A program made the position numbers and the translations under genes. The notes below the pieces were generated by a model. That model was not told the DNA's origin. It saw nothing but the letters and a program-made list of their open reading frames with translations, and made no database searches. 38,515 nucleotides of DNA from a virus, in the IMG/VR virus record IMGVR_UViG_3300020179_000075, positions 1 to 38,515 of that record. The stretch is one strand, 5' to 3'. The first letter of the stretch is position 1. Each line of letters starts with the position of its first letter. This document shows positions 1-38,515 of the stretch, one piece after another.

Positions 1-3000
1 TCTGTAATTGAAGAATCTCCATTTGGATGATGTCTGATTTGCAATTCATTGCTATCACCAAGATATAAAATATCATCATCACCAAGAAATACATTGCTTT
101 GGAATGTTGCATTACCAGTAATTAAAGTATTACCATCTACGTGAAGCTTTGCTTGTGGATTATCGGTTCCTATGCCGACATTACCACTTGAATCTATACG
201 AACTCTTTCTACTAAATTACCAGATGAAGGGCGACTATAAAGAGATAAGTATCCTTGTTGATTATTAGATGTATTATTTTCCTTATAAGCACCTATGGCA
301 CCAAAAGCGCGATTTGATGGTAGATTTGAACTATTAAATTTTCCACTAAAATTAATTACTGCTCCATTATTTGCAAGAGTTCCTAAACCAGCACTAACTC
401 TATCATCATTTCCTAAGAATAAAACAACATCTCCTAAAGTATTTTGAACACTTACAGTAGAAGTTGCAGTATTTGGTGCTGCAGAAATATTAAATGAACC
501 ACTGTCACTTGCTAAAACCTCTAGTTTTGATGCTGGATTATCAGTTCCTATGCCGACATTACCACTTGAATTTATACGAACTCTTTCAGTATTATCTACT
601 GTAAATATAAATCCACTACCTGCAGCAGCACCACCAGGATCTGATTTAAGTGTGATGAGACCAGAAGTATCTGCAGTTAGTTCGCCATAGGCGTTAGTAC
701 TAGCATCACTTCGCTTAAATCGGAGGGTGGGATCTGTACTTTGGATGTGCAGCAGGGTTGATGGAGTATTGGTTCCTATGCCGACATTACCAGTTGAAGT
801 TATACGAAGTCTTTCTGTTGGTAAACTATTACCAGAACCACCATGAGTTGCAAAAGATAAGTATACATCTGGACTTACATCTTCAGCAAAAGCTCCAATA
901 TAAGCTTTAACACCAGCACCTGGAGGAGAGGTATCATTTGTAAAAAATTCAATTTTACCAACCTGTTGATCAGTAGTGGTTGTAGTATCTAAATCAGTAA
1001 AACGAAGTGTATTAGATGAAGAACCATTATTTCTAGCAATTTCTAATTGTACTTGAGGATCTGCAGTTCCTATACCGACATTACCAGTAACAGTTAAAGT
1101 TCCTGTAATAGAAGAACCAGATGAGGTTACAGTTTCAACAGTAGTTCCGTCGGCAACTAATAAAATAGTACCATTATTACCAGTATCTGTAATTGCTACT
1201 TGAGTATTACCCTGAATGATTCCACTAAGAGATGCTGTTGTTGCAGTAAGTGTACCGTTAATTGCAACATCACCATTAATAGTTGTGCTACCAGTACTAG
1301 ATGGATCAATTGTTAAATTGCCCGTTGTAGTATTAATATTATTACCAGTTAATTGTAGATTACCTACAGTAATTGTTGTTGGTGTTAGTGTAGTTGTAGT
1401 TACATCATCAGTGATATTAAGATCTGAAAGACTGTTTAATGTAAAATCTTGACCACCAAAATTTACAGTTCCATCTCGCTGACTAACAAAAAATGCATCA
1501 CCAACTCTAAAATCACCGCCATGGTCACTCGATACATAATATACTTTACCCCCATTTGGAGTAACTACTTCATTTTCTTGATTGACAAGTGTTTCATCTT
1601 GACTAAAATCTTTTCCAGCACCAACGTGTCCAAAATTATAAGCAAATACTCTAATTGTTGAACCTGGACCATCTGATTTAATTCCATAGTTACCAAAAAC
1701 AGATGCACATCCAATAGATCTCATATCAGCACCAAATTGCTGATAATCTGCTAAACTAATTTTAGTACCAGTTGCAACTGTTGTGGTTCCACTTACAAAT
1801 CTAATATCTTGAGTTGGTAGTGAACTATCTTTAATTGATGTACTACCGTTAATTCCATCAAAGTGAAGAAGAATTTTGTCGTTACCATCTGAATTAAAAG
1901 CAGAAGATGCAACTGTAAACGTTGCAGTATATCTTGCAATATTACTAATTCTTAATTCATCAATATACCCACCATAAAATATAGATTCGGAGAAATTTGC
2001 GCCTACTCTGAATGATCTGTTTGCATAACTATTTGAATCTGAATATGTAGTTGGTGTTAAAGTTCCATTAACAAATAATCTAGTGGTTCCACTAGACCTT
2101 GATAATGCAATATGACTCCAATTATTTGCAGTAACTGCAACACTAGATGTTAACCTATATGCATTTGCGGTAAAAAATCTTATATTACCTGAGGTGTCTA
2201 TTTCTAAGTATATTGCAGTATCACCCGAACTAGTTCGTGAATCAAGAATAACTTGTTGAGTGCCAATTGAACTTGGTCTAACCCAAAATTCTACTGTAAA
2301 ATCTCCAGTTCCAAAATCAAAGTCTGTGGAATCTGCAATTGTTATGTAATCATCAACACCATCTACAACTAAAGATGCAGTTCCAAATTTTTTCTGTGCA
2401 GTTGAAAGTGATGCAGTATTTGTAACTGATACAGTTTTTCCAGGTGTTGTTAAAGCAGTAGTAAAAGTTCCAGTACCTTTATTTGTTAAGGTTATAGTTC
2501 CAGAACTATATGTACTAATTGTGCCATATGCAATTGCTTTCTTATATGAAACATTACCAGAAGTAGTTCCAGATGCACTATCTGTTACATCAAAAGTATT
2601 TGTTGCTACGTTAGAAACTGCATAATATCCATCTGTTGCAGTACCACTAGTAAAATCTAAAAATACTCTATCACCATTTGACAAACCATGAGAATTTTTG
2701 GTTACTGTAACAGTTGTTCCTGTTCTTGAATAAGTTCCTGTATTATAATTTGCTTCTAGATAATAAATTAGATCATTTGCAACTGGTGTCGTAGTAACAG
2801 TCAAACCAGAAATTTTTAATCTAGTTTTACCTATACCAGCAAATCCAATTGGTCCATCTTTTGCATCAATTGAAATATCACAAAAGTATGTAAAACAGTT
2901 TACCCATTCTGATCTTGCACCGTTTGTCATCAACAAAGCAGTGCTGTTTGGACAAATGAATGTACATTCATTGAATAACAATGCAGGTTCGAGTGTGGTA

Positions 3001-3677
3001 GAATCTACTACACCACCATCTATTTTTGCTCCTCTACCTGCAATATATGATACTGGTGGATTATTTACTGTATCAAATCCAAATGGATCAGAACCACTCG
3101 TAATACTACCTTTATTATATACAGTTACTCTCTGCACATATGGACTTCTGCTTGTGGTTTTCATTCCAGATTTAAATCTGAAACCATATCCAGTATCATC
3201 TGTAGAGTTGTAAAAGAAATTACCAATTGTTAAATCACTAACTTCTGTCTCACCATTTAATCTAAATCCATCTTTATCTTTTGTTTCTGATGTTGGTTGG
3301 ATAAATGTAGATCGAAGTCCAGAACCAACAACACAAACACCAGGAGGAACATCTAGTGGGAATATTTCTGTATAAACACCTGCACCAAGTCTAACCGTAT
3401 CTCCAGATGCAGCAACTGTTAAAGCTTGTTTTAAAGATGCAAATGCGTTGCCAACGGATTTTCCATCACCAGTATCATTACCATTTTTTGTAACAAAGTA
3501 TTCATTTCCTGGTTCTTCTGCACCCAGACTTACAATACTTTCTACTCCACCTCTACTAATTTTGGTAAAAAGTTTACCATCAAAACTATTTAAACCAAGT
3601 TCTCCTAAAGAAAGATCTGATGTAGTTGGTTTTTTTCCAGAAACAGATGATCTTTTAAGTTTAATATTAGTAGACAT
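1..3677 (-). CDS. Large tail-fibre/adhesin protein with LamG-like domain (3' end outside window)
   Basis: The reading frame is open from the ATG at 3677 to the window edge, giving 1225 residues and no stop. A GGAG lies 9 bases before the ATG. The N-terminus (MSTNIKLKRSSVSGKKP, then LSLGELGLN) resembles the fibre attachment segment also seen in the next gene upstream. Residues about 60-115 (GNDTGDGKSVGNAFASLKQAL, then GDTVRLGAGVYTE) look like the start of a pectate-lyase-type beta-helix. Residues about 425-610 look like a LamG/concanavalin-type domain (DDYITIADSTDFDFG, FTVEFWVRPS, YGGYIDELRISNIARY), probably binding glycans. The distal part has at least four NVGIGT..P repeats, common in phage fibres and often followed by a C-terminal chaperone domain, which would lie outside the window. 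Likely a virion receptor-binding protein; the family is not identified exactly. Confidence 0.8.
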   Translation of the reverse strand, partial: MSTNIKLKRSSVSGKKPTTSDLSLGELGLNSFDGKLFTKISRGGVESIVSLGAEEPGNEYFVTKNGNDTGDGKSVGNAFASLKQALTVAASGDTVRLGAGVYTEIFPLDVPPGVCVVGSGLRSTFIQPTSETKDKDGFRLNGETEVSDLTIGNFFYNSTDDTGYGFRFKSGMKTTSRSPYVQRVTVYNKGSITSGSDPFGFDTVNNPPVSYIAGRGAKIDGGVVDSTTLEPALLFNECTFICPNSTALLMTNGARSEWVNCFTYFCDISIDAKDGPIGFAGIGKTRLKISGLTVTTTPVANDLIYYLEANYNTGTYSRTGTTVTVTKNSHGLSNGDRVFLDFTSGTATDGYYAVSNVATNTFDVTDSASGTTSGNVSYKKAIAYGTISTYSSGTITLTNKGTGTFTTALTTPGKTVSVTNTASLSTAQKKFGTASLVVDGVDDYITIADSTDFDFGTGDFTVEFWVRPSSIGTQQVILDSRTSSGDTAIYLEIDTSGNIRFFTANAYRLTSSVAVTANNWSHIALSRSSGTTRLFVNGTLTPTTYSDSNSYANRSFRVGANFSESIFYGGYIDELRISNIARYTATFTVASSAFNSDGNDKILLHFDGINGSTSIKDSSLPTQDIRFVSGTTTVATGTKISLADYQQFGADMRSIGCASVFGNYGIKSDGPGSTIRVFAYNFGHVGAGKDFSQDETLVNQENEVVTPNGGKVYYVSSDHGGDFRVGDAFFVSQRDGTVNFGGQDFTLNSLSDLNITDDVTTTTLTPTTITVGNLQLTGNNINTTTGNLTIDPSSTGSTTINGDVAINGTLTATTASLSGIIQGNTQVAITDTGNNGTILLVADGTTVETVTSSGSSITGTLTVTGNVGIGTADPQVQLEIARNNGSSSNTLRFTDLDTTTTTDQQVGKIEFFTNDTSPPGAGVKAYIGAFAEDVSPDVYLSFATHGGSGNSLPTERLRITSTGNVGIGTNTPSTLLHIQSTDPTLRFKRSDASTNAYGELTADTSGLITLKSDPGGAAAGSGFIFTVDNTERVRINSSGNVGIGTDNPASKLEVLASDSGSFNISAAPNTATSTVSVQNTLGDVVLFLGNDDRVSAGLGTLANNGAVINFSGKFNSSNLPSNRAFGAIGAYKENNTSNNQQGYLSLYSRPSSGNLVERVRIDSSGNVGIGTDNPQAKLHVDGNTLITGNATFQSNVFLGDDDILYLGDSNELQIRHHPNGDSSIT

Positions 3678-3705
3678 ATGGAATTACTCCGTTGGTATAT
3701 ACCAG

Positions 3706-3729
3706 AAAAAAGAGGGATATATATCCCTC
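3706..3729 (-). terminator. Rho-independent terminator
   Basis: An 18-base perfect palindrome (GAGGGATATATATCCCTC, 3712-3729) is followed on the minus strand by six T. It lies between the 655-residue fibre gene and the LamG fibre gene, so it should end or reduce transcription from the former. Confidence 0.75.
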
Positions 3730-3748
3730 CAATTATTTATTATTGAGA

Positions 3749-5716
3749 TCAGAAAGTACCGCCGTCTAAAGTATCAGTCCAGACTGGTTCTCCTGTAGCA
3801 CCATTTGAAGTTAAAATTTTGTATGAGTTAGAAATATCTGAAGTACCTGCTGCAACTGTTGTAGTTAATTTCTGTGCAGAATCAAAATATGCAACACCTT
3901 TATTAATTCCAATTTCATACTTAACTGTATTGAAGTGAGCATCTCCTTTAGTACCACTAAACACATTACTTGTGTTTGTTGCATCTGGAATGAAAGTAAA
4001 GAAACTTGTACTTTCATCATATCCAAAGAAACCAAGCTTGAGACTTGATGAATAATACTTAAATTCAATACCTCTGTCTAGAGCATCATTCATTGCGAGG
4101 GTAAATGTCAATGCAGTTCCAGAAGAAATACCACCTGTTAATGCAGTATCAATAGTAATTTGTGTTGAACTATCTATGGTACTAATTTTTGTTCCGTTTG
4201 GAATATTTGCACTTCCAGAAATAATATCACCAACATTAAGACCTGTTGTATTATCAAATGTTAGTGTTGTTGCACCACTTGCTGCAGATGAAGTAAGTGT
4301 CTTTTCACTGATACTATCACCAAGAGTGAAGATAGGATCATTAACACTAACTTGAGTAGAATTGACTGTTGTCGATAATCCAGTTACAGTTAGGTTACCA
4401 CGAACAATAACTTCTCCACCTGCATCACCACCAGCAGGATAAGGATCTAAAGTAATTGTTTGTGAACCACTTTCACTAGTGATCGAAGTACCCTGAATTC
4501 TTAGACTTCCAAGATCAAATAATGTTGATGAAGTACCAAGATTAACAGTTGTTGCTGCACCAAATGCATTAACTGTAGTAGCGGTTGTGTCTAGTAAGTT
4601 AAAAGATGTTTGATTTGTGGTAATATCACCACCTTTAACTTGTAAATCTCCATCTAGAACAACTTCACCCGACTTAATTGTAGTGGTTCCAGTTGTTGCA
4701 CCTAGATTTAAAGTTGTTGCTGCACCAAATGCATTAATTGTAGTTGCAACTGTGTTCCAGAGGTATTGAGTAGTTTGAGTACCAGCAACAGTTGGATTTG
4801 CAATAGTTGCAGTGCCTGAAGTTGCACCTAAATTTAAAGTTGAAGCAGCACCAAATGCATTAACTGTAGTAGCGGTTGTGTTTAGTAAGTTAAAAGATGT
4901 TTGATCTGTGGTGATATTACCACCTTTAACTTGTAAATCTAGATCTACAACTAAATTGTTATTGATATTCGTAGTACCAGTAGCAGCACCAATTTCAATT
5001 GTTGTTGCGGCACCAAATGCGTTAACTGTTGTTGCAGTTGCATTGAGTAAATTGAAAGTAGTTTGTGTGGTTGTTAAATCACCACCATTTACTGCTAAAT
5101 CATCAGTGAGAGTAAAAGTTCCACCTACATTTAATGCACCACCAATACCGACACCGCCAGTTACAATCAGAGCACCACTAGTAGTGCTAGAAGAAACGGT
5201 ATTATCTAGTAGAGTAAGTGCAACTGTACTACCAAATTCTACATCACCACCAGTTACTGTAAGTTTATTTCCTGCATTATTCCATGCAATACTTACATCT
5301 GTTGAATTACCAAATTCAAGTGCATTATCATCTTCTAATACTACAGAACCAGTACCATCTGGTCGGAGAATAATATCCGCATCTATATCAGTAGATGAAA
5401 TTACATTTCCATTAATTCTGATATCATCTACATAAAAATCATCAAGTCTTTTATTTGCATCTACAACAAGTGCTGAACTTGCGGTTGTTACGCCTGCGAC
5501 ATGATCCATCATGTCTGTAAAATAACTACCACCGATTACTTCTGTAGTAGCAGCAACACCATTCGTTTCAGTACCAGTACCGATGAATAATTTATGTCCC
5601 TGACCATTTGCTGGATTATTTGCCTGGGAATAGGTATATGCTAATTCACCTTGAGCTATAGCTGGAGAGCCTGATGTATAAGTTCCAGATCTTTTAATTC
5701 TAATTAATGTAGCCAT
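3749..5716 (-). CDS. Repeat-rich tail-fibre-like structural protein
   Basis: A 655-residue protein. Its start (MATLIRIKRSGT, then LAQ-like GELAYTYSQ and KLFIGTG) matches the short N-terminal domain shared by many phage fibres and the major tropism determinant family; the neighbouring fibre has a related start. Residues about 210-410 contain four or five degenerate units built on TTVNAFGAATTLNLGATTGT, compatible with a trimeric beta-rich shaft. Residues about 480-545 hold a module (LNVGDIISG.., PNGTKISTID) also found in the 1844-residue virion protein. The start is 2 bases after the stop of the 106-residue gene, so translation is probably coupled. Likely a virion fibre component; the exact T4 equivalent is unknown. 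Confidence 0.8.
   Translation of the reverse strand: MATLIRIKRSGTYTSGSPAIAQGELAYTYSQANNPANGQGHKLFIGTGTETNGVAATTEVIGGSYFTDMMDHVAGVTTASSALVVDANKRLDDFYVDDIRINGNVISSTDIDADIILRPDGTGSVVLEDDNALEFGNSTDVSIAWNNAGNKLTVTGGDVEFGSTVALTLLDNTVSSSTTSGALIVTGGVGIGGALNVGGTFTLTDDLAVNGGDLTTTQTTFNLLNATATTVNAFGAATTIEIGAATGTTNINNNLVVDLDLQVKGGNITTDQTSFNLLNTTATTVNAFGAASTLNLGATSGTATIANPTVAGTQTTQYLWNTVATTINAFGAATTLNLGATTGTTTIKSGEVVLDGDLQVKGGDITTNQTSFNLLDTTATTVNAFGAATTVNLGTSSTLFDLGSLRIQGTSITSESGSQTITLDPYPAGGDAGGEVIVRGNLTVTGLSTTVNSTQVSVNDPIFTLGDSISEKTLTSSAASGATTLTFDNTTGLNVGDIISGSANIPNGTKISTIDSSTQITIDTALTGGISSGTALTFTLAMNDALDRGIEFKYYSSSLKLGFFGYDESTSFFTFIPDATNTSNVFSGTKGDAHFNTVKYEIGINKGVAYFDSAQKLTTTVAAGTSDISNSYKILTSNGATGEPVWTDTLDGGTF
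4557..5100. repeat. Four-copy tandem-like coding repeat in fibre gene
   Basis: Copies begin at 4557, 4722, 4848 and 5010, each opening with GCACCAAATGC on the plus strand. Copies 1 (4557-4649) and 3 (4848-4940) are 93 bases long with only four differences; copies 2 and 4 are more diverged. They encode the NAFGAATT units of the fibre shaft. Confidence 0.8.
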
Positions 5717-5718
5717 TG

Positions 5719-6039
5719 TTAGAAGTATCCTCCATTAATGTTTAAATTAGTTGTGTCTATAACATTTTGAATCACGGCACTCACAGAGATATTTGTTACT
5801 ATATTACTAATTACATCTGGATGAATAGATTTTGTTGTTTCAAATTTGCCAGAAGCAGAATCATAAACAATCATTGATCCATCCGATAATGAAGTGGTGT
5901 CCACATCTCTAAGATCGGAAAGATAATTTCCTCCTCCTCCTACTCCAGTCCCACCAAGACCAACACTAATTGGATTTGTTTTTTTAAGTATAACACCACT
6001 CACAGTTTGAGTTCGTGTTACTCTTGCTGCAATCGGCAT
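5719..6039 (-). CDS. Small virion-associated protein, function unknown
   Basis: A 106-residue protein with a Gly-rich segment (residues about 28-38) followed by YLSDLRDVDTTSLSDGSMIVYDSASGKF. The 'L.DV....L.DG..L.Y....GKF' pattern is common in phage fibre and tail proteins. It lies between a terminator plus late promoter and the 655-residue fibre gene, so it is likely a late structural or fibre-connector protein. No enzymatic motif is seen. Confidence 0.65.
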   Translation of the reverse strand: MPIAARVTRTQTVSGVILKKTNPISVGLGGTGVGGGGNYLSDLRDVDTTSLSDGSMIVYDSASGKFETTKSIHPDVISNIVTNISVSAVIQNVIDTTNLNINGGYF

Positions 6040-6070
6040 GTCTTGTGCCTATATTTAGTTTTTACTGAAA

Positions 6071-6078
6071 TATTTATA
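6071..6078 (-). promoter_or_regulatory. T4-type late promoter TATAAATA
   Basis: A perfect TATAAATA on the minus strand, 32 bases before the ATG at 6039 and immediately after the terminator of the large virion gene. T4 late promoters use this octamer with the gp55/gp33/gp45 system; gp33 is in this window. Confidence 0.7.
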
Positions 6079-6079
6079 C

Positions 6080-6105
6080 AAAAAAGAGTCTCCCTAGGGA
6101 GACTC
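6080..6105 (-). terminator. Rho-independent terminator
   Basis: A perfect 20-base palindrome, GAGTCTCCCTAGGGAGACTC (6086-6105), followed on the minus strand by six T (6085-6080). It lies 21 bases past the stop of the 1844-residue gene and directly abuts a late promoter. Confidence 0.85.
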
Positions 6106-6126
6106 CTTATTATTAATGTATATTTA

Positions 6127-9100
6127 TTATGCCTGTGACTCACTCCATGAAATACGAGTTTGAATCTGGAATGGAGAAGCAAACGTGATTTGTGATAGGT
6201 CAACAGGTACAGCAGCAATCGTTAGAATGTCTGGACCGTTTGGATATACACCATCACCACCAATAATAGAGTTACCTAATGAAGTTAACTCTGACAGATT
6301 CGAAGTGGTTGTTGCAAATGCTCTCTTTGTTCCAGAAACAATACCACCACCTTGAGCACGGAAAGAGAAGATTTGTAGACCACCCTGTAGGCTGTCACCA
6401 ATCTGGTGCTTATAGAGTTGTGATAGCGATGGAGAACCAATCGACTGGAAGTTATCGTTCGATAGGTTAGCATTCAAGAAGAGACGAATTTCACATTCAT
6501 GCGTTGAAAGTACACCAGCACTCTTGAGGTTAACTTGCATTCTATTGATAATATCTCGGAAACCTAGGTTACCAGTAATACCGTTGTCAACAGAAGGAGC
6601 AAGACGGAATGATACAAGAGGTAGAACACCATTTGCTGAAATTGAAGCAAGACCAGTTGAAGTACCAATCGTGAATGAAGGAGCAAAAGGTGAGAATGTA
6701 AGATTAATTCCAGTACCAGTTGAAGTTGCGTTAACTGCAGTACCACTAGTGTTTACAAGAGTAAATCCAGTTGATGATACAGCTCCAACTCTGGATTCTG
6801 CAGGAATACCAGTACCAGTAACACCCATACCAGTTCTTAATGATGCAACAGATGATGCAGACATACCACTAATAGCGGAACTGGCGTTAGTTGTATTAGC
6901 TGCAGCTGTAAATGTTGAAATTCCAGTAGTTAAAGGTTGATCTAGAGTTATAGTAAATACACTTGAACTCGTTTTTGTATATGAAACAATACGAGTATTT
7001 GCTCTAATTCCAAAACCAGAAATAGTAGTACCAGTAATTACTCTAGCATAATCCGTATTATAGTTTGCTGATGATCCAGTATTTGTATATGTAATTACAC
7101 TAGAATTAGCCGATCCAGTGATAGAACCAACTGAAGCAACTGCAGCTTGAGTAAATGTAGTTGTTTCAGCATTAGTAAATCCAAGGGTGTTTGAATCAGC
7201 AGTAAAGAGATAAGCTTTATCATCGTCAAATCTACCATCCATGATTACCGATGTACCCCAGTGTAGGAGTAGTGGTGAGAATGTAGGAGCAGCTTTTGTT
7301 AGAACTTCATAACGAGCAGGTAGGTTACCAGATCTGAAGTATGCTTCAGTTAGTTTGTTGTTATGCAGGAACTGGTGAACATACTTAACTTCACCATTTT
7401 GATCCTTGAATCCAAAACGAATTTTACCAGCACCATACCAAGAGTAGTCCATGTAGGCCATCTGGATCTTATTGATATTGAGATCATAACCATATATACC
7501 TCTTCCATCACACTTATCAATATTCCAAGATGTTTGTGGAACTTTAGTATCAATTGTTTTTGATACGATTACGTTTGACAAAGTAGCACCACGATATTCT
7601 GGTTGTACAAAAAGTTCTGATTCTGAATTAATCTGTATAACTTTATATGACTGACCACGAAGAACAATCATATCGCCAGGATCTAATTGAGTTTGTAGTC
7701 TTGTATCAGAATCTCCAACAATTCTACCAGATCTATTTGTTACATTTACAGTACCAGATAGTTGTTGTGTTGATGAGCGTCTTACTGCATAAAGGTTATC
7801 TCCATCATACTCATAGAACATACCGTTCTGACTGTCAAATAGACCAACGCGAACTGCACAATCTGTCCAAGAATCTAAGTTAAACTTAGGGAATCCATAT
7901 GCAATTGAAGAACCAGCTGTAGATGGTTGAGTAATTGCAAGGTTGGCTGTAGTAGCAGTTGCATTAGCAGATAAAACAAGTGTATTGGTTGAAGCATCTG
8001 CAGACTCAATGGTAGTATTACTTGGAATACCAGTACCAGTTACTGTATTACCTTCACGAATGAATTCAAAAATATTTTCTACAGTAAAAGTGAATGTTCC
8101 AGATGTTGCAGTATCAGCTAACGGTTTAGATAAAATTACTTTTTGGGCAGCATTTCTAACACTCTTAATTTTAGTTCCAGAAAGAACATTGGTTCCACTA
8201 ATTTCCATTCCTGGTTGCAGTGAAGAAATATTGGTTGAGGAAATTCCTGATAATTCTCTTAGGTTTGCAGTAGAAACAGTAGCATTAAATGTCTTAATAA
8301 CGTTAGAAATTGTTGATGAACCATTAGTAATATTACCAGTAAATCTGTGAGTAATGAAGTTATATGTAAATACATAATCATTAGTGATACTTGCAACTTC
8401 AAATACTCCGTTATATGGGTTGTTTCCAGATGGAACTTCAGCATCACTAATTTGAATTTGGTAAGATCCACCAGATTTTAAGAAGTGAGCAGTCTTAGTA
8501 ACAACAGTTGCAGTTGTCCCTGATGATGTAACTCTATGAACATCAACTGGTGGGTTAAAGTTTACAGCAAGTGAAATTTGAATACCTTTACCAGATTGAT
8601 AACGGAAATATCTACGTGTTTGACGAATGATTTGTGAATCTGGGATGTTCCCAGCATATACAGTTACACCGCCGTCAAATGGTCTGTGTGCAGCAGTTGC
8701 ATCTGACTTAACATATAGTCTGGTTGGAGTTACATATGTAGCTGCGGTAATTGTTGGTAGTGTGAAGAGGTTATCCACAGCTACACCAGCACCAGTTACA
8801 CTTTTACCTGCAGGGAATGTTTTTAACTTCAAGAATCCATCTGCTTTTACAGATTCAATTTCAAATTCAAAATAAGTTCCAGGAGAACTTGTACCAGTAT
8901 TCCAGAATCTTAAAGTATCACCAGAACTAAATTCACTCAAAAATTTGGTGTTTGTTCCTTGTACAACTAGACTTGCTGGATCTGTAATACTCAAAGTTCC
9001 TGCACCAGGTAAGTAAGCTCCAATACTTGCAGTTGTGAATGAGTGAGCAGAACCAGCTGGTCTCGTAGTCAATGTCATCGCAACTCGATTCAAAGCATTT

Positions 9101-11661
9101 GTCTGGTTTGATGCAAGTGAAATGAAATCACTATCACGAACAATTGCAAAGTAGATTTGACCATTAGTTAATCCACCAATTGCAGTATCACCACCAGTTG
9201 CATATGTTAATGGAGTGGCATCAGCATATTTGTGACCTGGAATCTTAAACCAATGTACATATTCTGTACCTGGATTGTAGATTAGAGGATCTGATGGACT
9301 GAATGTTTTGGTGATAGATGGAATTTGAGCACCAGAAACAAGAGTAAAGGAAGTTGTCGATCCTACAGAACCAATAGGATAGATATCATCAGCAAGTCTG
9401 TCTGCAGAAGCACTTAGTTTATGATTACCAGTTGATGCTTGGTTTAGATCAACAAATGAGTTTAGTTGACCACCAGTTGATGTTCGTGCAACTGAAGTGT
9501 TTTTAAATGCTAAAGTATTAAGAAGTAATCTCTTTTCACTGTTATTGACGCCATTAGTTGCAATTGTCCAAACATCATTGAAATAAGGGTTATTAGCTGC
9601 ACCAATATATACGGTTTGACCTGGTGAAAATACACTTAAATCAGCCGTAGAACCAAATTGAACTGTAAATGTTGTTGCATTAGCTGCTAAATTAATACTC
9701 GAAATAGCATATTCATTTTGGTTTAATGATAATCTGAAAAATTCTGCTGTGTTGGCTGATGGTCTTGGACCACCTAATTTTACAAAGTAATTAGTACTAT
9801 TTGCTAAACCACCGATAACTGGGTTTCCACCAGAGTCATAAGTAAGTACTCTGTTTGCAGTAAATCCATTTGCAGGAATACGAATAGTATCTCTAGCTGG
9901 ATTGGTTGTAGTGATATTAAAATTATGTGATCCAGAACCATATGTGGTTAAATCAATAACACTTCCAGTTGATTTATCTTTTAATTTAAAGAGATTACCG
10001 CTTGTTCTTTCAATGTTATAGTATTCATTGTTTGTTAGACCACCAATTACGTTAGATGATTGATACTGAACAAAATCATCAGAACTAAATCCATGAGAAG
10101 GAATAAAGAATGAGTTTGCTTCAGCAATTAAAGTAATTGGAGCAATAAATACATTTCCTGAAAGTCCAGTTACAGTTTGTGCAGATCCAGTGCTTGTAGC
10201 TTTTATTCTAATTCTATTTGAGTTAACAACTTCAACAAAGAAAACTTTAATATTTGCGGCAGTTACTGTAGATGTTGTTTTTTGGCCGGTACTTCCTTGA
10301 ATGGTAATATTACCAGAACCAACAACAACTACTGGAGTATTTAAAGTTAATCCGTGTCCAGTAATATTAATATTGGTATTACTATTACCTGAACCTAACG
10401 ACTCAATTTGTAATACTCTAGAAAATCTGAAGTTACCGTTTGTTGTAGTACCAGTCGATGATAGTGTAATTGCAGCCCCACCAGCGGTATTAGATAACTG
10501 GAAAGTGTTTGTAGTAACACTTTTTGCAAAAAGTACACTTAAACTAGTAAGTCCACCAATACTGGTGTTTCCTACAGGTGAAACATACATTACTGGTCTA
10601 TTTTCAGCAAATCCATGACTTGAAATAGTAATGGTGCTGTTTGTAGTACTAATATTTGCAGAACCAGCATATTTGGTATTTGTATTTAAGAAGTTATCAA
10701 TTACCATTGGTCTGAAACGATAGTCTGACGTGTTCTCACCAGAACCGCTACTGCTTGCTGTTTTAGTTGTTGTTAAGGTATCGGGTGTCGTGGTAACAAT
10801 TCCAGATGTTCCTGCGTTAAATGTGAATACCTGAGAAGCAGTCGAACCACTTAGGAAAACTTCTGTACCAACTGCAAAACCGTGTGGGAACTTTGTATTT
10901 ACAGTAAGAACTGATGGTGATGCATTGTCAGTTTGAATATCAGAAACACCAATTGATGCACCATTATAGAATGAACCAGGAATTACAGCAGTGTATGATG
11001 TACTAATAGTTTGTGAAACATTTCCATTAAAAGGAACTTTGTAAATAAACTGGGAGGTACTAGGAACGGAAGTAATTACATATGAACCTTCATAATTGTT
11101 TCTTGATAAACCATTAATTTCAATTGGTGTACCAACAGTTAACCCGTGTGGACCTACAGTATTAACAGTTACGTTTTTAGATCCATTTGAAATTCTAACA
11201 GTAGAAACTATAATTGGAACTTCACCATTTCTTGCATAGAATGATGGAATATTATTTACAAGACGAAGAGTTTCCCACTTAGTTGACTGAAGACCAAATT
11301 CAAAGTCGGTATCAATTAGGTTTTCTGGAGTACTTACACGAATTTTTGATACTGGATCTAGGAAAGTATCGTCTGGACCAAATCTGGTGTAAACATCTTC
11401 AATAAAAATTTGAAGTTTGTCATCCGCTGCATGGTTTGCAGAAGCTGTATTATAAACTAGGTTAAATACCGTAGTGTCATTTTCCTCATCATATACTGGA
11501 TCTGTTGATAGACCGAGTGATGGTTCTGTGAAGTTGTAAATTACTACGTTTCTAGTTACGTTAGTAATTAGAATGAGTCTTTCTCTTGCAATATTGCCTT
11601 GAATTACAATTTGCTTAATTGAAGGTGTGAAACTATAATCTACAATAAGTTTTTTTGCCAT
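6127..11661 (-). CDS. Very large virion structural protein (1844 residues)
   Basis: The longest gene in the window, with an AGGAG ribosome site before the ATG and a late promoter 32 bases upstream. Residues about 160-850 contain at least seven degenerate modules with a HGF/HGL....V motif, often followed by IGGLTN..Y (PHGLTVGTPIEI, SHGFAENRPVMY, GHGLTLNTPVVV, SHGFSSDDFVQY). Residues about 1150-1270 and 1560-1670 carry a second module type (GTGIP..T.I). Between them, around 1380-1530, is a non-repetitive part (YSWYGAGKIRFGFKDQNGEVKYVHQF, FSPLLLHWGTSVIMDG). Its size and place among fibre genes suggest a baseplate-attached or fibre protein. From memory, giant proteins in this position are labelled 'VrlC' in some cyanomyoviruses; that name gives no function. 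Confidence 0.75.
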   Translation of the reverse strand: MAKKLIVDYSFTPSIKQIVIQGNIARERLILITNVTRNVVIYNFTEPSLGLSTDPVYDEENDTTVFNLVYNTASANHAADDKLQIFIEDVYTRFGPDDTFLDPVSKIRVSTPENLIDTDFEFGLQSTKWETLRLVNNIPSFYARNGEVPIIVSTVRISNGSKNVTVNTVGPHGLTVGTPIEINGLSRNNYEGSYVITSVPSTSQFIYKVPFNGNVSQTISTSYTAVIPGSFYNGASIGVSDIQTDNASPSVLTVNTKFPHGFAVGTEVFLSGSTASQVFTFNAGTSGIVTTTPDTLTTTKTASSSGSGENTSDYRFRPMVIDNFLNTNTKYAGSANISTTNSTITISSHGFAENRPVMYVSPVGNTSIGGLTSLSVLFAKSVTTNTFQLSNTAGGAAITLSSTGTTTNGNFRFSRVLQIESLGSGNSNTNINITGHGLTLNTPVVVVGSGNITIQGSTGQKTTSTVTAANIKVFFVEVVNSNRIRIKATSTGSAQTVTGLSGNVFIAPITLIAEANSFFIPSHGFSSDDFVQYQSSNVIGGLTNNEYYNIERTSGNLFKLKDKSTGSVIDLTTYGSGSHNFNITTTNPARDTIRIPANGFTANRVLTYDSGGNPVIGGLANSTNYFVKLGGPRPSANTAEFFRLSLNQNEYAISSINLAANATTFTVQFGSTADLSVFSPGQTVYIGAANNPYFNDVWTIATNGVNNSEKRLLLNTLAFKNTSVARTSTGGQLNSFVDLNQASTGNHKLSASADRLADDIYPIGSVGSTTSFTLVSGAQIPSITKTFSPSDPLIYNPGTEYVHWFKIPGHKYADATPLTYATGGDTAIGGLTNGQIYFAIVRDSDFISLASNQTNALNRVAMTLTTRPAGSAHSFTTASIGAYLPGAGTLSITDPASLVVQGTNTKFLSEFSSGDTLRFWNTGTSSPGTYFEFEIESVKADGFLKLKTFPAGKSVTGAGVAVDNLFTLPTITAATYVTPTRLYVKSDATAAHRPFDGGVTVYAGNIPDSQIIRQTRRYFRYQSGKGIQISLAVNFNPPVDVHRVTSSGTTATVVTKTAHFLKSGGSYQIQISDAEVPSGNNPYNGVFEVASITNDYVFTYNFITHRFTGNITNGSSTISNVIKTFNATVSTANLRELSGISSTNISSLQPGMEISGTNVLSGTKIKSVRNAAQKVILSKPLADTATSGTFTFTVENIFEFIREGNTVTGTGIPSNTTIESADASTNTLVLSANATATTANLAITQPSTAGSSIAYGFPKFNLDSWTDCAVRVGLFDSQNGMFYEYDGDNLYAVRRSSTQQLSGTVNVTNRSGRIVGDSDTRLQTQLDPGDMIVLRGQSYKVIQINSESELFVQPEYRGATLSNVIVSKTIDTKVPQTSWNIDKCDGRGIYGYDLNINKIQMAYMDYSWYGAGKIRFGFKDQNGEVKYVHQFLHNNKLTEAYFRSGNLPARYEVLTKAAPTFSPLLLHWGTSVIMDGRFDDDKAYLFTADSNTLGFTNAETTTFTQAAVASVGSITGSANSSVITYTNTGSSANYNTDYARVITGTTISGFGIRANTRIVSYTKTSSSVFTITLDQPLTTGISTFTAAANTTNASSAISGMSASSVASLRTGMGVTGTGIPAESRVGAVSSTGFTLVNTSGTAVNATSTGTGINLTFSPFAPSFTIGTSTGLASISANGVLPLVSFRLAPSVDNGITGNLGFRDIINRMQVNLKSAGVLSTHECEIRLFLNANLSNDNFQSIGSPSLSQLYKHQIGDSLQGGLQIFSFRAQGGGIVSGTKRAFATTTSNLSELTSLGNSIIGGDGVYPNGPDILTIAAVPVDLSQITFASPFQIQTRISWSESQA

Positions 11662-11692
11662 TGTCTCCTGTTCCTGTGTTAATTCCTTGTTT

Positions 11693-11700
11693 TATTTATA
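11693..11700 (-). promoter_or_regulatory. T4-type late promoter TATAAATA
   Basis: A perfect TATAAATA on the minus strand, 32 bases before the ATG of the 1844-residue virion gene and touching the stop codon of the 381-residue fibre gene. The spacing matches the site at 6071-6078. Confidence 0.7.
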
Positions 11701-12846
11701 TTATGAAAGGGCTAAAATTAGACCTAGGTTCGATGTAGATGTCAGTGTAGTGATGTTAATTCCGTTTTGTTTTACACTACCAAGACAATTAATATCACCA
11801 TCAACAACAAATTTAAATTGTGGAGGTGGATCCGATACACCAACTCCAACATTTCCTTGTGGGTGGATAGTAAAAGTTTCAATTAAATTGTTTGTTGAAG
11901 TTCCAGAAGCTCCTGCTCTTGATGTAAAAATTCTTACTTTGCCACCTAATGCACTACCAGTTCCTGCTCCTGCTTGAATATCTAAACTAGTTCCTGCAGT
12001 GTTAGTTCCAGTAGCATTTACAGCTTTAAGTCTACCTTGTGTAGTAGTACCAATTGTTAAAGTTGTATTTGTAATTGATGGAACTGATAAAGATGTTGTA
12101 ATTGTTGCGGTTGTATTAACAGTTAATGTACCACTGATTGTAGTATTTCCGTCGAATGAATCAACAACAAATTTATCAACTGATGAACCGTTCTGAACTT
12201 TAAAAAATTCTGTTGATTGAGTATCGGACCCACTGATTGTAACATTTTTATTAAAAGCTACATTATTAGTTACTGTTAAAGTTCCACTAACTGTAGTATT
12301 TCCACTCGAAGAATCAACTAGAAATGTAGTTACTGGTGTAGTATTACCGTCTGTAATTCTTAGAAATGCTGATGCTGCAGTTGTAGAACCTTTAAGAGTG
12401 ATTGTCTCATTAAATTCTGCAGCTTTTGTAACAAAAAGGTTGTCCTTTACATTAACATCTATACCATCTTCAAAATCGACATTATTTGGTTTGATTACAA
12501 CATTAGCAACACCACCAGATACTAAATTAAATGTATCTGTTGTGCTTCTGAACAATCCAGTATTTTGATCACTTTGGAAAGTAATAGATGGAATATTAAG
12601 ACTGCCGTCTGTAACTTTTAGTGTGGTGATATCAACTGGCACTGGAAGTTGAACACCTGTAGAATCAATGGTAAGTTTTGTAGCACCATTTGCTACAAAA
12701 CTAAAAGAACCTTGAGCAGCTCCTTTAAAAATTCCTGTGTCTGTGTCGTTTTGGAAAGTAATGGAGGGAGTTGAAACAGTTCCTGCTCCAAAACGTACTG
12801 TAACTCCTTCTGCAATACCACCACTAGTAACTCTTGTTAACGGCAT
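11701..12846 (-). CDS. Tail-fibre-like structural protein
   Basis: A 381-residue beta-rich protein. It has repeated segments 'ITFQ(N/S)D.(D/N)TG(I/L)F(K/R)' at residues about 28-38 and 90-100, then SGNTTVSGTLTVTNNV and DGNTTISGTLTVNTT units. A GNVGVG motif occurs near residue 330, like the NVGIG repeats of the leftmost fibre gene. The C-terminus (NGINITTLTSTSNLGLILALS) has no chaperone domain. A GGAG precedes the start, and a minimal ATG-TAA lies between it and the true ATG. Likely a late virion fibre or attachment protein. Confidence 0.75.
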   Translation of the reverse strand: MPLTRVTSGGIAEGVTVRFGAGTVSTPSITFQNDTDTGIFKGAAQGSFSFVANGATKLTIDSTGVQLPVPVDITTLKVTDGSLNIPSITFQSDQNTGLFRSTTDTFNLVSGGVANVVIKPNNVDFEDGIDVNVKDNLFVTKAAEFNETITLKGSTTAASAFLRITDGNTTPVTTFLVDSSSGNTTVSGTLTVTNNVAFNKNVTISGSDTQSTEFFKVQNGSSVDKFVVDSFDGNTTISGTLTVNTTATITTSLSVPSITNTTLTIGTTTQGRLKAVNATGTNTAGTSLDIQAGAGTGSALGGKVRIFTSRAGASGTSTNNLIETFTIHPQGNVGVGVSDPPPQFKFVVDGDINCLGSVKQNGINITTLTSTSNLGLILALS

Positions 12847-12882
12847 TTACATAACTCCGCTAAATGAAAACCTCTTACAGTT

Positions 12883-12890
12883 TATTTATA
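12883..12890 (-). promoter_or_regulatory. T4-type late promoter TATAAATA
   Basis: A perfect TATAAATA on the minus strand, 37 bases before the ATG at 12846 and 18 bases past the tRNA-Thr gene. It separates the late fibre block from the tRNA/speD segment. Confidence 0.7.
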
Positions 12891-12907
12891 CAAGTTATTT
12901 TTAAAAA

Positions 12908-12979
12908 AGCCCCCCATCAGACTTGAACTGATGACCGCTCGCTTACAAGGCGAGTGCTCTGCCACTGAGCTAGAGAGGC
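12908..12979 (-). tRNA. tRNA-Thr (anticodon TGT)
   Basis: 72 bases fold as a full cloverleaf. The acceptor strands GCCTCTC and GGGGGGC pair (two T-G wobbles) with discriminator T. The D stem is GCTC/GAGC, the anticodon stem CTCGC/GCGAG with loop CTTGTAA, and the T stem ATCAG/CTGAT with loop TTCAAGT. The anticodon TGT reads ACA. CCA is not encoded. It lies 6 bases past the stop of speD, probably on the same transcript. Confidence 0.93.
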
Positions 12980-12985
12980 AAAAAA

Positions 12986-13324
12986 TTAACCGCGATCAAA
13001 ACAGTTTGAACTGTGTTCTTTTGCTTTAAATTCTGTGATGCAATGCCACATTGCACGTTCTGGATTACTTAATCCACAAGTATATATGTCAATTGCAGCA
13101 CACCCTTTTTCAGGCCACGTATGTATTGAGATATGAGATTCTGATAGAAGTAGTATTAGAGTCACTCCCTGTGGGGTGAATTGGTGAAAACATGAATCTA
13201 AAACTGAGGCACCAGCTTTAATAGCTGCTGTTCTCATTGTTTTGTCTATGAACTCTAAATCATTGAGAAGTGAATCACAGACTCCATAAATTTCTAAAGT
13301 ACAATGTTTTCCAAGATTGTCCAA
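12986..13324 (-). CDS. speD: S-adenosylmethionine decarboxylase proenzyme, prokaryotic class
   Basis: A pyruvoyl enzyme that makes decarboxylated SAM for spermidine synthesis; an auxiliary gene known from cyanomyoviruses. No ATG lies in frame. I chose the TTG at 13324 (MDNLGKHCTLEIYG), which has a GAGG 9 bases upstream. This start makes the protein 112 residues and places the self-cleavage serine (LLSE/SHISIHTWPE) at 63, the key histidine at 68 and the catalytic cysteine (DIYTCG) at 83, the numbering I recall for the Thermotoga enzyme. A TTG at 13339 is a longer alternative. An out-of-frame ATG at 13329 opens only an 11-codon ORF. Low-efficiency initiation may limit expression. It lies between tRNA-Leu and tRNA-Thr. 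Confidence 0.93.
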   Translation of the reverse strand: MDNLGKHCTLEIYGVCDSLLNDLEFIDKTMRTAAIKAGASVLDSCFHQFTPQGVTLILLLSESHISIHTWPEKGCAAIDIYTCGLSNPERAMWHCITEFKAKEHSSNCFDRG

Positions 13325-13349
13325 TTCATAAATCCTCAAGATGATTTAT

Positions 13350-13357
13350 TATTTATT
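13350..13357 (-). promoter_or_regulatory. Possible late promoter (AATAAATA)
   Basis: AATAAATA on the minus strand, 26 bases before the TTG start of speD, at a distance like the perfect late boxes in this window but with the first base changed. It could make speD a late gene. AT-rich spacers give such matches by chance, so confidence is low. Confidence 0.3.
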
Positions 13358-13381
13358 GTTTGAAAATACTAATATTTTCAA

Positions 13382-13454
13382 TAGGAGTGGTGGGATTCGA
13401 ACCCACCCTGGATGGATTTTAAGTCCACTGCCTCTTCCGCTGGGCTACACTCCC
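13382..13454 (-). tRNA. tRNA-Leu (anticodon TAA), short variable loop
   Basis: 73 bases form a cloverleaf: acceptor GGGAGTG/CACTCCT, D arm GCCC/AGGC with a mismatched inner pair, anticodon stem GTGGA/TCCAT with loop CTTAAAA, T stem GTGGG/CCCAC with loop TTCGAAT, and discriminator A. The anticodon TAA reads UUA leucine codons. The variable region is only about 5 bases (CCAGG), whereas bacterial tRNA-Leu normally has a long variable arm. The 5' end directly abuts a T-tract terminator-like hairpin. Confidence 0.85.
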
Positions 13455-13505
13455 AAAAAACCCGAAAAACCCTAGAGCCTGTTTTGGCCAGAAAAATTTT
13501 TCGGG
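13455..13505 (-). terminator. Terminator/attenuator hairpin abutting tRNA-Leu
   Basis: The arms CCCGAAAAA (13505-13497) and TTTTTCGGG (13469-13461) are perfectly complementary over 9 bp and are followed on the minus strand by six T (13460-13455). The loop is 27 bases. GC pairs lie at the base beside the T-tract, as in intrinsic terminators. The T-tract ends at the first base of tRNA-Leu, so readthrough decides tRNA and speD expression. Confidence 0.55.
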
Positions 13506-13558
13506 GGTATTTCGAAAACGAAAGGTCAATTTCGATTTACACTTCCCTCACACGGACA
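13455..13558 (-). ncRNA. Candidate ~100-nt leader or small RNA
   Basis: The interval between gp5 and tRNA-Leu holds no ORF. It starts at a near-consensus promoter and ends at an intrinsic-terminator-like hairpin, so the predicted transcript is about 100 bases. Inside are CGAAA (13534-13530), TTTCG (13523-13519) and CGAAA (13514-13510): the middle segment can pair with either neighbour. The palindrome GAAAAATTTTTC (13502-13491) overlaps the 5' arm of the terminator and could compete with it. It may be a stand-alone sRNA or an attenuating leader of the tRNA-Leu/speD/tRNA-Thr transcript. No known riboswitch was recognised. Confidence 0.4.
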
Positions 13559-13563
13559 ATAGT

Positions 13564-13592
13564 AGTATACCACAATCAGATAGGGGTGTCAA
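13564..13592 (-). promoter_or_regulatory. Sigma70-type promoter TTGACA-N17-TATACT
   Basis: The -35 TTGACA (13592-13587) and -10 TATACT (13569-13564) are 17 bases apart and match the consensus at 11 of 12 positions. The site starts 5 bases past the stop of gp5. The expected transcript starts near 13557 and leads into the structured leader and tRNA-Leu. Confidence 0.75.
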
Positions 13593-13597
13593 GTGGA

Positions 13598-15994
13598 TTA
13601 TCCTTGAATATGAATCGCTGCTGCCTTAGCTCTACAAGCAGCCGCTTCACACTGAGCAGCAGTAGTGACACAACGGGCACCATTGACTTCGTTCTTAGCA
13701 GCTGTTTGTTTAGTTGCTGCGCCAGTTGTATCTGCTTGAGTGGAACTTGTGTTAACTCGTGCAGCACCAGCATTATTTATTTCTGCTGCTCCTACTGTGT
13801 TGTTTGTGACAGCTCCTGTTGTGTTTGATTCAGCAGCACCCGTTTGATTACCTCTAACCCCTCCTACTGTATCGGTCTTTGCTCCTCCTACGAGCGCCGA
13901 GTCCGCAGCTGCTACTACTTTTGTTTTAAGACCAGTAATTCCATTTTTAAATATTGATAAGGAATTAGTACTACCTAATGATGCCCAATTAATTTCACTA
14001 ACAAGGGAAGTTAAATGTCCTCCAGCAAATTCTACACCACCCGATGCAGTAAGACCAACTTTTGCTCCTGTAACAAGATATTGATTGATGGGTTTAATGT
14101 GTACTGAATCTTTATAAAGAAGTTCTGCTTCTCCTAGAGATTCATGTCTTTGCAATCCTCTGTTAACCACTGAAAAATCTTTACAATTAATTGTAAAATT
14201 ACCACCAGAGTTAAAACTGATATCACCATCAACATCCACTATATAATTACCTCTAACTTTAACTACACCATTTTGAATTATAACTTCCTCTTTTGATCCT
14301 GCTGTTGTAATTCTAATTCCCTCTTTAGTTGCAACAAGAGCATTACCATTACCAAGTTCCATATGTGAACGAATAAAATCTGGTGTTGAATCGAACTGAT
14401 GAATAATACCTCCACCATAATCCAAAATAGTATTAAGTGCAGTAACTGGTGCTGATAAACTACCAAGAACTAAATTTGCTACATCAAATTGATCTAGACA
14501 ATCTAATTGAGTTTTATCATATACTTTTGCTGGTGGTTTATCTTCACAACCAGAAGGAGTCATTCCGTTATTCATTTTATAATATTGATTAGGATTTTCT
14601 TTTGGTTTGTTACACAAGAACATTCCCAACAAATTAGCAAGTAAACTTATAATACTTGCTACGCTTGTTATGTTACTAATATTTCCTATATTTCCAAACA
14701 TACTTGCAACTTGAGAAATCATAGATGTGATTGAAGTAATTGCAGTAACTAAACTAGTAACTGCATCAAACACACTCTGTAGACACTGTTGAACCATATC
14801 AAGAAGTGACATTGCTTTTGATATAATTTCATTTACCATACTAATAAGTAATGATTCTAATCCACCCGCAATTAAGCCTACAATAGAATTGATAAAATCA
14901 TTTGTTATTAAACATGCAATTGCTTTTAGAATCATCATCAAAGCATCACATATAATTTTAAGAGTCATTGGAATGGGACTCTTGAAAAATAAAGAAATTT
15001 TTGCAATGATTTCACTAGCTAAATTCAACAACCAACCTTTAACTTTATTGAATACTCCAGTTACATATCCATTAGCAACTTCAATTGCTTTTTTAATTTC
15101 TTCTGCTACTTTAATTTCTTTTCCTGTATATTTACTTGTAGGATTTTTTCTCGTAAATGCTTCACCAAAAAATTGAACTGTAGTTCCTTTTGAATGTGTT
15201 GCTGGATTAGTGGTTCCGCCATTTGTTCCATACTTAACACCACGTTTAACATTCAATAAATTTTTTTTGTTGTAACCTTCATAAGTTAATTCTTCAGATC
15301 CTAAACGAAACCATCCTCTAGGTGGAAGAGATGATGTTCTTGAAACAGGAATAGTAGCTTGTGTTTTATCAACATCTTGAGTTAATTTTACTCCACCTCC
15401 ATTATAATATTCAGACCCTTGTAGTGCTGCTCCAAGAGCCATAAATACTTGTTCTAATTTTTTTAATAATGATTTTTCTTCATTTTCAGATTTCTTTTGT
15501 GCAACTACAACATTACCACCAGTTGCTGCTGGGTTTGCTGCATTTGGTGGTTGTTGGGATGACTGTTGAACGACTCCACTTTCCGCAGTTTGTGCTGGTT
15601 GTGGATTTGTATATTCAATCCTATGTGCGGAACCTATATTTTGATAATCATCAGGAGTTCCAAGTTCTGCACCAAGAGTTTTTAATTTTGTAAATAATGA
15701 ACCAAGAATTAGTGGTTGTTGACAGTCTTCACCATCCATGAATATACCACAAACAACATTACCTGCTTTTAATGCTCCTGTTGATTCTGGTGTTGTCGTT
15801 GGACGCATTAATACAGACCAAGGTAAATCATCTGTCGGTAAAATTTTTCTGTCATCGGTATGAAAACCAAAAATTCTTACCTTAACTCTACCCAACGCTG
15901 GATCTGGATCCGAAGTTCCTTCTACAACTCCATACCACATCTTAGTTGGATCTGCATTTACATTATTTGTTGCAGTTAATAATCCTGGGTTCAT
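13598..15994 (-). CDS. 5: gp5-like baseplate central spike protein, no lysozyme domain seen
   Basis: A 798-residue protein. Residues about 15-110 (MWYGVVEGTSDPDPALGRVKVRIFG.., DLPWSVLMRPTTT, GNVVCGIFMDGE, QPLILGSL) form the OB-fold typical of gp5/VgrG spikes. Residues about 702-755 are a run of 8-residue repeats (VGGAKTDT, VGGVRGNQ, TGAAESNT, TGAVTNNT, VGAAEINN, AGAARVNT), as in the trimeric beta-helix needle of T4 gp5. No lysozyme catalytic region lies between them. Instead there is a hydrophobic, helix-rich segment (about 310-465). The tail end has three cysteines and an AIHIQG terminus. The missing lysozyme may be replaced by the hydrolase domains in the two large genes upstream. No clear ribosome site precedes the ATG. 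Confidence 0.85.
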   Translation of the reverse strand: MNPGLLTATNNVNADPTKMWYGVVEGTSDPDPALGRVKVRIFGFHTDDRKILPTDDLPWSVLMRPTTTPESTGALKAGNVVCGIFMDGEDCQQPLILGSLFTKLKTLGAELGTPDDYQNIGSAHRIEYTNPQPAQTAESGVVQQSSQQPPNAANPAATGGNVVVAQKKSENEEKSLLKKLEQVFMALGAALQGSEYYNGGGVKLTQDVDKTQATIPVSRTSSLPPRGWFRLGSEELTYEGYNKKNLLNVKRGVKYGTNGGTTNPATHSKGTTVQFFGEAFTRKNPTSKYTGKEIKVAEEIKKAIEVANGYVTGVFNKVKGWLLNLASEIIAKISLFFKSPIPMTLKIICDALMMILKAIACLITNDFINSIVGLIAGGLESLLISMVNEIISKAMSLLDMVQQCLQSVFDAVTSLVTAITSITSMISQVASMFGNIGNISNITSVASIISLLANLLGMFLCNKPKENPNQYYKMNNGMTPSGCEDKPPAKVYDKTQLDCLDQFDVANLVLGSLSAPVTALNTILDYGGGIIHQFDSTPDFIRSHMELGNGNALVATKEGIRITTAGSKEEVIIQNGVVKVRGNYIVDVDGDISFNSGGNFTINCKDFSVVNRGLQRHESLGEAELLYKDSVHIKPINQYLVTGAKVGLTASGGVEFAGGHLTSLVSEINWASLGSTNSLSIFKNGITGLKTKVVAAADSALVGGAKTDTVGGVRGNQTGAAESNTTGAVTNNTVGAAEINNAGAARVNTSSTQADTTGAATKQTAAKNEVNGARCVTTAAQCEAAACRAKAAAIHIQG

Positions 15995-16002
15995 AATTGT
16001 TA

Positions 16003-16215
16003 TTAGTTATCGTGAATTTTACACTCTAATGCATCTGGATTATCATCACAATAAAGTTCCAGTGGTGTTGGGTCGTGGTCATCCTCTGGATGTTTCTGAT
16101 GATACCTTTCTAGTGATGATAATTCTTCTTGAGTGTGTCTACGTGACTGGGGAGAAGTCTGTGGATCATCTAGAATTTTTTTATCATGTGCAATATGTTG
16201 TTGAATGTTTTCCAT
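16003..16215 (-). CDS. cp12: CP12-like Calvin-cycle inhibitor
   Basis: A 70-residue acidic protein whose C-terminus (PTPLELYCDDNPDALECKIHDN) matches the CP12 GAPDH-binding end, including its paired cysteines. The N-terminal cysteine pair of many host CP12s is absent. CP12 binds GAPDH and phosphoribulokinase and shuts down the Calvin cycle; cyanophage copies are thought to divert host carbon toward the pentose phosphate pathway and nucleotide synthesis. An AGGAGG precedes the ATG. It is inserted between two baseplate genes, with 8 bases to gp5, so it is probably co-transcribed with late virion genes. Confidence 0.88.
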   Translation of the reverse strand: MENIQQHIAHDKKILDDPQTSPQSRRHTQEELSSLERYHQKHPEDDHDPTPLELYCDDNPDALECKIHDN

Positions 16216-16251
16216 TTTTTAAATCCTCCTCATTTATTTAGTATAAAATCC

Positions 16252-17667
16252 TCAAGGTTGCTTATTTGAATTTTCACCAAGAGTACTGTCTTCACTTTCT
16301 ACTGGGAATGCTGGATCTTCTGTTTGATTACCACCAATGGAATCTCTAATTAAAGTTATGTGAGTAAACATTTGAGATCTGTTTAAGGAGTGTCTTATAG
16401 ATTCAATCATATATATACCACTTAATTTTTTATCTTCTTTTCTTGTTTGATCATCACCTTCCTTTGTTTCTGGTGATGGTATACTAATTTTAATTAATTT
16501 AGCTGGAACCAAATCCATATTGCCAGGAACTTCTATTTCAAGTTTATTATAATTCAACATATGAAATCTGAAAATTGCTTTATCAAACATTGTATTTAAT
16601 TTATCAAGGTCTTCAGTTGTATTTGGTGAACTATTTGTTGCACCTGGTTCGTCCCACAATTGATTTGCAAGAGGTCTGTAAATAACTCTCGTTGCAAATT
16701 TTGAAGGGTGTAGTCCACCCTGACCAGTAGATCTATATGCTCTGCAATTATTCATAGCAACAGATCCATTCCACCACTCATCTACTGTATTATTTCTTGT
16801 AATTTTTTTACTATTCATAAAATCAATATCAATTGAGTAGTGTGCATACAAACCCATTCTAAGATCTTCTAGGTGATTAAAGACTTCTGGAGATCTAAAA
16901 TTTTTAATTCTATATAATTTCTCATCTGGTTTATCTCCTGTTTTAGCTGGTGCATAAGTAAACACATCTAGAGTAGATGACTTTTGTAACTGAATGAGGG
17001 TATCAATCGATGAAAATACATATCCACCAGCCTGATTGTCTGAACCAATTGGATCTACTGATAAAGTTTCATAAAATAAATATCCACATGAGTCTGCAGT
17101 TGTTGTAGAGACAGATCTTTTTGCAAGCCAATTAATCACATCAAATGGTCTCCAAAAAGGAGCGATAAAATCAACTGGGTGTAATGATGGATCAGTTACT
17201 ATTTTTTTAGATGTTTTTAAATTTTCTTCTAAAATATTTTGCACAATATCATGTGGATGTAATCCTCTAAATCTTTGAGAAATTCTTGCACATTCATTAA
17301 TAATCAATTCAAAGGAACATAAATGCATAATATATGCCTGATTTTTTTCTTTTAATGTTCGTCCAGAAATTTTGTGAACAAAAAATACCAGTGTATATTT
17401 CTTTCCATTTGGCGTTCCTAGTTTAATGGTAACTTTTTCTTGACCCATCAAAGGAATATTTGAGATTAAATTCTTTCCACTATCAGAGACAAGAATGTCA
17501 GCTGAAACTGATGGTGAGAGAATACTCTGGTATATACTCATCTCAACCATTAATTCTCTGATGTCAATTTGTTGACCCAACGGACCAGTATAGGTTCCTG
17601 GAATTGGTTCCAGTATTATAGATTCAATCTGAAAATCACCTGGAAACTGTTGATTTGAATTTGCCAT
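16252..17667 (-). CDS. Baseplate hub protein, probable gp27 counterpart
   Basis: A 471-residue protein beginning MANSNQQFPGDFQIESIILEP. It has IDIRELMVEMSIYQSILSPSVSADILVSDS near residue 35 and PFDVINWLAKRSVSTTTADSCGYLFYET near residue 173; this 'WLA.R......GYLFYE' pattern is typical of gp27/VgrG-N-type hub proteins. It is separated from the gp5 spike only by CP12, matching the gp27-gp5 partnership of the T4 hub. Sequence similarity to T4 gp27 itself is not obvious to me, so the assignment rests on pattern and position. It starts 3 bases past the end of the 1035-residue gene. Confidence 0.65.
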   Translation of the reverse strand: MANSNQQFPGDFQIESIILEPIPGTYTGPLGQQIDIRELMVEMSIYQSILSPSVSADILVSDSGKNLISNIPLMGQEKVTIKLGTPNGKKYTLVFFVHKISGRTLKEKNQAYIMHLCSFELIINECARISQRFRGLHPHDIVQNILEENLKTSKKIVTDPSLHPVDFIAPFWRPFDVINWLAKRSVSTTTADSCGYLFYETLSVDPIGSDNQAGGYVFSSIDTLIQLQKSSTLDVFTYAPAKTGDKPDEKLYRIKNFRSPEVFNHLEDLRMGLYAHYSIDIDFMNSKKITRNNTVDEWWNGSVAMNNCRAYRSTGQGGLHPSKFATRVIYRPLANQLWDEPGATNSSPNTTEDLDKLNTMFDKAIFRFHMLNYNKLEIEVPGNMDLVPAKLIKISIPSPETKEGDDQTRKEDKKLSGIYMIESIRHSLNRSQMFTHITLIRDSIGGNQTEDPAFPVESEDSTLGENSNKQP

Positions 17668-17670
17668 TTA

Positions 17671-20600
17671 TTATAACCTTTGTGCTAAATTAAAACCGCT
17701 CATACTTTTACTCAAAGAACTTTCACCTGGCATAATTGTTGTTGAGATTATTCCCGAATTTATTATGACTGGTGTTTGATATGCTACTGCAACTGTATTT
17801 GATTGATTGCTGTTATAATATTTATTGAAGTCTTCTGTAAGTGGTTTGATATTTTTGAATGCATCCTTATCAACTTTACCTGATGAATAAGAAGGAGTTG
17901 ATGGTTTAGCTGCTCCTGGATCAGGAGCTCCAGTTAATGCACTGAATAAAGTTGCAAGATTTTTAGTGAACTCACCAGCACCTGCTGCTGATTTTAAATA
18001 ATCAAGTCCAGTTGATGATTCGGTTGGTGTTGTTGAAGCACCACCAGCACTAGTAACTGATCCTGTATCACCAGATGCACCACCCAATGAAGATGCATCT
18101 CCACCAGCCGGTATATTTTCAGGACTTGGTTTACCAGGATTCAATCCTTGTTCTTTGATAATTCTAATTAATTTTCCTGGATAAGCTGGATCCGTAGCAT
18201 AACCCTGTTTCTTTAATAGATATGCGGCATTTGATGCGTTTCCAGAATTACCATATCCTTTATAGTGCTTGTAATCAAGAGACCACATTTTTACATGTTC
18301 TGAAATTGAAGCCTGCGGTGATGGATAATCTTTAAATACTGCATATGTTTTATATGGAGATCCACCAGAATATTCAGTGGTAAGTTTTCTAGTTCCTGGA
18401 GTTCCTTTCTGTCCAAAATAATTATACTTTCCACTTACTGCAGTTCCATATCCTGATTCCAATGCAAATTGTGCAGCAGTAATTTCTGGAATTTTATCTC
18501 CAGCTTGTTTTGCCATATTCATGACAGTAAAGAATTTCTCTTTATTACTTCCTTTTATAGAACCACCCGTTGCCATTTTTGCCAAAACTGCAGCAGAATC
18601 TTGCGCTCTTTCTTGTTGCTCTCTTGGACCCTGATCTGCTGGTTTTTCGTAATTCTTCAATACCCAATTTGATGCTGCAGCAACATTCTTTGTGCCAGTA
18701 AATACACTGGACATATACTCTTTAAATTCAATAGCAAGGAATCCAGTTGCTAACTCATCAGTAGCACCCTTATTCTTCCAATCATGACCCTTCTTTTCCA
18801 TATACTTGGCAAAATTTTTCTGCCTGCCTAGATCTGTCCACTGTGGGTAAGAATATCCAGTTTTTCCATCAAGTTTAAGGACACCTCTTTTCATTCCAGA
18901 TCCCTGAACCCTGTCTGGGACAAGAGAACTTTCTTGAATTAAGTTGCCAACAATACCAGCAGCTTGATAATTTTTAATATTTAAGAGTCTCATCAACTCT
19001 TTTGCAATATTGGCACCCTTTTGGTGCATGGGACCAGCAGCAATAGGACCAACATCCATCGGTGCTTTGTCGTCGTCTCCGCCAGGACCGCGGCCACTAC
19101 CTCCCCCACCACCAACAGCTGCTCCAGAGAAATTAATCATTGCATCTTCAATTCTTTTCAGTAAAGAAATAACATCTGTTCCATTTTTTCTAGGAGATGA
19201 ACCAATTAATTTTGATACACTTTGTTCTTCACCATTATCACTTTTTTTAATTTCTACATTTGATGATGCAGATGGTCCTTGTGCCATTTTCTTCATTGGC
19301 AATTTCTTCATCCCATATTCTTTAATGAATGGTCCAAGTAATGATTTAATAATTGGTTGTAATATAAATCCAAGTGGTCCAAGTGAACCAGTAATTCCAA
19401 GTAAAGCTCCTAAGAATGCTGAACCAAGAATTTTAAATGGTTTTCCCAATATACTTTCTACAATACTACCAGGACCAACTTTACTTAAAGGAATGACAAC
19501 TTCAGGTTCATCTTCTGCAAGGTGTGCGAGTGTAGGTTTAGTAACAATACCACCAACCGCAAGACCAGGAACTTTATCCTCTCCTTCTACTGGTTTTTTG
19601 TTTGCATTACTACTAATGTTTTTAAAGAAACCATATGCCTTATCTGCAAGATAATCACCAAGCAATCCACCAAGTAATGATCCGACAAAAGTACCAGGAC
19701 CAGGAATAACTGAACCAATAAGACCACCCAATGATCCACCAAGCATTGATCCAATTGCCTTAACTGCTGCTTTATCTACTGGATCACCAAGAGCAATATT
19801 TAATCCAAAATCTAAAAGACCACCAACAATAGGAATCTTGGAAAATATTCTTCCTGCAGTTCTAAGACCTTTTCTACCTAATAATTTTAGACCTAGCCTA
19901 GTTGCAGTTCTTTGTATTCCACCTTTAATCACACCACCAGATGCTTGATAAAGTAATTTTGCAATTGCACCACCACCTCTAGATAATCCAGCAATTAATG
20001 CTTTGAATTTACCCTTACCTAATATTCTAAGTAAAGATCTTCGTACTGCTGTGGATATTGACTTAGATGTAATTCCTTTTGCTGCAGCAAGTGCTTTTAC
20101 TGCATCTTTAATTGCAGGAAGTATTCCTTTCTTTCCTACGTCAGATAAAAATCCAAACAGTTTTCTAATTTTAGGAATTGCTCTAACTAGTTTTCCCAGA
20201 TCTGTTAATAGACTAACTGGATTTGATATCCATCTAAGGACGAATACACCAACAATAATTTTTATTATTCCTAGGAATTTTTCTAATAGATTTCCAGCAA
20301 CTAATTGACTGATACCTTCCATCAAGTTAGTCACACCAAATGTCACTGCAGCAGAAACAAAATCAAATATTCCTTTTAGTGCAGTAACAAGTCCTTTGAC
20401 CTGATTAAAATTGTTTGGGTTTGAAATCCAATCAAGAACTTTGTATGCAATCAAACCAAGGATAAGTTGTTGAAGTCCACCAATAATATCCTTTGCTTTT
20501 GATAAAGTACTTCTTAATATATTTCCACCTACTTTCTTTTGTTCAGATTTTTTTTCTTCTGCTAATGCTTTTTGTCTTTCAAGTTCTTTTTTGTTTTCTG

Positions 20601-20778
20601 CATCTCTTCTTTGTTGATCTTTGTTTTTCTTTTCAAATAACTTAAGAAGATTTTTTCCAAGCAAAGAAGCAGACTTTAAATCTTTTTGTTTTTTTACAGT
20701 TGTCTTTTGAATAACAGGATTTGCTTTTACTACTGCGGTTGTAAAAACTTTAGGATCAATCTTAACTAGGGCGTTCAT
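17671..20778 (-). CDS. Tape-measure-like protein with tail-lysozyme and glucosaminidase domains
   Basis: A 1035-residue protein. Residues about 45-82 are a charged coiled coil, about 95-190 hydrophobic helices, and near 410 there is the hallmark GGIVTKPTLAHLAEDEPEVVIPLS seen in many tape-measure proteins. Residues about 583-736 resemble the phage tail lysozyme family (AAGIVGNLIQESSL, YSYPQWTDLGRQ). Residues about 743-876 resemble a FlgJ-like glucosaminidase (ITAAQFALESGYGTAVSGKYNYFG, YPSPQASISEHVKMW). These would cut peptidoglycan during DNA injection. A GGGAGGT precedes the ATG. The protein is a paralogue of the 1208-residue neighbour, sharing the N-terminal design and a C-terminal 30-residue segment. 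Which of the two sets tail length (T4 gp29 role) cannot be decided from sequence alone. Confidence 0.8.
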   Translation of the reverse strand: MNALVKIDPKVFTTAVVKANPVIQKTTVKKQKDLKSASLLGKNLLKLFEKKNKDQQRRDAENKKELERQKALAEEKKSEQKKVGGNILRSTLSKAKDIIGGLQQLILGLIAYKVLDWISNPNNFNQVKGLVTALKGIFDFVSAAVTFGVTNLMEGISQLVAGNLLEKFLGIIKIIVGVFVLRWISNPVSLLTDLGKLVRAIPKIRKLFGFLSDVGKKGILPAIKDAVKALAAAKGITSKSISTAVRRSLLRILGKGKFKALIAGLSRGGGAIAKLLYQASGGVIKGGIQRTATRLGLKLLGRKGLRTAGRIFSKIPIVGGLLDFGLNIALGDPVDKAAVKAIGSMLGGSLGGLIGSVIPGPGTFVGSLLGGLLGDYLADKAYGFFKNISSNANKKPVEGEDKVPGLAVGGIVTKPTLAHLAEDEPEVVIPLSKVGPGSIVESILGKPFKILGSAFLGALLGITGSLGPLGFILQPIIKSLLGPFIKEYGMKKLPMKKMAQGPSASSNVEIKKSDNGEEQSVSKLIGSSPRKNGTDVISLLKRIEDAMINFSGAAVGGGGGSGRGPGGDDDKAPMDVGPIAAGPMHQKGANIAKELMRLLNIKNYQAAGIVGNLIQESSLVPDRVQGSGMKRGVLKLDGKTGYSYPQWTDLGRQKNFAKYMEKKGHDWKNKGATDELATGFLAIEFKEYMSSVFTGTKNVAAASNWVLKNYEKPADQGPREQQERAQDSAAVLAKMATGGSIKGSNKEKFFTVMNMAKQAGDKIPEITAAQFALESGYGTAVSGKYNYFGQKGTPGTRKLTTEYSGGSPYKTYAVFKDYPSPQASISEHVKMWSLDYKHYKGYGNSGNASNAAYLLKKQGYATDPAYPGKLIRIIKEQGLNPGKPSPENIPAGGDASSLGGASGDTGSVTSAGGASTTPTESSTGLDYLKSAAGAGEFTKNLATLFSALTGAPDPGAAKPSTPSYSSGKVDKDAFKNIKPLTEDFNKYYNSNQSNTVAVAYQTPVIINSGIISTTIMPGESSLSKSMSGFNLAQRL
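17908..18010. repeat. 103-bp direct repeat, copy 1
   Basis: Identical to 21135-21237 except for one base (G versus A). It encodes DYLKSAAGAGEFTKNLATLF and the following ALTGAPDPGAA in the glucosaminidase protein. The two copies are 3.2 kb apart in adjacent genes, in the same orientation and frame. Confidence 0.95.
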
Positions 20779-20792
20779 TTATAGTTACCTCC

Positions 20793-23700
20793 CTATGGTC
20801 TAAGATTTGTAAAATGTGTAGCAAGAGCAGGATCATTAACTCCAGTTGGACCTATAGATTGATTTGATGCTGTAGATTGATTAATAACTGTTGGTGGTTG
20901 TTGTACTGAGGGTGTTGTTGTCACCTTTTGTTTATTTTGTTCGTTAAGTTTATTCTGATTCAATGATGATTGAGCAGAAGTTAATGTACTTCCAGATTTA
21001 TTTGGTGATGCTGGTTTTAATGATGGTGTAGAACCAGCAGATGGAGATGGTGAAACAGAAGGTGTAGATTTTGTTGGATCTGAACTCTTGGAGGCAAGTC
21101 TTGGATCAGATGGTTTAGTAGATGTTCCACCAGCAGCTGCTCCTGGATCAGGAGCTCCAGTTAATGCACTAAATAAAGTTGCAAGATTTTTAGTGAACTC
21201 ACCAGCACCTGCTGCTGATTTTAAATAATCAAGTCCACTAGCAGAAGATGAATCAGATCCACCTCCTCCACCTCCTCCACCAGGGGCAGCACCTCCACTG
21301 GTATCTGGAGATGCTGGATCTGCTCCAGTATCAGCGGATGTAGCACCAACGTTTGCTCTTATCCATGCGTTATGTAATGCTGGAGTTTTAGCTTCAATAT
21401 GTGCATGAACATATCCATTACTCATTCCAACAGAATCTTGTATTCCTATGATAGTTGATGGATTAATCATCTGACCCATTTTAACTTTAATACCAGACAT
21501 GTGGCCAGATCTAAAAATTGGAGTTCCAGATGCATCTGCAACCATAACTGCACCCCAGTTTTCACCAACGGAAACAACCTTCCCTGTTATTCCAGCTCTT
21601 ATAGGATGTCTATCTCCTTTACTATCTGGTGTGGATGGATTACTTTTTGTAGAAAGTAAATAATCTCTAGGAATACCACCTGGTCTTGGTCCATTTGGAC
21701 TTCCTGGTGAAGGATTTGATGATCCAGCATGATGACCATATGTATCAGAAAATCCTTTTCCATTGCCCATCATTTTAGGAGGACCTATTGGTGCTGTACT
21801 AAACACATACAATCCACCAGCGGCATAACGTCTAAAAGATCCTTCTGCTCCAGTAGGAATTCCATATTGTTCTACTAGTGCTTTTTTGTAGTGGTATCTT
21901 GGTTTTGGTGGTTTATCTCTCTTTGGTTTTACCAATCCACCTTTTTCATATGGTAGAACATAACCACCAGCCTTTGCTTCTCTATATCTACTTGCAGTTA
22001 ATGCGGGATTGTTTACTGTACGGGGAGTATCAAATGGAATCACAAATGCACTACTTAAAGATCCACCTGATGCCTTTTTCATTCCAACCCATTCTGTACC
22101 ATGACCTATGAAAGAAGTCGATCTACCACCATCTAAAGAAACTGGATATCCAGATTGAGGACCACTAATCCATCCGCCAGATGCTCTCCCCACGTTATTT
22201 CTTCTATTTCTTGGTGGTGAAGTAGTATCTACTCCTTTTGCTTTGGCTTCGGCATCATATTTTTTAACTAATTCTTGTCTTCTCTTAACATCTTCTTCTG
22301 TAATATAATTTAAAGCTAATCCTTGCTTTTGAGCGTGTTTAATGTAGAATGCTCTTACTTGATTAAATGCTTTTTGTTTCTGTAACGTATTTTTACCCTC
22401 ATCGATTCTTAATCGCTCCCAAAAAACACCATTATGTTTATATACCTCATAATCTCCATTAGTTACGTTCAGTAGAACCTCATAGTTTGTTACTCCATCG
22501 GGGCCTTTGAATTGGAGTTTTTTCCTATTTGCTGCCGCATTAGAAGAATCCATCTTTCTTCTTTGATCAGATGATTGCCCCTGTTGTGTAGCTACAGAAG
22601 CACCTTTACTTTGCCCTGTACTTAGATCTTGACTTCCTTTTCCTTGAGCGCCTGCTTCCTTGGCACTAGCAGAAGATTGATCTATAGAATCTGTTTTTGT
22701 TCCTGCTCCTGGAGTGGTAACTGCTGGGGATGAACCTCCAGAAGATTTTTTCTTTTTTTTACCTTCTAAATTAGAAAGAATATTTGCAAGTAATCCTCTA
22801 ACAGTAGGAGGGTTTCCACCAGCTGCACTTGGATCTTTATCACCAAATAATTTTCCAAGTCCACCAATTAAATTATTAGCACCACCTGCTGCTAATGATG
22901 CAAATCCACCTAGTCCTTTTATTGCAACCTTAAGAATATTTTTTGGAACGTTGAATACATTACCAATGAATCCACTTGCCATACCGATGATTGGTTTTAG
23001 CATTGGGAACTTCTCAGCAATACCACCCATGATAGCAAGAATTCCACCACCAACTAAACTAAATGGAAGAGTTAATAACTTTGCAAATTTTGGAATTATC
23101 TTTCCTACAGTTTTAGATAGAGCGCCTGTATCAGGACCGAATACAGTTTCACCCAATCTACTTAATGGGACAATAGCCTCAGGACCAGCCTCTCCAACGA
23201 CTGCTTTTGTTGATTTCTTAACCAGACCACCTTTAGCAAGCATCGGAATGCCTTGAGACTTTGCAATGTCTCTTCCTGCAAGAGTAGCATCAATACCTAT
23301 AGATGCTGCTGTTCCAAGACCAGGCATTGTTCCAGCAACACCTGATGCAAGTTCCATTCCTGCTCCAAGGAAATCTCCCTGCATTGCACGACCAGTTGCA
23401 AATGCTCCACCAGCAATCAATCCCACACCAGGAATTTTTTTAAGTAATGATTTACCTAAACCTTTACCAACTCCTTTTGCGGCATTTTTTCCTGCTGCTT
23501 TTCCTGCCGTCTTTGCTGTAGCTTCAGTTGCAGCCTTTCCTGCACTCTTTACACCAGTCTCACCAGCTTCTTTTGCAGTAGTTTTTGCTGCAGACTCACC
23601 TGCTCCTTTTCCTGCTTCTTTTCCTGCGTCTTTACCTGCTCCTGCAACTCCATCGTCAACACCTTTCTCTACACCACCAACAAGACCAAATGTTATCGTA

Positions 23701-24419
23701 CTAACAATTTGTTTGATGATGTTTGGTACTGCTCTCAATGCACCAACAAGTCCCTCCATTGCTGGTTGTATCGATGGTAATGCACCAAATACTAATCCGA
23801 CATTTTTTACGATCTTGAATAAAACTTCTACTGGTCCACCAGTTACTTTCTTAATAATATTAAAAGTGGCTGTTATCCCTGCAATACCACCTTCAAATAT
23901 CTTACCTGCTATATTGACTGTCGCAACAATAAAATCATAAACACCCCTGAAAAATGTTAGAATGTTTTTTACATGTTGTTGATTCTTTGGATTAGAAACC
24001 CAATCGAGAATCTTATATGCAATAAACATCTTAATCATATCTTGGAAGAAAGAAAAGAATCCTCCTAGAATATCTTTTGATTTCTTCCAAGTTGCATTTG
24101 CTTGAGAATTAATTTTGTCTCTCAGAGAAGAATTTTTTTTGTCTTCTGACTTTGCTTCTTCATCTAATGCTTTTTGTCTTTCTCTGAGCTTTCTTGTTTC
24201 TGCTTGATTTTTTAACTCTCTTTCTTGAGATGATTTTTCTAATTTGAAAATTTTTGCTAAGGATGTCTTGAGGTCACCAACCGTAGTTGCCTCTTTCTTC
24301 TCTGCGTCTACAATGGATTTTAATGACTTTGGAGAAAAAGAGTTAAGAAAACTCTTTTGTCCATCTGACTTTGCCAAAGCACCACCTTTTTTAGAAGATG
24401 GTAGTAAGGGAGAATTCAT
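20793..24419 (-). CDS. Tape-measure-like protein with M23-type peptidase domain
   Basis: A 1208-residue protein. It has an N-terminal coiled coil (about 55-95), hydrophobic helices with IAYKILDWVSNP (about 135-150), a long Ala/Gly/Lys-rich segment (about 235-330), and AKGGLVKKSTKAVVGEAGPEAIVPLS near 398, a clear tape-measure hallmark. Residues about 930-1030 (HPIRAGITGKVVSVGENWGAVMVADASG, FRSGHMSGIKVKMGQ, GYVHAHIEAK) resemble M23 metallopeptidases such as lysostaphin; HAHIE matches the HxH zinc motif. The first zinc motif (HxxxD) is not obvious, so activity is uncertain. It follows gp26 and its frameshift extension, the position of tape-measure genes after G/GT-type chaperones in other phages. 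The C-terminus is Ser/Thr/Pro-rich. Confidence 0.8.
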   Translation of the reverse strand: MNSPLLPSSKKGGALAKSDGQKSFLNSFSPKSLKSIVDAEKKEATTVGDLKTSLAKIFKLEKSSQERELKNQAETRKLRERQKALDEEAKSEDKKNSSLRDKINSQANATWKKSKDILGGFFSFFQDMIKMFIAYKILDWVSNPKNQQHVKNILTFFRGVYDFIVATVNIAGKIFEGGIAGITATFNIIKKVTGGPVEVLFKIVKNVGLVFGALPSIQPAMEGLVGALRAVPNIIKQIVSTITFGLVGGVEKGVDDGVAGAGKDAGKEAGKGAGESAAKTTAKEAGETGVKSAGKAATEATAKTAGKAAGKNAAKGVGKGLGKSLLKKIPGVGLIAGGAFATGRAMQGDFLGAGMELASGVAGTMPGLGTAASIGIDATLAGRDIAKSQGIPMLAKGGLVKKSTKAVVGEAGPEAIVPLSRLGETVFGPDTGALSKTVGKIIPKFAKLLTLPFSLVGGGILAIMGGIAEKFPMLKPIIGMASGFIGNVFNVPKNILKVAIKGLGGFASLAAGGANNLIGGLGKLFGDKDPSAAGGNPPTVRGLLANILSNLEGKKKKKSSGGSSPAVTTPGAGTKTDSIDQSSASAKEAGAQGKGSQDLSTGQSKGASVATQQGQSSDQRRKMDSSNAAANRKKLQFKGPDGVTNYEVLLNVTNGDYEVYKHNGVFWERLRIDEGKNTLQKQKAFNQVRAFYIKHAQKQGLALNYITEEDVKRRQELVKKYDAEAKAKGVDTTSPPRNRRNNVGRASGGWISGPQSGYPVSLDGGRSTSFIGHGTEWVGMKKASGGSLSSAFVIPFDTPRTVNNPALTASRYREAKAGGYVLPYEKGGLVKPKRDKPPKPRYHYKKALVEQYGIPTGAEGSFRRYAAGGLYVFSTAPIGPPKMMGNGKGFSDTYGHHAGSSNPSPGSPNGPRPGGIPRDYLLSTKSNPSTPDSKGDRHPIRAGITGKVVSVGENWGAVMVADASGTPIFRSGHMSGIKVKMGQMINPSTIIGIQDSVGMSNGYVHAHIEAKTPALHNAWIRANVGATSADTGADPASPDTSGGAAPGGGGGGGGSDSSSASGLDYLKSAAGAGEFTKNLATLFSALTGAPDPGAAAGGTSTKPSDPRLASKSSDPTKSTPSVSPSPSAGSTPSLKPASPNKSGSTLTSAQSSLNQNKLNEQNKQKVTTTPSVQQPPTVINQSTASNQSIGPTGVNDPALATHFTNLRP
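21135..21237. repeat. 103-bp direct repeat, copy 2
   Basis: Partner of 17908-18010, 102 of 103 bases identical, in the M23-type tape-measure-like gene. Such near-identity between otherwise diverged paralogues suggests recent copying or gene conversion. Confidence 0.95.
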
Positions 24420-24433
24420 CCTAACTCTTTATC

Positions 24434-24622
24434 CTAGAAATTGTTTTTTTGTTTTGCTTTATCGTTTTCCTCTTTTAACCACTGAATCAGCATCGCAACA
24501 TAAACTTCTTTTTCCCACGGGATCATATTTTCAATTTCTGTTAAACTCCACTTGTGGTGTTGTAACAATGAAAAATTGGTTTCATAATAGTTATTTAGAG
24601 ATTCATTGATTAATGCTAGGCG
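24434..24622 (-). CDS. Probable -1 frameshift extension of gp26 (GT-like)
   Basis: A 62-residue open frame, overlapping the end of gp26 in the -1 frame, with no start codon of its own until a Met 30 residues from its end. It encodes RLALINESLNNYYETNFSLL, then a compact motif HHKWSLTEIENMIPWEKEVY and VAMLIQWLKEEN, ending KQKNNF. If ribosomes slip at T TTT TTC (24628-24622), a 298-residue fusion results. The placement, directly before a tape-measure gene, matches the conserved lambda-type tail-assembly chaperone pair (G and GT). The frame is open for its whole length and ends 14 bases before the next ATG. Expression by frameshift is inferred, not shown. Confidence 0.7.
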   Translation of the reverse strand, partial: RLALINESLNNYYETNFSLLQHHKWSLTEIENMIPWEKEVYVAMLIQWLKEENDKAKQKNNF

Positions 24623-25329
24623 AAAAAACTGTTTAGCCCCTCTAGTACAATCTCATTATCAACACCTGTGTTAGGATTGGTGATAGTAAGTTTGTGTGAA
24701 AGTTTTGGCATGGTCTCAAAGAATTCTTGTAACTTCATGAATTGTTTTGTATTCAGAGTTTCTAAGAATGCCAAAAGTTCTTTCTTAGAATAATTGGTTG
24801 CTTCTTGAACATTTTCACCTTCGTAAATTTGTTCGATACATCCACAAGCAATCTCAAAAACATCATCTAGTTGAGTTCCTGTACCCATGTTTGTTTTAAC
24901 AAAGGTATCTATACTTGGATATTTCATAATAAGTCCAACATCATCAGTCAATTCAATATCTCTTGAATGATTTTCTGGTTTCGAAACTTTAATGTCATCA
25001 ATATTAATCTTAACTGTAACTACAGTTTCGTCATCATCTGGACAAGTAATACCTACTTCAATTTCTTCTCCGATTGATCTTGCACGAATGTTCAAGAACA
25101 AAAATTCAATATCAAATGTAGATAACTCGTCAACTTTTACTTTACTACTATGAAGACAATTTTTTAGAATCGTTTTAATTGCATTCATGATTTGTTTTTC
25201 ATCTTCAGATTCCATCGCAAGAATCAGAATTTTTTCTTCCTTTACTAAGAATGGTCTATACTTTAATTTTTGACCAGTAGAAGGAAGTTCAAGCTCATAA
25301 GTTGGTGTAACAAGATTTGGTAAAGGCAT
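24616..25329 (-). CDS. 26: gp26-like baseplate hub/tail assembly protein
   Basis: A 237-residue protein; T4 gp26 is about 208. The start LVTPTYELELPSTGQKLKYR followed by PFLVKEEKILILAMESEDEKQI is the signature of T4 gp26-type proteins, and DIEFLFLNIRARSIGE is also conserved. It is needed in T4 for hub assembly. The last codons are AGT TTT TTC GCC TAG, which include a slippery heptamer, so a fraction of product may be extended in the -1 frame. This makes the gene a good candidate for the short (G-like) form of a tail chaperone. It follows the tail-tube-like gene by 39 bases. Confidence 0.85.
   Translation of the reverse strand: MPLPNLVTPTYELELPSTGQKLKYRPFLVKEEKILILAMESEDEKQIMNAIKTILKNCLHSSKVKVDELSTFDIEFLFLNIRARSIGEEIEVGITCPDDDETVVTVKINIDDIKVSKPENHSRDIELTDDVGLIMKYPSIDTFVKTNMGTGTQLDDVFEIACGCIEQIYEGENVQEATNYSKKELLAFLETLNTKQFMKLQEFFETMPKLSHKLTITNPNTGVDNEIVLEGLNSFFA
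24622..24628 (-). promoter_or_regulatory. Slippery heptamer T TTT TTC for -1 frameshifting
   Basis: In the gp26 frame the codons are TTT TTC preceded by T, a perfect X XXY YYZ site; the zero-frame stop comes one codon later. No strong downstream hairpin or pseudoknot was found by eye, so stimulation, if any, is unclear. Confidence 0.65.
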
Positions 25330-25368
25330 AATTACTCCATATAAAAATAAACACTACACAAAAATTAT

Positions 25369-26172
25369 TTAGTTGTTAAATGGACGAACATTTGTAGATG
25401 GTTTAGTAGTATTCCCAACTTCCAAATTATTGTATTCAAGACTGCTGAGAAGATGATATTGATATTCAAATGTAACTGTAACTCTATTGATTTGTGATGA
25501 ACCACCACTCAAAGATATAGAGGAAATAGAAGTTGGAAATGCGTTAACAAGTCGTGCAGAATATCTTAACTGTCCAGAATAAAAATACTTCGCTGGTTCT
25601 CCAGGTGGACTGATTTTTGTATAACCAGCCAACAATGGATTATTTTGTGAATTAGGATCAAATGGTAAAAATTTATCTCTAGCACCATTACCAAATCTTT
25701 CATATTTAGCAACAAGAATATCACCAACAACATCATCAAAGTATCCTACTCTGGAAATCAATGGTTGACCTACTCCTGCTCCAGTAGCTCTATTGGGTGA
25801 CATTTCATGAATTTTATTCATCCATGCATCAAATACTTTTTTTTGATTCATGTATGCATCACACAGAAATGTCATTGATGCTTCACTGTATGTTGATTTA
25901 TATCCATACTTATATTGAGGAGCACCATTGATTGAATACTCTCCAGTTGAAATATTCATTCCAGGTAAACTAACTTCATCACAATAGTATTCAATCAGCG
26001 CAAGATTACTTGCATAGTTTGGATTTATTTTTTGATAAATTCCTCCCTTGGATTGATCAAAAGTTATTGTGTAATAGTTGCTTAAGCTTATTCCATACTG
26101 TTTGACTAAAGAATCAAACTGCATGAAACTCGGTTCGGATACCGTATTTAAAAACTGTTGTGGATCTGGCAT
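25369..26172 (-). CDS. Tail-tube-fold protein, possible gp54 (tube initiator)
   Basis: I chose the ATG at 26172 (MPDPQQFLNTVSEPS), 267 residues, because it overlaps the upstream stop as TAATG; an ATG at 26220 would add 16 residues. The segment CDEVSLPGMNISTGEYSING, then QYKYGYKSTYSEASMTFLCD, and the C-terminal INRVTVTFEYQYHLL are typical of the tail-tube family of T4 (gp19, gp48, gp54). With gp48 encoded just across the divergent junction, this is a candidate for the tube initiator gp54. The family is fairly secure; the gp54 identity is an inference from length and position. Confidence 0.6.
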   Translation of the reverse strand: MPDPQQFLNTVSEPSFMQFDSLVKQYGISLSNYYTITFDQSKGGIYQKINPNYASNLALIEYYCDEVSLPGMNISTGEYSINGAPQYKYGYKSTYSEASMTFLCDAYMNQKKVFDAWMNKIHEMSPNRATGAGVGQPLISRVGYFDDVVGDILVAKYERFGNGARDKFLPFDPNSQNNPLLAGYTKISPPGEPAKYFYSGQLRYSARLVNAFPTSISSISLSGGSSQINRVTVTFEYQYHLLSSLEYNNLEVGNTTKPSTNVRPFNN

Positions 26173-26669
26173 TACCTTGTAACAAACCTCTCTACTGGAA
26201 GAAATAAAGCTGTTTTCCAATCTTCATTATTTATCTGCATTAATGGGGTTACCATTGCATCAAATCTGTAAGCATGTAATGTCTTCTTAGGAAATCTCAT
26301 TTTACCACCCTCAAGTGACAACACAACATCCATTCTTCCACGAATACTTAAGTAATGTAAGTTAGCACCATAGAATCCATTCTGTGTTAAACGAATAACA
26401 TAGACTAAAGGAAAAGTATCATATCGAAATAATCTTTTTGCATAGTATGGTTGATACTCAAAAAAGTACATTCCTCCAGTAGAAGGAACCATTAAATCTT
26501 GAAGAGAAAAAATACTTCTTGTTACATCTGCAGTTCTGGCGAATGCATCAATTGTATCTCTATACCAAGAATATGATCTAGGTTCTTGTGTAGAAAGTTC
26601 ACGAATAACATCAAATATGTTTACCTGTGGATCATACAGATATTCATGTTTTTCGGTTTTCTTTGCCAT
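26172..26669 (-). CDS. Conserved hypothetical protein next to gp4
   Basis: A 165-residue protein. Its core PSTGGMYFFEYQPYYAKRLF, followed by YDTFPLVYVIRLTQNGFYGA and NLHYLSIRGR, resembles a motif I recall from other T4-like phages (a 'G.MYFF.Y.P' and 'D.FPLV....GF.G.NLHYL' pattern), but I cannot name a function. It sits directly after gp4 with no gap and ends overlapping the start of the tail-tube-fold gene, so it is likely co-translated with head and tail completion genes. No membrane segment or signal is seen. Confidence 0.75.
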   Translation of the reverse strand: MAKKTEKHEYLYDPQVNIFDVIRELSTQEPRSYSWYRDTIDAFARTADVTRSIFSLQDLMVPSTGGMYFFEYQPYYAKRLFRYDTFPLVYVIRLTQNGFYGANLHYLSIRGRMDVVLSLEGGKMRFPKKTLHAYRFDAMVTPLMQINNEDWKTALFLPVERFVTR

Positions 26670-27110
26670 TTATTTAAAACCTAAATGATCTTCTGTGAGT
26701 ATTAAAAATTTCATTTGTCTGTCAGCACAATAATCTTCTGCTGCTTTCCATTTAGCTTGATTCTTTGCATACTCGGCAACCTCAGAAATATATTGTCTCG
26801 TTGCGCGTTTCTGTACTGATGGTGGGGTGAGTTGTTTTTTTGGTTTAACTTCAACTAAATATTTTTTATATGAACCACTAACTTCTCTGACTTTTAAATA
26901 AAAATCAACAAAGTATCTATGTACTCTTCCGTCAAGGGGAGAACGATATGGTATAACACACTCTTCAGAACCCCACTCCATAACATCAACACAAGTATCA
27001 CAGTACTTCATAAATTTAAGTTCCCATGATGACCTATATATAATATTAGTGTAATCTCCTTTATATTTAGAGGGATTTTTTGGTTTATAAGACCCTTTAT
27101 ATGTTTTCAT
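26670..27110 (-). CDS. 4: Head completion protein gp4 (gp50)
   Basis: A 146-residue protein, close to the length of T4 gp4. YRSSWELKFMKYCD near residue 25, VHRYFVDFYLKV near 62 and YKKYLVEVKPKKQL near 82 give the D...E.K arrangement of a PD-(D/E)XK nuclease-like fold, as expected for gp4, which completes DNA-filled heads before tail joining. It is the first gene of the leftward late block; a perfect late promoter lies 17 bases upstream. It is divergent from gp48 with only 32 bases between the genes. Confidence 0.92.
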   Translation of the reverse strand: MKTYKGSYKPKNPSKYKGDYTNIIYRSSWELKFMKYCDTCVDVMEWGSEECVIPYRSPLDGRVHRYFVDFYLKVREVSGSYKKYLVEVKPKKQLTPPSVQKRATRQYISEVAEYAKNQAKWKAAEDYCADRQMKFLILTEDHLGFK

Positions 27111-27126
27111 TCTGAAGTTTTAAAAA

Positions 27127-27134
27127 TATTTATA
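27127..27134 (-). promoter_or_regulatory. T4-type late promoter TATAAATA before gp4
   Basis: A perfect TATAAATA on the minus strand 17 bases before the gp4 ATG, in the 32-base divergent gap. The predicted leader is only about 11 bases and shows no strong ribosome site. No equal box is seen on the plus strand for gp48. Confidence 0.7.
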
Positions 27135-27142
27135 GGAGAATA

Positions 27143-28162
27143 ATGCCTGCCCAACCCCCACAAAGTACAGCACCAAGTACAAAAACTTCTTTAGCAAAAA
27201 TTGAATATAATCAAGGAACTGGATTATCTGCATCTGGTGCAACTACAGCTTATTGGCCTGAAAATTTAATAACAGAATATCTAGATCATGTAGTACTAAC
27301 TGCATACAAATACGTTTCTCTTGGTGAATTTTACACTTCAGATAAGGCACAAAAAGCAACACCTACATCAACACCTGTCGGTGGTTCTGGAACTCCAGCA
27401 GCAGGTGGATCTGATGGAGGTGGATTTTTTCAAAATCCAAAAGCGCAAGATAGATTCCTCAAGGACCCAGGTGACATAGTTAAGTTACCAATGCCAGATG
27501 GATTACAATATTCAGATACTCCTAGTTGGGATGCTGAATCTCTTGGAATTATAGGAAAACAAGTTCCAGGATTGGTTAAAAATTTTACTGCTAATGAAAT
27601 GGAGAATGCTACAAAGGCTACTCAATCTTTAGCAGAAGGTTTGAAATCTGAAATAGCTTTGGGTGCAATTGAAAAGGCAGGTATTATATCTGGAGCTGCA
27701 TTGACTTCACAGATCGGTGGTAAAATCATAAACCCATATACAGAATTAATTTTCAAAGGTGTTGGAACAAGACAATTTTCTTTTAACTGGAAACTAATTC
27801 CTAGAAACGTAAAAGAACAAAGACAAATCGCAACCCTAATTAAAATACTTAGAATCAATTGCATGCCTTCTTACTCATCAACGATGGGAGCAGATGCAGA
27901 AGCAGCATCTTTATCTGACAGATGGTTGACAGTTCCAAACATTTTTGAGATTAAATTCATAAGTGGAACAAGGGAAATGTCTTATCTACCAAAAATTAAA
28001 CCATCTGCACTTAAAGGTGTTCAGTTTAATCCAATGCCAGATGGAACTTGGGCAACTCACTATGATGCTGGTCAACCAGCTCCTGTTGCTTATTCTCTTT
28101 CATTGGAGTTTGAAGAACTAGAAATCATTACAGCAGATCAAATCAGAGACGAGAATTACTAA
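27143..28162 (+). CDS. 48: Baseplate tail-tube cap gp48
   Basis: A 339-residue protein; T4 gp48 is 364. AYWPENLITEYLDHVVLTAY near residue 33 and the C-terminal half NPYTELIFKGVGTRQFSFNW, then KLIPRNVKEQRQIATLIKIL, are the conserved core of gp48, which caps the baseplate hub and starts the tail tube. A Gly/Ala-rich linker lies at residues about 75-95. An AGGAG precedes the ATG. It is the first gene of the only plus-strand operon in the window and is followed 2 bases later by gp53. Confidence 0.92.
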   Translation: MPAQPPQSTAPSTKTSLAKIEYNQGTGLSASGATTAYWPENLITEYLDHVVLTAYKYVSLGEFYTSDKAQKATPTSTPVGGSGTPAAGGSDGGGFFQNPKAQDRFLKDPGDIVKLPMPDGLQYSDTPSWDAESLGIIGKQVPGLVKNFTANEMENATKATQSLAEGLKSEIALGAIEKAGIISGAALTSQIGGKIINPYTELIFKGVGTRQFSFNWKLIPRNVKEQRQIATLIKILRINCMPSYSSTMGADAEAASLSDRWLTVPNIFEIKFISGTREMSYLPKIKPSALKGVQFNPMPDGTWATHYDAGQPAPVAYSLSLEFEELEIITADQIRDENY

Positions 28163-28164
28163 AG

Positions 28165-28803
28165 ATGTCATACTTCAAGTCTGTTCCAAATATTTTATAT
28201 CCTGATTTACTGGATAAAACAAAATTAGTACTAGCAAAAAACTTTTTCAGAAAAGTTAGACTACGTGAAGATGTTTCCACTGCACCATTATTTTTTACAA
28301 AGTATACAATACAAGATGGAGAATCACCAGACCTTGTAGCAGATAAACTTTATAATAATCCAACATATTTTTGGATCATTCTTATTGTTAATAACATAAC
28401 AAATATTAATAAAGAATGGCCTGTATCAAATAATACTCTACAGGAAACTCTTTTTGATAAATATGAAAATCCTTATGCAGTAAAGCATTACGAAACTATT
28501 AAATTATACAATGACAACGGAGAACTAATTCAGGAAGATGGATTAATTGTTACACCATCATCATACAAACTTCGTTACTATAATCCAACTACAGATGAAG
28601 TAGAAACTCTAACTAATGCAAATGGTATTCTAAAAGAAGTTTCTTATGCAGACTATGAATTAGAATTAAATGATGAGAAAAGAGAGATAACATATTTGAA
28701 GAGAAGATATCTCTCTAAATTTATTGATGAATTTGAACAGAGAATTGCTTATGATACATCTTACGGTATTGATAAAAAAGGAAGAAAACTTCCCAACGTA
28801 TAA
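28165..28803 (+). CDS. 53: Baseplate wedge protein gp53
   Basis: A 212-residue protein; T4 gp53 is 196. YTIQDGESPDLVADKLYNNP followed by TYFWIILIVNNITNINKEWP (residues about 48-88) is the LysM-like signature of gp53. In T4 it joins wedges into the baseplate ring. It ends at a perfect hairpin that separates it from the convergent gp32 gene. Confidence 0.92.
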   Translation: MSYFKSVPNILYPDLLDKTKLVLAKNFFRKVRLREDVSTAPLFFTKYTIQDGESPDLVADKLYNNPTYFWIILIVNNITNINKEWPVSNNTLQETLFDKYENPYAVKHYETIKLYNDNGELIQEDGLIVTPSSYKLRYYNPTTDEVETLTNANGILKEVSYADYELELNDEKREITYLKRRYLSKFIDEFEQRIAYDTSYGIDKKGRKLPNV

Positions 28804-28808
28804 AAAAA

Positions 28809-28826
28809 GGGGGTCTTAAGACCCCC
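28809..28826. terminator. Bidirectional terminator between gp53 and gp32
   Basis: A perfect 18-base palindrome, GGGGGTCTTAAGACCCCC, lies between the convergent gp53 and gp32 genes. It is preceded by seven A and followed by TTCGTTAT on the plus strand, so the minus-strand transcript of gp32 meets a T-tract after the hairpin. It is probably strongest for gp32. Confidence 0.85.
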
Positions 28827-28836
28827 TTCGTTATGT

Positions 28837-29730
28837 TCAATCTTCTTGTGCAAGACGTGCAAAGTAACTCAGTGCATCATCCACATCTTCATCTTCTTGA
28901 GTAGAAGATTCGGAAACAACTGGTTGATTGTAAGTAAACTCTTCTTCATCTTCAAAGGTTTCTGCATCTGGTTTACGAGCAGTTACCTTTTGAGTGCTAG
29001 TACCAAGAACAATATTCAAACGATTCTTGAGTTCATCATAACTCTTGAAGTTATTGGTATCAACTAGTTCAGTGAGTTCGAACAGATTATTAGCAACTGC
29101 ATCTAGTTTCTTATCCTCACCTGTGAGAAGAGCAGAAGGACTTGCAAACTCAGACTTATCATAATTCCAATAACCATCAACCTTACGAATCTTCAGTTTG
29201 AAATCTGCACCAGTGTAAGGATCGAAAGGATTGATTGCAGTCTCATCTGCAAAGGCAGGTTGCATTGCTTCAACAATTTTATCCCAGATTTTTTTCCCAT
29301 ACTTGTAAAGAAAAACTTTACCTTCATTATCAGGATTAGCAGGATCACTAACCACATAAATGTTGGAATAGTAGGAGAGTTTGCGTTTCTGTTTACGAGC
29401 AATCTCTTTATCAGAATCAAGACCACTGTTCCACAGTTGACGATTCATTTCCCCAACAGGATCTTTTTGATTCATTGTGGTCAGAGAGTTTTCAATGTAC
29501 CAACCACCAGGACCTTGAAAAGCATGAGACCAGATTTGAACATAAGGATTCGTTTCCAGATTCTTATTAGGAAGGAATCGAATTACTGCATAACCATTAC
29601 CACTTTTATCTACTTGTGGTTTCCAAAGACGATCATCACCAGATCCTTCGTTGGAATTCATTTTGTCCAGTTCCTTGTTCAGACGGTCAAGCATCGAACT
29701 GGAAGAATTTTTAAGAGCAGCAAAAGACAT
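28837..29730 (-). CDS. 32: Single-stranded DNA-binding protein gp32
   Basis: The start is the ATG at 29730 (MSFAALKNSSSSMLDRLNKE) with GGAG upstream, giving 297 residues; a longer in-frame start lacks support. GGWYIENSLTT, YYSNIYVVSDPANPDNEGKV and FLYKYGKKIWDKI are conserved gp32 core blocks. The C-terminus is very acidic (FEDEEEF, EDEDVDDAL), as needed for partner recruitment. The protein has no cysteine at all: where T4 has the CPVC zinc ligands, this one reads DPVG. It coats ssDNA during replication, recombination and repair. It has its own consensus promoter with a 12-bp inverted repeat. Confidence 0.95.
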   Translation of the reverse strand: MSFAALKNSSSSMLDRLNKELDKMNSNEGSGDDRLWKPQVDKSGNGYAVIRFLPNKNLETNPYVQIWSHAFQGPGGWYIENSLTTMNQKDPVGEMNRQLWNSGLDSDKEIARKQKRKLSYYSNIYVVSDPANPDNEGKVFLYKYGKKIWDKIVEAMQPAFADETAINPFDPYTGADFKLKIRKVDGYWNYDKSEFASPSALLTGEDKKLDAVANNLFELTELVDTNNFKSYDELKNRLNIVLGTSTQKVTARKPDAETFEDEEEFTYNQPVVSESSTQEDEDVDDALSYFARLAQED

Positions 29731-29777
29731 TTGTATTCTCCGTATTAGTTGTATTTTTGTATTAGTTTGATTGGGGG

Positions 29778-29823
29778 CAGGCAAACCCATACCCCATTAT
29801 TATATAGGTTCTGGGTTTGCCTG
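29778..29823. repeat. 12-bp inverted repeat around the gp32 promoter
   Basis: CAGGCAAACCCA (29778-29789) and TGGGTTTGCCTG (29812-29823) are exact inverse complements, with 22 bases between them. One arm overlaps the -35 and spacer, the other lies just past the expected start. It could be an operator or, in readthrough RNA, a hairpin. No T-tract follows, so it is not a standard terminator. Confidence 0.85.
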
Positions 29824-29827
29824 TCAA
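29799..29827 (-). promoter_or_regulatory. Perfect sigma70-type promoter for gp32
   Basis: TTGACA (29827-29822) and TATAAT (29804-29799) with exactly 17 bases between. The expected start is near 29792, about 60 bases before the gp32 ATG. It lies in the short gap after the DUF1825 gene. Confidence 0.85.
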
Positions 29828-29839
29828 GACGCTGATTAA

Positions 29840-30175
29840 TTAGCGTTTCTTTTCTTTTAGTTTTAAGTTTTGTAATCTGATTAGTAATGAATTCAGAGAA
29901 GACATTACATCCAAATGATTTAATGCAGGACTATAAAATCTCATTTTAATTTCGATTTCTTCTTTCAACCTTACAGCTCTTTCATCATCACTCAAAGATA
30001 ATCTAGTATAAAAAATTTTTTGTTTTTCAATTAATTCTGCAATCTCATCCAATAAAATTAATCTTGCATCTTTATCAAGATTTTCATAGTTAATTGCATA
30101 CTCTACTAATGTTTGATGTATTATCCGAATATCATCCAACTCTTTTTTTACTAGCTCTGAATCAAAGAATGACAT
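29840..30175 (-). CDS. DUF1825 family protein
   Basis: A 111-residue, mostly helical protein. The start MSFFDSELVKKELDDIRIIHQTLVEY and the centre IEKQKIFYTRLSLSDDERAV match my memory of DUF1825, a small family otherwise found in cyanobacteria (MAFFDSEIVQ.E start, R.FELS motif). Function is unknown in both hosts and phages. The start overlaps the end of gp59 by 25 bases, so translation is probably coupled. It occupies the gap between gp59 and gp32, which are neighbours in T4, suggesting a link to replication or late transcription. Confidence 0.8.
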   Translation of the reverse strand: MSFFDSELVKKELDDIRIIHQTLVEYAINYENLDKDARLILLDEIAELIEKQKIFYTRLSLSDDERAVRLKEEIEIKMRFYSPALNHLDVMSSLNSLLIRLQNLKLKEKKR

Positions 30176-30762
30176 GTGGTTATTTTCTCCAGTACAATTT
30201 GTTTATACTTTGTTTTGTCAAACTTTAAAAACGGGGCGTACTTTTTCATCAATGAATAAACTTTAGGCCATACTACAGGGTCTATAATTTTATCATTAAA
30301 CTTTTTGGTATATGAAAAAATTTCATCCAAAACTATCATAGTTTCAAGAGAAATTCTACTGGAAAGATAGTGTTTTAATAATATTGGATGTCTGCCACCA
30401 GGACAGTCAAAAACATCTCTAAACTCATTGTTTTTGAATATAAAATCTAACTCTTGAGAAATTATATAAGACAAACTTTGTATCTTTTTTTTCCATTCGA
30501 TGAAGTTAGTTTCACATTCTTTACTGAAGATATTTCCAATCCATAAATTTTGATCTTTAACAAATTGTGCAACAAAATATTCTAGGATTGTATCTGAATC
30601 ATATTTGTGTGATAACTTTTTGAAAAAATATTTGTCTTTTCTTTTTTCAAAAGATTCTACACTTGCTCTGCATTTTCCACAGTATTTAAAGTAATCATAC
30701 TTTTCATTTGTGAAATGTCTTTTCAGAGACAGATACAATTTGTAGGTTTCGTATCCATCCAT
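30151..30762 (-). CDS. 59: Helicase loader gp59
   Basis: A 203-residue protein; T4 gp59 is 217. The N-terminal block MDGYETYKLYLSLKRHFTNE, then KYDYFKYCGKCRASVESFEK and RKDKYFFKKLS, is the conserved start of gp59, which loads the gp41 helicase onto gp32-coated forks. The order gp33-gp59-(DUF1825)-gp32 matches T4 apart from the insertion. It starts 9 bases after gp33. Confidence 0.92.
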   Translation of the reverse strand: MDGYETYKLYLSLKRHFTNEKYDYFKYCGKCRASVESFEKRKDKYFFKKLSHKYDSDTILEYFVAQFVKDQNLWIGNIFSKECETNFIEWKKKIQSLSYIISQELDFIFKNNEFRDVFDCPGGRHPILLKHYLSSRISLETMIVLDEIFSYTKKFNDKIIDPVVWPKVYSLMKKYAPFLKFDKTKYKQIVLEKITTCHSLIQS

Positions 30763-30771
30763 TCACTATTC

Positions 30772-31038
30772 TCAAATAGGAAGTTTTGCATTTGAACTTT
30801 TTTTAATAAAGTTCATTCTTTGTGCGTCCGCTTTTAATTTTTCTTTTAATGGTTTTGATAGTAGTTTTGTTATTGATTCAATTTCAATATCATTCTCTTC
30901 ACAATAGGTAACTATTGCGTCGATGTAATTTAAAGACCCACTACTATCCCTCACAAGATTCTCAATATCCATCGAGAACTTAGATGTATTTAGAAATTTA
31001 GAATTTAATAAGTCCTCGATGTTCCTGTTCTTTTGCAT
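30772..31038 (-). CDS. 33: Late transcription co-activator gp33
   Basis: An 88-residue protein. FSMDIENLVRDSSGSLNYID, then AIVTYCEENDIEIESITKLL and KPLKEKLKADAQRMNF, match the gp33 core. In T4 it bridges RNA polymerase and the sliding clamp at TATAAATA late promoters, several of which are in this window. The start overlaps the upstream nuclease gene by 41 bases; AAGGAG sits 5 bases before the ATG, which supports it. Confidence 0.9.
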   Translation of the reverse strand: MQKNRNIEDLLNSKFLNTSKFSMDIENLVRDSSGSLNYIDAIVTYCEENDIEIESITKLLSKPLKEKLKADAQRMNFIKKSSNAKLPI

Positions 31039-31690
31039 TCCACTCCTTTAAGTAATCGTTAAACATTTTAGCATACCTTATTATATCATAGATTACGAAA
31101 GTTTGCAATGAACCATCTTTACATGTGATGATGGTCACTAATTTCTGTACTTTAATATTTGTTCTCTCGTAGAACATCATTGCATAAACGGATTCCTGAA
31201 TGAAATAGTTCTGAATCCATTCTTTTCTTTTTTTAAAACGAGATGTCTTGAAGTCAATAACAGACAGCTCTCCTTTGTATTTTGCAATGCAGTCTACTCT
31301 ACCAGCGACCTTTAATATATCACTATACAGAGATCCTTCCAACAAATGTATGTCAGAAATGTTGTCAAGTTCTTTCTTTATGTTATTGAACAACAAAGAC
31401 GGCATAATGTTGTTCGCGTACTTAGAGTAGTCGAAGCTATTATTTAGGTAATCTTCACACATAGAATGTACAAGAGTTCCATCTGAAGTAGCTTGTTTAG
31501 ATATTCTTTCTGCTTCTTCTGTCCCTACTCTTGATTTCCACTCATCCATTTTGTGTCTATCTTTGTAGGACAGAACAGAAGTGACCGAAGGATATTCTAA
31601 TCCATTGGGGACTGAATAAAACCTCGTACCATTTTTATCTATGGAATTTAGTTCTACTAATTCTACAGGAAGATCAACAAATGTAAACAT
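30998..31690 (-). CDS. PD-(D/E)XK exonuclease (RecB/Cas4-like)
   Basis: A 230-residue protein from the ATG at 31690, overlapping the phoH stop as TGATG. FYSVPNGLEYPSVTSVLSY, GTLVHSMCEDYL (the His motif), KVAGRVDCIAKYKGELSVID and FKTSR form the H...GxxD...DxK order of RecB/Cas4-like nucleases, with YFIQESVYAMMF as the conserved Q..Y helix. Such exonucleases are common in cyanomyoviruses and probably act in recombination, repair or host DNA breakdown. It overlaps gp33 at the 3' end. Confidence 0.85.
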   Translation of the reverse strand: MFTFVDLPVELVELNSIDKNGTRFYSVPNGLEYPSVTSVLSYKDRHKMDEWKSRVGTEEAERISKQATSDGTLVHSMCEDYLNNSFDYSKYANNIMPSLLFNNIKKELDNISDIHLLEGSLYSDILKVAGRVDCIAKYKGELSVIDFKTSRFKKRKEWIQNYFIQESVYAMMFYERTNIKVQKLVTIITCKDGSLQTFVIYDIIRYAKMFNDYLKEWNAKEQEHRGLIKF

Positions 31691-32439
31691 CAAAAACCCA
31701 GATTAATTTTACTAATTAGATAACTACGGATGAATCCAGAACGCACAATGTCATCAATACCAAATTCAACACAAGAAAATTCTTCCATGTCTCGAATAAT
31801 TTTCATGAAGTCTAGAATACCATTCTTTTCGTTGGTACGAATCAAATCTGTTTGTTGAACATCACCAGAGAAAATAATTTTACAATCTTCCCCAACACGA
31901 GTGACAATAGAATCAAGTTCATGAAAGTTAAGATTTTGACATTCATCTACAATGACAATAGCTTTGTCCAGTGTAGTACCACGAATGAAAGATGTGGACC
32001 AGAAAGAAATAGTTTCTTGTGATTTTAAATTACCATAGAGCATTTCAAATGATGCGTCATCTGGCATACTGAACATATACTTTACCATATTCTTATAAGG
32101 AATCTGGTAGAGAGATGATTTATCTTCATGGTCACCAGGAAGGAAACCAATTTCTCTAGTAGCAACAAGAGATCTAACGATATAAACTTTTTCGTATGGA
32201 GTATTTTCGTCTAGTACATCTCGCAGAGCTAGATAAAGAGAAATGAATGTTTTTCCTGTACCAGCTGCACCATATAGAAAAAGATTTTTTTCATTCGAAT
32301 AATTTTCAAATACAGTTTCTTGTGCTGGTGTAATTGGAACCACATCAATCATGTGTTCCAGATTCAAAGGTTTTTTCCTTCTCATCTGTTTTGCACTCAT
32401 GTTGTTAATGTCTTTCTGCTTTCTAGTCTTAACTGGCAT
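31690..32439 (-). CDS. phoH: PhoH-like ATPase
   Basis: A 249-residue protein from the ATG at 32439. ITPAQETVFENY precedes the Walker A GAAGTGKT (residues 57-64), followed by YIVRSLVATREIGFLPGD, a Walker B region AIVIVDECQN near residue 160 and IIFSGDVQQTDL, all typical of PhoH. The family is widespread in marine phages and has been linked to phosphate stress and RNA metabolism, but the phage role is unproven. The gene is packed between a 76-residue unknown and the nuclease, with overlapping or near-overlapping ends. Confidence 0.93.
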   Translation of the reverse strand: MPVKTRKQKDINNMSAKQMRRKKPLNLEHMIDVVPITPAQETVFENYSNEKNLFLYGAAGTGKTFISLYLALRDVLDENTPYEKVYIVRSLVATREIGFLPGDHEDKSSLYQIPYKNMVKYMFSMPDDASFEMLYGNLKSQETISFWSTSFIRGTTLDKAIVIVDECQNLNFHELDSIVTRVGEDCKIIFSGDVQQTDLIRTNEKNGILDFMKIIRDMEEFSCVEFGIDDIVRSGFIRSYLISKINLGF

Positions 32440-32441
32440 GA

Positions 32442-32672
32442 TCAAATATCAATGGTAGATTTGTAATGATTGCTCTTGATGTTTTTTAGAACATCACGGA
32501 ATCCGTCTGGAACTTTATTTTTAATTGAAACTCCAGACACTGCGTTCAATCCTGATAGATGAACTTGTTCGAACTCTGGATTTTCTTCAAGAAATTTCTC
32601 CCTATCAGCCATATACATCCGCTTTTCTATGATCTCTCCAGTTTCTTTATTCTTGAAGTTATACGTCGGCAT
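32442..32672 (-). CDS. Small conserved protein, MPTY start
   Basis: 76 residues from the ATG at 32672 (MPTYNFKNKETGEIIEKRMY). The beginning resembles FmdB-type regulatory proteins (MPTYEF) but the zinc-ribbon cysteines are missing; there is no cysteine in the protein. Similar small proteins occur in cyanophages as far as I recall, with no known role. It overlaps the upstream gene by 14 bases and ends 2 bases before phoH, so it is co-expressed with phoH. A longer start at 32735 lies deep inside the upstream gene and was not used. Confidence 0.7.
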   Translation of the reverse strand: MPTYNFKNKETGEIIEKRMYMADREKFLEENPEFEQVHLSGLNAVSGVSIKNKVPDGFRDVLKNIKSNHYKSTIDI

Positions 32673-33210
32673 ACTTAAACCACTCGGGAACTTTTGCAGG
32701 AGACTTCCATTTTGCAAATGAAATTTTGTCTCCAATATAATAATTTTTATATGACTGGATTGAATCTCCAGGTATCTTATATTTATCTGGCATTGCTGGG
32801 GGTGGATCTGTCCACCCCATATTAGGAAGATTTTTGGGGGGAGTTCTTAGATATGCTTTTAAGGATTCAGTAGAATGAAATTTACCATATCTCCTGGTGT
32901 ATTCAATACAACACTGTTCAAACAATTCATATAACCACATATAATGTGATTGAGAACTCCTGGTCCACACACCAGAAGGATGATTAATATGACAAGCTTT
33001 GTAGAGAATAGATTCCCTTGGTTGATCAAGTTTGAATCGTTTGACTTGTCTTTTACCACTATTGGAAGTATCGTAATAAGGAAAACCATCAATGACCCGA
33101 TGAGCAGTTGAAAGAAGTTGTGCGTATTCAACAATCATTTTAACAACATGTTTGTCTACATGTTCCTGGGCACAAATAACAGGATTGTAATTTAGGTAAA
33201 AAATGTTCAT
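32659..33210 (-). CDS. Conserved hypothetical protein (DKHVVKM motif)
   Basis: A 183-residue protein starting MNIFYLNYNPVICAQEHVDK and continuing HVVKMIVEYAQLLSTAHR. The 'A..H.DKHVVKM..E.AQLLSTA' pattern looks like a conserved phage family that I remember only as uncharacterised. It has further conserved-looking HPSGVWTRSSQSHYMWLYEL and a Pro-rich WTDPPPAMPDKYK segment. The many histidines may bind metal; this is speculative. The start overlaps the upstream 50-residue gene (ATGA). Confidence 0.75.
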   Translation of the reverse strand: MNIFYLNYNPVICAQEHVDKHVVKMIVEYAQLLSTAHRVIDGFPYYDTSNSGKRQVKRFKLDQPRESILYKACHINHPSGVWTRSSQSHYMWLYELFEQCCIEYTRRYGKFHSTESLKAYLRTPPKNLPNMGWTDPPPAMPDKYKIPGDSIQSYKNYYIGDKISFAKWKSPAKVPEWFKYADV

Positions 33211-33359
33211 TTTGTTTCAACGAGTTCGTCAACAACTTTATCAATAAATTCTTTTTTTACGAGTGAACGAATCTTCTGATAAAAATCAAGAATATCATGA
33301 TTGTTATTATAAACTAATCCACATTCTTTTGCAATGCCTAATACTTCTTTGTTATTCAT
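33207..33359 (-). CDS. Small hypothetical protein (50 residues)
   Basis: MNNKEVLGIAKECGLVYNNN followed by a charged helix (DFYQKIRSLVKKEFIDKVVD). It fills the gap between thyX and the DKHVVKM gene exactly, starting 4 bases past the thyX stop and ending in an ATGA overlap with the next gene. Position and overlaps support a real gene. No function is recognised. Confidence 0.65.
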   Translation of the reverse strand: MNNKEVLGIAKECGLVYNNNHDILDFYQKIRSLVKKEFIDKVVDELVETK

Positions 33360-33363
33360 TTGA

Positions 33364-33999
33364 TTACCATCCTAGTGCTTCTGATACCGTGGGAAATTGT
33401 TGTTTGAAAACCTCTTTACATTCTTCTGCAATCAACATATGTTCTTTCTGAGTTCCATTTGACGAACGTAGATTAATATAGTGAATCCAAGAACGACAAC
33501 TGCCTGTCATATAAATTCTTGTTTTGGTGGCAAGAGGAAGAACAAAACGAGCACACTCTTTTGCTACACCATGTTCAAGCAAACTTTTGTATAAATTGTT
33601 TGCCGTAAAAAAATGTTCTTGAATTTTTGCTTCTAAAGTAAATTTTAAATAACCATCAAGATCATCAGTAGAATTTTGACGATTCTTATCATCTTGACGA
33701 CGCAATTCGGGAACAGGAATATCAGACGCTAGTAGATTTGCATCTGCATATCTTTGTGAAAATTCTTGAAATGTAAAACTGCGGTGTCTCAAAATTTGAG
33801 CTGCAATTCCTCGATTAGTTTCAATCTCTAAAGTCATAGAAGACTGTTCAAAAACAGACCAATGATTATGCTTAATACAATAAGCAAGCAACTTGGAATA
33901 GTTTTCGTTGTCTTGATTCGCAGGATTAGAAACTCGCGCAATATACGCCATTGTTTGTTCTGCATCTGGTGTTACCGAAATTAGTTTAACATCACTCAC
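33364..33999 (-). CDS. thyX: FAD-dependent thymidylate synthase ThyX
   Basis: A 211-residue protein from the GTG at 33999, chosen because AAGGAGG lies 5 bases upstream; a TTG at 34053 is the only longer start and lies within the promoter. The signature RHR-x7-S (RHRSFTFQEFS, residues 71-81) binds FAD and dUMP. The C-terminal R.WIHYINLRSS and ECKEVFKQQFP blocks are also typical. It makes dTMP from dUMP for phage DNA synthesis. A promoter one mismatch from consensus starts transcription about 20 bases before the GTG. Confidence 0.95.
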   Translation of the reverse strand: MSDVKLISVTPDAEQTMAYIARVSNPANQDNENYSKLLAYCIKHNHWSVFEQSSMTLEIETNRGIAAQILRHRSFTFQEFSQRYADANLLASDIPVPELRRQDDKNRQNSTDDLDGYLKFTLEAKIQEHFFTANNLYKSLLEHGVAKECARFVLPLATKTRIYMTGSCRSWIHYINLRSSNGTQKEHMLIAEECKEVFKQQFPTVSEALGW

Positions 34000-34024
34000 A
34001 TTATCCTCCTTTAGTCTTGTTAAT

Positions 34025-34053
34025 ATTCTACCTAATTTTTTGTTGATTGTCAA
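34025..34053 (-). promoter_or_regulatory. Sigma70-type promoter TTGACA-N17-TAGAAT for thyX
   Basis: TTGACA (34053-34048) and TAGAAT (34030-34025) are 17 bases apart, 11 of 12 consensus positions. It lies just after a terminator hairpin and gives a leader of about 20 bases that holds the AAGGAGG of thyX. Confidence 0.75.
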
Positions 34054-34066
34054 GGTCTAAAAACAA

Positions 34067-34089
34067 ACCCCCATCTATTAAATGGAGGT
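34067..34089 (-). terminator. Rho-independent terminator upstream of thyX
   Basis: In minus-strand RNA, ACCUCCAU and AUGGGGGU pair over 8 bp (one U-G) around a 7-base loop, followed by UUGUUUUUAG. It follows the PPPP-ending 93-residue gene and precedes the thyX promoter. Confidence 0.7.
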
Positions 34090-34095
34090 AATTGG

Positions 34096-34377
34096 TTATT
34101 TTTTTGGTGGAGGCGGCATTAATTTTGGATTCATTCTTCCTTCACTAAAATCAATTTTTTGAACCACATCTTTACCATAATGATCATAATATGCATCAAA
34201 GATTGCTACTTTAGTTCCTTGAACAATATCATATAAAATATTTCCAAAATAATCTAAGGTAATAAGATATGCATTATTAGGTAAAGATCTAACATTATGC
34301 ACCATCAAATTTGCATTTTGGTGAATAATATTCACACCTTTTTTTCTGAGTCGAGAAATTTCTTCATCTGTAAACAT
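34096..34377 (-). CDS. Hypothetical protein (93 residues)
   Basis: MFTDEEISRLRKKGVNIIHQ, a mixed middle part (AYLITLDYFGNILYDIVQGT) and a C-terminal MPPPPKK tail. Not recognised. It lies 6 bases after the 155-residue gene and before a terminator, so it is the last gene of the transcript that includes RNase H. Codon use and spacing look like those of its neighbours. Confidence 0.7.
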   Translation of the reverse strand: MFTDEEISRLRKKGVNIIHQNANLMVHNVRSLPNNAYLITLDYFGNILYDIVQGTKVAIFDAYYDHYGKDVVQKIDFSEGRMNPKLMPPPPKK

Positions 34378-34383
34378 TGGTTA

Positions 34384-34851
34384 TTAATTACTTTGTGAAC
34401 GGTTGCCCCATTTGATATCAGGATATGCTTCCGAGATTGCGTTCTTAGTTAATTTATATTTTGTTTGCAATTTCTTGTCTTTAACAAGACACAGAAGACT
34501 TGCTTCTTCTGCAGAAAGACCTTCTAGTAATTGGATAAACAGCAATTCTCTTTTAGATTGTGCAAGTGCATCATTACCACCTTTCACAAAATTGTAAAGA
34601 ACAGAAAATTGATTGCGAAGTCTGGTATGTTCTGTTCCTACAGGAGCGTCATTAGGAGTATACGGAACTTCACCATCTGGAAGTGCGCTCTCTATACTTT
34701 CATCATAATTCCAAATGAGAAGTGAAACCAAAGCAGGAGACCTAAATTTCTTTAGAAGTTCTGCCTTTTCACTTTTGGTTTTTGCATTAGAAATTTTTTG
34801 TAGAATCTCTGTTTGTAATAAATCTGTATCAGTTGGGTTTAGTTTAGTCAT
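34384..34851 (-). CDS. Conserved phage protein (DUF6433-like)
   Basis: A 155-residue protein. LLIWNYDESIESALPDGEVP, then YTPNDAPVGTEHTRLRNQF, and LLFIQLLEGLSAEEASLLCL form a well conserved pattern that I recall from many T4-like cyanophages under the label DUF6433; the label is from memory. Function is unknown. Its ATG overlaps the RNase H stop as TAATG, implying coupled translation with a replication enzyme. Confidence 0.75.
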   Translation of the reverse strand: MTKLNPTDTDLLQTEILQKISNAKTKSEKAELLKKFRSPALVSLLIWNYDESIESALPDGEVPYTPNDAPVGTEHTRLRNQFSVLYNFVKGGNDALAQSKRELLFIQLLEGLSAEEASLLCLVKDKKLQTKYKLTKNAISEAYPDIKWGNRSQSN

Positions 34852-35732
34852 TAAAAGTTCTCCAATTCATTCATTAGTGAAAACAATTTATTGTTAATAA
34901 AATAATTTAAATTGACTGTTTTCTTTTCATGAGTATTTAGTTGATCAAATTCAGTCAAAATTTTATCTTGAATATTTTCTGGGATATAATCAAGATCAAC
35001 CAGAACTTGATTGCGTTTATAATTTTTTAATTGAACATCATTCATAAAACTAGAGGGTTCAGAATGAATCCATTTTTCTAGACTCTTTTTTGACATAGGT
35101 TTTTGTCTTTTTCCAGAGACAAAAGTATCATCATCTGACAAAAAATTAGGAATGCCATCTGAACGATCACCTTTGATAATGTGCTCTTTAATATACAACA
35201 CAGGATCTATTTTTTCAATAAATTTTTTTTGTGTTGGATTGTATTGATGTACAAATGGATATTTTTTAAGTTGAATAAAATCTTTGTCTCCAGAAAGAAC
35301 CAAAACTTTTTCTGGTTCTTTATTTAATTTTTGTAGTTTGATATTCTTAAGTGCTTGTTGTTTACACAAGACCGCAATAATATCATCTGCTTCTGCACCA
35401 TGAACTTCCATAACTTTGTATGGGAAGTTTTCACGAATTTCATCACGAATTTTATTCAAACATTCGAAGATATCATTCCAATTTAGTTCTGATTGTTCTC
35501 TATCTTTTTTGCGATTTTGTTTATAGAAAGGAAAGATTTCTTTCCTCCAATAATGTTTGCTATCGTAACAAAAAACTAGTTCACCATATTCATACGAGAA
35601 ACGTTTCTTGTATGACTTGATGGTATTTAAAACCATATGACGAACTAGATTTTCGTCTAGTTTGTTCTTATCTAGTTTCAGTTGCATCATTAGATTACTA
35701 ATCATGCACTGATTTGTGTCAATTAAAATCAT
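34851..35732 (-). CDS. rnh: RNase H / 5'-3' exonuclease of the FEN-1 family
   Basis: A 293-residue protein; T4 RNase H is 305. Acidic metal ligands appear in order: MILIDTN, LVFCYDS, GAEADDIIAV (residues about 112-121), LVLSGDKDFIQL and GDRSDGIPNFL, followed by the helix-hairpin-helix region. It removes RNA primers from lagging-strand fragments with gp32 and gp45. A 79-residue membrane protein gene lies 5 bases upstream. Confidence 0.93.
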   Translation of the reverse strand: MILIDTNQCMISNLMMQLKLDKNKLDENLVRHMVLNTIKSYKKRFSYEYGELVFCYDSKHYWRKEIFPFYKQNRKKDREQSELNWNDIFECLNKIRDEIRENFPYKVMEVHGAEADDIIAVLCKQQALKNIKLQKLNKEPEKVLVLSGDKDFIQLKKYPFVHQYNPTQKKFIEKIDPVLYIKEHIIKGDRSDGIPNFLSDDDTFVSGKRQKPMSKKSLEKWIHSEPSSFMNDVQLKNYKRNQVLVDLDYIPENIQDKILTEFDQLNTHEKKTVNLNYFINNKLFSLMNELENF

Positions 35733-35737
35733 AAAAA

Positions 35738-35977
35738 TTAGTCCTCGTCTTCTTCATCTTCATCAATGATTCGCAGAGAAATGAGTTCTTCATTAATAAA
35801 ATTACCATGTTGATCAAAAAATTCTGGATGATATCCAGCGTATTCTTCTTCTGTTTCTGAATTATTAGTTAACCACATATTAATTGTAAACCCTATTAAT
35901 CCCCCTATTAATCCCCCCAGGAGTAAGAATAAAAACATTAGACACCCTGAAAAAAAGTAGATGGATGCTTCCGACAT
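35738..35977 (-). CDS. Small membrane protein with acidic tail
   Basis: 79 residues. Residues about 7-36 (FFSGCLMFLFLLLGGLIGGL, then IGFTINMWL) form one long or two short membrane helices with a Gly zipper (GGLIGGLIG). The rest is acidic and ends EDEEDED. A GGAGG precedes the ATG. Not recognised. It lies just before RNase H in the same transcript. It could be an inner-membrane protein acting on the host; no lysis motif was seen. Confidence 0.7.
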   Translation of the reverse strand: MSEASIYFFSGCLMFLFLLLGGLIGGLIGFTINMWLTNNSETEEEYAGYHPEFFDQHGNFINEELISLRIIDEDEEDED

Positions 35978-36003
35978 GTTTTTTCCTCCAAGAATAGTTG
36001 AAA

Positions 36004-36180
36004 TTAAGTCTCCCTATTCTGAAGAACATCAAGGGAAACACTTACTTTAATTGAGTAATTTTTATTAAAAAATTTAACTACTCGATCAAGGTTGTAGTCA
36101 AGAAGACTACGGTTCGAAGAAGTTCCCCTCCCTTGCATCATTGCTCTTACACCTTTATTTAGTTTAGGATTGTTAGTCAT
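36004..36180 (-). CDS. Small basic hypothetical protein (58 residues)
   Basis: MTNNPKLNKGVRAMMQGRGT, then SSNRSLLDYNLDRVVKFFNK. The ATG overlaps the stop of the 242-residue gene (TGATG), a strong sign of coupled translation. The N-terminal half is basic. No function is recognised. Confidence 0.65.
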   Translation of the reverse strand: MTNNPKLNKGVRAMMQGRGTSSNRSLLDYNLDRVVKFFNKNYSIKVSVSLDVLQNRET

Positions 36181-36908
36181 CAGAAATGCTTCAAAAGAAT
36201 ATGGTATTCATTAATTCTACCACTGGGTAGTTTTTCTTTGGTAGTCAGTTCTTTTCGCAAGTTGTTAGTAAATTCCCTAGTAGAACTGATGATAGAATCC
36301 AGAACCTCGGAAGGTTTTCTCAGGGTCTTAGACCATGAACGATTCTTGTCATAATTAATGATAGAAGAGTTCCTGACAGACAGACTCTCTCCGTAATAAA
36401 CTGCAATCTCTCTGGTAGTTGTATTATAAACTACCAATTGTTTGGAGTTGATGATGTCAACAGGATTGATTGAAACATACCTGTCGTCTAGAATATCTAC
36501 CACCTTACGGTATTTTAAATTTTTTACAAGTTTCGCTGGATCAATTTTGCGACGACGAGTTTTACGTGCAGCAATTTTTTCTGCATAATATTTGTTAATG
36601 TCATCAATGATAGATTCAAGATATTCGATATACATACGAAGTTTTGGACGAGAAAAAGTAGAGTATGCTTCTACGAGTTCCTCATCAGAACCATCATATG
36701 CAATTTCTGCTTCCCTTTTATCTTGGATAAAGTGATCATAATCCTTGATTAGAGAAATAGTTTTCTTATCAAGTTGTTGAGAAACAAAGTGTTTGTACAA
36801 ATTGAACTTTGGTTTCTTGTTTTCAATAATCAACTTGTCAATTAACTCATTAATTACAGAAATGTTTTCACTGAAAACTTCAGTACGAACATTTTGAATC
36901 TTGGTCAT
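36180..36908 (-). CDS. Hypothetical protein (242 residues)
   Basis: A charged, mainly helical protein with a basic patch EKIAARKTRRRKIDPAKLVK (residues about 110-130), followed by LKYRKVVDILDDRYVSINPV and a beta-rich part (KQLVVYNTTTREIAVYYGES). The basic stretch suggests nucleic-acid binding, but no family is recognised. It starts in an ATGA overlap with glutaredoxin and ends in a TGATG overlap, so the three genes form one translational unit. Confidence 0.75.
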   Translation of the reverse strand: MTKIQNVRTEVFSENISVINELIDKLIIENKKPKFNLYKHFVSQQLDKKTISLIKDYDHFIQDKREAEIAYDGSDEELVEAYSTFSRPKLRMYIEYLESIIDDINKYYAEKIAARKTRRRKIDPAKLVKNLKYRKVVDILDDRYVSINPVDIINSKQLVVYNTTTREIAVYYGESLSVRNSSIINYDKNRSWSKTLRKPSEVLDSIISSTREFTNNLRKELTTKEKLPSGRINEYHILLKHF

Positions 36909-37138
36909 AGTTGTTTGTCTCTAATAAAATGAACAAAGTCTGTGTAACCACCAACCAAATTTCCGTCCACTAGAACTCTAGGGAACATATATGGTTGTTC
37001 AAATTTTTCCATGAATTGTTCTTTGGAAAAATCCTGATACAAAGAGTATTCAGTATACTCTTTTCCCATCGACTGCAGAAGCAGTTTCAGGTTTTCACAA
37101 AAGGGGCATGACTCCTTCGTGTAAATTTCTATAAGCAT
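36905..37138 (-). CDS. Glutaredoxin
   Basis: 77 residues from the ATG at 37138, with AGGAGG upstream. MLIEIYTKESCPFC gives the dithiol CPFC active site (C11, C14); FPRVLVDG contains the cis-proline and GGYTDF the glutathione-binding GG. It reduces disulfides; in phages the likely client is ribonucleotide reductase. The start codon is part of the -10 box of a perfect promoter, so transcripts from that promoter would start inside this gene (see findings). Confidence 0.93.
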   Translation of the reverse strand: MLIEIYTKESCPFCENLKLLLQSMGKEYTEYSLYQDFSKEQFMEKFEQPYMFPRVLVDGNLVGGYTDFVHFIRDKQL

Positions 37139-37165
37139 TATAGGTCCTCCTGGTGCTAGTGTCAA
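37137..37165 (-). promoter_or_regulatory. Perfect sigma70-type promoter overlapping glutaredoxin start
   Basis: TTGACA (37165-37160) and TATAAT (37142-37137) with 17 bases between. The last two bases of TATAAT are the first two of the glutaredoxin ATG, and the AGGAGG lies in the spacer. The expected start is near 37130, 8 bases inside the gene. A terminator lies just upstream. Confidence 0.7.
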
Positions 37166-37177
37166 GGGCTAAAGACG

Positions 37178-37201
37178 AAAAAGGGGGGAGTTACCTCCCC
37201 C
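37178..37201 (-). terminator. Rho-independent terminator
   Basis: On the minus strand GGGGGAG, loop GTAA, CTCCCCC (37201-37184), then C and five T. It ends the transcript of the 67-residue gene and the tRNA-Ser region just before the glutaredoxin promoter. Confidence 0.8.
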
Positions 37202-37208
37202 TTATAAT

Positions 37209-37412
37209 TTATCTTTTCTTTTTTAATTGTCTATTTAAAAAGAAACGATCTATTCTCATTCTAGTATATAATTTAACTAGAAGCATTTTAGTTCTGAAAT
37301 TGATGTAAAGAAGCTTTAACATCAACCAACAGTATGTTAATAAATTTTGTTCTTCTATTAATATGTATATTATTATTAGTAATGCAAAAATATAAAATTG
37401 ATACAAAAACAT
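37209..37412 (-). CDS. Small hydrophobic-basic protein, uncertain
   Basis: 67 residues. MFLYQFYIFALLIIIYILIE is a clear membrane helix, followed by a Leu/Lys/Arg-rich amphipathic part ending LNRQLKKKR. No ribosome site is seen and no family is recognised. It fits exactly between tRNA-Ser and a terminator. It could be a small toxic or host-directed membrane peptide, or a chance ORF in AT-rich DNA. Confidence 0.45.
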   Translation of the reverse strand: MFLYQFYIFALLIIIYILIEEQNLLTYCWLMLKLLYINFRTKMLLVKLYTRMRIDRFFLNRQLKKKR

Positions 37413-37431
37413 TGATCTAATTTAAGAGAAG

Positions 37432-37517
37432 CGGAAGCGGTAGGATTTGAACCCACGAACGCTATTAACGTTGGTTGTTTTCAAGACAACTGCCATAAAC
37501 CACTCGGCCACGCTTCC
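37432..37517 (-). tRNA. tRNA-Ser (anticodon TGA)
   Basis: 86 bases: acceptor GGAAGCG/CGCTTCC with discriminator G, anticodon stem GTTGT/ACAAC with loop CTTGAAA, a long variable arm (AACG..CGTT), and T stem GTGGG/CCTAC with loop TTCAAAT. The anticodon TGA reads UCA. The long arm fits serine. CCA is not encoded. It lies 6 bases past the 66-residue gene. Confidence 0.95.
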
Positions 37518-37523
37518 AGTATA

Positions 37524-37724
37524 TTAAATTTTATTATCTAATTGTTTGATCGCAAAGATATTACTTTTACGATACCGAATAGATTTTTTAATTTGTTTCT
37601 TGAGTTGTCTTAGTTCTCTGATTTGTTCACCAATTGGACGAACATCAACCTCTTCTTCTATCTCTTCTTCTGGAGTTTCTACAACTTCTTCAGATTGAAC
37701 ATCAATAATTTGTTCCTCACTCAT
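37524..37724 (-). CDS. Small protein with acidic N-terminus and basic C-terminus
   Basis: 66 residues: MSEEQIIDVQSEEVVETPEE plus EIEEEVDV (strongly acidic), then PIGEQIRELRQLKKQIKKSI with RYRKS (strongly basic, likely coiled coil). The split charge suggests a DNA-mimic or adaptor-like shape, but no family is known. The ATG overlaps the stop of the 51-residue gene (ATGA). Confidence 0.65.
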   Translation of the reverse strand: MSEEQIIDVQSEEVVETPEEEIEEEVDVRPIGEQIRELRQLKKQIKKSIRYRKSNIFAIKQLDNKI

Positions 37725-37876
37725 ACTTTGTATTTTAACCTCAATTCATTTATAATTTTTCTTGTAGATGAAATACCATCTGCAAATTTTAACTCAGATA
37801 AATCAGTTGCATTCTTTCGAGTCAACTGTTCTTTGTGTTGTAGTCTATCATACAACTCATCAAAAAAATCTTTCAT
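37721..37876 (-). CDS. Small hypothetical protein (51 residues)
   Basis: MKDFFDELYDRLQHKEQLTR, then KNATDLSELKFADGISSTRK. It is the first gene after a perfect promoter, whose expected start is only about 14 bases upstream, and no good ribosome site is seen in that leader. It overlaps the 66-residue gene by 4 bases. Not recognised. Confidence 0.6.
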   Translation of the reverse strand: MKDFFDELYDRLQHKEQLTRKNATDLSELKFADGISSTRKIINELRLKYKV

Positions 37877-37896
37877 AGTTATCAGAGAATATACGC

Positions 37897-37925
37897 ATTA
37901 TAAAACATATTTCAAATTTTGTCAA
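37897..37925 (-). promoter_or_regulatory. Perfect sigma70-type promoter for small early genes
   Basis: TTGACA (37925-37920) and TATAAT (37902-37897) with 17 bases between. The -35 box contains the TGA stop codon of the HNH gene. It should drive the two small genes, tRNA-Ser and the hydrophobic protein as far as the terminator at 37178-37201. Confidence 0.85.
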
Positions 37926-38314
37926 CCTCCAAGCGCAAAATTTCTTCGTGAAGGATAAACTATCCTGGTTTCATCTTTTGATTTCATCCATTTAATAATC
38001 TCAGTTTTTCTTTGTTCAGAAAAAAATTCTTGTTGTTCATACCAGTCTTTCCAGTTGTCATGACTCTTAGATTGATTGCATGATTTACAACAACAAACTA
38101 CATTTTCTGTAGTATCACTTCCACCTTTTGATTGCGGAACAATGTGGTCAATAGTTAAATCTTCTTCTGAATTACAATAAGCACACCGATGATTCCATTG
38201 TTCTCTAATTGACTTTCTCCACAATCGTTTTGCTTCAGATGAAGAAGCAGTGTGGAGATTAAACAAATAATCTTTTGATGACTTGTATAGGTCCATATAG
38301 CAATGTAAGGACAT
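37922..38314 (-). CDS. HNH endonuclease
   Basis: A 130-residue protein. CAYC (44-47), LTIDHIVPQSKGG (catalytic DH at 56-57), ENVVCCCKSCN (76-80) and QSKS form a complete HNH motif with a four-cysteine zinc site. The N-terminal 40 residues are helical and basic. It lies between the psbA terminator and a promoter. A free-standing homing endonuclease (F-CphI) beside psbA has been described in cyanophage S-PM2, so a homing role is plausible; orthology is not shown. No ribosome site precedes the ATG; a Met at 38296 is an alternative start. Confidence 0.88.
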   Translation of the reverse strand: MSLHCYMDLYKSSKDYLFNLHTASSSEAKRLWRKSIREQWNHRCAYCNSEEDLTIDHIVPQSKGGSDTTENVVCCCKSCNQSKSHDNWKDWYEQQEFFSEQRKTEIIKWMKSKDETRIVYPSRRNFALGG

Positions 38315-38330
38315 TACTATTTAACACAAT

Positions 38331-38355
38331 AAAAAAGGAGGGGTTAACCCCCTCC
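38331..38355 (-). terminator. Rho-independent terminator of psbA
   Basis: On the minus strand GGAGGGG, a 5-base loop, CCCCTCC (38355-38337), followed by six T (38336-38331). It lies 26 bases past the psbA stop. Confidence 0.88.
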
Positions 38356-38381
38356 AAAGTTACCATAAGTCAAACCATTTG

Positions 38382-38515
<134 letters not shown>

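Follow-up and report, generated by a model that had tools for sequence, protein, structure and literature searches.

The locus is on the minus strand of an uncultivated virus record of 38,515 bases, a genome fragment taken over its whole length (the window). Read along that strand, a TnsA-like/gp4-type gene (26670–27110) comes first, followed by a DNA end protector homologue (26172–26669), a tail tube gene (25369–26220; phrog_45 E 2.1e-31, PF23849 E 1.5e-16) whose listed open reading frame starts with TTG, and gp26 (24616–25329), which encodes a 237-aa protein matching PF12322 T4_baseplate (E 1.1e-72) and phrog_150 (E 1.2e-77). The next gene encodes 1208 aa (20793–24419) and is probably the tape measure gene, a positional link based on its place and size; it has an M23 peptidase match (E 1.5e-5) that falls below the Pfam cut-off. 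A second very large gene, of 1035 aa (17671–20778), follows. Neither product could be convincingly matched to T4 gp29 or to the gene occupying this position in KVP40 (best E 0.033).

The two large genes are tandem paralogues, with 27% identity over ~440 residues and a shared block of 65 residues near the C-terminus that is 66% identical: two tape-measure-like genes in tandem after the site. One of them carries glucosaminidase and tail-lysozyme domains, the other the weak M23 peptidase match. Elsewhere in the tail region of the window, a gene for an 1844-aa virion structural protein (phrog_5838) occupies 6127–11661 on the minus strand.

The gp26 gene ends GTA CTA GAG GGG CTA AAC AGT TTT TTC GCC TAG (protein C-terminus ...LEGLNSFFA*) and contains the slippery heptamer T TTT TTC at 24628–24622, read directly from the sequence, in phase and 3 nt 5′ of the stop codon. 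After a slip, the −1 frame (TTT TTT CGC CTA ...) stays open for 62 codons (RLALINESLNNYYETNFSLLQHHKWSLTEIENMIPWEKEVYVAMLIQWLKEENDKAKQKNNF; 24622–24437, or 24622–24434 with its stop), ending at a TAG at 24436–24434, 14 nt 5′ of the ATG of the next gene (24419). Upstream, the −1 frame is closed at a boundary 37 nt before the gp26 stop, and the in-phase heptamer sits within the overlap of the 0 and −1 frames. The initial annotation had described the canonical heptamer, its phase, the 62 further codons and the 14-base interval correctly, leaving the minus strand unstated.

Conservation of the slip site and the extension

Conservation of the heptamer at the end of gp26, a check that the initial annotation had proposed, was surveyed in 171 loci. 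An in-phase T TTT TTN was present in the last gp26 codons of 170, ending in C in 140, and the sole exception is a contig in which both frames are fused. The first set comprised 80 viral contigs (55–63% gp26 identity to this phage by best segment), 10 public phage records and the window, and 90 of its 91 loci had the site in phase (87 TTC, 2 TTT, 1 TTG). The second set, 80 further loci obtained with a profile of distant gp26 proteins (at least four on contigs already sampled), had it without exception (53 C, 26 T, 1 A), and the site is still conserved where gp26 identity to the nearest query has fallen to roughly 35%. Across loci the heptamer lies 0, 3, 6 or 9 nt 5′ of the gp26 stop with its phase constant. 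Elsewhere in gp26 genes, 26 of 38,565 codon positions have TTTTTT in phase.

Codon use was compared in 67 representatives (<85% identity). The residue before the Phe-Phe pair varies (Ser, Ala, Asp, Asn), yet the third base of its codon is T in all 67, as is the first Phe codon TTT, and the second is TTC in 64 against a 30% TTC background in these genes. Other Phe-Phe pairs on the same contigs are written TTT TTC in 28% of cases, compared with 64/67 at the site (p 3e-32), and the excess persists among the 26 representatives with <70% identity (p 1e-11); both p values are nominal, as the sequences share ancestry. Judged from this pattern, the constraint on the Phe-Phe site acts at the nucleotide level.

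The extension is also conserved as a protein. As the initial annotation had suggested from the motif WSLTEIENMIPWEKEVY, its 62 residues match a known family, phrog_634 (‘baseplate hub assembly catalyst’, gp51; E 2.5e-28), over profile positions 58–117 of 121, and a tblastn search with them retrieved 613 phage records, mainly from phages of Synechococcus and other cyanobacteria, Vibrio, Aeromonas, Rhizobium and Methylophilales. Within this phage’s clade, changes in the extension fall on codon positions 1, 2 and 3 in the numbers 90, 56 and 156, a third-position excess.

The site was also seen far from the cyanophages. In Desulfovibrio phage 7757 (L086:4990–5180), whose record carries no annotation, gp26 ends GAT TTT TTC ATC TAG and is followed by an extension of about the usual length without an early start codon.

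T4 genes 26 and 51, a fused contig and a probable chaperone fold

In T4, genes 26 and 51 are divergent neighbours. T4 gp26 (208 aa) is a PF12322 protein of the short form, and T4 gp51 (249 aa) consists of a PF12322 domain (residues 1–201, E 3.9e-52) followed by the same extension, matching both phrog_150 and phrog_634. A virtual fusion of the two frames of this phage aligned with T4 gp51 through the junction without a gap (SFF/RLAL vs DVF/KLLV, junction at the slash). Among the 13 records searched for PF12322 genes T4 has two and the other 12 one each, and no second PF12322 match, that is, no separate gp51-like gene, was found in this 38.5-kb genome fragment. These comparisons indicate that the short and long forms have their T4 counterparts in two separate paralogues, genes 26 and 51 respectively. 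The Phe-Phe codons of T4 gene 26 are TTC TTT, which is non-slippery, and the heptamer is absent, presumably because it is not needed there.

The one locus without an in-phase heptamer is on a 236-kb contig with a single PF12322 gene (L057:2501–3391), in which gp26 and gp51 are read in one frame as a 297-aa fusion; relative to a second contig, L060, two bases have been lost at the heptamer. This contig either carries an evolved fusion, with frameshifting left behind, or is misassembled; one case cannot decide between the two.

The predicted structure of this fused protein has a mean pLDDT of 88, with the extension, modelled at little alignment depth, forming helices of low to moderate confidence. 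The best PDB match to residues 1–86 is the HK97 tail assembly chaperone (TAC) 2ob9 (Z 7.9, rmsd 4.0, 84 residues aligned), followed by 3fgx (Z 7.8) and YqbN 3klu (Z 7.2), with the next match at 4.6; 3klu and 3fgx are proteins that we take to be prophage TAC-type. Foldseek by itself returned no significant match in the PDB, with the HK97 TAC at E 2.3, ranking top after re-alignment. Sequence searches of the PDB with gp26 and T4 gp51 gave nothing convincing, and a mixed alignment of gp26 and extension fragments was poor and was dropped. The modelled fold match, with Z just under 8, is supportive of a TAC assignment for the N-terminal domain, without being decisive.

The short form and the predicted long form would share this N-terminal domain, one PF12322 gene with a −1 extension encoding both, as expected of TACs. 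The suggestion in the initial annotation that gp26 plays the G role is thus backed by the architecture of T4 gp51, the HK97 chaperone fold match, and the position of gp26 between the tail tube gene and a very large gene.

Probable stimulatory elements, start codons and alternatives to slippage

Upstream of the heptamer, at a distance of 8 nt, lies a Shine-Dalgarno (SD)-like GAGGR, which is GAGGGG in this phage (24637–24642, minus strand) and a probable stimulator. The Glu-Gly pair it encodes is conserved as protein, but the Glu codon is biased to GAG (GAG:GAA 49:12 in 61 representatives) relative to other Glu-Gly pairs (100:176, n = 276; p 2.6e-10). Anti-SD pairing at the element averages −6.8 kcal/mol against −1.1 kcal/mol elsewhere in gp26, a difference owed in part to the conserved Glu-Gly. 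The spacing between element and heptamer resembles that in E. coli dnaX.

Downstream, the fold z of 62 representatives averages −2.09 compared with −0.23 at a control position. Many relatives have a hairpin, commonly of the form GUAUGGCNCA...UGNGUCAUAC, which starts 5–6 nt after the heptamer (e.g. L013:3208–3258) and covaries, with 34 double changes against 14.2 ± 2.6 in shuffled data (0/500 shuffles); one of its pairs occurs as UA 18, GC 14, AU 4 and GU 2 times. The hairpin is absent from this phage’s own clade (the window and L001–L005), and no downstream RNA structure was found in this phage over 60 nt (fold z −0.36) or 122 nt (0.36). The initial annotation was therefore right that no strong stimulatory structure is present here, but it overlooked the SD-like element, the only stimulator seen in this phage, and its statement does not extend to the many relatives with a hairpin. 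As no downstream structure is detectable, slippage in this phage may be modest.

The main alternative is that gp51 is a separate short gene, translated from an independent start or by reinitiation near the gp26 stop, in which case the overlap would reflect coupling and the heptamer would be incidental. Short gp51 genes are indeed annotated in S-PM2 (57 residues, beginning at an ATG that lies 2 nt beyond the gp26 stop codon) and other cyanophages, and among the 90 first-set loci 55 have as their earliest start an ATG that begins 5 nt past the opening base of the gp26 stop codon. Possible early starts in the −1 frame occur in 127 of 170 loci, where a separate gp51 could also be made. However, in the remaining 43, this phage included, the −1 open reading frame has no ATG, GTG or TTG before codon 12 of the conserved extension. 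With the heptamer conserved as well, this contradicts both parts of the sequence pattern that the initial annotation held would count against frameshifting, an unconserved heptamer and a conserved start of its own for the downstream frame. Upstream of the extension, 165 of 170 loci have no such codon. The 35 start-less loci that were compared in full, again including this phage, keep the motif (R/L)(I/L)xLSHxSLxNYYxTNF, therefore initiation cannot be the general route of expression. Of the 62 codons in this phage, the first that could serve as starts are 18 (TTG) and 32 (ATG), both of which would omit the conserved first part; the earlier observation that an early start is lacking was correct, its placing of the first start near the end of the frame was not.

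The stimulatory signals point the same way. The SD-like element is ~20 nt away from the ATG near the gp26 stop, a distance too great for initiation, whereas its position suits slippage, and in relatives the ATG annotated as the gp51 start is enclosed within the hairpin stem. Furthermore, conservation of the heptamer is near total and exceeds codon bias, and T4 gp51 is a full fusion. We consider a separate gp51 gene a very unlikely explanation of the locus.

Slippage of RNA polymerase on the T run, with one base lost or gained, would also yield a fusion without ribosomal slippage, and runs of 7–8 T at some loci (e.g. AGT TTT TTT TAA) would suit it. Most sites, however, have six T followed by a selected C, where a longer uninterrupted run would be favoured, and polymerase slippage assigns no role to the SD-like element or to a covarying hairpin at ribosomal spacing, which makes it extremely unlikely. 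The chance that the site is merely a conserved C-terminal Phe-Phe, also kept by T4 gp26, beside a decayed gene or a sequencing frameshift is negligible, given that T4 encodes the same residues as TTC TTT, that hundreds of phages conserve the protein sequence of the extension, and that an error cannot recur at the same place in 170 loci.

Proposed mechanism and known tail chaperones

Very probably, then, this marine T4-like phage makes two tail-chaperone forms from its gp26 gene by −1 ribosomal slippage at T TTT TTC. Most ribosomes would read AGT TTT TTC GCC and terminate at the gp26 stop, producing the short form of the tail assembly chaperone, in the part of lambda gpG or TAC-N. Some, a minority, would be held where GAGGGG pairs with the anti-Shine-Dalgarno of 16S rRNA, slip by −1 on T TTT TTC, re-pair as TTT TTT and read the 62 further codons. 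The predicted product is a 298-residue gp26–gp51 fusion (the gpGT or TAC-NC role), with the junction peptide LTITNPNTGVDNEIVLEGLNSFFR in place of the gp26 end ...NSFFA and a TAC-C-like extension. If they act as lambda gpG/gpGT do (PMC5009743), the two forms together would load the tape measure protein that the next gene probably encodes and would recruit the tail tube.

The arrangement is similar to that of lambda gpG/gpGT in its −1 slippage (predicted here) near the 3′ end of the gene, its short extension and its place between the tail tube gene and, here, a probable tape measure gene. It differs in its slip sequence and in belonging to a contractile-tail phage, and we know of no sequence similarity between lambda gpG/gpGT and the proteins of this phage. 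There is also a close likeness to gp26/gp51 of T4-like phages, with the same families, a short form corresponding to gp26, and a long form consisting of a gp26-type domain and the gp51 extension; T4, unlike this phage, has both forms as separate divergent genes without the heptamer.

T4 gp26 and gp51 were reportedly identified as tail assembly chaperones by Vladimirov, Gautam and Davidson in 2022 (Virology 566:9–15), who are also said to have found the frameshifting conserved in several T4-like groups, with T4 using genes 26 and 51 instead. The core idea is thus already published, and this locus is a clean new example of it. The PRFect paper (PMC10885494) cites Vladimirov et al. 2022 on T4-like phages that have one short TAC gene and one that is long and fused, and PMC12846349 refers to the same study when it describes poly-T slip sites in the TAC-N genes of T4-like phages. 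A search of the literature, which stopped short of Vladimirov et al. 2022 itself, found no mention of the SD-like element, the covarying hairpin, the fused contig or conservation as broad as 170 in 171 loci, and no experiment on this phage group. The TAC locus of Vandenendeviridae and Andersonviridae (phage Adele, PMC12846349) likewise has a conserved poly-T −1 site at the end of TAC-N and an extension whose frame is open in every genome and which is often wrongly annotated as a gene of its own, as it is here, but these are other phage families and their conserved motif is GTTTTT.

According to the initial annotation, the frameshift is not known as a standard annotation for T4-like cyanophages, and public annotation is inconsistent. 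The extension is labelled gp51 in some relatives, and in S-WAM1, S-BM3 and Aeromonas phage AS-zj the frame is open but the gene unannotated. In AS-zj (L088:4222–5171) the first start codon of the extension is at about codon 31.

A T4 review (PMC3004832) counts both gp26 and gp51 among the hub assembly chaperones and notes that the finished particle contains no gp51. Sullivan et al. 2010 (PMC3037559) observed that in cyanophage and marine vibriophage gp51 the ~200 residues that open T4 gp51 are lacking, and that Aeh1 seemed to have no gp51; they mention no frameshift. The missing cyanophage residues would be absent because they are gp26, joined to the extension by slippage, and by analogy a late start like that of AS-zj may account for the reported lack of gp51 in Aeh1.

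A broader history is quite possible, though we would not call it probable. The ancestral T4-like state may have been one frameshifted chaperone gene, whose slip site and SD-like element gave both forms, joined in one large marine clade by a covarying hairpin that hides the mistaken gp51 start. T4 genes 26 and 51 would then be a later split by duplication that freed gene 26 from the heptamer, and the fused contig a second escape, by in-frame fusion.

Frameshifting at this site would explain why cyanophage ‘gp51’ looks cut down to about one-fifth the size of T4 gp51, and probably also why gp51 seemed absent from Aeh1. A misannotated gene pair is probable in several hundred public T4-like genomes. 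The finding would also bring T4 gp26 and gp51, hub proteins that have long been puzzling, into the general scheme of short and long tail chaperones.
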